NCBI GenBank assembly: GCA_947629245.1 | Contig: CANRDC010000014.1 | Coordinates: forward strand, 1-41,918 | Direction: 5' to 3' | Length of the DNA stretch: 41,918 nucleotides | Origin: an uncultured Oscillospiraceae bacterium | Lineage (GTDB): Bacteria > Bacillota > Clostridia > Oscillospirales > Oscillospiraceae | Shown: one piece after another, positions 1-41,918 of the stretch | How positions within the stretch are numbered: position 1 is the first letter of the stretch | Layout of the letters: each line of letters starts with the position of its first letter | The notes under the pieces: generated by a model | Seen by the model: only the letters and a program-made list of their open reading frames with translations | Told to the model about the DNA's origin: nothing | Databases searched by the model: none | Position numbers and translations under genes: made by a program

Positions 1-1187
1 TCCGCCTGGGTGACGAACCGCCGCCCGTCCCGGACGGCCCGCAGGGCCGCCTCGTTCACGATGTTGGCAAGCTCCGCACCGGACGCGCCGGAGGCCATGC
101 GGGCCACCTTCTCGTAGTCCACGTCCTCGGCTATCTTCACTTTCTTGGCGTGTACCTTCAATATGGCCTCCCGGCCCTTCAGGTCCGGCAGCTCCACCGG
201 TACCCGCCTGTCGAAGCGTCCAGGTCGGGTCAGCGCCGGGTCCAGAGCCTCGGGCCGGTTGGTGGCCGCCAGGATGATGACCCCGTTGTTGGCCTCAAAG
301 CCGTCCATCTCCGTGAGAAGCTGATTGAGGGTCTGCTCCCGCTCGTCGTTGCCGCCCACGGTCCCGGCGCTGCGCTTGCCGCCGATGGCGTCTATCTCGT
401 CGATGAACACGATGCAGGGGGCCTTCTCCTTGGCCTGCTTAAAAAGGTCCCGGACCTTGGACGCGCCCATGCCGACGAACATCTCCACGAACTCCGAGCC
501 GGACATGGAGAAGAAGGGCACGTTGGACTCGCCCGCCACCGCCTTGGCCAGCATGGTCTTGCCGGTGCCCGGAGGGCCCACCAGCAGCAGGCCCTTGGGC
601 ATGGACGCGCCGATCTCCTTATATTTGTCCGGGTTTTGCAGATAGTCCACGATCTCCCGCAGATTCTCCTCGGCCTCGTCCACGCCCTCCACGTCGGAGA
701 AGCGGATGCCGTCGGAGCTCTTCACGTAGACCTTGGCGTTGGACTTGCCCATGTTGAACATCATGGAGTTGCCGCCCGCCTTCTCCATCATCTTTCTGCT
801 CATGAACTGGCCGATGCCGATGAACAGGACGATGGGGAGTATCCAGTACAGGAGTATCGACAGCAGCGGCGAGGTCTGCTCGATGATCTCGCTGGAGAAG
901 GTGACCCCCGCCCCATGCAGCCGCTCCACCAGGCCGGGGTCCTCGATGGGGCCGGTCTTATAGACCTGGGTCATGTCCTTGTCCGTGAAGAGGATCTGAT
1001 TGTCCTTGAGCTCCACCTGCCCCAGCGTGCCGTCCTCCGTCATGGTCATGAAGGTGCCATAATCCACCTCCTGGATCTGCCGCCGGGCCAGCCAGGGCAT
1101 GAACAGCAGATTGAACAGCAGCAGCGCCGCCATCACGACGCCGTAGTAAAATATTAAGGGCTTTTTCGGTTTTTTGACCTCGTTCAT
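1..1187 (-). CDS. ftsH: ATP-dependent zinc metalloprotease FtsH, N-terminal part (cut by window edge)
   Basis: Membrane-anchored AAA+ protease that extracts and degrades misassembled membrane and some cytosolic proteins. The first 395 residues or so are visible, from an ATG at 1187 ([10 protein letters not shown]). A first membrane segment lies near residues 10-28, a short external domain follows, then a second membrane segment near 106-126 ([15 protein letters not shown]). The AAA module shows Walker A GPPGTGKT near residue 204, Walker [11 protein letters not shown] and the arginine-finger region RPGRFDRR. The zinc motif HExxH and the protease domain lie beyond base 1. The gene follows marR by 42 bp on the same strand, so the two are probably co-transcribed. 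Identification is secure. Confidence 0.97.
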
Positions 1188-1229
1188 CGTTCGTATCCTC
1201 CTGTCTGCGCGGAGCGCTTTCGCGTCCCG

Positions 1230-1649
1230 TCACTCCTCCATGGCTTCCTTGAGCTTTTTGGACAGCCGGATGAATTCCCAAACATCGTCCGAGCCCACGC
1301 GCTCCAGCAGCAGCTCCGTCTGGTCCAGCGCCTGCTCTCTGGTCTTTCGTATCCAGGTCCGGCCCGGCTGGGTGAGCGTCACCACCGTCTTTCGGGCGTC
1401 CTCCGTGGACGGTTCCCTCCGGATGTAGCCGTTTTTCTCCATCTTGTTCAGGAGCGCGGCGATGCGCGCCGTGCTCACGTCCATCTGGCGGGCGATGTCG
1501 CCCGCGTATACCACGCCGTCGGCCATGGCCAGCAGCCCCAGCAGAAAGCCTGTGCCCTTGTGCAGCTCATCCAGCCGGGTGAAGAGATCCCTGGGCACAC
1601 AGTTCCGCAGTTCGTCCAGGATCGTCATGGCCTCTTCCCGTTTCGTCAT
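1230..1649 (-). CDS. MarR family transcriptional regulator
   Basis: 139-residue protein of normal MarR size. A helical N-terminus (residues 1-35) is followed by a winged helix-turn-helix, with recognition-helix region DIARQMDVSTARIAALLNKMEKNGYIRR split across residues about 51-78 and the wing at REPSTEDARKTVVTLT. The C-terminal helices would form the dimer interface. MarR proteins are dimeric repressors, usually relieved by small aromatic ligands or oxidation. The start is the ATG at 1649, preceded by a purine-rich GAGGCGG. The gene lies directly upstream of ftsH, so it may control its own expression together with ftsH; a palindrome over its own -10 box (1696-1720) supports autoregulation. 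The ligand cannot be read from the sequence. Confidence 0.9.
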   Translation of the reverse strand: MTKREEAMTILDELRNCVPRDLFTRLDELHKGTGFLLGLLAMADGVVYAGDIARQMDVSTARIAALLNKMEKNGYIRREPSTEDARKTVVTLTQPGRTWIRKTREQALDQTELLLERVGSDDVWEFIRLSKKLKEAMEE

Positions 1650-1695
1650 TTTACGCCGCCTCTTCTCTTTATAGCCCTCTCGCGCAAGCCCGGTT

Positions 1696-1720
1696 TGCTA
1701 ATGTAGTTAGCATATTAGCA
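1696..1720. promoter_or_regulatory. Palindromic operator, probably MarR-binding
   Basis: Inverted repeat TGCTAAT (1696-1702) and ATTAGCA (1714-1720), with a nested dyad GCTAA-TGTAG-TTAGC. It overlaps the -10 hexamer of the marR promoter (1712-1717), the usual placement for a MarR autorepression site. Binding by the adjacent regulator is inference. Confidence 0.6.
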
Positions 1721-1740
1721 CATGGGGCGATGCCCGTCAA
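1712..1740 (-). promoter_or_regulatory. Sigma-A-type promoter of marR-ftsH
   Basis: On the minus strand -35 TTGACG (1740-1735), 17-bp spacer, -10 TAATAT (1717-1712). Transcription would begin near 1705, about 55 bases before the marR start codon. Confidence 0.65.
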
Positions 1741-1861
1741 TGACGGCGTCCTCTATTTTACAAACGGTTCACAGTTTGGCGTTTTGCGGGAATGCCGCAG
1801 CGGCTTACAAGGCGGGGCCCGCCAAAAAATATGTCTATTTTGTTAACAGGATCGGCTTTTG

Positions 1862-1890
1862 TTGCAGCCGGACGAAAAGTGTTCTATGAT
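1862..1890 (+). promoter_or_regulatory. Sigma-A-type promoter of the membrane protein gene
   Basis: -35 TTGCAG (1862-1867), 17-bp spacer, -10 TATGAT (1885-1890). The predicted start near 1897 leaves a very short leader that still holds the GGGAGGG ribosome site at 1898-1904. Confidence 0.6.
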
Positions 1891-1910
1891 AGTGACGGGA
1901 GGGATGCGCT

Positions 1911-2741
1911 GTGAAAAGGAGATCCACGCCGATCATGCAAAATCTGAAGGAAACGGTCCGCCGCAAGCCCGCCGTGGCCGCGGTCTATTTCGTGCTGCGG
2001 GCGCTGGTCATCCTCACGATGGTCCTGCAGTTTTTCAACGGGGACTATGAGAACGTATTTTTGTGCGCGCTGACGCTGGGGCTGTTCATGATGCCGACGA
2101 TCGTCGAGCGGCGGCTGCGCATCGACTTTCCCGACACCATGGAGATCGTCATCCTGCTGTTCATCTTTGCCACGGAGATATTGGGCGAGATACGTTCTTA
2201 CTACACCACCTTCCCCGGCTGGGACACCGTCATGCACACCCTGAACGGCTTTCTCTGCGCGGCGGTCGGCTTTTCCCTGGTGGATATGCTGGACCGCAAC
2301 GAGCGGTTTTCGATGTCGCTCTCGCCGGTGTTTCTGGCCATCGTGGCGTTTTGCTTCTCCATGACCATCGGGGTGCTGTGGGAGTTTTTCGAGTGCGCCG
2401 CCGACACGTTCCTGCTCAAGGACATGCAGAAGGACGCCGTTTTGAACACCATCTCCACGGTGGCCCTGGACCCCACCGGCGGCAATACGCCCGTCGTCAT
2501 CCGGGACATCGAGGACGTTATCGTGGTGGCCGGCGGGAAGCAGATCCCCCTGGGCCTGGGCGGCTATCTGGACGTGGGCATCCGGGACACCATGAAGGAC
2601 CTGTTCGTGAACTTCATCGGCGCGGCGGTGTTTTCCTTCATCGGCTATTTCTACCTGATAGGCCGGAGCAAGGGCCGCTTCGCCCGCCGCTTCATCCCCC
2701 AGGTGCTGGAGGACGAGCGGGAGCAAGCGCTCAAACGATAG
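1911..2741 (+). CDS. Polytopic membrane protein, YjdF/DUF2238-like
   Basis: 276 residues from a GTG start at 1911, chosen because GGGAGGG sits 7 bases upstream; an in-frame ATG at 1935 lacks such a site. Several hydrophobic segments are visible: residues about 20-42, 47-64, 76-90, 103-125, 134-158 and a last one near 228-252. Conserved-looking polar positions include WDTVMHTLNGF and LWEFFECAADTF, which resemble the bacterial YjdF/DUF2238 group of inner-membrane proteins of unknown function. A hydrophilic segment of about 60 residues (GGNTPVVIRDIEDVIVVAGG) precedes the last membrane helix. It is monocistronic, divergent from marR and convergent with sfsA, and ends at a strong bidirectional terminator. 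No biochemical role can be assigned. Confidence 0.8.
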   Translation: MKRRSTPIMQNLKETVRRKPAVAAVYFVLRALVILTMVLQFFNGDYENVFLCALTLGLFMMPTIVERRLRIDFPDTMEIVILLFIFATEILGEIRSYYTTFPGWDTVMHTLNGFLCAAVGFSLVDMLDRNERFSMSLSPVFLAIVAFCFSMTIGVLWEFFECAADTFLLKDMQKDAVLNTISTVALDPTGGNTPVVIRDIEDVIVVAGGKQIPLGLGGYLDVGIRDTMKDLFVNFIGAAVFSFIGYFYLIGRSKGRFARRFIPQVLEDEREQALKR

Positions 2742-2767
2742 CCTTAACGTCTTGATATTTCGGTCCC

Positions 2768-2809
2768 ATAAAAGATCCGCCCTCTGGGTCCAGAGGGCGG
2801 ATCTTTTAT
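2768..2809. terminator. Bidirectional intrinsic terminator
   Basis: Near-perfect palindrome with 20-bp arms (2768-2787 and 2790-2809) around GT; GC-rich core CCGCCCTCTGG and A/T tails on both sides. It lies between convergent genes and its right arm contains the sfsA stop codon (2806-2808). Confidence 0.9.
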
Positions 2810-3477
2810 GTTCTCACTTCCACGGGCTCGTTGAGCGTCATGCTCTCCGGTGTCACCCTGCAGTCATAGGCCAGGATACGCACCCCGGCCGTTTTGGCCG
2901 CCCGCAGCGCGGCGGCGAAGGCCGGGTCCGTCTGCTCGTTGGGGGCGAAATACCGCACGCCCTCCATCTGGACCACGAACAGCACATAGGCCGCCCCCGG
3001 AAACGCCGTCAGCTCCCGCAGATGCTTTGCGCCCCGCTCCGTCGGCGCGTCCGGGAACAGCACGACGCCGTCCCGCTCCAAGGTCACCCCTTTGACCTCC
3101 AACAGCGCCAAATCAGGCGTCAGCAGCCCAAAATCGAACCGGCTGTCCCCATATTTGAACTCGGGCCGTATCTCCGTCCCGGTCGGGAACAGGTTCCCCG
3201 CTCTCAGCCACTCCAGCGCGGCGGCGTTGGGGGCCTGGCTGTCCATATTGACGAGCCGTTCGCCCTTTTCCACGGCTACCAGGTCATAGCGTGTTTTTCG
3301 GGCGGCGCGCTCGCCCGCGTCGGCCAGGTATACCCTGGCGCCGGGGACCAGCAGTTCCCGGCACCGGCCCGTGTTCTTCACATGGACCGTCTCCACCCGG
3401 CCGCCCAGCTCCACATGGGCGATGAATCGGTTGGGCCGGTCGATGAACGTCCCGGCCTTTATTCTTTCATATCGCAT
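2806..3477 (-). CDS. sfsA: SfsA family DNA-binding/nuclease-like protein
   Basis: 223 residues, the usual SfsA length (220-240). Family hallmarks are [17 protein letters not shown] at the N-terminus (an OB-like region), [12 protein letters not shown], and a C-terminal nuclease-like fold with [31 protein letters not shown] (split here) and a final RILAYDC. SfsA was named for stimulation of sugar fermentation genes in E. coli; its physiological role in clostridia is unsettled. The ATG at 3477 lies inside the 3' end of the upstream ATPase gene (11-base overlap), so it is the last gene of the ABC-transporter operon and probably translationally coupled. Identification is strong; a link to the transporter is inference from position. 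Confidence 0.93.
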
Positions 3478-4213
3478 AATTGGCCGATTCCAGCAGCTTT
3501 CTCGTGTACTCGTGCCGGGGCCGGTCGTACACCTGGTCCACCGGACCGCTCTCCACGATGCGCCCGGCCTGCATCACCAGCACCCTGTCGCAGATGGAAT
3601 ACACCACGTTCAGATCGTGGCTGATGAACAGGTAGCTCAGCTCCAGCTCCCGCCGCAGGTCCCACAGCAGGTCCAGCACCTGGGCCTGGATGGTCACGTC
3701 CAGGGCCGACACCGGCTCGTCCGCGATGATGAATCGGGGCCGCTGGATGAGGGCCAGGGCGATGGCCACCCGCTGACGCTGGCCGCCGCTGAGCTCACGG
3801 GGCTTTCGCCGGGCATGCTCCCGCTCCAGTCCCACCCGCTCCAGCATGTCCAGCACCCGGCGTTTGCGCTCGGGCGCGTCATACTTTCCGAAGATACGCA
3901 GGGGCTCTTCCAGTATCCACCCCACGCTCCTGGCCGGATTCAGGCTGGAGAACGGGTCCTGGAACACCATCTGGGGCCGCTTGGTATAGTGGGTGACAGA
4001 GCCGGACACGTCATTTTCCGGCAGCATGCCGAGGATGGCCTTCGACAGGGTGGACTTGCCGCAGCCGGACTCTCCCACCAGACCCACGATCTCGCCCTGG
4101 TCGATATGGAAGCTGGCGTCGTGGACGATCTCATGGCGCTCCTGACGGCCAAAAACGCCGCCGTCGGCGTAGCTGACGGTGAGATGCTCCACCTCTAACA
4201 CTCTTTCACTCAT
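3467..4213 (-). CDS. ABC transporter ATP-binding protein, second ATPase of an Opp/Nik-type system
   Basis: 248 residues. Walker A is GESGCGKS, the signature [12 protein letters not shown], Walker [13 protein letters not shown] and the H-loop LFISHDL, all intact, so the protein should hydrolyse ATP for import. It pairs with the ATPase encoded just upstream (8-base overlap with 4206-4991). It is shorter than typical OppF/DppF (about 320 residues) and lacks the C-terminal oligopeptide extension; the length is closer to NikE (about 268). The system may therefore carry short peptides or a metal complex such as nickel. The overlap with sfsA downstream (3467-3477) suggests one transcript. Confidence 0.93.
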
Positions 4214-4991
4214 GGCGCTTCCTCTTGGGGATGGCGGCGATGAGCCGCCTGGTATACTCGTCCCTGGGGTCGGCGAACACCCGCTCCGTATCCCCCCGCT
4301 CCACGATCCGGCCCTGATACATCACCGCCACGCTCTCGCAGAGTCTTCGCACCACGCCCAGATCGTGGCTGATGAGCAGCACGGCCACGCCGAATTCATG
4401 GCTCACGGACTTCAAAAGCTCCAATATCTGGGCCTGGACGGTCACGTCCAGGGCGGTGGTGGGCTCGTCGCAGATGAGCAGCTTTGGATGTATGACCATG
4501 GCGGAGGCGATGACGGCCCTCTGGCGCTGGCCGCCGCTGAGCTGATGGGGATACTTTTCATAGGCCTTTTCCGGCTCCGGCAGGCCCACCTGGGCCATGG
4601 CCTCCAGGGCCAGGTTTTTCCGCTCCCCGACGGACAGGTCCGTGTGGATGCGCAGCACCTCCTCCACCTGACGGCCCACCTTCATCAGGGGGTTCAGGCT
4701 GGTCATGGGCTCCTGGAACACCACGCCGATATCCCGGCCCTGGACATGGCGCAGCTCCTCCCGGGAGCAGGCCAGCAGGTCCTTTCCCTCAAACAGCGCC
4801 TGCCCGGACATATTCACGTTCCACCGCTCGATAAGGCCCGACAGGGCCATGGCGGTGACGGTCTTTCCCGACCCGGACTCTCCCACCAGACCCAGCCTCT
4901 GGCCGGGCTCCATGGCCAGATCCACGCCCCGGACGGCCTGCTTGCCGGTGGACAAAAACGTCACATGCAGGTCCCTGATCTCAAGCAGCAC
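4206..4991 (-). CDS. ABC transporter ATP-binding protein, first ATPase of an Opp/Nik-type system
   Basis: 261 residues. Walker A is GESGSGKT, signature [12 protein letters not shown], Walker [14 protein letters not shown]-loop [10 protein letters not shown]. The segment [18 protein letters not shown] is typical of the OppD/DppD/NikD subfamily. Like its partner it stops soon after the nucleotide-binding domain (OppD proteins usually reach 320-360 residues), which fits NikD-like lengths (about 254). The start overlaps the end of the permease gene by 11 bases and its end overlaps the next ATPase by 8, so these genes are tightly coupled. Substrate unresolved. Confidence 0.93.
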
Positions 4992-5787
4992 CGTTCTCGC
5001 CTCCCAGTCCCTCGCTGAGCAGGCCGAAGCCCAGTATCAGCAGGATGATGGCCGCGCCGGTGCCGAGGGCGTACCAGGGCGCGGACAGAAGATATCCCTG
5101 GGCCTCGCCCAGCATCCGACCCAGGCTGGCGTCGGGGGGTCTGACGCCCACGCCCAGATAGCTCATGGACGCCTCCGCCAGCACGGCGTTGTTGAAGCCG
5201 ATGGCCACGCTGGGCAGCAGTACGGGCACGATGTTGGGCAGGATGTGCCGAAACAGGATGCGCATATCCCCGGCGCCCATGAGCCGCGCGCCCGCCACAT
5301 AATCCAGGCTCTTCTGCCTTGCCACCTCCGCCCGGACGATGCGGGCGAAGCTGGGCACGAACAGCACTCCCAGGGCGATGATGATCTTATACTTGCCGCT
5401 GCCAAAAAGCGCGATGAGCACCAGGGCCAGCAGGATGCTGGGGAAGGCGGTGACGGCGTCGTTGAAGCGCATGACGATCTCGTCCAGCCACCCGCCGTAC
5501 CAGCCCGTGACGCCGCCGATGACGAGCCCCGCGAACAATCCGATGGCCACGGTAGCCGCGGCGATGAGGAAGGTAGCTCCCGCCCCCTCCACGACGCGGG
5601 ACAGGATATCCCGCCCGAAATTGTCCGTACCCAGGGGGTGGGCAAGGCAGGGCGCGAGCATCTTGGCCTTGCCGTCCATGGCGTTGGGGTCATAGGGGGT
5701 CCAGACCATCCCCACCAGGATGACGGCCAGCATAAATCCGGTGATAACGGCCCCCGCTGTGAAGTTTTTGTTGTGTCGTATCCTCAC
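4981..5787 (-). CDS. ABC transporter permease, OppC/DppC/NikC family
   Basis: Inner-membrane permease, 268 residues from a GTG at 5787 (GTG AGG ATA CGA). This start is preferred because GAGG lies 8 bases upstream and the protein then begins just before the first membrane segment ([19 protein letters not shown]), as in NikC (about 277). A longer reading frame upstream runs through the hairpin train and is unlikely to be translated. The family signature is present: [20 protein letters not shown] near residues 65-85 and the EAA-type loop [23 protein letters not shown] (split here). The C-terminus [12 protein letters not shown] is short. It forms a heterodimer with the permease at 6045-6986; 257 bases of hairpins separate the two genes. 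Confidence 0.9.
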
Positions 5788-5803
5788 AAAGCGCCTCGCA
5801 GAG

Positions 5804-6052
5804 TTTGCGCCCGGAGGCGCAAATAAAGTTGGATATGATTTCCGGGGGCGTGTACCTCGGAAATCATTCTTCTCGGCCTGCAAACGTGCGAGCCCATGGG
5901 GTCCCCACAAAGCCTGTTTTGTGGGGAGAGGAGGGACCGCAAACTATTCGAGTTTTGCCGTTTGCGGCAAAAGGAGACCTAGTTTGCGAGCCCCGACGAG
6001 CGCTGCAGCAGGCCGCAGCCTTTTCGATTGAAAGGCTCTGCCTTTCAATCGA
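5804..6052. repeat. Hairpin train A, between the two permease genes
   Basis: Five successive inverted repeats: 5804-5823 (TTTGCGCC / GGCGCAAA), 5835-5867 (ATGATTTCCG / CGGAAATCAT), 5903-5926 (CCCCACAAA / TTTGTGGGG), 5938-5988 (CGCAAACTA / TAGTTTGCG, enclosing TTTTGCCG / CGGCAAAA), and 6024-6052 (TCGATTGAAAGGC / GCCTTTCAATCGA). The last one contains the stop codon of the upstream permease. No convincing coding frame exists here. The region could reduce or insulate distal operon expression, or be a mosaic of mobile palindromes. Confidence 0.8.
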
Positions 6053-6986
6053 GTCTGATCCTCGGGTCGATATACTGGGTGACGATATCCGCCAGATAGT
6101 TCATGAACACCACGATGAAGGCGATGATCACCACGATGCACTGGACCACGGGATAATCCCGGTTGCCGATGCTGGCCAGCAGGAGCCTTCCCAGGCCGGG
6201 CAGGGCGAACACCTGCTCCACCACGATGGACCCGGCCACGATATCGGCCAGCGTCATAGCCACGAAGGTGACCACGGGCAGGATGGCGTTTCTGAGCACA
6301 TGCATGCGGATGACGCTCCAGCGGGAGTTGCCCCGGCTGTAGGCCGTGCGCACATAGTCCTGGCCCATCTGGCCCATGATGGATGAGCGCAGCAGCTTTG
6401 TGACCATGGCGGCCTTGGGGATGGCGATGGCCAGGGCCGGGAACACCAGGTAGCCCAGAAAGCCCCAGAAGCTGTCCTGAGGCCGCACAAATCCGCCCGG
6501 CACGAACAGCTTCAGCACCAGTCCGAACACATAGGTAAAGAGGATGCCCAGGAAGAACGGGGGAATGGCCATGAACACCTGGTTCATGGCCACGAATACC
6601 CGGTCGAGCCGTCCCCCCTGCCAGCGCGCCAGCGTGATGCCAAGAGGGATGCTGATGGCGATGACCAGCAGCCACGCCATGAGGGACAACGCCGCGGTGA
6701 CGGCGCCCTTGCCCTCCATGACCTGGCGGACGGTCATGCCATAGTTATAGCTGTCGCCCATATCGCCCGTGACGAAACCGGTGAGCCAATCCCAGTACCG
6801 CACGAGCACGTTCCTGTTCAGTCCCATCTCCTCCCGCAGGGCCTCGGCCCGCTCCGGGGTATAGTCGCTGCCCAGGAGCTTGGTGACGGGGTCGCCGGGG
6901 ATGAGCTGGAAGGCCAGGAACGCCAGCAGGGATATGAGGAGCAGGGTGACGGCCAATACTCCTGTTTTTCTCAGTACATACCGCAA
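6045..6986 (-). CDS. ABC transporter permease, OppB/DppB/NikB family
   Basis: 313 residues, matching NikB/DppB (about 314-340). The first membrane helix is at residues 9-30 (GVLAVTLLLISLLAFLAFQL) followed by the family motif PGDPVTKLLG and ALREEMGLNRN. Further helices lie near 100-120, 135-160, 175-200, 235-260 and 280-300. The cytoplasmic coupling loop is MGQDYVRTAYSRGNSRWSVI (the EAA-like region). The start codon follows the binding-protein stop by 3 bases, so the two are cotranslated. It should build the translocation pore with the second permease. Confidence 0.93.
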   Translation of the reverse strand: MRYVLRKTGVLAVTLLLISLLAFLAFQLIPGDPVTKLLGSDYTPERAEALREEMGLNRNVLVRYWDWLTGFVTGDMGDSYNYGMTVRQVMEGKGAVTAALSLMAWLLVIAISIPLGITLARWQGGRLDRVFVAMNQVFMAIPPFFLGILFTYVFGLVLKLFVPGGFVRPQDSFWGFLGYLVFPALAIAIPKAAMVTKLLRSSIMGQMGQDYVRTAYSRGNSRWSVIRMHVLRNAILPVVTFVAMTLADIVAGSIVVEQVFALPGLGRLLLASIGNRDYPVVQCIVVIIAFIVVFMNYLADIVTQYIDPRIRLD

Positions 6987-6989
6987 CGG

Positions 6990-8513
6990 TCACCCGACGC
7001 GGCGGACCGTGGACATATCCATGACGTACAGGGGATAAAATTCATATCCCTCGATATCCGTCTGGGTAACCACGAAATCGGCCAGGTCCTGGATATACAC
7101 ATTGGCGGCGTTTTCGGTGAGGATGCGCTCGCACTGCCTGAAATCCTCCGTCTGCTCGTCGGTGTCCGTGGCGGAGACGGCGGCGGCGTAGGCGGCGTCA
7201 TAGTCGGCGCTGTCAAAGCCGATGAAGTTTTTCGCGTTGTCGCTGACGAAGCGGGCCAGCAGCGCGGAGGCGGTCAGGGTGGAGGCGTCCATGCCGGTGA
7301 TGGTGGCGTCGAAGTCCCGGCCCTGATAGGCCTCGGAATACCAGGTGGCGTTCTCCATCGGCAGGATCTCGGCCTCCACCATCCCGGTCTGGCGCAGCAG
7401 CTCCACGATGGCCTGGGCCGTATTCACATGGGGCGTGTAGGCCTCCACCACGGCGATGGTGAACCGGAGGGGGTCTGCCTCGCTGTAGCCCGCCTCGGTC
7501 AGAAGCTCCACGGCCTTTTCCACATCCGCCTCATAGTAGTCGGTCAGGCTCTCGTCAAAGAACCGTCCGAAGGCCGGATACATGCTGCTGCCCAGGGCGG
7601 TGCCGTGGCCGTCGCAGGCCAGGTCGATGACCATATGCTTGTCGATGGCATAGCACAGGGCCTGCCGGACCCGAACGTCGTCAAAGGGGGGCCGGGCGTT
7701 GTTCAGGTACAGGGCCTGGACCAGGTTCATGCTGCCCTCCAGCACGTTGAGCTCGGAAAGCTCCGCCGCCTGGCTGGCGTCCAGGTGGGCGGCCATATCG
7801 ATGGCGCCGGAGTGCAGGCTCATGACCATGGCCTGCCCGTCCTCAATGATCTTGAAGGTCACCCTGGCGCACTTGGCAGGCTCTCCCCAGTAGTCGTTGA
7901 AGCGCTCGATGACCACGTTTTCCTGGGGGGAGCGGGAGACGTATTTGAACGGTCCCGTGCCGATGATGCCGTCGGCGGGGTCGCTGCCCTCGGGGATGAT
8001 GGCGACGGTCATATAGGCGGCGAACTCCGCGTCGGGGGCGGAGAGGGTCACGACGACGGTGTCGTCGTCGGCGGCCTCCACCGAGGAGATGCCCGCGAGG
8101 GTGGCCACCAGCGGCTCGCCCGTCTCCAGTCCGGCAGCGCGGGTCAGGGAATAGACGACGTCCCCGACCGTGACCTCGTTTCCGTCATGGAACCGCACGC
8201 CCTTACGAAGGGTGAAGGCGTATTCATCTGCGGTTTCGTTGACGGTGTAGCTTTCGGCGACGGCGGGGACGAGATTTCCTTGTGTGTCGGGCTTCAACAG
8301 CCCTTCATAGATGTTGAAAAGGACTTCTCTGGTTCCTGCCAGCGACGAAGATACGTGCGGGTCAAGACTGCTGTCCAGATCTGAGGCGATACCAACGGTG
8401 ATCTCCTCCGCGGAGCCATTTTCCCCGGCGGCAAAAGCTGACTGGCCGCCTCCGGTGAGGAGTGCCGCCGTCATAACGACCGCCAATGCAAGAGTGAGAA
8501 TGCGTTTTGTCAT
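6990..8513 (-). CDS. Extracellular solute-binding protein family 5 (Opp/Nik-type), lipobox cysteine absent
   Basis: 507 residues from the ATG at 8513, chosen because AAAAAAGGAG lies upstream and it opens a signal peptide (MTKRILTLALAVVMTAALLT). The mature protein has family-5 features: SLDPHVSS, LFNIYEGLLKP, GNLVPAVAESY, YAFTLRKGVRFHDGNEVT and FNDYWG, then RQALCYAIDK. It captures peptide, nickel-chelate or similar ligands outside the membrane for the two permeases. Oddly, the position where a lipobox cysteine is expected (LTG-C) reads LTG-G, codon GGC instead of TGC, while AFA-AG downstream looks like a signal peptidase I site. It may thus be secreted rather than lipid-anchored. First gene of the operon. 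Confidence 0.92.
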   Translation of the reverse strand: MTKRILTLALAVVMTAALLTGGGQSAFAAGENGSAEEITVGIASDLDSSLDPHVSSSLAGTREVLFNIYEGLLKPDTQGNLVPAVAESYTVNETADEYAFTLRKGVRFHDGNEVTVGDVVYSLTRAAGLETGEPLVATLAGISSVEAADDDTVVVTLSAPDAEFAAYMTVAIIPEGSDPADGIIGTGPFKYVSRSPQENVVIERFNDYWGEPAKCARVTFKIIEDGQAMVMSLHSGAIDMAAHLDASQAAELSELNVLEGSMNLVQALYLNNARPPFDDVRVRQALCYAIDKHMVIDLACDGHGTALGSSMYPAFGRFFDESLTDYYEADVEKAVELLTEAGYSEADPLRFTIAVVEAYTPHVNTAQAIVELLRQTGMVEAEILPMENATWYSEAYQGRDFDATITGMDASTLTASALLARFVSDNAKNFIGFDSADYDAAYAAAVSATDTDEQTEDFRQCERILTENAANVYIQDLADFVVTQTDIEGYEFYPLYVMDMSTVRRVG

Positions 8514-8564
8514 AGCAAATTTCTCCTTTTTTGGCTCCATATTCGGTTTTCTCTTGGCGGGAAG

Positions 8565-8593
8565 AGCATAGCACACTTCCCGCCCTGGGTCAA
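8565..8593 (-). promoter_or_regulatory. Sigma-A-type promoter of the ABC transporter-sfsA operon
   Basis: Minus strand -35 TTGACC (8593-8588), 17-bp spacer, -10 TATGCT (8570-8565). It sits 52 bases before the binding-protein start codon. Confidence 0.7.
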
Positions 8594-8645
8594 GAGGAAA
8601 AAACCAACGCTCACGGGACATGCCCGTCCGTATCCGAAACGGCGG

Positions 8646-8669
8646 CGGCCCCCTCGTCAGAGGGGGCCG
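8646..8669 (-). terminator. Hairpin terminator after the DUF4358-like gene
   Basis: CGGCCCCCTC (8646-8655), 4-base loop, GAGGGGGCCG (8660-8669). The following T-run on the minus strand is weak (TTTC), so termination efficiency is uncertain. Confidence 0.6.
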
Positions 8670-8690
8670 TCACGCGTCCGGGTCCGGGGC

Positions 8691-9152
8691 TCATTTCATA
8701 TACTTGTCCACGATGCTCTTGGCGGCGGCGCTGTCGTTGGCCACCACCAGCGCCACATAGCTCCCGGACTTTTCGATGACGGCGTTCTCCAGCCGGGGGA
8801 CCGCCTCGGGAACGTAGCTCTGCATCCAGGAGGTCTGGGCCTCCACGCGGGTCCTGCACAACTCCTCCACCGCGTCGGCGGCCTCGCCGTCCTTGGCCTG
8901 GGCCAGGAAGATCTCCTCGGCGGTGCCGGTATTGTAGTACATAAGGCTCTTTGTGACCTGGCCCTCTTCAAATCCGTAGGTCCCGGCGATGGCCGAGTCG
9001 CCCGCCTGGAACTGGCTCATATCCATGGTAAAGGCGGCGCTGGCCGTAAGGTCCGCCGCCAGGGCGTCCAGGTCCACGTCCTTGCCGCCGCCGCAGGCGG
9101 TGAGCAGCAGCACCAGGATCAGTGTCAGAAGGCAGATCGCGGCTCTTTTCAT
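8691..9152 (-). CDS. DUF4358-like lipoprotein
   Basis: 153 residues. A lipoprotein signal MKRAAICLLTLILVLLLTAC ends in a good lipobox (LTAC, cysteine 20), so the protein is probably anchored outside the membrane. The remainder (FEEGQVTKSLMYYNTGTAEE, then EIFLAQAKDG and SYVALVVANDS) matches my recollection of the small DUF4358 family of clostridial lipoproteins, whose function is unknown. An AGAGGAAA ribosome site precedes the ATG. It follows the SGNH hydrolase gene by 47 bases on the same strand, so the two probably act on the same envelope substrate (inference). Confidence 0.8.
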   Translation of the reverse strand: MKRAAICLLTLILVLLLTACGGGKDVDLDALAADLTASAAFTMDMSQFQAGDSAIAGTYGFEEGQVTKSLMYYNTGTAEEIFLAQAKDGEAADAVEELCRTRVEAQTSWMQSYVPEAVPRLENAVIEKSGSYVALVVANDSAAAKSIVDKYMK

Positions 9153-9199
9153 CGTTCGTTTCCTCTCTTTTCTTTCTCTTTCTTATGGCCCTGCCGCCG

Positions 9200-10105
9200 T
9201 CAGGCGGCGGGCGTCTGGGCAGTCTCCGTGGTCTCGGGGACCGGCGTCTCCACCGGCACGGTGGGGCTCTTCCCGTCGGGGATATAGTGGGTCTTCATAT
9301 ACTCAAACCATTTCTGGTAGTGCGCGGGCGTGAAGTGGACGCCGTCGGGGGTCACGTCGGAGGGCAGGAAGCCGTCGTCCCCGCACAGAACGGGGTACAC
9401 GTTCAGATACCAGACCTGCTGTTCCCTGGCGATCTGCTCGAGCATATCGTTGAAGGAGATGACCGAGCTGCGGCTGATCCTGTTGGCGTCGCAGTAGGCG
9501 CTCACCGGCGTGACGCTGACCAGGTAGATGATGGCGTCCGGGTGGTCCGCCTGGAGCTGGTCGACGACGGTGTTGAAGGCGGCCCGGAGGGTGTCCTTGT
9601 CATAGGTCACCTCGTTGATGCCGAATTCCACATAGATCTTGCCGAACTGCTTATCGGCCATCTGGGCGGCGAAGGGGGAAGCGGCCATGATGGTGAGGGA
9701 GTCCTGCCAGTACCAGTGGCTGGTGTCGGAGGGCAGGAGCTGCTCGTTGTCGTAATACCAGAGCCCCGACAGGACGGAGTTGCCCAAAAACGCCGCGTCC
9801 GCGAAGTATTCCGCCGTGACGGCCTCGCTCTGTTCCGGCACCTCGGGTCCCGCCCACGGGGTGGGCGTGGGCTCCGACGCCGCTGCGGGCTCCGCCGTAG
9901 GCTCCCCCGTGGGCGCGGGTCCCTCCGTGGTCGTCGGCGACGCGTAAGCGGAGGACTCGTTCGTTTGCGCGCCCGGCTCTCCGGCGGAGCCGGAAGCGGC
10001 CTGCGCGCCGCCGCCCCGCAGGGTCGTCATCCCCACGATCACCGCGGTCACAGCCAGCGCGACACATACGCCAAGCAGGATCAGCGCTGTTGTTTTATGT
10101 CTCAT
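9200..10105 (-). CDS. Membrane-anchored SGNH/GDSL-type hydrolase
   Basis: 301 residues from the ATG at 10105, which has GGGAG just upstream. An uncleaved N-terminal helix (residues 7-29) is followed by a Pro/Thr/Glu/Ala-rich linker to about residue 90, then the catalytic domain. Block I reads FLGNSVLSG, with serine 110 as presumed nucleophile and Asn instead of the usual Asp of GDS; block III is VEFGINE (GxND-like, Glu in place of Asp); block V is DGVHFTP with Asp254 and His257. Such enzymes deacylate or transacylate sugars or lipids at the cell surface. A second low-complexity Thr/Pro/Glu tail ends the protein. Substrate unknown. Confidence 0.85.
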   Translation of the reverse strand: MRHKTTALILLGVCVALAVTAVIVGMTTLRGGGAQAASGSAGEPGAQTNESSAYASPTTTEGPAPTGEPTAEPAAASEPTPTPWAGPEVPEQSEAVTAEYFADAAFLGNSVLSGLWYYDNEQLLPSDTSHWYWQDSLTIMAASPFAAQMADKQFGKIYVEFGINEVTYDKDTLRAAFNTVVDQLQADHPDAIIYLVSVTPVSAYCDANRISRSSVISFNDMLEQIAREQQVWYLNVYPVLCGDDGFLPSDVTPDGVHFTPAHYQKWFEYMKTHYIPDGKSPTVPVETPVPETTETAQTPAA

Positions 10106-10170
10106 AGTATCTCCCAAAACCCGCGAAAAATGGCGGACTTATCCTCGGAAATTGTTTTATGTCTACCGAC

Positions 10171-10199
10171 ACTATACCACGTTTTTCCGCTCCTTGCAA
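10171..10199 (-). promoter_or_regulatory. Sigma-A-type promoter of the SGNH hydrolase operon
   Basis: Minus strand -35 TTGCAA (10199-10194), 17-bp spacer, -10 TATAGT (10176-10171). The 352-base gap between this gene and recJ holds this promoter and the recJ promoter; about 150 bases between them show nothing further. Confidence 0.7.
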
Positions 10200-10353
10200 G
10201 GGGGTGCGTGCAGATTCCCGCGTTTGCCCCTCGCCCCTTCTGGCGCGGGCTCATTCGACGGCCGTTTCCCTCTCCGGACGGCGTGCGTCTGGGCGGGGGC
10301 CGGGAGCACAATGGTAACATATGGAAAAACCTGCCGGAACGGTCCGATTGCGA

Positions 10354-10382
10354 TTGCAAACTTGCGCCATATAGCGTATAAT
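10354..10382 (+). promoter_or_regulatory. Sigma-A-type promoter of recJ
   Basis: -35 TTGCAA (10354-10359), 17-bp spacer, consensus -10 TATAAT (10377-10382). Leader of about 70 bases to the recJ ATG. Confidence 0.8.
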
Positions 10383-10457
10383 TGATTAAATATATGTGAG
10401 CTTCGGGCGGCGGGAGCCGAAGGCGCGCCGTCTGAACAGCGAGAGCGAAAGGACGCA

Positions 10458-12443
10458 ATGAAAGAACGAACATGGAACACGCCCGAGGAGCGTCTCCCGC
10501 CGGAGGAGCTGCTCAAGACTGGCTGTACGCCGCTGTTGGCGGCGGTGCTGGCGGCCCGGGGGATCGTCACGGCGGACCAGGCCCGGGCATTTTTGGACGA
10601 CGGCCCCTTCGTGCCGGAGGACCCCTTCCTGCTGCCGGACATGGCGGCGGCCGCCGCCCGGATCAGGCTTGCCGCGGACCGGGGAGAGACGGTGGCGGTC
10701 TACGGGGACTATGACGTGGACGGCATCACCGCCACATGCCTGCTGACGGAGTATCTGCGCTCTGTCGGCATGCGGACGGAGCGCTACATCCCCGATCGGC
10801 TGGAGGAGGGCTACGGCGTCAACGGGGGCGCCATCGACCGGCTGAAGGCACTGGGCGTGACGCTGATCGTCACGGTGGACTGCGGCATCACCGCCGTGGA
10901 GGAGACGGCCTGCGCCGCGGGCCTTGGCATAGACATGATCATCACGGACCACCACGAGTGCCAGGCGGAGCTGCCGGTCGCGGTGGCCGTGGTGGACCCG
11001 AAGCGGTCCGACTGCGGCTGTCCCAACAGGAACCTGGCCGGGGTAGGCGTGGCCTTCAAGCTGGTCTGCGCTCTGTCCGGGGACGGCTCTGCCATGCTGG
11101 ACCGGTACGCGGACCTGGTGGCGGTGGGCACCATCGCGGATGTGATGCCCCTGCTGGGGGAGAACCGCCGGATCGTCCAGGCGGGCCTGGAGAAGCTGCG
11201 CCGGTCGCCCCGGCCGGGGCTGGCGGCGCTGATGGAGGCCGCCGGGGTAGAGCCCGGTCGGCTGGGCGCCAACACGGTGGGCTTCACCCTGGCGCCCCGC
11301 ATCAACGCGGCGGGGCGGCTGGGCCAGGTGGACCGGGCGGCGGAGCTGGTGCTGGAGCGGGACCCGGAGCGGGCGGCGCGGCTGGCGGCGGAGCTTTGCG
11401 AGCTGAACCGCCGGCGGCAGCAGCTGGAGGCGGACATCTGGGACGAGGTGGCGGATATGCTGGCGGGCCAGACCGTCACGACCCCCATCGTCCTGGCCCG
11501 GGAGGGCTGGCATCAGGGGGTCATCGGCATCGCGGCCTCCCGGCTGTCGGAGGCGTACCAGGTGCCCACGGTGATGATCTCTCTGGACGGGGACAAGGGC
11601 AAGGGCTCCTGCCGGAGCTGGGGCGGGTTCAACCTCTTTGACGCCCTGGCGGCCTGCGGGGAGCACCTGGAGTCCTTCGGCGGCCACGCTCTGGCGGCGG
11701 GCCTCAATCTCCGGCGGGAGAACATCGGCCCCTTCCGGGAGGCCATGAAGGCGTATTATCTGGCCCACATCCCCACGGGGGAGGCCGCCGTAGCCCCGGA
11801 TCTGACGGTGTCGTCCCCCGCGCTGCTGACCATGGAGTGCGTGGAGAGCCTGGGGCGGCTGGAGCCCTTCGGCAGCGGCAATCCCCGGCCGGTGCTGGCC
11901 ATATCGGACGCGGTGCTGGCGGACGTGACGGCTATCGGCGGGGGGCGGCATGTGCGCCTGACGCTGGAGAAGTTCGGCCAGCGCTATGAATGCGTGTGGT
12001 TTTCCCGCCGGGCGGAGGATCTGCCCGCCGCCGCGGGCGACCGGGTAGACGCGATATTTTATCCGCAGATCAGCGAATTTCGGGGCCGCCGGAGCGTGCA
12101 GCTCCTGCTGGAGGGGCTGCGCCGGACGGACCTGGAGGACCTGTGCCGCCACATTCTGAAGGGCGGCGCGTTTGGCGACCACCGGCTGACCCGGCATGAG
12201 CTGGCGGCGCTGTGGCGGTCGCTGACGGGCAAATGTCCCTGTCGGCTCCGTTTGAGCCGTCTTTCCCAGCTGGAGCCCCGGCTCCACCCGGCCCAGATCG
12301 CCCTGGGACTGCGGGTGCTGTCGGAGCTGGATCTGGCGTCGGTCCGGCCGGACGGCCAGGATGTGGACGTGATGCTCATCGCCTGGAGCGAAAAGACCGA
12401 TCTGAACGATTCCCCCACCTGGCGGGCCCAACAGCAACGATAG
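10458..12443 (+). CDS. recJ: Single-stranded-DNA-specific exonuclease RecJ
   Basis: 661 residues. 5'-to-3' single-strand exonuclease acting in recombination, mismatch and base-excision repair. DHH-family motifs are clear: VYGDYDVDGITA near residues 80-92, VTVDCGIT, ITDHHE, and LAGVGVAFKL. The DHHA1 part carries SCRSWGGFNLFDALAACGEH (split motif) and GGHALAAGLNL. An OB-like domain and a C-terminal region (ECVWFSRRAEDL, FYPQISEFRGRRSVQ) follow. The metal-binding Asp/His set looks intact. The ATG at 10458 is preceded by AAAGGA. It heads a probable operon with relA, dtd, an MBL hydrolase and a MaoC protein, although a hairpin train follows directly. Confidence 0.96.
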   Translation: MKERTWNTPEERLPPEELLKTGCTPLLAAVLAARGIVTADQARAFLDDGPFVPEDPFLLPDMAAAAARIRLAADRGETVAVYGDYDVDGITATCLLTEYLRSVGMRTERYIPDRLEEGYGVNGGAIDRLKALGVTLIVTVDCGITAVEETACAAGLGIDMIITDHHECQAELPVAVAVVDPKRSDCGCPNRNLAGVGVAFKLVCALSGDGSAMLDRYADLVAVGTIADVMPLLGENRRIVQAGLEKLRRSPRPGLAALMEAAGVEPGRLGANTVGFTLAPRINAAGRLGQVDRAAELVLERDPERAARLAAELCELNRRRQQLEADIWDEVADMLAGQTVTTPIVLAREGWHQGVIGIAASRLSEAYQVPTVMISLDGDKGKGSCRSWGGFNLFDALAACGEHLESFGGHALAAGLNLRRENIGPFREAMKAYYLAHIPTGEAAVAPDLTVSSPALLTMECVESLGRLEPFGSGNPRPVLAISDAVLADVTAIGGGRHVRLTLEKFGQRYECVWFSRRAEDLPAAAGDRVDAIFYPQISEFRGRRSVQLLLEGLRRTDLEDLCRHILKGGAFGDHRLTRHELAALWRSLTGKCPCRLRLSRLSQLEPRLHPAQIALGLRVLSELDLASVRPDGQDVDVMLIAWSEKTDLNDSPTWRAQQQR

Positions 12444-12498
12444 GAAGAGAGACCGTCAAAGAATGGCTGAATGGGGGCGAAGGCCGGTCAGGCCGAGC

Positions 12499-12627
12499 CG
12501 CGCGGCATTCCCGCGCGTGAAGTCAAAAGCCGCTGTGCGACAGGCTTTTGTCTTCCTGCGAGGGGGAATTCACTTTCCCCTCGCAGTTTAAATCGGAGCT
12601 GTCAAAAACTCGTTTTTTGACAAGCTC
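12499..12627. repeat. Hairpin train B, between recJ and relA
   Basis: Four successive inverted repeats in 129 bases: 12499-12517 (CGCGCGG / CCGCGCG), 12524-12550 (CAAAAGC + CTGT / ACAG + GCTTTTG), 12556-12586 (CTGCGAGGGG / CCCCTCGCAG) and 12596-12627 (GAGCT + GTCAAAAA / TTTTTGAC + AGCTC). The spacers are 6, 5 and 9 bases. None has a normal terminator tail, although the last one has a T-run within its 3' arm. The 10-mer GGAGCTGTCA at 12595-12604 recurs in the MITE-like element at 19348-19357. No coding frame is supported here. Confidence 0.8.
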
Positions 12628-12650
12628 AAAGGAAGAGAGACAGACAGAAC

Positions 12651-14843
12651 ATGGCAGAATTTTCACCGGACAAAGCCTTTGAGGAACTGGCGGCAGTATT
12701 AAAGGAGAACAGTCCCAACGCGGACCTGGGCCGTATCCGCCAGGCGTTCGACTTTGCCCAGCAGGCCCACGAGGGCCAGAAGCGCAAGGATGGCTCCCCC
12801 TACTTCACCCATGTGGTGGCCGCGGCGGTCATCACGGCGGAGATGGGGCTGGACGACGAATCGGTCATGTCGGCGCTGCTGCACGACACCATCGAGGACA
12901 CGGACGTGACCCATGAGCAGCTGGAGCAGCTTTTCGGCACGGACGTGGCGAACATCGTGGAGGGGGTCACCAAGCTGACCCGCGTGCAGTACAGCTCTCT
13001 GGAAGAGGCCCAGATGGAGAACCTGCGCAAGATGCTCCTGGCCATGGCGAAGGACATCCGCGTGATCCTCATCAAGCTGGCGGACCGGCTGCACAACATG
13101 CGGACCATGGAATACCAGAGCCCGGAAAAGCAGCTCAGCAAATCCCGTGAGACCATGGAGATCTACGCGCCCATCGCCCACCGGCTGGGCGTGGAGCGGA
13201 TGAAGGACGAGCTCGAGGATCTGTCGCTTTTGTACCTGGACCCGGTGGGCTACCGGGAGATCACCAGCATTCTGGACAAGCGGCGGGAGGTCCTGGAGCG
13301 GTTCCAGGCGTCCATGGAGGAGCGCATCGAATCCCGGATGGTCCGGGAGGGCATCGCCTGCAAGGTCTACGGCCGGCTGAAGCACATCTACAGCATCTAC
13401 CGGAAGATGTACGCCCAGCATCTGGGCGTGGAGGAGATCTTCGACCTGTGCGCCTTCCGGGTGATCGTGAACGACCTGGCGGACTGCTACAACGTCCTGG
13501 GCATCATCCATGAGATGTTCCGCCCGGTGCCGGGCCGGTTCAAGGACTATATCTCCACCCCCAAGCCCAACAGCTACCAGAGTTTGCACACCACCGTCAT
13601 CGGCTCGGAGGGCATCCCCTTCGAGGTGCAGATCCGCACCTGGCAGATGCACATGACGGCAGAATACGGCGTGGCGGCCCACTGGAAGTACAAATCCGGC
13701 CCCGTCGGCCACAAGGAGGGGGACGAGGAGAAGTTCGCCTGGATACGCCGCCTTCTGGAGACCCAGCAGGACGCGGGGGACGTGCAGGACTTCTACCACG
13801 ACCTGAAGATGGACCTGTTCGACGACGAGGTGTTCGTCTTTACCCCCAACGGGGACGTGAAGAGCCTGCCCGCCGGGGCCACGCCCATCGACTTCGCCTA
13901 TTCCATCCACTCCGCCGTGGGCAACTCCATGACCGGGGCCAAGGTGAACGGTCGGATCGTGCCCATCGCCTATCCCCTGCAAAACGGGGACATCGTGACC
14001 ATCATCACCTCCCACTCCTCCGCCGGTCCCAGCCGGGACTGGCTGAACATCGCCAAGAGCGGCGAGGCCCGCTCCAAGATCAAGCAGTGGTTCAAGCGGG
14101 AGCGCCGGGAGGAGAACATCGTCCAGGGCCGGGAGATGTTCGAGGCCGAGGCCCGGCGCATCGGCCTGGCCATGTCGGACGTGACGGACCCGGAGCTGGA
14201 GCCCGCCATCCTCAAGCGCATGGCGGTCCAGGACATGGACGACATCTACGCCTCCATCGGCTACGGGGGCATGACCGCCGCCCACGCGGTAGGCCGGATC
14301 CGGGACGAGATCGTCCGCAGCCGGACCACGGTCCGCAAGACGGAACTGGAGAAGATGCAGGAGCGGGCGGACCGCCGCCAGCAGAAGGCCCTCAAGGCGG
14401 TCCAGGGGGTGCTGGTAGAGGGGCTGGACAACTGCCTCATCAAGTTCTCCCGGTGCTGCACGCCGGTGCCCGGAGACCCGATCATCGGCTTCATCACCCG
14501 TGGCCTGGGCGTCTCCATCCACCGGAAGGACTGCGTCAACTACCGCCGGGACGAGGACAAGGGCCGATGGATCACGGTCTCCTGGGCGGACCGGATCACG
14601 GACAGCTACGCGGCGGACCTGTACATCACCGCCGACGAGCGGGGCGGTCTGGTCATGGACGTGGCCACCATCCTGAACGGCCTGAACGCCAAGGTCCGCA
14701 GCCTGAACGCGCGGGACACGGGCAAGGGCATCTCCACGGTCATCATCACCCTGGAGGTGACCCACGCCTCGGAGCTGCAGACCGTCATCAACCGGCTCCA
14801 GGGCGTGCGCGGCGTGCGGGACATAAACCGCGGGGGTATTTGA
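12651..14843 (+). CDS. relA: Bifunctional (p)ppGpp synthetase/hydrolase, RelA/SpoT family
   Basis: 730 residues, the usual long-RSH size. It makes (p)ppGpp from ATP and GTP or GDP on amino-acid starvation and can degrade it. The N-terminal HD hydrolase domain is intact (SALLHDTIEDT near residues 75-85, and KLADRLHNMRTM). The synthetase domain shows YGRLKHIYSIYRKM, FDLCAFRVIV and PKPNSYQSLHTTV. A TGS domain follows (FVFTPNGDVKSLPAGATPID), then a helical/zinc-finger-like region with FSRCCTPVPGD and IHRKDC, and a C-terminal ACT domain (GLVMDVATILNGLNAKVRSL). Both activities look functional, as in Gram-positive Rel. The stop codon is separated from dtd by one base. Confidence 0.96.
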   Translation: MAEFSPDKAFEELAAVLKENSPNADLGRIRQAFDFAQQAHEGQKRKDGSPYFTHVVAAAVITAEMGLDDESVMSALLHDTIEDTDVTHEQLEQLFGTDVANIVEGVTKLTRVQYSSLEEAQMENLRKMLLAMAKDIRVILIKLADRLHNMRTMEYQSPEKQLSKSRETMEIYAPIAHRLGVERMKDELEDLSLLYLDPVGYREITSILDKRREVLERFQASMEERIESRMVREGIACKVYGRLKHIYSIYRKMYAQHLGVEEIFDLCAFRVIVNDLADCYNVLGIIHEMFRPVPGRFKDYISTPKPNSYQSLHTTVIGSEGIPFEVQIRTWQMHMTAEYGVAAHWKYKSGPVGHKEGDEEKFAWIRRLLETQQDAGDVQDFYHDLKMDLFDDEVFVFTPNGDVKSLPAGATPIDFAYSIHSAVGNSMTGAKVNGRIVPIAYPLQNGDIVTIITSHSSAGPSRDWLNIAKSGEARSKIKQWFKRERREENIVQGREMFEAEARRIGLAMSDVTDPELEPAILKRMAVQDMDDIYASIGYGGMTAAHAVGRIRDEIVRSRTTVRKTELEKMQERADRRQQKALKAVQGVLVEGLDNCLIKFSRCCTPVPGDPIIGFITRGLGVSIHRKDCVNYRRDEDKGRWITVSWADRITDSYAADLYITADERGGLVMDVATILNGLNAKVRSLNARDTGKGISTVIITLEVTHASELQTVINRLQGVRGVRDINRGGI

Positions 14844-14844
14844 T

Positions 14845-15291
14845 ATGCGCGCTGTTGTGACGAGAGTGAAAAACGCCTCCGTGGAGATCGACGGAGCCAT
14901 CCACGGCCAGATCGGCCAGGGCTTTCTGGTCCTGCTGGGGGTCCATGTGAACGACGGGCCCGAGCAGGCGGAGAAGATCGCGGACAAGATATGCGGCCTG
15001 CGCATTTTTGAGGACGGGGCGGGAAAGATGAACGTGAACCCCACGGACGCGGGCGCCAACAACCTTCTTATCATCAGTCAGTTCACCCTGTTCGCGGACT
15101 GTCGCAGCCGCCGTCCCGGCTTCACCATGGCGGCCCGGCCCGAACAGGCCATCCCCTTGTACGAGCGGGTCATCGACCTGTGCCGGGACCGGGGATTTCA
15201 TGTAGAGACGGGCGTATTCGGCGCGGACATGCAGGTCCGCAGCCAGAACGACGGCCCCGTCACCATTTTGCTTGACACAAAGGAGCTGTAA
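14845..15291 (+). CDS. dtd: D-aminoacyl-tRNA deacylase
   Basis: 148 residues, the standard Dtd length. It hydrolyses D-aminoacyl-tRNA (and Gly-tRNA-Ala), preventing D-amino acid toxicity. The N-terminus MRAVVTRVKNASVEIDG is diagnostic, and the two active-site motifs are present: SQFTLFAD and, near the C-terminus, NDGPVTILLD, with the cross-subunit Gly-Pro. Placement directly after relA (stop TGA, one base, ATG) is a common Firmicutes arrangement and implies translational coupling. Confidence 0.97.
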   Translation: MRAVVTRVKNASVEIDGAIHGQIGQGFLVLLGVHVNDGPEQAEKIADKICGLRIFEDGAGKMNVNPTDAGANNLLIISQFTLFADCRSRRPGFTMAARPEQAIPLYERVIDLCRDRGFHVETGVFGADMQVRSQNDGPVTILLDTKEL

Positions 15292-15294
15292 GCC

Positions 15295-15897
15295 ATGCTC
15301 ATCAAATGCCTGACCGTCGGCCAGATCGAGACCAACTGCTACATCGTCACGGACCCGGACACCCTCCAGTGCGCTATCGTCGATCCCGGCGACGAGTCCA
15401 ACACCATCATGAACTATCTGGAGGACAACCGCCTCACGGCCAAATACATCTTCCTGACCCACGGCCACTTCGACCACACCATGGCGGCGAACGCGGTCCA
15501 TGACGAGACCGGCGCCCCCGTCTGCATGCACGAAAAGGACGAGGGGACCGGCGACTACCGGTTCACGCCCCCCGCAGGCTCCATCCGCTATCGGGAGGGG
15601 GACCAGTTCCACGTAGGGAACCTGACCTTCCGGGTGATGGAGACGCCGGGCCACACCCCCGGCGGGGTGTGCCTTCTCTGCGGCGAGGCCCTTTTCTGCG
15701 GGGACACCCTGTTCCGGGACTCCTGCGGCCGCACGGACCTTCCCGGCGGGGACATGCCCGCGCTGCTTCGGAGCCTGAAGCGGCTTTACGACCTGCCCGG
15801 CGATTATGAGGTCTACCCCGGCCACATGGAGACCTCCACCCTGGACCGGGAGCGCCGGTTCAACTATTACATGCGACACGCTGCGGAGGTATCCTGA
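15295..15897 (+). CDS. Metallo-beta-lactamase-fold hydrolase (glyoxalase II-like)
   Basis: 200 residues. The zinc motif LTHGHFDHT (HxHxDH type) is near residues 58-66, further ligands are in ETPGHTPGG and CGDTLFRDSCGRTD, and the last His is in VYPGHMETS. This is the short YcbL/GloB-like class found in the rel-dtd neighbourhood of many clostridia; it lacks the C-terminal domain of true glyoxalase II. It may hydrolyse thioesters such as S-lactoyl conjugates, but the substrate is not proven. It starts 3 bases after the dtd stop. Confidence 0.92.
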   Translation: MLIKCLTVGQIETNCYIVTDPDTLQCAIVDPGDESNTIMNYLEDNRLTAKYIFLTHGHFDHTMAANAVHDETGAPVCMHEKDEGTGDYRFTPPAGSIRYREGDQFHVGNLTFRVMETPGHTPGGVCLLCGEALFCGDTLFRDSCGRTDLPGGDMPALLRSLKRLYDLPGDYEVYPGHMETSTLDRERRFNYYMRHAAEVS

Positions 15898-15898
15898 C

Positions 15899-16300
15899 AT
15901 GGCCCTCGAACCAGGCCTGACCGCCAGCTTTTCCCGGACCGTCGCCGAGGCGGACATCTATACCATGGCGGACGTGATCGGGGACCACAACCCCATCCAT
16001 ACGGACCCGGAGGCGGCGGCCCAAAGCCCCTTCGGCGAGCGCATCGCCCACGCCCTGCTGCCCGCCGGGTACATCTCCACGGTCCTGGGCATGATCCTGC
16101 CCGGCCCCGGCACGGTGTACCTGCACCAGTCCCTGGATTTCACGGCCCCGGTGAAGATCGGGGACACCGTCACCGCCACGGTGACCGTGACGGAGGTCTT
16201 AAACCCCGTCAAGGGCATCTATAAGCTGCACACCACCTGCGTCAACCAGCATGGCGAGCCGGTGGCCGACGGCGAGGCCGTGGTCAAATACGCACCATAA
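15899..16300 (+). CDS. MaoC-like (R)-hydratase
   Basis: 133 residues from the ATG at 15899, one base after the upstream stop TGA (15895-15897), so it is coupled to the hydrolase gene. It has the single hot-dog-fold layout of PhaJ-type (R)-specific enoyl-CoA hydratases: the catalytic Asp/His motif GDHNPIHTDPEAA near residues 26-38, then FGERIAHALLPAGYISTVLG and the C-terminal strand set DFTAPVKIGDTVTATVTV. It would hydrate a short enoyl-CoA to an (R)-3-hydroxyacyl-CoA. Given the butyrate genes nearby, crotonyl-CoA is a possible substrate, but that is inference. It closes the recJ-relA operon. Confidence 0.9.
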   Translation: MALEPGLTASFSRTVAEADIYTMADVIGDHNPIHTDPEAAAQSPFGERIAHALLPAGYISTVLGMILPGPGTVYLHQSLDFTAPVKIGDTVTATVTVTEVLNPVKGIYKLHTTCVNQHGEPVADGEAVVKYAP

Positions 16301-16310
16301 AGCACGCGCA

Positions 16311-16338
16311 AGCGGCGGGACCTTCCGGTCCCGCCGCT
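16311..16338 (+). terminator. Intrinsic terminator after the maoC-like gene
   Basis: 12-bp stem AGCGGCGGGACC (16311-16322), loop TTCC, GGTCCCGCCGCT (16327-16338), followed by a loose T-rich stretch. It also marks the border to the AT-rich segment that begins near 16340. Confidence 0.75.
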
Positions 16339-16376
16339 GATTCTATATCGTTCTGCCCCGACAAATGGGAAGTTAT

Positions 16377-17131
16377 CTAATTCCTTATCTGTGTTATCAT
16401 ATATGCAGCAAATTCATGGGCATTATTTTCATCCCATTCTGTTGATTTATTAGATAAATATTCATCCAGTGCCTGTATTATTAAAGTTTGATACTTTTCA
16501 GGGACATTGCATATTCCCCATTTACCACCTTCCTGTTTTGACAGGATAAGTTCTTCTTTTTTGTATGCTAATACTCTACATAAGTTTAGAATAATGTAAG
16601 TAGGATTATCCATTATTTCTGTTTCAGCTTCCTCAATATCACTCCAAATACTATCAAAGTAGTCTTCTTTACTGACTGCTCCAAAGACATCTTTGATATC
16701 GTTTCCATAAAGACATTTTCCCCTGTGATAAATAATAGTAAGATGAGCTGCCAGATCTTTATCTGTTCCCTTCATTTTATCAATATAATCTAAAGGATTG
16801 GTTTTATACCATTCTAAATGTGCAATAGAAAAGTGCAATTCGAAAGGTGTCGGATAAACAAACGGATTGCATACCCCTCTTTTAACAATGCTTAGTTCGA
16901 TTCCTTTTGGAGGAGCATATGTATTTAATTCTACAACCATATCCATGAAGCGATGTTTTATGTTGTTTGGAATAGCTTCCTTTACTACAACTAACAAATC
17001 AATATCACTTTTTTCTCATTATAGCATCCCATAACAACAGAGCCATGAAGATAAATCCCAATCAGATTATCTCCTAATATTTTTTGACTTTGTGTGACAA
17101 AACTTTTAAGCAAATCATTTAAAGCATCCAT
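16377..17131 (-). pseudogene. Aminoglycoside nucleotidyltransferase-like gene (AadA/ANT(9) type) with a frameshift
   Basis: Read from the ATG at 17131, the first frame encodes MDALNDLLKSFVTQSQKILG and the start of the nucleotidyltransferase motif GSVVMGCYNEKK, then stops at TGT-TAG. Adding one A to the A6 run (T6 at 17009-17014 on the plus strand) restores KKSDIDLLVVVKEA, the expected GSxxxG...SDxD metal-binding motif, and the rest of a 251-residue protein: ELSIVKRG (third acidic residue), then a helical C-terminal AadA-type domain. The family adenylylates streptomycin or spectinomycin. Local GC is about 35 % against about 63 % around it, which implies recent acquisition. The break may be real, a homopolymer sequencing error, or bypassed by slippage on AAAAAAG. 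Confidence 0.75.
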
Positions 17132-17194
17132 ATCTAACGTTTCCTCTAAAACATCTACTACAGCGGTCAATCCCGATCTGGCGTACCCGGCATA

Positions 17195-17611
17195 TCACGC
17201 CTTCCGGAACTGCACCGCGCCCCTGGCGTGGGCCAGGGCCGTCAGATTCTCCGCCTCCTCGGACCGGACCAGGATCTCCTGCCAGCCCGCATCGTCCACC
17301 GGCCCGAAGGCGAAGTCGCACCAGAATACGTCCAGCCCCAGGCCGAACACCATCATGTCCGCCTCGCCCCGCCGCCGGAACGCCTCCAGGCACGCCGCCC
17401 CGTCGCCCACAGCCGCCCGCCGACCGGGCCCGATGAACCCCTCCGCTATGGCCAGCGCCTCCAGCGCCTGGGCCGCGGTCTGCCCATCCTGCACGGCCCG
17501 GGCAAAATAATGCCGACGCACCGGCCCCGCCGCCGTCCAGGGCACCCGTGGAAAGAATTTTCGCCGCAGCGCCTCCAGCGCCTCGTCCGCAAACACCTTT
17601 TCAGTTGACAT
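17195..17611 (-). CDS. Hypothetical protein, no recognised family
   Basis: 138 residues from the ATG at 17611, preceded by GGGAG; the reading frame extends upstream but without a better start. The sequence begins MSTEKVFADEALEALRRKFF and is rich in Ala and charged residues. A helical first half contains AARALxxL-like spacing (GQTAAQALEALAIAEGFIG); the second half has GEADMMVFGLGLDVFWCDFAF and ends ARGAVQFRKA. No signal peptide or membrane segment. GC matches the chromosome, and the AT-rich nucleotidyltransferase gene lies about 65 bases beyond its stop. The leader holds several complementary GGATATG/CATATCC elements. I cannot assign a function. Confidence 0.65.
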   Translation of the reverse strand: MSTEKVFADEALEALRRKFFPRVPWTAAGPVRRHYFARAVQDGQTAAQALEALAIAEGFIGPGRRAAVGDGAACLEAFRRRGEADMMVFGLGLDVFWCDFAFGPVDDAGWQEILVRSEEAENLTALAHARGAVQFRKA

Positions 17612-17650
17612 AACACGCTCTCCCGTGGCCTTTTCCTCCGCATAAACAGC

Positions 17651-17692
17651 CATATCCCATGGGCGATTCGCCCGGATATGACAGGCATATCC
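17651..17692 (-). promoter_or_regulatory. Leader with mutually exclusive stems
   Basis: Plus-strand copies CATATCC (17651-17657), GGATATG (17674-17680) and CATATCC (17686-17692). The middle copy can pair with either neighbour: one stem is extended by GGGC/GCCC, the other is a short hairpin with a 5-base loop. In the minus-strand transcript this lies between the promoter at 17758-17786 and the start codon at 17611. A further copy, CATATCC, is at 17726-17732. It looks like a switchable leader or multiple protein sites; no known riboswitch class was recognised. Confidence 0.5.
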
Positions 17693-17757
17693 CGAGAAGC
17701 GCCCCATAGGGCCCTTTTTCGTCCGCATATCCGCCGCATAACGGCCGGATACGACAC

Positions 17758-17786
17758 ATTTTATCCCATCCGGCCTTTTCCGTCAA
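17758..17786 (-). promoter_or_regulatory. Sigma-A-type promoter of the hypothetical gene
   Basis: Minus strand -35 TTGACG (17786-17781), 17-bp spacer, -10 TAAAAT (17763-17758). It gives a leader of about 140 bases before the ATG at 17611. Confidence 0.65.
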
Positions 17787-17797
17787 CGGTCCGCCTC

Positions 17798-17826
17798 TTG
17801 TCTTGGCCTGCGGGATATGATATCCT
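17798..17826 (+). promoter_or_regulatory. Promoter of the pyruvate kinase-like gene, with palindrome over the -10
   Basis: -35 TTGTCT (17798-17803), 17-bp spacer, -10 TATCCT (17821-17826). The palindrome GGATAT-G-ATATCC (17813-17825) covers the spacer end and most of the -10, and shares the GGATATG core found in the divergent leader, so one regulator could see both. Confidence 0.55.
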
Positions 17827-17848
17827 GTGTCAGACGGGAGGCGATAGC

Positions 17849-18829
17849 ATGGATATCTACGGAACCCTGGGCCCGGCCTGCGCGGATACGGACACGCTGG
17901 AGGCCATGTTCCGGGCGGGCATGACCGGCGTGCGGCTGAATCTGTCCCATGTGGCCCTCCGGGACGCCGGGGACCAGCTGACCCGGCTCCGGGAGGCAGC
18001 GGCGCGCCGCGGCGTCACGGCCCGGCTTCTCATCGACATGCAGGGACCTGAGCTGCGGGTGGGCGTTTTGCCCTCTCCCTTGTCGCTGGAAAACGGCAGT
18101 ACCGTGACGCTGGGGACAGGCGGCATCCCCGTTCCGGCCCTGACGCTGCCCCATATGCTCCCCGGCCGGGAGGTGCTGCTGGACGACGGAAAGCTCCTGC
18201 TGCGGGTGACGGAAAACCGGGGCGACGCCGCCAGGTTGGCCGTGGTTCGGGGCGGCATTCTCCGAAGCCGCAAGAGCCTGGCCCTGCCGGGGGCGGACAT
18301 CCGCCCGCCCGCCATGACGGACATGGACCGGGCCAACATCCGGGACGCGGCGGGCTATGGCGTCACCGGGGTCATGCAGCCCTTTGTCCGCAGCCGTGCG
18401 GACCTGGAAGCGGTCCGGGCGGCCCTGGACGCCGCGGGCGGGGCGCACATCCGGCTGTTCGCCAAGATCGAGAATCTGGACGGCGTGGAAAATTTGGACG
18501 AGCTGCTGCCCGCCGCGGACGAGATCGTGGTCGCCCGTGGAGACCTGGGCAGCGCCCAGCCCCTGTGGAAGCTGCCCGCCCTGCAAAAGCGCATCGCCGC
18601 CCGGTGCCGGGCGGCGGGAAAGCCCTTCATGGTGGTGACCCAGATGCTCTCATCCATGGAGCGCAGCCCCGTCCCCACCCGTGCGGAGGTCAGCGACGTC
18701 TTCAACGCGGTCCTGGACGGGGCGTCCTCTGTGATGGTCACCGGGGAGACAGCCGTGGGGCGGTACCCCGTGGAGGTCATCCGCTATCTTGCCAACACCG
18801 CCCATGAGGCGGAGAACTTCGAGGTGTGA
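17849..18829 (+). CDS. Pyruvate kinase homologue lacking the C-terminal domain
   Basis: 326 residues from the ATG at 17849 with GGGAGG 8 bases upstream; ordinary pyruvate kinases have 470-580. The barrel motifs are recognisable: GTLGPACAD, MTGVRLNLSHV, MQGPELRVG (canonical DTKGPEIR, so the Lys is Gln), FAKIENLDGVENLDELL with the catalytic Lys206, IVVARGDLG, and MVVTQMLSSM then PTRAEVSDVFNAVLDGASSVMVTGETAVGRYPVE (split). The small B domain is short and the allosteric C domain is absent; the protein ends after TAHEAENFEV. It may catalyse phosphoenolpyruvate turnover without allosteric control, or act on a related enolate. The next gene starts one base after its stop. Confidence 0.85.
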   Translation: MDIYGTLGPACADTDTLEAMFRAGMTGVRLNLSHVALRDAGDQLTRLREAAARRGVTARLLIDMQGPELRVGVLPSPLSLENGSTVTLGTGGIPVPALTLPHMLPGREVLLDDGKLLLRVTENRGDAARLAVVRGGILRSRKSLALPGADIRPPAMTDMDRANIRDAAGYGVTGVMQPFVRSRADLEAVRAALDAAGGAHIRLFAKIENLDGVENLDELLPAADEIVVARGDLGSAQPLWKLPALQKRIAARCRAAGKPFMVVTQMLSSMERSPVPTRAEVSDVFNAVLDGASSVMVTGETAVGRYPVEVIRYLANTAHEAENFEV

Positions 18830-18830
18830 T

Positions 18831-19289
18831 ATGGAAATTCTGGAATACTATTCCCTGCCCCAGCCGGATAAGGACCGCTGGCTGGGCAAGTTCAAGGAGA
18901 GCGACTGGGCCGCGGGACAGCTTCTGTTCTGGCTGCTGTGCTCCGGGGCCTTCCGGCCGCTGTGCGGCAAGACGGCGCGGGTGTATCTTCTGACGGAGGG
19001 CGGCAAAAACCTGGTCAGCTTCTGCACCCTGGCGGAGCAGGACGACGTGCGGGACACAGCGCTTGGCCCCTGGATCGGCTTCGTGTACACCTTCCCGACC
19101 TGGCGGGGCCACCGATACATGGGCCGTCTCCTGGACCACGCGTTCCAAACCGCCGAGTCCGAGGGGGCAAAGCGCGTCTACATCTCCACTGGCGAGACGG
19201 GCCTGTACGAAAAATACGGCTGGCGCTTCGACCGCCTCCTGCCGGACATGAACGGCGAGCCCTCCCGAGTGTATGTGAAGGACGTATAA
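18831..19289 (+). CDS. GNAT family N-acetyltransferase
   Basis: 152 residues from the ATG at 18831, directly after the upstream stop TGA. The acetyl-CoA-binding region is TFPTWRGHRYMGRLLDHAF, a variant of the R/Q-x-x-G-x-G/A loop, followed by the typical GNAT C-terminal strand YISTGETGLYEKYGWRF. The N-terminal half (WAAGQLLFWLLCSGAF) is unusual and may shape the acceptor site. It is probably co-expressed with the pyruvate kinase-like gene. The acceptor is unknown. Confidence 0.85.
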   Translation: MEILEYYSLPQPDKDRWLGKFKESDWAAGQLLFWLLCSGAFRPLCGKTARVYLLTEGGKNLVSFCTLAEQDDVRDTALGPWIGFVYTFPTWRGHRYMGRLLDHAFQTAESEGAKRVYISTGETGLYEKYGWRFDRLLPDMNGEPSRVYVKDV

Positions 19290-19330
19290 GCAAATCAAAA
19301 TTTATCGCGCCGCAGGCGCACATTATGGAA

Positions 19331-19478
19331 GGCTCCCTTGTGTAAAGGGAGCTGTCAGCGCCAAAGGCGCTGACTGAGGGATTGATTGCTAGAGTTGTAC
19401 GTCTAACGCACCTGGTCTGGTAATCAACCCCTCCGCCTCGCTGTCGCTCGGCACCTCCCCTTACACAGGGGAGGCTTT
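19331..19478. mobile_element. MITE-like inverted repeat element
   Basis: The left half (19331-19387) and the reverse complement of the right half (about 19421-19478) are diverged copies of one sequence: GGCTCCCTTGTGTAAAGGGA against GCCTCCCCTGTGTAAGGGGA, and both end in TTGATT. Inside are four small hairpins (for example GTCAGCGCC / GGCGCTGAC at 19354-19374). No open frame crosses it. This class of short non-coding palindrome, starting GGCTCCCTT and continuing GGGAGCTGTCA, is recurrent in gut clostridial genomes as far as I recall. A transposase would have to act in trans. Confidence 0.65.
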
Positions 19479-19504
19479 TGGTCTGGTAGTGACTTTTTAC
19501 GGCG

Positions 19505-19520
19505 CCCTTTACACAAAGGG
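19505..19520 (-). terminator. Short hairpin downstream of the first Xre gene
   Basis: CCCTTT-ACAC-AAAGGG, five bases past the end of the small regulator gene. It resembles the termini of the neighbouring MITE-like element, so it may be a remnant of that rather than a dedicated terminator. Confidence 0.4.
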
Positions 19521-19524
19521 GGTT

Positions 19525-19731
19525 TTATTTGTCCCAGTCGATGACAAAAAGGTCGTTGGGCGTACAATCCAAAAGCTGACAAAGGGTCTCGATGCGCTCC
19601 ATTTTGATGGAGCCGGTCTCGTTATTGACCATACGACTGAAGTTCTGATAGCTCATCCCCAGCTGCTTATAAAGCCAATACTTCGTCTTTCCCCTCTTCT
19701 CCAAAAGCGCCAGCACATTCAGTCTGACCAT
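19525..19731 (-). CDS. Small Xre/Cro-type helix-turn-helix regulator
   Basis: 68 residues from the ATG at 19731 (a GTG at 19743 is possible). It consists of a single Cro/CI HTH: MVRLNVLALLEKRGKTKYWL, then YKQLGMSYQNFSRMVNNETG as the HTH core, and IKMERIETLCQLLDCTPNDLF, the typical last helix. No effector domain. It lies 36 bases downstream of a second Xre gene on the same strand. Toxin-antitoxin modules often carry such proteins, but no toxin gene is seen on either side. Targets unknown. Confidence 0.8.
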   Translation of the reverse strand: MVRLNVLALLEKRGKTKYWLYKQLGMSYQNFSRMVNNETGSIKMERIETLCQLLDCTPNDLFVIDWDK

Positions 19732-19767
19732 AATAGACGCCACCTCTCCGCAAACGGCCAGCCTATT

Positions 19768-20010
19768 TTACCGTATTTCCTGTTCCAGCTCGTCGAACAC
19801 CGGCGCGGAGAAAAACGCGCCCAGGGTGACGCCCAGACCGTCGCACAGCTTCTTGACGGTGGTAACGGATATATCCCTGCGGACCGGGTCCATCATACTG
19901 TACACCGTAGACGGCGTCACACCGGACAGCGTCGCCAGCTCGTTGTACTTTATGCCCCGCTCCCGGCAGAGCTCCGCGAACCGCGCCGCCACCGCATCCT
20001 TGACCATCAT
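19768..20010 (-). CDS. Small Xre/Cro-type helix-turn-helix regulator
   Basis: 80 residues from the ATG at 20010 (ATG-ATG start, GAGGTG upstream). HTH core: AVAARFAELCRERGIKYNEL, then LATLSGVTPSTVYSMMDP, ending with VTTVKKLCDGLGVTLGAFFS, a pattern seen in many single-domain clostridial Xre proteins. The C-terminus FDELEQEIR is acidic. A longer reading frame upstream runs through hairpin train C and is not credible. The gene sits between train C and the other small regulator; the pair may be co-transcribed. Confidence 0.8.
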   Translation of the reverse strand: MMVKDAVAARFAELCRERGIKYNELATLSGVTPSTVYSMMDPVRRDISVTTVKKLCDGLGVTLGAFFSAPVFDELEQEIR

Positions 20011-20025
20011 ACTATCACCTCTACA

Positions 20026-20203
20026 GCGATAATGATCATCGCAAGGTGAAAACAAATGTTTTCGCCGCCAAACGACACGTTTGGCAGCAAATGATCCAAG
20101 GATCATTTGCGCGATGCTCATTGCAATGAATATCTGGCAAAACAGCCTCGCTGTTTTGCTGAGCCGCAAAGCGGCTCGGCGCAACGCCTTGCGGCGTTTC
20201 GCC
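20026..20203. repeat. Hairpin train C, upstream of the Xre pair
   Basis: Consecutive inverted repeats: 20026-20042 (GCGAT / ATCGC), 20048-20063 (GAAAAC / GTTTTC), 20067-20085 (GCCAAACG / CGTTTGGC), 20087-20110 (GCAAATGATCC / GGATCATTTGC), 20118-20129 (TCATTGCAATGA), 20137-20159 (GCAAAACAGC / GCTGTTTTGC), 20161-20177 (GAGCCGC / GCGGCTC) and 20178-20203 (GGCG + AACGCC / GGCGTT + CGCC). Spacers are 0-7 bases. It fills most of the 338-base gap between xre and the CoA-transferase gene. A TATAAT on the minus strand at 20220-20215 could make the train an RNA leader, but its -35 is poor. Confidence 0.85.
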
Positions 20204-20303
20204 ATCAGATAATCATTATAGTAGCGTTTTGTTCGCACAAGCGTATACGCACTTGCGTATATCCCGCCGCGGACGAGGCCGAAGCCGAATGAACCCACGC
20301 GAA

Positions 20304-20333
20304 AGCCGCCCCGAACGACTGTTCGGGGCGGCT
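20304..20333 (-). terminator. Intrinsic terminator of the CoA-transferase gene
   Basis: 13-bp stem AGCCGCCCCGAAC / GTTCGGGGCGGCT around GACT. The T-run after it on the minus strand is short (TTTC). Confidence 0.7.
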
Positions 20334-20348
20334 CCATCCTCTGTTTTC

Positions 20349-21686
20349 TTATTTGTTGCTTCTTCTCCAGATATGCATTTTCTCGGCCTCGGCGACCAGC
20401 TCGTCCCGGAACTGGGGGTGGGCGATGGAGATCAGCGCCTCGGCCCGCTGCCAGGTGGACAGGCCCTTCAGGTTCACCATGCCGTACTCGGTGACGATGT
20501 ACTGCACGCAGGAGCGGGGGTCCGTGGCGATGGAGCCGGGCGTCAGGGTGGGCACGATGCGGCTTTTGAGGGTGCCATCCTTGGCCTTCATGGCGGAGCT
20601 GAGGCAGATGAAGCTCTTGCCGCCCTTGGAAAGATACGCGCCCATGACGAAGTCCAGCTGACCGCCGGTGCCGGAGATATGCTTGATACCGGCGGACTCG
20701 GCGTTCACCTGGCCGAACAGGTCCAGGTCCACCGCGTTGTTGATGGAGATGAACTTATCCAACTGGGCGATGACCTGCACGTCGTTGGTGTAATCCACCG
20801 GGGCGCCCATCACGTCCGGGTTCCGGTCCACGTAGTCGTACAGCTTCTTGGTACCGGCGGCGAAGGCGAACACCTGCCGACCATAGTCCAGATTCTTGTT
20901 TTTGCCGTTGATCTTCCCGGCCATGGCGATGTCCACGAAGCCGTCCACGTACATCTCGGTGTGTACGCCCAGGTCCTTCAGGTCGGACTGGGCGATCATG
21001 GCGCCCACGGCGTTGGGCATGCCGCCGATGCCGAGCTGCAGGCAGGCCCCGTTGGGGATCTCGGGCACGATCAGGTTGGCCACGGCCTTGTCCACGTCGC
21101 TGGGGGCGGCGGAGCCCAGCTCGGCGATGGGGGGATCGTCGCCCTCCACCACGTAGGTGACCTGTTCGATGTTGATCTCGGTCTTGTTCAGGCCGTAGAC
21201 CACGGGCAGGTTTTTGTTGACCTCCACGATGATGTGCTTGGCCCTGGCGCACATATCGTACAGGTGGGAGGGGGCCAGGGACAGGGAGAAGTTGCCGTGG
21301 CTGTCCATGGGCGGGACCTGCATCATGACCACGTCGGTGCCGGGCAGGTTCTCCCGGTAATACCGGGGCAGCTCGGAGTAGCGGATGGGGCAGAACCAGC
21401 CCATGCCCTTGGCGATGATCTTCCGGTCCACGCCGGAGCAGTGCCAGGAGTGCCAGGCGAAGTGGTCCCCGGCGTCGTCGGCCTTGGCGATCTCGGGCAT
21501 CCACATGGTGACGCCGCCCCGGACCTTCACGTCCCGCAGCTCATGGCCCCTGGCGGCCAGGGCCTTATCCAGAGCCACAGGGTGGTTGGTGCACCAGGTG
21601 TAGTCCACCCAGTCGCCGGACTTGACCAGCTTCACAGCCTCCTCGGCGGTGGTGAGCTTCGATTGATAAAGCGCCTGATAGTCCAT
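20349..21686 (-). CDS. but: Butyryl-CoA:acetate CoA-transferase
   Basis: 445 residues. It moves CoA from butyryl-CoA to acetate, the last step of butyrate formation in many gut clostridia. The sequence follows the Roseburia-type But pattern over its full length: [40 protein letters not shown], then [20 protein letters not shown], the catalytic glutamate in [10 protein letters not shown] (Glu244), [20 protein letters not shown], and the C-terminal [13 protein letters not shown] 4-hydroxybutyrate CoA-transferase is the nearest alternative, but the [18 protein letters not shown] stretch favours But. It is transcribed divergently from the thiolase gene, so both ends of the butyrate route are side by side. 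Confidence 0.88.
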
Positions 21687-21727
21687 ATGTATCGGCCTCC
21701 TTCAACAATACTGTTTTCATTGCCAAC

Positions 21728-21756
21728 AGTTTAACGGCCCCGGCCTCAATTGTCAA
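21728..21756 (-). promoter_or_regulatory. but: Sigma-A-type promoter of the CoA-transferase gene
   Basis: Minus strand -35 TTGACA (21756-21751, consensus), 17-bp spacer, -10 TAAACT (21733-21728). It lies 42 bases before the start codon. Confidence 0.75.
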
Positions 21757-21820
21757 GAGCGGCGGTCTCCGCCGCCGGGCAAAAATGGCTGAACGGGCTG
21801 AAAAACCCTGCGTTCCGGTC

Positions 21821-21849
21821 TTGACTTTTATGCGGGCGTGTACTATACT
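21821..21849 (+). promoter_or_regulatory. thlA: Sigma-A-type promoter of the thiolase gene
   Basis: -35 TTGACT (21821-21826), 17-bp spacer, -10 TATACT (21844-21849). The start near 21856 gives a leader of about 93 bases ending in AAGGAGG before the GTG. Confidence 0.8.
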
Positions 21850-21948
21850 TTTAATGAGCGAATACTGACAAAAATTAAACAATGTCGTATTCTCGGCGCC
21901 CACGGGCGCTTCTTATTCTGTTAATTTTATTGAAGGAGGAACTCCCCC

Positions 21949-23208
21949 GTGAAAGACATTTATCTGGTATCCTGCTGCCGCACCGCCATTGGCAGCTTCC
22001 AGGGCGCGCTGGCCAAGACCCCGGCCGTGGACCTGGGCGCCATCGTGGTGAAGGAAGCCCTCAAGCGCGGCAACGTCCCCGCCGATGCTGTCGACGAACT
22101 GATGTTCGGCTGCATCCTGACCGCCGCCCAGGGCCAGAACCCCGCCCGTCAGGTGGGCATCAAGGCCGGTCTGCCCCTGTCCGTCCCCGCGTACACCGTG
22201 GGCATGGTCTGCGGCTCCGGCATGAAGAGCGTCATCGAGGGCGCCCGGGCCATCAACGCCGGTGACGCCGACATCATCGTGGCCGGCGGCACGGAGAGCA
22301 TGACCATGGCTCCCTACGCCTCTCCCGCCACCCGCATGGGCGCCCGCATGGGCGACACCAAGCTGGTGGACACCATGATCAAGGACGGCCTGTGGGACGC
22401 TTACAACAACTACCACATGGGCACCACCGCCGAGAACATCTGCGACGTGTGGGGCATCACCCGCGAGGAGCTGGACGCCTTCGCCGCCTCCAGCCAGCAG
22501 AAGACCGAGGCCGCCCAGGCCGCCGGTAAGTTCGACGACGAGATCGTTCCCGTGCCCGTGAAGGTCAAGAAGGAGACCGTGGAGTTCAAGGTGGACGAGT
22601 TCCCCCGCAAGGGCGTGACGCCCGAGAGCATTGCCAAGCTGCGCGGCGCTTTCCCCGTAGGACCCGAGGGCGTGGAGGACGAGATCGTGCACACCTTCGA
22701 GCCCACCCAGGTCCATGAGGCCGACACCAAGAAGCATGTCCAGCGCGTCACCGCCGCCAACGCCTCCGGCATCAACGACGGCGCGGCCTGCATCATCCTG
22801 GCGAGCTCCGACGCGGTGAAGAAGTACGGCCTCAAGCCCATGGCCAAGCTGGTCAGCTACGGCCAGGGCGGCGTGGACCCGAAGATCATGGGCGTGGGCC
22901 CCGTGCCCGCCACCCGTCAGGCTCTTGCCAAGGCCGACCTCACCATCGACGACATGGACCTGATCGAGGCCAACGAGGCCTTCGCGGCCCAGTCCATCGC
23001 CGTGGCCCGTGAGCTGGGCTTCGACATGAGCAAGGTCAACGTCAACGGCGGCGCCATCGCTCTGGGCCACCCCGTGGGCGCCTCCGGCGCGCGGATCATC
23101 GTCACCCTGGTGCACGAGATGCAGAAGCGCCCCGAGGCCAAGCTGGGCCTGGCCACCCTGTGCATCGGCGGCGGCATGGGCGTTGCGACGATTTGGGAAA
23201 AAGTTTGA
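21949..23208 (+). CDS. thlA: Acetyl-CoA C-acetyltransferase (thiolase) with an internal insertion
   Basis: 419 residues from a GTG at 21949 with AAGGAGG about 10 bases upstream. It condenses two acetyl-CoA to acetoacetyl-CoA, the entry to butyrate synthesis. Catalytic residues are intact: Cys88 in GMVCGSG, His374 in ALGHPVG and Cys405 in [19 protein letters not shown] is also present. Typical thiolases have about 392 residues; the surplus is almost all in residues 236-266, where some 31 residues (beginning [12 protein letters not shown]) replace about five between KLRGAF and VTAANASG. The frame is kept and the codon use is that of the gene, so the insertion is probably real. Strongly expressed by its promoter and codon bias. 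Confidence 0.93.
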
Positions 23209-23231
23209 TGTCGAAAAACTCTTAATCAGGC

Positions 23232-23259
23232 AATGGGGACCCGCAAGCGGGTCCCCATT
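23232..23259 (+). terminator. Intrinsic terminator of the thiolase gene
   Basis: 13-bp perfect stem AATGGGGACCCGC (23232-23244) / GCGGGTCCCCATT (23247-23259) with a 2-base loop; no long T-run follows. Confidence 0.75.
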
Positions 23260-23294
23260 TGCATGGCGAAGAATATTGTTTCGTGAGGGACAAA

Positions 23295-23660
23295 ATGGAA
23301 GAGATCATCCGCGAATACTTCCGCGCGTGGACAGACAGGGACATTGAGATCGTCAAAAACACCTTTTCCGACAACGCGGTATACAGCGAGTGCTACGGCC
23401 CGGAGTATCGCGGTCTTTCTCAGATTTTACAGTGGTTCAGGGACTGGAACGACCGGGGCCGGGTCCTGGAGTGGTCGGTGAAGCGCGTGCTGGAAACAGG
23501 CCGTACCGCCGTGGCGGAATGGTATTTCAAGTGCGAGTATGACGGCGTGACCGACGCCTTTGACGGGGTCACGATAGCCGATTTTGACGAGAACGGGAAA
23601 ATCGCAAAGCTGTGTGAATTCCAGTCCAAGACGGAGCACTGTTATCCATACGGAGAATGA
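23295..23660 (+). CDS. SnoaL-like / nuclear transport factor 2-like protein
   Basis: 121 residues from the ATG at 23295, with GTGAGGGA just upstream. It shows the cone-like NTF2 fold pattern: an N-terminal helix (EEIIREYFRAWTDRDIEIVK), FSDNAVYSECYGPEYRG, a helix QILQWFRDW, then beta strands VLEWSVKRVLETGRTAVAEW, and a final DFDENGKIAKLCEFQSK. SnoaL-type proteins bind or isomerise small hydrophobic ligands, but many are uncharacterised. It is a single-gene unit between two terminators. Ligand unknown. Confidence 0.85.
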   Translation: MEEIIREYFRAWTDRDIEIVKNTFSDNAVYSECYGPEYRGLSQILQWFRDWNDRGRVLEWSVKRVLETGRTAVAEWYFKCEYDGVTDAFDGVTIADFDENGKIAKLCEFQSKTEHCYPYGE

Positions 23661-23679
23661 CCATACGCTGAAAAGGTCG

Positions 23680-23712
23680 ATCGGCGGGACCGCCCGGTCC
23701 CGCCGATTTTTC
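23680..23712. terminator. Intrinsic terminator between convergent genes
   Basis: 12-bp stem ATCGGCGGGACC (23680-23691), loop GCCC, GGTCCCGCCGAT (23696-23707), then TTTTTC. It serves the SnoaL-like gene and could also stop the minus-strand cluster that ends at 23730. Confidence 0.85.
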
Positions 23713-23729
23713 ATATCCATCACCCTGGT

Positions 23730-24200
23730 TTAATCCTTTTTATAAAATACCAACGTCATCCTGTCGTTGATCGCCGTCGTCTCCCCTGTTTGATGATAAC
23801 CCATTTTTTCATACAGATGACAGTTGCCTTTTTCCTGCAATATCGTATCCAACTCCCAGCCCGTACCGCCGTGCAGCCGTTCTGCTTCCGATATCGCTCT
23901 CTGCGCTATCCCCCTGTTCCGATATGGCGGCATGATGAAAATGGGGGATATCCTTTTTGCCTTGCCGGATTCTTTCGCGTCGATCACCCTGACAGCTCCC
24001 ACTGCTGTGTCCCCATCCTGGATGAAGTAGTAATACGTAAAGGGCTGCTTCAGCCGATCGACCATTTTGCCCAACGGCTCAGTGGCCGGGCTCGTCTCCG
24101 TATCCTGATATGTATGATACATTTCCGCAAAAGCCTCGACCTGCATTTTCCAAAGGCGTTCAGCATCTTGCACCCCGGCACGGATCAGCTTTATTTCCAT
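23730..24200 (-). CDS. GNAT family N-acetyltransferase
   Basis: 156 residues. The ATG at 24200 is preferred over that at 24206 because GAGGAGG is then 8 bases away. GNAT motifs are clear: beta4-loop FIMPPYRNRGIAQRAISEAE, i.e. R-x-x-G-x-A type, and the C-terminal LYEKMGYHQTGE. FTYYYFIQDGDTAVGAVRVI matches the middle strands. It follows the HD hydrolase gene by 55 bases on the same strand. GC is lower than that of the neighbouring EamA genes. Acceptor unknown. Confidence 0.87.
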   Translation of the reverse strand: MEIKLIRAGVQDAERLWKMQVEAFAEMYHTYQDTETSPATEPLGKMVDRLKQPFTYYYFIQDGDTAVGAVRVIDAKESGKAKRISPIFIMPPYRNRGIAQRAISEAERLHGGTGWELDTILQEKGNCHLYEKMGYHQTGETTAINDRMTLVFYKKD

Positions 24201-24255
24201 AGTCATGGCCTCCTCAAACGCCGATCTGTCGTTCTCTTATCCCTGAAATCGAAGG

Positions 24256-24831
24256 TTATGGCCTCATTTCCCTATCAAGCTCCCGGAGAAATGCTTCCAT
24301 AAACGCGTGTCGTGATCGCGCAATATGCTTTGCCTCATCCGTATTCAGTTCGTTTATCAGCAATAAGAGCTTCTCGTGAAAGTGCTGCACTGACATTTCT
24401 ATCGTCCGGCCGCATTTGCCGCCGAAAGCAAATGTCCGTGCAATTCCGATCGCTCCTATCGCATCCAGTCTGTCTGCGTCCTGCACGATTTTTCCTTCAA
24501 TACTTTCAGGCCGTTTCCCTCTGTTTTTACAAAATGAAACAGCATTAATGATATCGCATATTTGCTCGATCGTTTCCTGCTCAAGGTGCTGCGCTTCCAA
24601 AAAGCGCCGGGCATTTGCATTGTTTTCCGAAGCGAATAATTTGTGGTCATCCACATCGTGCAGTAAAGCGGACAGAGCAATTACCAGCATGTCGCAATCC
24701 GGATAGCATCCCGCGATGTGCATCGCGTTTTGATATACCCGCATAGAATGGCTTGCATCATGCCCGTCTGCATTGTCCCTGAAAATATACTCTATATATT
24801 TGACCGCAGCATCTATTGTCGTATTATCCAT
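24256..24831 (-). CDS. HD-domain phosphohydrolase
   Basis: 191 residues from the ATG at 24831, with GGGGGT just upstream. HD-superfamily motifs: HDASHSMRVYQNAMHIA (first His), ALSALLHDVDDHK (HD pair) and IVQDADRLDAIGAIGIARTF (last Asp), which together bind the catalytic metals. This resembles the YedJ/YpgQ group that hydrolyses nucleotides or related phosphate esters, but the substrate is not known. The start lies 22 bases after the EamA transporter stop, so it is probably co-transcribed with it. Its base composition is less GC-rich than the transporter gene. Confidence 0.87.
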   Translation of the reverse strand: MDNTTIDAAVKYIEYIFRDNADGHDASHSMRVYQNAMHIAGCYPDCDMLVIALSALLHDVDDHKLFASENNANARRFLEAQHLEQETIEQICDIINAVSFCKNRGKRPESIEGKIVQDADRLDAIGAIGIARTFAFGGKCGRTIEMSVQHFHEKLLLLINELNTDEAKHIARSRHAFMEAFLRELDREMRP

Positions 24832-24853
24832 ACTTACCCCCACAAACAGCGAT

Positions 24854-25756
24854 TCATCGCCCCACGGCCCGTTTCTTCCCGCCCAGCGGCACATTCAGCA
24901 GCACGATGGCGAGGAATATGAGGCCGATGCCGACGGCGCTCTGGACGGTGAGCCGTTCGTGGAACGCGATAATGCCCGTGATGGTGGCCACCATGGGCTC
25001 GGCGAAGGCCAGCACCGACGCCTTGCCCGCCTCCACGCGCTCCAGCCCGGTGGTGTAGCAGATGTAGGGCATGAACGTGCTCACCAGCCCCAGGCCCAGG
25101 GCCGTGACCAGGGTCCCGCCGCCGCTCATGACAACCGCCGCCCCCTGGGACAGATGCACGAAGGGCGCGAGGCAGACCGTGGACACCACGAAGGTGTAGA
25201 AGATGACCGTAAAGGTATGGTATTTTTTCAGCGCCACCTTGCCGAAGATGCTGTAGGTGGCGTAGCCGAATCCCGCGCCTACGCCGGTGAGAAGGCCGGT
25301 GGGCGTGATGCCCCCCTTGGCGATGCCGCTGACCAGCACGCATCCGCCGAAGGCCAGAGCCAGGGCCGCCAGCTTCCGGGCCGTGATCTTTTCCTTGAAA
25401 AACACCGCCGACATGAGCATCACGAAGCAGGGAGCCGTGTACAGCAAAATGGACGCGGCGGCCAGGGTGGTGAGCTGGATGGTGGTGAAGTAGCATACGT
25501 TGAAAAACACGATGCTCACCAGCCCCGTGCCCAGAAATATCCACATATCCCCCAGCCGGACCCGGAACAGGCTCCGGTCTTTCGCCAGCAGGTACAGCCC
25601 CATGCACACGACCACGACCACGCTCCGCACGAACGTGACCTGCAGGGCGGACAGGCCCGCCGCCGTCAGGGGCCGGGTGAACAGGCCGATCAGCCCCCAG
25701 CCCGCCGCCGCCGTCAGGATCATGATCACCGATGCCGCGTTGTTCTTTCCGCTCAT
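24854..25756 (-). CDS. EamA/DMT-family transporter
   Basis: 300 residues from the ATG at 25756. Ten hydrophobic segments in two EamA repeats, the standard drug/metabolite exporter plan. The first repeat ends with TTIQLTTLAAASILLYTAP (a conserved EamA stretch), and the second contains GLERVEAGKASVLAFAEPMV, the mirrored motif, then AFHERLTVQSAVGIGLIFLA. The C-terminus is basic (GGKKRAVGR). Such proteins export amino acids or other metabolites; substrate unknown. A one-domain EamA gene ends 17 bases upstream, so the two may be expressed together. Confidence 0.9.
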   Translation of the reverse strand: MSGKNNAASVIMILTAAAGWGLIGLFTRPLTAAGLSALQVTFVRSVVVVVCMGLYLLAKDRSLFRVRLGDMWIFLGTGLVSIVFFNVCYFTTIQLTTLAAASILLYTAPCFVMLMSAVFFKEKITARKLAALALAFGGCVLVSGIAKGGITPTGLLTGVGAGFGYATYSIFGKVALKKYHTFTVIFYTFVVSTVCLAPFVHLSQGAAVVMSGGGTLVTALGLGLVSTFMPYICYTTGLERVEAGKASVLAFAEPMVATITGIIAFHERLTVQSAVGIGLIFLAIVLLNVPLGGKKRAVGR

Positions 25757-25773
25757 TTCTCCGCTTTGCCTCC

Positions 25774-26187
25774 TCACAGCACCATGCACAGCGTCCCCGC
25801 GCCGATGAGCGCGCAGCCGACCAGGGATTTGGCGGTGAACTTCTCGTGCAGGAACACGAACGCCAGCGCCAGGGTGATCACCACGCTCAGCTTGTCGATA
25901 GGCACCACCTTGGACGCCTCCCCCATCTGCAGGGCCTTATAATAGCACAGCCAGGAAGCGCCGGTGGCCAGCCCGGACAGGATCAGAAACAGCCAGCTCC
26001 TTTTACTGATGCCGCCGATGCCGCTCTGGGCGTCGGTGAGGAACACCATGCCCCAGGCCATGACCAGCACCACCGCCGTCCGGATGGCCGTTGCCAGGTT
26101 GGAGTTGACCCCCTCGATACCGATCTTCGCCAGAATGGACGTCAGCGCCGCGAACACTGCGGAGCCAAGCGCCAGGATCGCCCACAT
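25774..26187 (-). CDS. Single-domain EamA/DMT transporter
   Basis: 137 residues from the ATG at 26187 with AGGAGGG 7 bases upstream. Five hydrophobic segments; SWLCYYKALQMGEASKVVPIDKLSVVITLALAF followed by LHEKFTAKSLVGCALIGAG is one EamA repeat (motif given in parts). It is a half-size protein, so it presumably works as a dimer, either with itself or with the adjacent full-length EamA protein. First gene of the cluster EamA - EamA - HD - GNAT. Confidence 0.88.
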   Translation of the reverse strand: MWAILALGSAVFAALTSILAKIGIEGVNSNLATAIRTAVVLVMAWGMVFLTDAQSGIGGISKRSWLFLILSGLATGASWLCYYKALQMGEASKVVPIDKLSVVITLALAFVFLHEKFTAKSLVGCALIGAGTLCMVL

Positions 26188-26214
26188 TTCATATCCCTCC
26201 TATCGTTCTTCCGC

Positions 26215-26243
26215 AGTATAGCACAGGGCCGGGCACAATTCCA
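26215..26243 (-). promoter_or_regulatory. Possible promoter of the EamA cluster
   Basis: Minus strand -10 TATACT (26220-26215) with a weak -35 TGGAAT (26243-26238) at 17 bp. Only the -10 is convincing. Confidence 0.4.
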
Positions 26244-26323
26244 TCCCCATCTCCGCAGAAAAAGGACCGTCCGTGGGCGGGCCCGCGTCTGACAAAGATA
26301 TTAGGGAGCTTTTTCGTAACAAC

Positions 26324-26350
26324 GCGGCGGCATCTGCACGATGCCGCCGC
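26324..26350 (-). terminator. Terminator of the giant surface protein gene
   Basis: 11-bp stem GCGGCGGCATC / GATGCCGCCGC around a 5-base loop, 34 bases after the stop codon, followed on the minus strand by GTTGTTACG. Confidence 0.7.
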
Positions 26351-26383
26351 TGACTGCTATATGAGTATGGCCGCCCGGCGGGA

Positions 26384-29300
26384 TCAGCCGCGGCCCTTAC
26401 GCCTGCGGCGCGTCAGAAGGACGGCTGCCAGGCCGGTCCCGCAGCCCGCCGCCAGAGCCAGCCATAGGCCGGGCGCGGCCTCGTCGCCCGTATAGGGGGC
26501 GTGAGGACCGGGGGTGGCGGTCGGGGCGGACGTGGGCGTGGGCGCGTCCGTCGGCGTGGGCGTCGGCGTCGGCGTGGCTGGCGGCACGTCTGTCGGCGTG
26601 GCTGGCGGCACGTCCGTCGGCGTGACTGGCGGTTCATCCGTCGTCACGGGCGCGGTCGGGACGACCGGTCTGGGGTCCACGGGCGCGGGTGGGACGACCG
26701 GTCCGGGGCCTACAGGCGTGGGCGCGGGCGTGACGGGGATGAGCACGGGCCGCGTGGGGACGGGGGGCGTAGCCGTAGGCGTCGGCGTGGGCTCCGGCTC
26801 CTCATAGGAGTTCGTGAACGTCACGACGCCGTTGACTGTCCCGGTCACCGACAGGGACAGCTCGCCCTGGGCGTTGTCGGTGACGACCGCGGTGATCAGC
26901 TGGGGCTCGGCATAGGTCATGCCCTCCTCCTTGCCGGGGTCCTCCTCGATGGAGAAAACATAGGTCCCGGGCGCGGTGAACACGACGGGTCTGAAGGCCT
27001 GCGGGTTGTTATGGACGGTGACGAAGGCCTGCCGGTATTCCGGCATCACGACGCCAGCGAGATCGCCCTCGACCAGTGACAGGCGGAAGCGGAAGGCGTC
27101 GGACTCCGTCCACTCTCTGCCCTCCAGGGCCTTCTGCACGGAGAACGAATACTCGAGCACCGGCTCGTAGCGGTTGACGAAGTTGAGGGTCTGGGAGGAT
27201 GTGGCGATGACGACCAGCTTGCCGTCCTTGGTCTCCGCCTCCTGGACGTTGACGCTGACGGTGAACGACGCGTCGGAATAATCCACGCCGGGGATGCTGC
27301 CCGTTTCCTCCCGGACCAGGAAGGAAAAGCTGCCCGCCACGTTTTTGAAAGTGATCTCGCCGCCGGTGGTATTGCCCTTGGCGCTGATGGTGAACGGTCC
27401 TGCGGGCAGAACGATCTGTCCGGCGGCGACGGCGGCGGCGGTTTCGGCGTCGCCGGGCTCCACGGTGAAGGAGAAGGAGTCGAACTCCGCCCAGCTGTCG
27501 CCAGGCCGTCCCAACAGATCCTTGGATATGGTCAGGGTGGTGGAGCCGTCGGCGTTGTAGACGTTGGTATAGCTGGCCCGATTCGGGGCGGGCAGACCGG
27601 TGACGCCGTCCACAGTCACGTCCAGCGTCTCATCCGGCTCCGGCGCCTCTATGAGCTCCCCGGCGTCGATCGTCTGCGTGAGGTCGCCCGGCTGCTCGGT
27701 CTCCTCGGAAGCTTCGGGCTCCGGGGTGGCCTCGGTCCCCTCGGCGGCTTCGGGCTCCGGGGTGGCCTCGGTCCCCTCGGCAGCTTCGGGCTCCGGGGTG
27801 GCCTCGGTCCCCTCGGCAGCTTCGGGTACCGGGGTGACCTCGGTCCCCTCGGCGGCTTCGGGCTCCGGGGTGACCTCGGTCCCCTCGGCGGCTTCGGGTA
27901 CCGGGGTGACATCGGTCCCCTCGGCAGCTTCCGGCTCCGGCGTGATCTCGGGCTCCGGGGTCACGAACGTCTCGGACACGCTGGGCAGGCTGGCATCGGG
28001 ATCAGGCTCGTCGGCGATGCGCATCAATGCGGCGGCGGGCGCCAGCAGGACGCTCCGGCGCACGGCGGCGGCCATTGCCGTCACCGGCTCGGGGGAGCCG
28101 CCCTGACCGTCCGGTTCGTTGGACGCGGGGCTGCCGATGTCCGGCCCCGAGCTGGCGTTCTGGGCCGGGACCGGCGCGTCGGCCACGCCGTAGAGGACCG
28201 TATCGCCCTGCGGGATATAGCCGTTGAGGTCGACGGAGCCCTCCCGCTTCTCGTCCCGGTACCAGGCCAGCGTATAGCCGTCCGCCGTCAGCTTTTCGAG
28301 CTCCTCCGGCAGGGTGACGGCATCGCCGGGCGCGACGGTCTTTTCAAAGCTCTGTTCGGCGCCGTCGATCAACACTTTGAAGGTCACGGTATAGGACGCG
28401 GGCGCCACCGGCTCGGGGGAGTTCTCCGGCTCGTCGGAGGCTTCGGGTTCGTCGGAGGCTTCGGGCTCGTCGGAGGCTTCGGGCTCGTCGGAGGCTTCGG
28501 GCTCGTCGGAGGCTTCGGGTTCGTCGGAGGCTTCGGGCTCGTCGGAGGCTTCCGGTTCGTCGGAGGCTTCGGGCTCGTCGGAGGCTTCGGGTTCGTCGGA
28601 GGCTTCGGGCTCGTCGGAGGCTTCCGGTTCGTCGGAGGCTTCGGGTTCGTCGGAGGCTTCGGGCTCGTCGGAGGCTTCGGGTTCGTCGGAGGCTTCGGGC
28701 TCGTCGGAGGCTTCGGGCTCGTCGGAGGCTTCCGGTTCGTCGGAGGCTTCCGGCTCGGGGGAGGCTTCGGGCTCGTCGGAGGCTTCGGGCTCGTCGGAGG
28801 CTTCGGGCTCGGCGGAGTTCTCCGGTTCGTCGGAGGCTTGGGGTTCGTCGGAGGCTTCCGGTTCGGGGGAGGCTTCGGGCTCGGCGGAGGCTTCCGGCTC
28901 GGCGGTGTTCTCCGGCTCGGGGGAGGCGCTGGCCTCGGGGTCCAGTTCGTCGTCCGCGATGGCATCGATCTCATCGCCCTCGGAGCTCTGGTCGTAATAC
29001 ACATCCACCGACTCGGTGACGGAGTACTTGGTCCCGGCGGGCAGGTGGCAGATCAGCAGCTTTTCGCCGTGCCGCAGCGTGACGGTATCGCCGCTGGAGA
29101 TCGTCCCGGTGAATTCGCCAGGGACGCTGCCGCCGGAGTACTTCATATAGGGCATGCCGGACAGGGCTCCGCCGCCGGGGCCGGTCAGGGTGACGGTGAA
29201 GGTGAACTCGCCGTGCTCGCTGGGGTCGCCCATGGGGTCCACGACCTCCTTGGAGATGAGCAGCTGGGTCTCCAGCTCGGCGGTGACCACCACCACGCCC

Positions 29301-32300
29301 AGCCGGGCGTTCAGGTACTCGCCGCTGTCATGGTCGCCGCCGCCCATCTCAAAGCCCACGTCGCTGGACAACTTGCCCGCCCGGAAGCTCTGGGGATCGT
29401 CGTCCGCGCCGATGACCGAGGCGGAGAAGCGGTCGCGGATGTACACGCTGTCGTCGGCATAGCCCAGCGTGAAGGTCAGGTCGGGATCGTTCCGATTCTC
29501 GCTGGAGAGCCGGGCGGTATAGGAGCCGATGGGCAGTTTCTGGGCAAAGCCGGGCTCGGAGAAGAAGCTGACATAGCCGTATCCATCCGCTGCAGCCCGC
29601 TCCAGCGCTGCCTTTGTGACCTTGACGGTCAAGGGCTCCATGCTGGTCTTGCCGCCGCCATAGACGCGGTCCAGTTCCACGCTCACGTCGAGGCTGCTAC
29701 GTCCAGTGTAGTCGAATATGGCCTCCAGGTCGGACTTTTTCAGCTTCACCTGCAGGGCCATCTCGCCCCGGACGATATGGGTGGTATGGGTGGCTTTGCC
29801 TTCCACCTTTTCCATCGCATCTCCCACGGGGGCCTTGGGGGTCTTATAGGCTTCCTCGGTGATAAGCGTACTGTTGCCGTTTGCGCGCTCGGCGCTGCCG
29901 GGGGCGTAGGGCGTATAGACGACGGACAGCTCATATTTCACGTCGTCCGTTGTCGTGGTGGGAAACTCGTTCTTGGCGTCGCCAGCGTCGGAGACCTTGG
30001 TCCAGGTATAGGTCATGGTACCCAGGGCGTCGGCCCTGTGGGCCTCGCCGCCGGTCTGGGTGGGGTCGTCCGCCGCGGGCAGGAAGCTGTAGGGGAGCGT
30101 CACGCCGTCCTCACCGGCGGCGATGATGGCGGTCAGCAGCGCCTCCAGGTCGGCGTAATCGGAGGAATGGGCGGCGTAGCGCTCCAGATACTCCCAGTAA
30201 TAGTGGCTGCCGCTGATCTCGCCGTCGTCATCGGCCAGCTCGTCGACCAGCTCCTTGGCGGCCTTGACCGGGTCGATGGTCTCTCCCAGATAGATGGTCC
30301 GCTCCACATCCAGGTCCCTGGGCAGCAGGCCCACATTGACCGTGGTCCGGGGGAAGCCCTTGGACGGGGGGGTACTTGTCGACCTGCCGGCGCCGGAGCT
30401 GCGGCTTTCGTCGCCCGGAGAGAACACGTAGTTCTGGCTCGCGGCGTTGCCGTTGGAGAGCACCGCGTTGCCGCCGATGAAGTCCTCCTTGGCCCGGACG
30501 GTGACGGTGCTGCGCCAGACGTTGAGCTGGTGAGCGTTCACGTTGCAGCCGGGGATGGTCTGGTCGGTCCATTGCAGATAGTACATTCCGGCGGTGCCGT
30601 CATAATACAGCGTCGCCATGCTGGCCCCGGTGGAGCCGGTGATGAAGTAGAGCTGTTTGCCCGTGGAGCTTGTGAGCGTCTCCGTGCTGCCGTCGATCTC
30701 GATCTCGCCGCCGTCGTGCAGGTGGATGGTTTTCCGGTCGCTGGCGTTCGCTTCCGCCGTGGTGTTGGCCACCAGGTCGAAGCGGGGGTCGATGTAGTCC
30801 TGCACGGTATAGCCGCTCAGGTCGAAGGTGATCTCGCCCAGGATCTTGTCGAACGCGCTGTCCAGGTCGGCGGATTTTTCGGCCGTGTACACAAAACCTT
30901 CGCTGCCGTTGCCGGAGGAGATCTGTTTCAGAAACTCCTGGACCACCGTTTCCTGACTGGCCGCGTCGGCGCTGACGAGCATGACGCAGTAGATCGTATA
31001 ATGGTAATCTTCCTTGAGTTTTTTCGCTAACTTTACGGCTTCGGTATCTAGGATTTTCGCTATAGTCCCATCTTTGTCGGATTCATATTCGGCTTGTGTT
31101 ATTTTATCATCCGTCAGCTCGCCGTCCTTGCCGTCGGTGAACAGGATGACATACTTGGCCGCGCCATCCCGGGCGTCGTCCGCCAGAGAAGCCTTGAACG
31201 CCTGCAGGCCGGTATAGGCGTAGGTGCCGCCGGTCATCACGTAGTTATATAGGCCGCTGTCGTTATTCCAGGACTTGACGACGCCGTCCTCCGTGCGGCC
31301 CCGCTGCAGGCCCATGATGCCGGTGCTCGCCGACGGGTCGTCGGTCCAGGTCTGCATCAGCAGTTCGTCCGTATAGTCTTCAAAATCATCCGAACTGAAC
31401 CGGACGGCGGAGACACGGCTGTCCGGGGAGGACATATCCAGCTGGTTGACGAAGGTGCCCAGAGCGTGCTGCAGCTCCTCCGCCTTGGTGCGGGTGCCGC
31501 TGTCCTTGATGTAGACGACGGCGTCCCGCACGTTCTGCCCGGAGGAGTTGAAGATGCAGTGCAGAAGGTTATCGCTGCCAATATAGAACTGGCACGGGCT
31601 GGCCCCGGTGATCGATTCCCCCGCGATATTGCTTCCGGACGCGTCTTTCAAGTCCGTCGGCGTTGTTGGATACTGTCCGTTATCCGGACCAGGTACATTG
31701 TTGCCCCCGGTCTTCGGCACTTGCAGGGGGCGCAGGCTCTTGGCGGAGCCGGTGTCGGACAGAGAGTCGTAACTGCCGCTGGAGTTGACATAATACCATC
31801 CGGCCCGCTTGGTCTCGTCAAGCTTGGCGATGCTGTCGCTGCCCAGCTGCATGTCGGTGCCGTTATCAAAGTGCGCGACGGTATTCTCCGGCTCCACAGG
31901 ATCGGTCACGCTGGCGGTCGGCTTTTTCATGGTCTCATAGAGGGTCCCGACCTCGCCGCTGCTCAGAGCCCGGTCATAGATATACACCTCGTCCAGGTCG
32001 AGATAGGGGCCGCTGCTCATGGCGTCCGTGCCGCCCAGGGTAAAGGAGAAGGGGCCGGAGCCCAGGTCAAGGGTGTTTTCGGTCGCAGCATACTTCCCAT
32101 CAACATAGGCCGTAATGGTGCCGCTCGCGTCTACCACATAGGTGAACACGCGCCACTGATCGTTGCTGTATCCGCCGCCTGTCCAACTGCTGCTCAGAAC
32201 GTTATTCAGGTTCGCATAGTTTGTTGAGGACCCATCCGCTAGCCATCTGACGTGGTTGCGGCTATTGTTGGCGCTCCTTGCGCCCCGGAGAATGGTAAAT

Positions 32301-33712
32301 GTTTGTCCGGTGCCATTCTTTATAGTCATCAGGTCCTGGGCTCTGGATGAGTCACTATCCGTCCCAATTGCGTCTGTCTTTGTCTTCACCGCGAAGGAGA
32401 CGGTGAACGGAGCGGAGTTGACCAGCGTGCCCAGCTCAAGGGTGGATTGGCACACCCCGTCTGTAGTGTGCGTCATATATGCGTGAAGAGCGCCTTTTGT
32501 CGGTTTGACCGTGGCGCCGGAGTTGTTATCTTGCTTAAAGTCGTTTTCGGTCTTGGGGTGCTTGCCGGTCGCATCCCCGACCGTCGTTCCCGTGGCTCCG
32601 TTCAGGTAGTATTTCGTCTCGCCAGCGCCGCCTCCTTCTACAGTCCGGTCAAACTGGAACATGCCCACCAGGCCCGTTTTCAAGGGATTGTCCCTGCCTT
32701 CGGCGTCTGTGTTGCCGTCCCAGTAGCCCAGGGGGACGTATTCCTTCACGTTATCGCGCTCGTCAAGGATGTAATACGTATAGTCGCTGTAGCCCAGGGG
32801 GGAGCTGTCCGTCAGGTTCTTGTCAAGAACTCTGTCGACCTGATCCTGTGTGAGGAGCCGGTTTTCGGAGGGCCGGTCGCCGCTATCAAAGCGCTTGTCG
32901 TCAGTGGTTATAGAGTACTGATGCAGCGCTTTCTCATCCAGACCGGTCGTGAGGAACGCCATGGAGCCGGAGGCGTCCAGGATCAGGCCCACGTCCGCCA
33001 TATTTCCGCCAGCGTACCAGCTCTCCAGCGTCAGGTTGAAGGTCCGGCCGTCGTTCAGACCCGCGGCGGTGGCCAGCGACGCCGTCTTGTTCGTGTGCAG
33101 GCCTGCGGACGTGTCGTAGACCCGGTCGCCGATCTTGGCGCTGGCCAGTTCCGTGAGCTTACTCCTGTTTTCCTCCGTCACGGTCACGACGTCCTTTTCG
33201 GGGTCATCCGAAAGATCGGCCGTGCCGAAGTCATAGCCCAGGGTGTTGCCGTCCAGGCTGTAAAAGACATGGAGCTTCACCAGGGGGATATCGCCCCTGT
33301 AGCGGATGGACGCGCTGGCTTTGCTCAGGTCCCTTGTGCTGAGCGTCACCGCGCTGGAGCCCGCCGCCACGGAGAAGCTGGTGAACCGCTCGGTCACGCG
33401 GGTCGTCCCGCCCAGAGCGTCCACCACGTCGTAATCCCAAGGGATCGGCGTGACGGTAAAGACGTCCCCCGTCAACTTAACATAATCGCGGCTCGTACTA
33501 TCGTAACAATAGACATCATTATCGGAGGTGATATAGCCGCTTTGTTCGGTGTAGTCCCCGTTGGCGTGCCAGTGCCGGACAATGAATTCGGTGCGGCTGC
33601 CGCCGCCCGAGGATGCAAAGGCAAAGTCGCACAGCAGCGTGCTCAGCATGCAGATGCACAGCGCCACCGCCAGCACCCGCTTCATCCACATTTTGCTCCG
33701 TCCGGTCTTCAT
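26384..33712 (-). CDS. Giant wall-anchored adhesin with VWA, LamG-like, repeat and pilin-like domains
   Basis: 2442 residues. A signal peptide (residues 1-34, VLAVALCICMLSTLLCDFAFA) is followed by a region of about 200 residues with no family I recognise. A von Willebrand A domain opens at VGLILDASGSM (MIDAS Asp246, Ser248, Ser250) and continues only after residue 735 (Thr830 in GGTYAYTGL, Asp860 in ILFTDG); between lie a LamG-like fold (about 345-595) and a linker. Later parts are a Cna/pilin-like domain (about 1475-1575), Glu/Pro repeats (1604-1760), an InlB-type repeat (about 1772-1842), 12-residue repeats (1923-1998), two FctA-type pilin domains (about 2048-2298), a Thr/Pro stalk and an APYTGDE sorting signal with membrane helix and RRRRKGRG tail. 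Likely role: adhesion. AAGGAG precedes the ATG. No sortase is in the window. Confidence 0.9.
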   Translation of the reverse strand: MKTGRSKMWMKRVLAVALCICMLSTLLCDFAFASSGGGSRTEFIVRHWHANGDYTEQSGYITSDNDVYCYDSTSRDYVKLTGDVFTVTPIPWDYDVVDALGGTTRVTERFTSFSVAAGSSAVTLSTRDLSKASASIRYRGDIPLVKLHVFYSLDGNTLGYDFGTADLSDDPEKDVVTVTEENRSKLTELASAKIGDRVYDTSAGLHTNKTASLATAAGLNDGRTFNLTLESWYAGGNMADVGLILDASGSMAFLTTGLDEKALHQYSITTDDKRFDSGDRPSENRLLTQDQVDRVLDKNLTDSSPLGYSDYTYYILDERDNVKEYVPLGYWDGNTDAEGRDNPLKTGLVGMFQFDRTVEGGGAGETKYYLNGATGTTVGDATGKHPKTENDFKQDNNSGATVKPTKGALHAYMTHTTDGVCQSTLELGTLVNSAPFTVSFAVKTKTDAIGTDSDSSRAQDLMTIKNGTGQTFTILRGARSANNSRNHVRWLADGSSTNYANLNNVLSSSWTGGGYSNDQWRVFTYVVDASGTITAYVDGKYAATENTLDLGSGPFSFTLGGTDAMSSGPYLDLDEVYIYDRALSSGEVGTLYETMKKPTASVTDPVEPENTVAHFDNGTDMQLGSDSIAKLDETKRAGWYYVNSSGSYDSLSDTGSAKSLRPLQVPKTGGNNVPGPDNGQYPTTPTDLKDASGSNIAGESITGASPCQFYIGSDNLLHCIFNSSGQNVRDAVVYIKDSGTRTKAEELQHALGTFVNQLDMSSPDSRVSAVRFSSDDFEDYTDELLMQTWTDDPSASTGIMGLQRGRTEDGVVKSWNNDSGLYNYVMTGGTYAYTGLQAFKASLADDARDGAAKYVILFTDGKDGELTDDKITQAEYESDKDGTIAKILDTEAVKLAKKLKEDYHYTIYCVMLVSADAASQETVVQEFLKQISSGNGSEGFVYTAEKSADLDSAFDKILGEITFDLSGYTVQDYIDPRFDLVANTTAEANASDRKTIHLHDGGEIEIDGSTETLTSSTGKQLYFITGSTGASMATLYYDGTAGMYYLQWTDQTIPGCNVNAHQLNVWRSTVTVRAKEDFIGGNAVLSNGNAASQNYVFSPGDESRSSGAGRSTSTPPSKGFPRTTVNVGLLPRDLDVERTIYLGETIDPVKAAKELVDELADDDGEISGSHYYWEYLERYAAHSSDYADLEALLTAIIAAGEDGVTLPYSFLPAADDPTQTGGEAHRADALGTMTYTWTKVSDAGDAKNEFPTTTTDDVKYELSVVYTPYAPGSAERANGNSTLITEEAYKTPKAPVGDAMEKVEGKATHTTHIVRGEMALQVKLKKSDLEAIFDYTGRSSLDVSVELDRVYGGGKTSMEPLTVKVTKAALERAAADGYGYVSFFSEPGFAQKLPIGSYTARLSSENRNDPDLTFTLGYADDSVYIRDRFSASVIGADDDPQSFRAGKLSSDVGFEMGGGDHDSGEYLNARLGVVVVTAELETQLLISKEVVDPMGDPSEHGEFTFTVTLTGPGGGALSGMPYMKYSGGSVPGEFTGTISSGDTVTLRHGEKLLICHLPAGTKYSVTESVDVYYDQSSEGDEIDAIADDELDPEASASPEPENTAEPEASAEPEASPEPEASDEPQASDEPENSAEPEASDEPEASDEPEASPEPEASDEPEASDEPEASDEPEASDEPEASDEPEASDEPEASDEPEASDEPEASDEPEASDEPEASDEPEASDEPEASDEPEASDEPEASDEPEASDEPEASDEPEASDEPENSPEPVAPASYTVTFKVLIDGAEQSFEKTVAPGDAVTLPEELEKLTADGYTLAWYRDEKREGSVDLNGYIPQGDTVLYGVADAPVPAQNASSGPDIGSPASNEPDGQGGSPEPVTAMAAAVRRSVLLAPAAALMRIADEPDPDASLPSVSETFVTPEPEITPEPEAAEGTDVTPVPEAAEGTEVTPEPEAAEGTEVTPVPEAAEGTEATPEPEAAEGTEATPEPEAAEGTEATPEPEASEETEQPGDLTQTIDAGELIEAPEPDETLDVTVDGVTGLPAPNRASYTNVYNADGSTTLTISKDLLGRPGDSWAEFDSFSFTVEPGDAETAAAVAAGQIVLPAGPFTISAKGNTTGGEITFKNVAGSFSFLVREETGSIPGVDYSDASFTVSVNVQEAETKDGKLVVIATSSQTLNFVNRYEPVLEYSFSVQKALEGREWTESDAFRFRLSLVEGDLAGVVMPEYRQAFVTVHNNPQAFRPVVFTAPGTYVFSIEEDPGKEEGMTYAEPQLITAVVTDNAQGELSLSVTGTVNGVVTFTNSYEEPEPTPTPTATPPVPTRPVLIPVTPAPTPVGPGPVVPPAPVDPRPVVPTAPVTTDEPPVTPTDVPPATPTDVPPATPTPTPTPTDAPTPTSAPTATPGPHAPYTGDEAAPGLWLALAAGCGTGLAAVLLTRRRRKGRG
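27711..27938 (-). repeat. 36-bp tandem repeat, six units, inside the adhesin gene
   Basis: Unit starts at 27711, 27747, 27783, 27819, 27855 and 27891, with a partial unit from 27927. It encodes the 12-residue motif EAAEGTEATPEP and variants (EVTPVP). The exact 36-base spacing keeps the frame. Confidence 0.9.
28433..28750 (-). repeat. 18-bp tandem repeat, 18 units, inside the adhesin gene
   Basis: The core GTCGGAGGCTTC recurs every 18 bases from 28433 to 28739, encoding EASDEP. Third-position variants form a higher-order pattern: units 4-7 and 8-11 have the same order of variants, that is, a duplicated 72-bp block. Degenerate units continue to about 28910 (EASPEP, QASDEP, ENSAEP, ENTAEP). Confidence 0.95.
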
Positions 33713-33808
33713 AATGGTCCGCTCCTTTTTTCGTTTTCCGCCTCAAGACGCTAAGCTCCGCCGGGTATACCTCCGGCAGCATACAATAACAAAGCTATAT
33801 TTAGTAAA

Positions 33809-33837
33809 AAGATAGCACTTTCTATGCTTTAAATCAA
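33809..33837 (-). promoter_or_regulatory. Promoter of the adhesin gene
   Basis: Minus strand -35 TTGATT (33837-33832), 17-bp spacer, -10 TATCTT (33814-33809), giving a leader of about 90 bases. The surrounding region is distinctly A/T-rich. Confidence 0.55.
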
Positions 33838-33869
33838 GATACTTTGTGGCAAAATGTAAAAAATTGTGC

Positions 33870-33898
33870 TTGCATCCGGTCCCGGCACGATATATAGT
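33870..33898 (+). promoter_or_regulatory. Promoter of the flavodoxin-ferredoxin gene
   Basis: -35 TTGCAT (33870-33875), 17-bp spacer, -10 TATAGT (33893-33898). The leader of about 28 bases includes GAGGGGAGG. Confidence 0.65.
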
Positions 33899-33932
33899 AG
33901 CCACAAGACCGGTTGAGGGGAGGCGCGGCGGG

Positions 33933-34748
33933 ATGCGGCGAGTGACGGGGATGTATTTCAGCCCCTGCGGCAATGTGGAAAAGGTGGTCCGGGCCATGGC
34001 GGGCGCGGCGGCGGCCCGGCTGGGGTCAGAGCCGGTGTTCGTGGACTTCACAAGGCCCTCGGCCCGGAAAAGAGAGTATACATACGGCCCGGAGGACCTG
34101 GTGTTCGTGGGCGTGCCGGTGTACGCCGGGCGGGTTCCCAACAAGCTGGCCCCCTTCCTGGCCGCCGGTATCCGGGGCGCGGGCGCGGCGGCCGTGCCGG
34201 TGGTCTGCTTCGGCAACCGGAGCTTTGACAACGCCCTGGCGGAGCTGTACGCGCTGCTGCGGGGCAATGGCTTCGCCGTCCACGCTGCGGCGGCGGTGGT
34301 CTGCGAGCACGCCTTCACGCCCGCCCTGGCCACGGGCCGTCCCACGCCGGAGGACCTGGCCCAGGCGGCGGCGTTCGCGGTCCGGGCGGCGGAAAAGCTG
34401 CTGGAAAACGCGCCCGCCCTGGCCCCGGAGGATATCCCCGGCGACCCGGCGGGGGCCTATTATCAGCCCCTGGGTCTGGACGGCGCGCCGGTGAACTTTT
34501 TGCGGGCCACCCCCACGGTGGACTACGCCCTGTGCAATCACTGCGGCTCCTGCGCGGCGGCGTGCCCCATGGGCTCCATCGACCGGGACGATCCGGGCAA
34601 GACGACGGGCGTGTGCATCAAGTGCCAGGCGTGCGTGCAAAAGTGCCGCCGGGGGGCCAGGAGCTTTACGGACGGCGGGTTTTTGTCCCACCGGGCCATG
34701 CTGGAGCGGGACTACCGCCGCCCCGCAGGACCGAAGTTCATCGTATAA
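33933..34748 (+). CDS. EFR1-type flavodoxin-ferredoxin fusion
   Basis: 271 residues from the ATG at 33933 with GAGGGGAGG about 9 bases upstream. The N-terminal part is flavodoxin-like (MYFSPCGNVEKVVRAMA as the FMN phosphate loop, FVGVPVYAGRVPNKLAPFL, AVPVVCFGNRSFDNAL). The C-terminal part has two 4Fe-4S motifs, CNHCGSCAAACPMG and CIKCQACVQKCRRG. It is a soluble electron carrier or small oxidoreductase linking FMN and iron-sulphur clusters, typical of anaerobic clostridia. Partner unknown. Monocistronic. Confidence 0.9.
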   Translation: MRRVTGMYFSPCGNVEKVVRAMAGAAAARLGSEPVFVDFTRPSARKREYTYGPEDLVFVGVPVYAGRVPNKLAPFLAAGIRGAGAAAVPVVCFGNRSFDNALAELYALLRGNGFAVHAAAAVVCEHAFTPALATGRPTPEDLAQAAAFAVRAAEKLLENAPALAPEDIPGDPAGAYYQPLGLDGAPVNFLRATPTVDYALCNHCGSCAAACPMGSIDRDDPGKTTGVCIKCQACVQKCRRGARSFTDGGFLSHRAMLERDYRRPAGPKFIV

Positions 34749-34750
34749 GG

Positions 34751-34784
34751 AGAGCCCGCGGCGTTGGCCGCGGGCTCTTTTTCC
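34751..34784 (+). terminator. Intrinsic terminator of the flavodoxin-ferredoxin gene
   Basis: 12-bp stem AGAGCCCGCGGC (34751-34762), loop GTTG, GCCGCGGGCTCT (34767-34778), then TTTTTCC. It sits between convergent genes. Confidence 0.9.
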
Positions 34785-34797
34785 ATGTTCTGTCCGC

Positions 34798-36720
34798 TCA
34801 GCGCAGACCCAGGCTGAAATCGTCCATGGTGCCCCAGGCGCCCGGAGCGGCCTTGACGCTGACGCCTACGGCGACCTGGGCGGTCTCGTCGACGGTGAAG
34901 GCGATCTCCGGCGCGTCCCAGTTCATCCAGCCGGTCAGCGCGAAATCGTCCGTGAGCGTCTCGTCCCCCAGGCGCACATAGGCGAAGGTCTCCGCCTCGC
35001 CGCCCACGTCGCCGCCCTGGGCCTGGAAGGTGAATACGTAGCTTCCCGGCTCGAGGGTGACGGTCTGCTCGGCGGTGAATTCTACCGGGTCCTGTGACCA
35101 GAAGTGGAGGCTGTAGGAGCCGGAATAGGGGTCGTCCGTGGTCCGGCCCGCCTGGGCCGGGTCCGAGATGGCATACATGTCCATGGCCTCGTCCTCAAAG
35201 CCGGGATTGACCAGCAGGCTCGTGCGCTCCACCTTCACGGTGGCGGTGGCGGCCATGCCGCCCGCCGTGCCGTGGACGGTGTAGACCCCGGCGGTGGAGG
35301 CGTCCACCTTATCCGCGTCCGTCCACTGTACGGGGATGTCCTCTCGTGTCCGGTCGTTGTACTGGGCCGTCACCGTCTCGGGAAGGGCGGGGGCCTCGCC
35401 GCCCACGGCGCAGGTGAGCTCCACCGGCGCGAGACGCGAGATCGTCCGCTCCGTCACGGCGCCGGTCTGCATATACTGGAAGATGCGCAGCGTATCCAGG
35501 GGATGGCCTTCGTGATCGAACATGCCCTTGTCCGCCCAGCCGGTGGTCCCCCAGTCGATGCCGGGCTCGTATTCGTCCGCGTAGGGAGAGGCCCAGCCGG
35601 CGCTGTATACCGCGTCACGCTCCTGGCCTGTGAAGGCGTCGGCGCTCCGCACAGGGGTCCAGGCGGGCTCCCAGTAGAATACGCCCAGGCCCGCCTCGCC
35701 TACGGACTTGACGGCCTTGACCACGTCCACCAGCTCGTCGGCCTGGCCCTGTATGTCGCCGGTGTAGGCGGAACCGGCCCCCGGCTCGTAGCCGGGATAC
35801 ACGTTCCACTGCCAGGAGGTCTCCACCGCCAGCACCTTCTTGCCGTAATTGTCCGCCACCAGTTGGAGGACGGCGGCCAGATTGTCGGTGTTGTTCTTCT
35901 CGTCCAGCCCGGAGGCGTCGGGGTAGAAGGAGGAGGCGAACACGTCATAGTCGATGCCCGCGTCGGCCAGGGTCCTGGCGTAGGAGGCGTACCGGTCCTC
36001 CGTCTCGGGATTGGCAAAGTGCAGGGCTACCAGAATGTCGCTGTCCACCGAGCGCACCGCCTGGCATCCGGCGTCCATGAGCTTGGTGATGTTGGCCCAG
36101 TCCTTCTCGCCGCACATGTAGCCGTTGGTCTCGTTGCCCACCTGGACCATGCCCACGTCCACGCCCGCGTCCAGAAGCGTCCGGAGGCTGTCCGCCGTGA
36201 AGGCGCTCAGGGCCTCGGCCTTGGCGTCGATGTCCAGGTCCGCCCATGCCTTGGGCACGAGCTGCTTGCCGGGATCGGCCCAGAAGTCGGAGTAGTGGAA
36301 GTCGATGAGCACCCGCATACCGGCCTGGGTGGCCCAGAGGCCCATGGTTTTGGCGGCCTGCAGGTCGTTGTCGCCGCCGCCGTAGCCGTGGCCGTCGGCG
36401 TCGTAGGGGTCGTTCCAGACCCGCAGCCGTATCCAGTTGAAGCCGCACTCGGCCATCAGCGCCATCAGCGCCGGACCCTGATCGTCCACGCCCTGGCCCA
36501 GCGGCTCGCCGTCAAAGTCGTAGTATACGGCCCCGGCCCGCAGATTCGCCAGAAGCGAGCTGACGTCCGCGCCGCGCATGAAGTCCCCGTCCACGCCGGA
36601 GATCTGCTCGACGAATAGGTCGGCGCTTTGCGGCCCGTCCGCGGCCGCGCCGCATACCAGCGGCAGCAGCGCCGCGGCCAGCAGCAGCGCCAAAACGCGC
36701 AGAGAAACGTGCTTTTTCAT
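34798..36720 (-). CDS. Secreted arabinogalactan endo-beta-1,4-galactanase (GH53) with Ig-like and CBM-like domains
   Basis: 640 residues. A signal peptide ([16 protein letters not shown]) is followed by a GH53 catalytic domain of about 400 residues: [25 protein letters not shown], the acid/base Glu197 in [10 protein letters not shown], and the nucleophile Glu300 in [30 protein letters not shown] is the last strand region. A bacterial Ig-like domain (about 430-505) and a C-terminal beta-sandwich starting VNPGFEDE, resembling galactan-binding CBM61-type modules, complete it. It cleaves beta-1,4-galactan side chains of plant pectin outside the cell. No wall-sorting signal, so it is probably released. 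Confidence 0.93.
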
Positions 36721-36770
36721 GCTTTTTCCTCCCGTATCGCTCTCCAGGCCGAAGCGCTGGGCACAAGAGG

Positions 36771-36799
36771 ATCATACCATATCCGGCCGGTTTTGTCCA
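36771..36799 (-). promoter_or_regulatory. Promoter of the galactanase gene
   Basis: Minus strand -35 TGGACA (36799-36794), 17-bp spacer, -10 TATGAT (36776-36771), giving a leader of about 45 bases. No catabolite-repression element was recognised with confidence. Confidence 0.65.
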
Positions 36800-36862
36800 T
36801 GTCATAATCATAACGTACAAACCTCCGGACCCTCCGGCAGGGCGTTTTTTGCGTCCCGGCGG

Positions 36863-36891
36863 TTGCAATCGGCGCTTTCCCGTGATACAAT
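36863..36891 (+). promoter_or_regulatory. typA: Promoter of typA
   Basis: -35 TTGCAA (36863-36868), 17-bp spacer, -10 TACAAT (36886-36891); start near 36898. Confidence 0.7.
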
Positions 36892-36932
36892 ACCAACTTG
36901 CGTGCAAGACAAGGAAGAGAGTGACATTTTTC

Positions 36933-38744
36933 ATGCAAGATCTGCGCAATATCGCCATCATCGCCCACGTGGACCACGGCAAGACTACCCTGGTGGACGC
37001 CATGCTCCGCCAGTCCGGCGCCTTCCGCGTGAACCAGCAGGTCCAGGAGCGGATCATGGACTCCGGCGACCTGGAGCGGGAGCGGGGCATCACCATCCTG
37101 GCCAAGAACACCGCCATACATTATAAGGACACCAAGATCAACATCGTGGATACGCCGGGCCACGCCGACTTCGGCGGCGAGGTGGAGCGTATTTTGAAGA
37201 TGGTCAACGGCGTGCTGCTGCTGGTGGACGCCGCCGAGGGGCCCATGCCCCAGACCCGGTTCGTGCTGGAGCGGGCGCTGCAGCTGGGCCACAAGGTCAT
37301 CGTGGTGGTCAACAAGATCGACCGGCCCGACCAGCGCGTCTACGAGGTCGTGGACGAGGTGCTGGAGCTTTTGATGGACCTGGGCTGCACCGACGAGCAG
37401 CTGGATTCCCCCATGCTCTTCGCCTCCGCCCGGCAGGGCACCTGCTCCGTCAGCCCCGACGAGGCGGGCAAGGATCTGACGCCTCTTTTCGAGGCCATCG
37501 TGAACTATATCCCTGCCCCGGAGCGGCCTGTGGACGAGCCCTTCCAGATGCTGGTCAGCTCCCTGGACTACAACGAGTACGTGGGCCGCATCGCCATCGG
37601 CCGCATCGAGCGGGGCCGGGTGACCCAGAACCAGGAGATCGTGGTCTGCGACTACCACAACGAGCGGCCGGTGCGCCACGCCAAGGCCGTGAGCATGTAT
37701 GAGTTCGAGCCCCTGGGCCGCCAGCCGGTGACGGAGGCGGCGGCGGGCAGCATCATCGCCATGAGCGGCATCGGGGACGTGACCATCGGGGACACCATCT
37801 GCGCCCCCGAGGCCCCGGAGCCTCTGCCCTTTGTGAAAATTTCCGCTCCCACCATCGAGATGACCTTCTCGGTGAACGACAGCCCCTACGCCGGTCGGGA
37901 GGGCAAGTGGGTCACCAGCCGGAACATCCGCCAGCGCCTGGAGCAGGAGACCTTGAAGGACGTGTCGCTGCGGGTCACGGAGACGGACAGCACCGACGCT
38001 TTCAACGTGGCGGGCCGTGGCGAGATGCATCTGTCCATCCTGATCGAGACCATGCGCCGGGAGGGGTATGAGTTCCAGGTATCCCCGGCCCGGGTGCTCT
38101 ACAAGACCATCGACGGCAAACAGTGCGAGCCCATGGAGCGGGTGGTGCTGGACGTGCCCTCCGAGTACACGGGCTCGGTCATGGAGAAGCTGGGCCAGCG
38201 CAAGGGCGAATTCGTGCAGATGACGCCGGTGGGGGACCGGATGAAGCTGGAATTTCTGGTGCCCACCCGTGGCCTGTTCGGCTACCGCAGCGAGTTTTTG
38301 ACGGACACCCGCGGCGAGGGCATCATGGCCTCGGTGTTCGACAGCTACGCCCCCGTGAAGGGGGAGGTGAAGCGCCGCAACACCGGCTCTCTGATCGCCT
38401 TCGAGACGGGCGAGGCGGTGGCCTACGGCCTGTGGAACGCCCAGGACCGGGGCGCGCTGTTCATCAGCCCCGGCACGGCGGTATACGCGGGCATGATCGT
38501 GGGGGAGAGCCCCAAGAAGGAGGACATCGTGGTCAACGTGTGCCGGTCCAAGCACCTGACCAACACCCGTGCCTCCGGCTCCGACGAGGCATTGCGTCTG
38601 ATCCCGCCCAAGCAGATGAGCCTGGAGCAGTGCATGGAGTTTTTGGCGGACGACGAGCTTCTGGAGGTCACCCCCGAGCACCTGCGCCTTCGCAAGAGCA
38701 TATTGAACCACGAAAAGCGCATGAAAAACCAGTTCAGGAAATAA
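36933..38744 (+). CDS. typA: Translational GTPase TypA/BipA
   Basis: 603 residues, the usual BipA length. Ribosome-associated GTPase involved in assembly and stress. G motifs: [48 protein letters not shown] and VVNKIDRP. These are followed by the EF-G-like beta barrel ([19 protein letters not shown]) and C-terminal BipA domain ([40 protein letters not shown]). Start choice: the ATG at 36933 gives [10 protein letters not shown], but an in-frame GTG at 36921 has AAGGA at a better distance, so translation may begin four codons earlier. Monocistronic with its own promoter and terminator. Confidence 0.97.
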
Positions 38745-38756
38745 AATGGAAAAAGA

Positions 38757-38790
38757 CAGGGACGCGGAAAATATCGCGTCCCTGCTTTTT
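38757..38790 (+). terminator. Intrinsic terminator of typA
   Basis: 10-bp stem CAGGGACGCG (38757-38766) / CGCGTCCCTG (38775-38784), 8-base loop, then CTTTTT. Confidence 0.85.
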
Positions 38791-38805
38791 GATTTGAAAA
38801 ACCTC

Positions 38806-38834
38806 TTGCGCCCTGCGGCGTATCGCGCTATAAT
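38806..38834 (+). promoter_or_regulatory. Sigma-A promoter of a candidate small RNA
   Basis: -35 TTGCGC (38806-38811), 17-bp spacer, consensus -10 TATAAT (38829-38834), directly after the typA terminator. Start near 38841. Confidence 0.7.
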
Positions 38835-38840
38835 GGACTT

Positions 38841-39041
38841 GCGAGACATCCAAAGGCAGGCCATGGAGTGTTTGCGCCACCCCATGGCCCTATGCAGGAG
38901 ACCGATCCTCCCACACAGCAGAATCACTGCGCCACGGCCTCATTATACCCGCTCCCCCTCCTTTTTACAAGGGGGTGAGGGGCCTATGCGGGCGGTGTTG
39001 TGTCCTTTCGCGGTGTAGGGGAAAGCCCCTGCGCCGCTTTT
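38841..39041 (+). ncRNA. Candidate ~200-nt non-coding RNA, 6S-like
   Basis: The segment lies between a strong promoter and a perfect terminator, in a 389-base gap without a credible gene. The ends can pair: GCGAGA (38842-38847) with TTTCGC (39006-39011), and GCA-GGCC (38856-38862) with GGCC-TA-TGC (38981-38989). A longer inner arm is possible between AGGCCATGG (from about 38858) and CCACGGCCT (38932-38940), competing with a local hairpin GGCCATGG / CCATGGCC. A closed stem, open middle and long end stem is the 6S RNA plan, and GTGTTTG resembles the GTGTTCG seen in 6S genes. Size and terminator also fit. The 6S identity is inference; a regulatory RNA of another kind is possible. Confidence 0.5.
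39010..39041 (+). terminator. Intrinsic terminator of the candidate small RNA
   Basis: 12-bp stem GCGGTGTAGGGG (39010-39021) / CCCCTGCGCCGC (39026-39037) with two G-U pairs, loop AAAG, then TTTT. It separates the small RNA from the YD-repeat gene. A further G/C-rich hairpin at about 39060-39094 (GACCCGG / CCGGGTC) lies in the leader of that gene. Confidence 0.8.
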
Positions 39042-39133
39042 GCGTTGTCTCGGCGGAAAGACCCGGGGCGGGCGCGCCCCGCTTCCGGGTCCGCCTGCCG
39101 AACAAAACAAAAAAGAAAGGAAAGGTACACGGC

Positions 39134-40153
39134 ATGAAAAAGCGCATTTTGTCTATGGCATTGGCTCTGGTCCTGGCACTGAGCCTCTGCGTCCCCGCCC
39201 TGGCGGCGGAAGAGCCGGAATATCGGCTGGCGAGCGTAACAGAAGAAAGAGGCGACCCCAGATTTGATTCGGACATATACACGCTTGCCTATGGCAATGG
39301 CGGGTATCTGCCTACAGAAATCACCTCTCCCGTTATTCTAGCGCCCGTTGTCATATCATACGACGACGCAGGGCACATCACGTCGTATGAAGATGGATAT
39401 CGGTCTTGCACCCATGCATATGATGATAAGGGAAATCTTATCGAGGAAACAGAATCGTCCAATATTCCGGGACCGGGTCCAAAGGAGAATCGCACCAAAT
39501 ATACATATGATGAAAACGGCAATGTGCTGACGGAAGATAATTTTAATGTAACGAGTGACGGAAACGAAACTTATGAATCAACAAATCATCTGGAATATAC
39601 CTATGATGAAAACAATAACAGATTAACGGAAGATCTCACTTCTACCAGCGATAGTGGTACGTTCACCCGCCACTGCGAGTACATCTATGATGACATGGGC
39701 AATTGTACAAAGGAATCTAAGACAGCCGTAGATAATAGTGGGAATGAGACAGCGTCTCTCACCGAATACGAATATTCTTATAACGATGATGGATGTGTGG
39801 TGGAAGAATCCACTTATGAAAACGGCAATACCGATGCTGTCTCCACAGTACATTATTCTTATGATGACGAAGGCCGAAAAATCGGAGCGATATCTGATTA
39901 TAGTGACTACAGTGTGACAAAAAATACATACTATATGCCTCTGTTTCAGGCATCTTGGTATTCCTCTACGGACCCATCAAACATTTCAGAATTTGATATA
40001 TCCATTCAAGATGCTGCGTCCGAGGATGTTTACTTATGGATTCTCTACACCACCGAAGAACCAGAACTGACCTATGATGATAACGGTTATCTTGTAAAGG
40101 TAGATGCTGGAGATGGCAAGTACCTTGAATTTACCTACGAACCCGTAGCGTGA
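39134..40153 (+). CDS. Secreted YD/RHS-type repeat protein
   Basis: 339 residues from the ATG at 39134, with AAAGGAAAGG upstream. A signal peptide (ILSMALALVLALSLCVPALAAE) is followed by at least six degenerate YD repeats: YTYDENGNVLTEDN, YTYDENNNRLTEDL, YIYDDMGNCTKES, YSYNDDGCVVEES, YSYDDEGRKIG and LTYDDNGYLVKV. These beta-strand repeats occur in RHS/wall-associated proteins and in small extracellular binding proteins of clostridia. No toxin domain, sortase signal or membrane anchor is present. The mature part is much more A/T-rich (roughly 43 % GC) than the signal peptide and neighbours, suggesting import or different constraints. Function unknown. Confidence 0.85.
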   Translation: MKKRILSMALALVLALSLCVPALAAEEPEYRLASVTEERGDPRFDSDIYTLAYGNGGYLPTEITSPVILAPVVISYDDAGHITSYEDGYRSCTHAYDDKGNLIEETESSNIPGPGPKENRTKYTYDENGNVLTEDNFNVTSDGNETYESTNHLEYTYDENNNRLTEDLTSTSDSGTFTRHCEYIYDDMGNCTKESKTAVDNSGNETASLTEYEYSYNDDGCVVEESTYENGNTDAVSTVHYSYDDEGRKIGAISDYSDYSVTKNTYYMPLFQASWYSSTDPSNISEFDISIQDAASEDVYLWILYTTEEPELTYDDNGYLVKVDAGDGKYLEFTYEPVA

Positions 40154-40159
40154 CCTGCC

Positions 40160-40194
40160 AAAACGCCGCTTTCCATTGGGAGGCGGCGTTTTTG
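40160..40194 (+). terminator. Intrinsic terminator of the YD-repeat gene
   Basis: AAAACGCCGC (40160-40169) / GCGGCGTTTT (40183-40192) with a 13-base loop, ending in TTTTT. Confidence 0.85.
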
Positions 40195-40214
40195 TGCGCT
40201 TCCGCAAATATTTT

Positions 40215-40243
40215 TTGACAAACGGGATAATGTATGATATAGT
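40215..40243 (+). promoter_or_regulatory. rpsO: Sigma-A promoter of rpsO
   Basis: -35 TTGACA (40215-40220, consensus), 17-bp spacer, -10 TATAGT (40238-40243). Confidence 0.85.
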
Positions 40244-40258
40244 ACCAGAGCTTGGAAG

Positions 40259-40302
40259 CCCGCGGACTTGGTTTGGGGCGCCGCCCCTTACTCAGCCGCC
40301 GG
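40259..40302 (+). promoter_or_regulatory. Structured rpsO leader, possible S15 autoregulatory site
   Basis: Outer stem CCCGCGG (40259-40265) / CCGCCGGG (40295-40302) encloses hairpin GGGGC-GCC-GCCCC (40275-40287). S15 represses its own mRNA in several bacteria through leader structures; the class used here was not identified. Confidence 0.4.
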
Positions 40303-40335
40303 GTATAGCAAATATCGAAAGGAAGGGCAAATACC

Positions 40336-40602
40336 ATGATCACCAAGGAACAGAAAACCACCATCATCGAGGCCAACAAGACCCACGAGGGCGACACCGG
40401 CTCTCCCGAGGTCCAGATCGCCATCCTCACCGAGCGCATCAATCAGCTCACCGAGCACCTGAAGGTGCACAAGAAGGACAATCACAGCCGCATGGGCCTG
40501 TTCAAGATGATCGGCAAGCGCCGCCGTCTGCTGGACTACGTGGCAAAGAACGACATCGAGCGCTACCGCGCCATCATCGCCAAGCTGGGCATCCGTAAGT
40601 AA
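40336..40602 (+). CDS. rpsO: 30S ribosomal protein S15
   Basis: 88 residues, the standard length. It binds 16S rRNA early in small-subunit assembly. Diagnostic stretches are [40 protein letters not shown] and [20 protein letters not shown], ending KLGIRK. AAAGGAAGGG precedes the ATG. The rpsO-pnp order is conserved in very many bacteria; here a terminator separates them. Confidence 0.98.
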
Positions 40603-40638
40603 GCTTTTTACTTGCACTGAGGGGTATGAAGGTTTTTG

Positions 40639-40677
40639 AGTGTGGGACAAGTTCATACTGTCCCACACTTTTCTTTT
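40639..40677 (+). terminator. Intrinsic terminator or attenuator between rpsO and pnp
   Basis: 13-bp stem (AGTGTGGGACA at 40639-40649 plus AGT, paired with ACT plus TGTCCCACACT up to 40669), one bulged A, loop TCAT, then TTTCTTTT. It would limit read-through to pnp. Confidence 0.85.
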
Positions 40678-40742
40678 GAAAGTTACCCGCCACGGCGGGT
40701 TTCCTGGATAGAATTTGGTATGGATATGAAAGGAAAGTACAA

Positions 40743-41918
40743 ATGATCATCAAACACAAAACATTCGACAACCTCCACCGCTGGGAGATGGACTTCTGCG
40801 GCCGTCCCCTGAAGATGGAGGTAGGCCGCATGGCGGAGCTGTGCAACGCCTCCGTGCTGGTCCAGTACGGCCAGACCACGGTGCTGTGCACTGTCACCGC
40901 CTCCGCTCGGCCCAAGGACGGCATCGACTATTTCCCTCTCGCCGTGGACTTCAACGAGAAGCTCTACGCCGTGGGCCGCATCCCCGGCTCCTTCCTGCGC
41001 CGGGAGGGCCGTCCCTCGCTGCCCGCAGTGCTGGCCAGCCGCCTCATTGACCGGCCCATGCGCCCCCTGTTCCCCTCCGACCTGCGCAATGACGTGGTCA
41101 TCGCCTGCGAGGTCATGAACGTGGACCGGGACTGCTCCCCGGAGATCACCGCCATGATCGGCGCGGCCGCCGCCGTGTCCATCTCCGACGTGCCCTTCAA
41201 CGGCCCCATCGCCGGGATCGTGCTGGGCTGGGACGGGGAGAAGTACCTCTTCAACCCCACCCAGGCCGAGCGGGAGACCAACCAGATGACCGTCACCGTG
41301 GCGGCCACCCACAAGAAGATCGTCATGATCGAGGCCGAGGCCAAGGAAATTCCCGACGATATCATGTACGAGGGCATCGTCCAGGCCCACGAAAAGCTCC
41401 AGGGCGTGCTGGACCTGATCGACCAGATGGTGGCCGAAGTGGGCAAGAGCAAGTTCGAGTACGAGCACGCCGCCTTCGATCAGGAGCTGTTCGACACCCT
41501 GGTGGCCAACGAGTTTGAGGGCATGGAGCACTGCATGGACACGGACGACAAGAACGTCCGGGAGGCCCGCGTCAACGAGTGGGTCACCGCCATGGAGGAA
41601 AAGTACGGCGAGGACCACCCCGACATGATGCAGTATATGGACGAGATCCTCTACAAGCTGCAGAAGAAGGTCGTGAAGAAGTGGCTGCTGGCCGGTAAGC
41701 GCGTGGACGGCCGGGCCATGAATGAAATTCGCCCCCTGGACAGCCAGATCGACGTGATCCCCGGCGTCCACGGCTCCGCCCTGTTCACCCGCGGCCAGAC
41801 CCAGGTGCTGTCCATCACCACCCTGAACACCCTCTCCGCCTCCCAGAAGCTGGATACCATCTGGGAAGAGGACGAGAAGCGGTTCATGCACCACTACAAC
41901 ATGCCCAGCTACTCCACC
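40743..41918 (+). CDS. pnp: Polyribonucleotide nucleotidyltransferase (PNPase), cut by window edge
   Basis: Phosphorolytic 3'-to-5' exoribonuclease of RNA turnover. 392 codons are open to the end of the window from the ATG at 40743, which has AAAGGAAAG upstream; the whole protein is usually about 700 residues. The first RNase PH domain is complete: GQTTVLCTVTAS, DFNEKLYAVGRIPGSFLRRE and ASRLIDRPMRPLFP. An all-helical linker follows, then the start of the second RNase PH domain (KRVDGRAMNEIRPLDSQIDV, HGSALFTRGQTQVLSITTL). The KH and S1 RNA-binding domains lie beyond base 41918. Confidence 0.97.
   Translation, partial: MIIKHKTFDNLHRWEMDFCGRPLKMEVGRMAELCNASVLVQYGQTTVLCTVTASARPKDGIDYFPLAVDFNEKLYAVGRIPGSFLRREGRPSLPAVLASRLIDRPMRPLFPSDLRNDVVIACEVMNVDRDCSPEITAMIGAAAAVSISDVPFNGPIAGIVLGWDGEKYLFNPTQAERETNQMTVTVAATHKKIVMIEAEAKEIPDDIMYEGIVQAHEKLQGVLDLIDQMVAEVGKSKFEYEHAAFDQELFDTLVANEFEGMEHCMDTDDKNVREARVNEWVTAMEEKYGEDHPDMMQYMDEILYKLQKKVVKKWLLAGKRVDGRAMNEIRPLDSQIDVIPGVHGSALFTRGQTQVLSITTLNTLSASQKLDTIWEEDEKRFMHHYNMPSYST

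What the first reader, a model, noticed from the sequence alone, without database searches (positions are those of the whole stretch)
20026..20203. Third hairpin train: about eight perfect stems in 178 bases with almost no spacer
Nearly every base belongs to a perfect inverted repeat, each of different sequence, and one hairpin starts 0-7 bases after the last. Together with the loci at 5804 and 12499 this makes three non-coding loci of shared architecture but different sequence in 42 kb. Possible explanations are an array grown by repeated insertion of palindromes, an RNA element recognised by shape rather than sequence, or a by-product of a replication or transposition process. I know of no named family that fits. 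It precedes two small Xre genes that lack obvious partners.
Basis: partly seen in the sequence, partly recalled or inferred. Interest (0 to 1): 0.7.

Follow-up and report, generated by a model that had tools for sequence, protein, structure and literature searches.

The report
Mobile double-cloverleaf DNA repeat, AT-inserting
The train of hairpins is one copy of a small mobile DNA element of a gut bacterium, made of two related cloverleaf-folding halves, that inserts at the letters AT and whose moving enzyme is not known.

Summary
The hairpin train is real. It is one copy (window 20029-20219) of a ~190-bp dispersed repeat. The window's genome holds 16 near-full copies and 4 partial loci. Of 60 genomes searched, own included, 21 match, all among the 35 of its genus. 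Six hairpins and two closing stems fold as two back-to-back cloverleaves. Over 55 copies covariation favours these pairs and not pairing of the element's ends. The halves are paralogous, best aligned head to head (61 of 87 bases), and solo halves occur. Empty sites at eight insertions, six of them clear-cut and the window's own included, show entry at an AT dinucleotide in a symmetric YNATNR context. No partner was found: Y1, IS30-type, IS630-type and IS110-type transposases do not track the copies. Best reading: a non-autonomous, MITE-like element moved in trans by an unidentified enzyme that uses short inverted ends, perhaps on folded DNA. The Xre neighbour looks incidental.

The parts
20029..20219 (+). 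complete double-cloverleaf element including the AT at each end (AT-[AATGAT...ATCATT]-AT)
   Evidence: 55 of 55 aligned copies begin and end with AT; empty sites
20031..20122 (+). left cloverleaf module AATGA...TCATT: closing stem plus three hairpins
   Evidence: fold; solo left module in L124
20123..20124 (.). 2-bp spacer (GC here) between the modules, inside TCATTGCAATGA
   Evidence: 51 of 55 copies fitted the search expression; spacer GC 39, GT 10, AC 2
20125..20217 (+). right cloverleaf module AATGA...TCATT, paralogue of the left
   Evidence: 61 of 87 aligned bases identical to the left after reverse-complementing, 0 of 2000 pair-keeping shuffles as high; 60 of 82 without reversing, 1 of 2000; solo right modules in L131, L227
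20045..20066 (+). hairpin 1
20067..20085 (+). hairpin 2
20087..20110 (+). hairpin 3
20137..20159 (+). hairpin 4
20161..20177 (+). hairpin 5
20178..20203 (+). hairpin 6
20029..20030 (.). AT at the left junction (target or its duplicate)
   Evidence: empty site reads AGC-G-AT-A-GTA in G009, G030, G026, G029, G025
20218..20219 (.). AT at the right junction (target or its duplicate)
19768..20010 (-). neighbouring small Xre-type HTH gene, start about 17 bp from the element by a home-made codon model; not part of it. The same frame is open through the element to 20337, so the start is not certain
   Evidence: Pfam HTH_26/HTH_31; gene call; ORF list

Best explanation
A non-autonomous mobile element, MITE-like in organisation. 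Shown: a dispersed repeat of one genus, flanked by AT where relatives have a single undisturbed AT; two paralogous modules, each folding as a cloverleaf; solo modules with the same AATGA...TCATT ends. Inferred: a recombinase acting in trans recognises the short inverted ends, possibly together with the folded cloverleaf as extruded or single-stranded DNA, and joins them to a 2-bp AT step of a symmetric target, either duplicating AT or inserting between A and T. Stem conservation then reflects selection on copies that can still move. Effects on neighbouring genes, such as a structured 5' leader, are secondary.
For: 16 near-full copies and 4 partial loci in the own genome; 21 of 60 genomes, all in the genus. 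Single AT in empty sites at eight insertions, six clear-cut. AT at both ends in 55 of 55; Y at -2 in 46 of 55, R at +2 in 53 of 55. Cloverleaf pairs: 98.2% of cells paired against 31-47% when slid; 19 cells with two-sided changes against 4.0 in shuffles, 0 of 500 as high; end-to-end pairing exceeds its shuffles on no measure. Paired columns vary less than unpaired ones, 0.023 against 0.177. G-U and A-C single-step changes are equally frequent (28 and 29), as expected if DNA, not one RNA strand, is constrained. Two species carry the element at one site in opposite orientation (L044, L050).
Against: No enzyme identified, and no longer element with these ends seen in 6 genomes searched with the end pattern (not every hit was fetched). 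Sliding partners by -2 also gives 9 two-sided pairs, though 12 cells and a covariation score of 0.021 against 19 and 0.048; related copies can exceed shuffles without structure. By cells G-U exceeds A-C (74 against 42). The middle spacer is GC, GT or AC, not AT, which a simple dimer of AT-flanked modules does not predict. One of three empty sites of L020 lacks AT, L044 has an extra 9-bp tandem repeat, L052 aligns with gaps, and the L018 site lies in another repeat.
Confidence: 0.8

Rival explanations
1. A functional RNA element: the cloverleaves are transcribed in the 5' leader of the downstream gene and control its expression or stability, dispersal being secondary.
For: Only 1 of 53 copies with both neighbours called lies in a convergent gap; the right-hand gene reads away from the element in 42 of 54. 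RNA fold z -11.7. G-U cells outnumber A-C cells, 74 to 42.
Against: G-U and A-C events equal, 28 and 29. Orientation in tandem gene pairs 23 to 11, p 0.058; convergent depletion p 0.005 by number of gaps but 0.37 by length. Relatives lack the element at the same place. No Rfam match, no tRNA.
Confidence: 0.1
2. A REPIN: a pair of REP-like units moved by a Y1 (RAYT) transposase.
For: Pair of related structured units; Y1 genes in 12 of 35 genus genomes.
Against: G002 (97% complete, 6 copies among its 11 match rows), G013 (13 copies) and G032 (8 copies) show no Y1 gene, though G013 and G032 are only 77% and 73% complete. The target is a symmetric AT step, not the short asymmetric motif recalled for this family. 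Flanks of the Y1 genes were not searched for modules.
Confidence: 0.05
3. Moved by a serine recombinase (2-bp crossover at AT), the G013 locus being the autonomous form.
For: In L136 a resolvase-family gene lies between a double element and a small module; a 2-bp core suits serine recombinases (recalled).
Against: Of 30 loci with relatives of that gene only the G013 locus itself carries the repeat (the 30 are the loci returned, not every match). Several homologues have inverted GTGTAC-type motifs downstream, as DNA invertases do (by eye). The own genome has only a 35% identical relative.
Confidence: 0.05

Closest known systems
Bacterial MITEs: ERIC/IRU, Correia/NEMIS, RUP (review PMC2229807, passages read)
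   Same: About 100-200 bp, terminal inverted repeats, highly base-paired, scattered copies.
   Different: Those three are tabulated with 5'-TA-3' termini, and the review describes a stem formed by pairing of the two ends; here the target is AT and covariation supports pairing of each end with the middle.
CIR repeats of Caulobacter and Brucella (same review, passages read)
   Same: Two independent structured arms rather than one end-to-end stem.
   Different: CIR arms are long inverted repeats joined by a linker, with a GANTC motif and no terminal inverted repeat listed; here each arm is a four-way cloverleaf with inverted ends.
BOX elements of Streptococcus (PMC3049150, passages read)
   Same: Modular, structured, mobile; modules vary in number.
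   Different: BOX has boxA and boxC ends around tandem boxB units; here two paralogous modules, each also found alone.
ATon elements of the mosquito Aedes aegypti (PMC3422177, passages read)
   Same: Non-autonomous, terminal inverted repeats, insertion specifically at AT, duplication or insertion between A and T undecided, autonomous partner unknown.
   Different: Eukaryotic; no cloverleaf modules in the passages read; no sequence comparison made.
REPINs moved by RAYT transposases (recalled)
   Same: Pair of structured palindromic units.
   Different: Unit is a ~92-nt cloverleaf; no link to Y1 genes; symmetric AT target.

Membership tests
MITE (general kind) | short, multi-copy and dispersed | tested here: met
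MITE (general kind) | terminal inverted repeats | tested here: met
   AATGATYATC ends; 90.3% of end-to-end cells pair over 12 column pairs
MITE (general kind) | target-site duplication | tested here: inconclusive
   AT at both ends, single AT in empty sites: a 2-bp duplication and insertion between A and T look the same; a search for 2-9 bp duplications over shifted boundaries passed nowhere at z 3
MITE (general kind) | related autonomous transposon with the same ends | tested here: not met
   end-pattern listing of 6 genomes and 20 fetched loci; 1.28 Mb of held sequence; most of the genus was not searched this way
IS630/Tc1-mariner derived MITE (as RUP) | TA target and IS630-type transposase in the genome | tested here: not met
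   AT target; DDE_3 in 0 of 35 genus genomes, controls ring in 3 of 14
REPIN/RAYT | cognate Y1 transposase in carrying genomes | tested here: not met
   no match in G002, G013, G032, which carry copies
IS30-derived | IS30-type (HTH_38) transposase in carrying genomes | tested here: not met
   no match in G002, only below-cut-off matches in G010 and G013
IS110-derived | IS110-type (Transposase_20) gene in carrying genomes | tested here: not met
   no match in G002, G010, G013, G032
Rfam RNA family | score above gathering threshold | tested here: not met
   0 matches in the window; weak matches all below threshold

The most novel reading that the evidence does not exclude
A class of bacterial element that joins paired cloverleaf modules to insertion at AT, moved by a recombinase outside the four transposase families tested that reads DNA shape (a four-way junction) plus a 5-bp end. 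The other hairpin-train families of these genomes could be further substrates of such enzymes.
Probability: 0.25. Interest if true: 0.75.

Novelty: new variant of a known kind. Interest (0 to 1): 0.5.

Why it matters
It explains a striking hairpin train as a mobile element and gives exact ends, target and natural empty sites, which makes the moving enzyme searchable. A double-cloverleaf unit with solo halves is a natural system for asking whether a recombinase recognises folded DNA. The AT target with inverted ends parallels the unexplained mosquito ATon elements.

Tried and rejected
Target duplications of 2-9 bp at shifted boundaries were tested by permutation over 55 copies; no offset passed z 3. 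The invariant AT is invisible to that test and became clear only from empty sites.

Autonomous partner: Y1 (12 of 35 genomes), HTH_38 (27 of 35 with any match, 14 above cut-off), DDE_3 (0 of 35) and Transposase_20 (12 of 35) do not follow the copies. The serine recombinase beside the G013 copy was pursued and dropped. An inverted-end search of 1.28 Mb of held sequence gave 19 pairs; the top one lies in two known copies and the rest do not show these ends. Other DDE families (IS3, IS5, IS256, IS66 and others) were not tested.

Phage and plasmid collections gave no match by blastn, viral contigs none to one exact 29-base pattern. Rfam and tRNA: none. Gene-context bias is weak; gene calls come from a home-made codon model, not an annotation.

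Dropped rows: of 60 loci compared with the element 5 were left out of the 55-copy alignment (L030, L032, L033, L034, L035); L030 is near full length but was cut by the filter. In one search at most 13 candidates per genome were scored, and match rows include short cross-matches inside copies (G002: 6 copies among 11 rows). For empty sites 14 of 55 copies were used and only the 30 loci returned were aligned; L037, L039, L048, L049 and L051 gave no junction-spanning site there, L019 agrees on one side only, L044 is irregular. For the window's site G032 and G006 matched one flank only or with a gap. Of the further end-pattern hits, 20 stretches were fetched; at least four (G013 C33 and C39, G002 C6 and C15) were not.

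Full report
What is there. The stretch 20028-20220 folds into eight stems: six hairpins and two closing stems. The closing stems join 20028-20042 to 20111-20124 and 20125-20136 to 20206-20217, so the train is two cloverleaves, each with three arms, back to back. (The outermost pair of the first, at 20028, was left out of the covariation count.) The fold is far more stable than shuffles as RNA (z -11.7) or DNA (z -11.2), and the reverse strand folds likewise.

It is a repeat. The own genome (3.08 Mb, 87% complete) has 16 near-full copies including this one, and 4 partial loci. Of 60 genomes searched, own included, 21 match at E 0.001 or better; all 21 are among the 35 of the genus, none among the 25 outside it. 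A scan of genome contigs for one exact 29-base pattern gave 33 stretches, all in MAGs titled 'Lapin' (rabbit gut, my inference), 32 titled Oscillospiraceae and 1 Rikenella. Viral contigs had no match to the same pattern; phages and plasmids none by blastn.

Anatomy. 55 full copies were aligned. All 55 start and end with AT. Within four genomes (15, 4, 8 and 6 copies compared) mean identity is 0.92-0.95, the closest pair 0.984. The cloverleaf pairs are kept in 98.2% of cells (97.6% in shuffles, 31-47% when slid). Nine pairs and 19 cells show two-sided changes, against 2.7 and 4.0 in shuffles, 0 of 500 as high; sliding by -2 also gives 9 pairs but 12 cells and a lower covariation score, 0.021 against 0.048. 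The clearest single case is a C-G to A-U change in 9 copies in the right closing stem. Pairing left end with right end exceeds its shuffles on no measure. Paired columns have mean minor-base frequency 0.023, unpaired 0.177. The left module (92 nt) and the reverse complement of the right (93 nt) share 61 of 87 aligned bases (score 69, 0 of 2000 pair-keeping shuffles as high); without reversing 60 of 82 (score 57, 1 of 2000). The modules are therefore paralogous; head-to-head orientation fits better, but since each module is itself nearly palindromic the orientation is not certain. Both fold with the same topology. Solo modules with ends AATGA...TCATT occur, for example L124, L131 and L227, as do shortened ones (read by eye).

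Target. Joined flanks of 14 copies were searched in 35 genomes, and the 30 loci returned were aligned. A single AT stands where the filled site has AT at both ends at L020, L027, L038, L043 and L050, and with less certainty at L018 (the site lies in another repeat) and L052 (gapped alignment); one of three empty sites of L020 lacks AT. The window's own site is empty in five species and reads G-AT-A in all five. That is eight sites, six clear-cut. The flanks are symmetric: Y at -2 in 46 of 55, R at +2 in 53 of 55, A at -1 in only 5 of 55. Such symmetry suggests an enzyme that treats both sides alike. L044 and L050 sit at one site in two species in opposite orientation (flanks 89-93% identical); the own genome is empty there (L148).

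Mechanism. The evidence fits a non-autonomous element moved in trans. Ends, target and presence/absence between species are shown; the enzyme, its use of the folded form and the duplication of AT are inferred. Equal G-U and A-C events (28 and 29) favour constraint on DNA over one RNA strand; cell counts (74 and 42) are less even. Tested enzymes do not track: G002, 97% complete with 6 copies, shows none of the four families. The one case of a recombinase gene between two copies (L136) is not repeated in the other 29 loci checked.

Context. The element lies about 17 bp from the start of a small Xre gene by my gene call, whose frame stays open through the element. Gene-context bias is weak: tandem orientation 23 to 11 (p 0.058), one convergent of 53 (p 0.005 by gap number, 0.37 by length). 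Five relatives keep the Xre promoter region without the element.

Comparison. In passages read, ERIC, Correia and RUP have TA termini and end-to-end stems, while CIR repeats have two arms (PMC2229807); BOX (PMC3049150) is modular but built differently; mosquito ATons (PMC3422177) share inverted ends and AT insertion and also lack a known partner. Listings for a bacterial cloverleaf or AT-inserting MITE, or MITEs of this bacterial group, showed none that I recognised by title and abstract start; this covers only the top rows and the held open-access library.

Stretches 5795-6060, 12480-12635 and 19309-19530 each match many places in the genus; none is a copy of this element in the own-genome search. 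The joint query matched 43 of 60 genomes and 10 of 26 genera, but the listing was cut and does not show which stretch matches outside the genus.

Noticed in passing
window 5795-6060: Second hairpin-train family: long matches in several genus genomes and many matches to only its first ~95-100 bases, so it may be modular too.
   Followed up: partly
window 12480-12635: Third hairpin-train family, ~150 bp, many copies across the genus.
   Followed up: partly
window 19309-19530: Long imperfect palindrome (GGCTCCCTTGTGTAAAGGGAGC...), a further repeat family beside this element, with many copies in the genus.
   Followed up: partly
L044 and L050: One insertion site in two species holds the element in opposite orientations: independent insertion or inversion in place.
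   Followed up: partly
L143, L144, L155: Copy L018 is inserted in another repeated sequence, present more than once in these relatives' loci.
   Followed up: no
L173-L185: Mpi-like serine recombinases; several have inverted GTGTAC-containing motifs downstream, suggesting DNA-inversion switches.
   Followed up: partly
L120 1062-1989: A Y1-transposase locus with a 928-bp segment whose ends match 17 of 18 inverted after AT, in a genome without the element.
   Followed up: no
L084: A copy on a contig titled Rikenella in a 'Lapin' MAG, perhaps a binning error.
   Followed up: no
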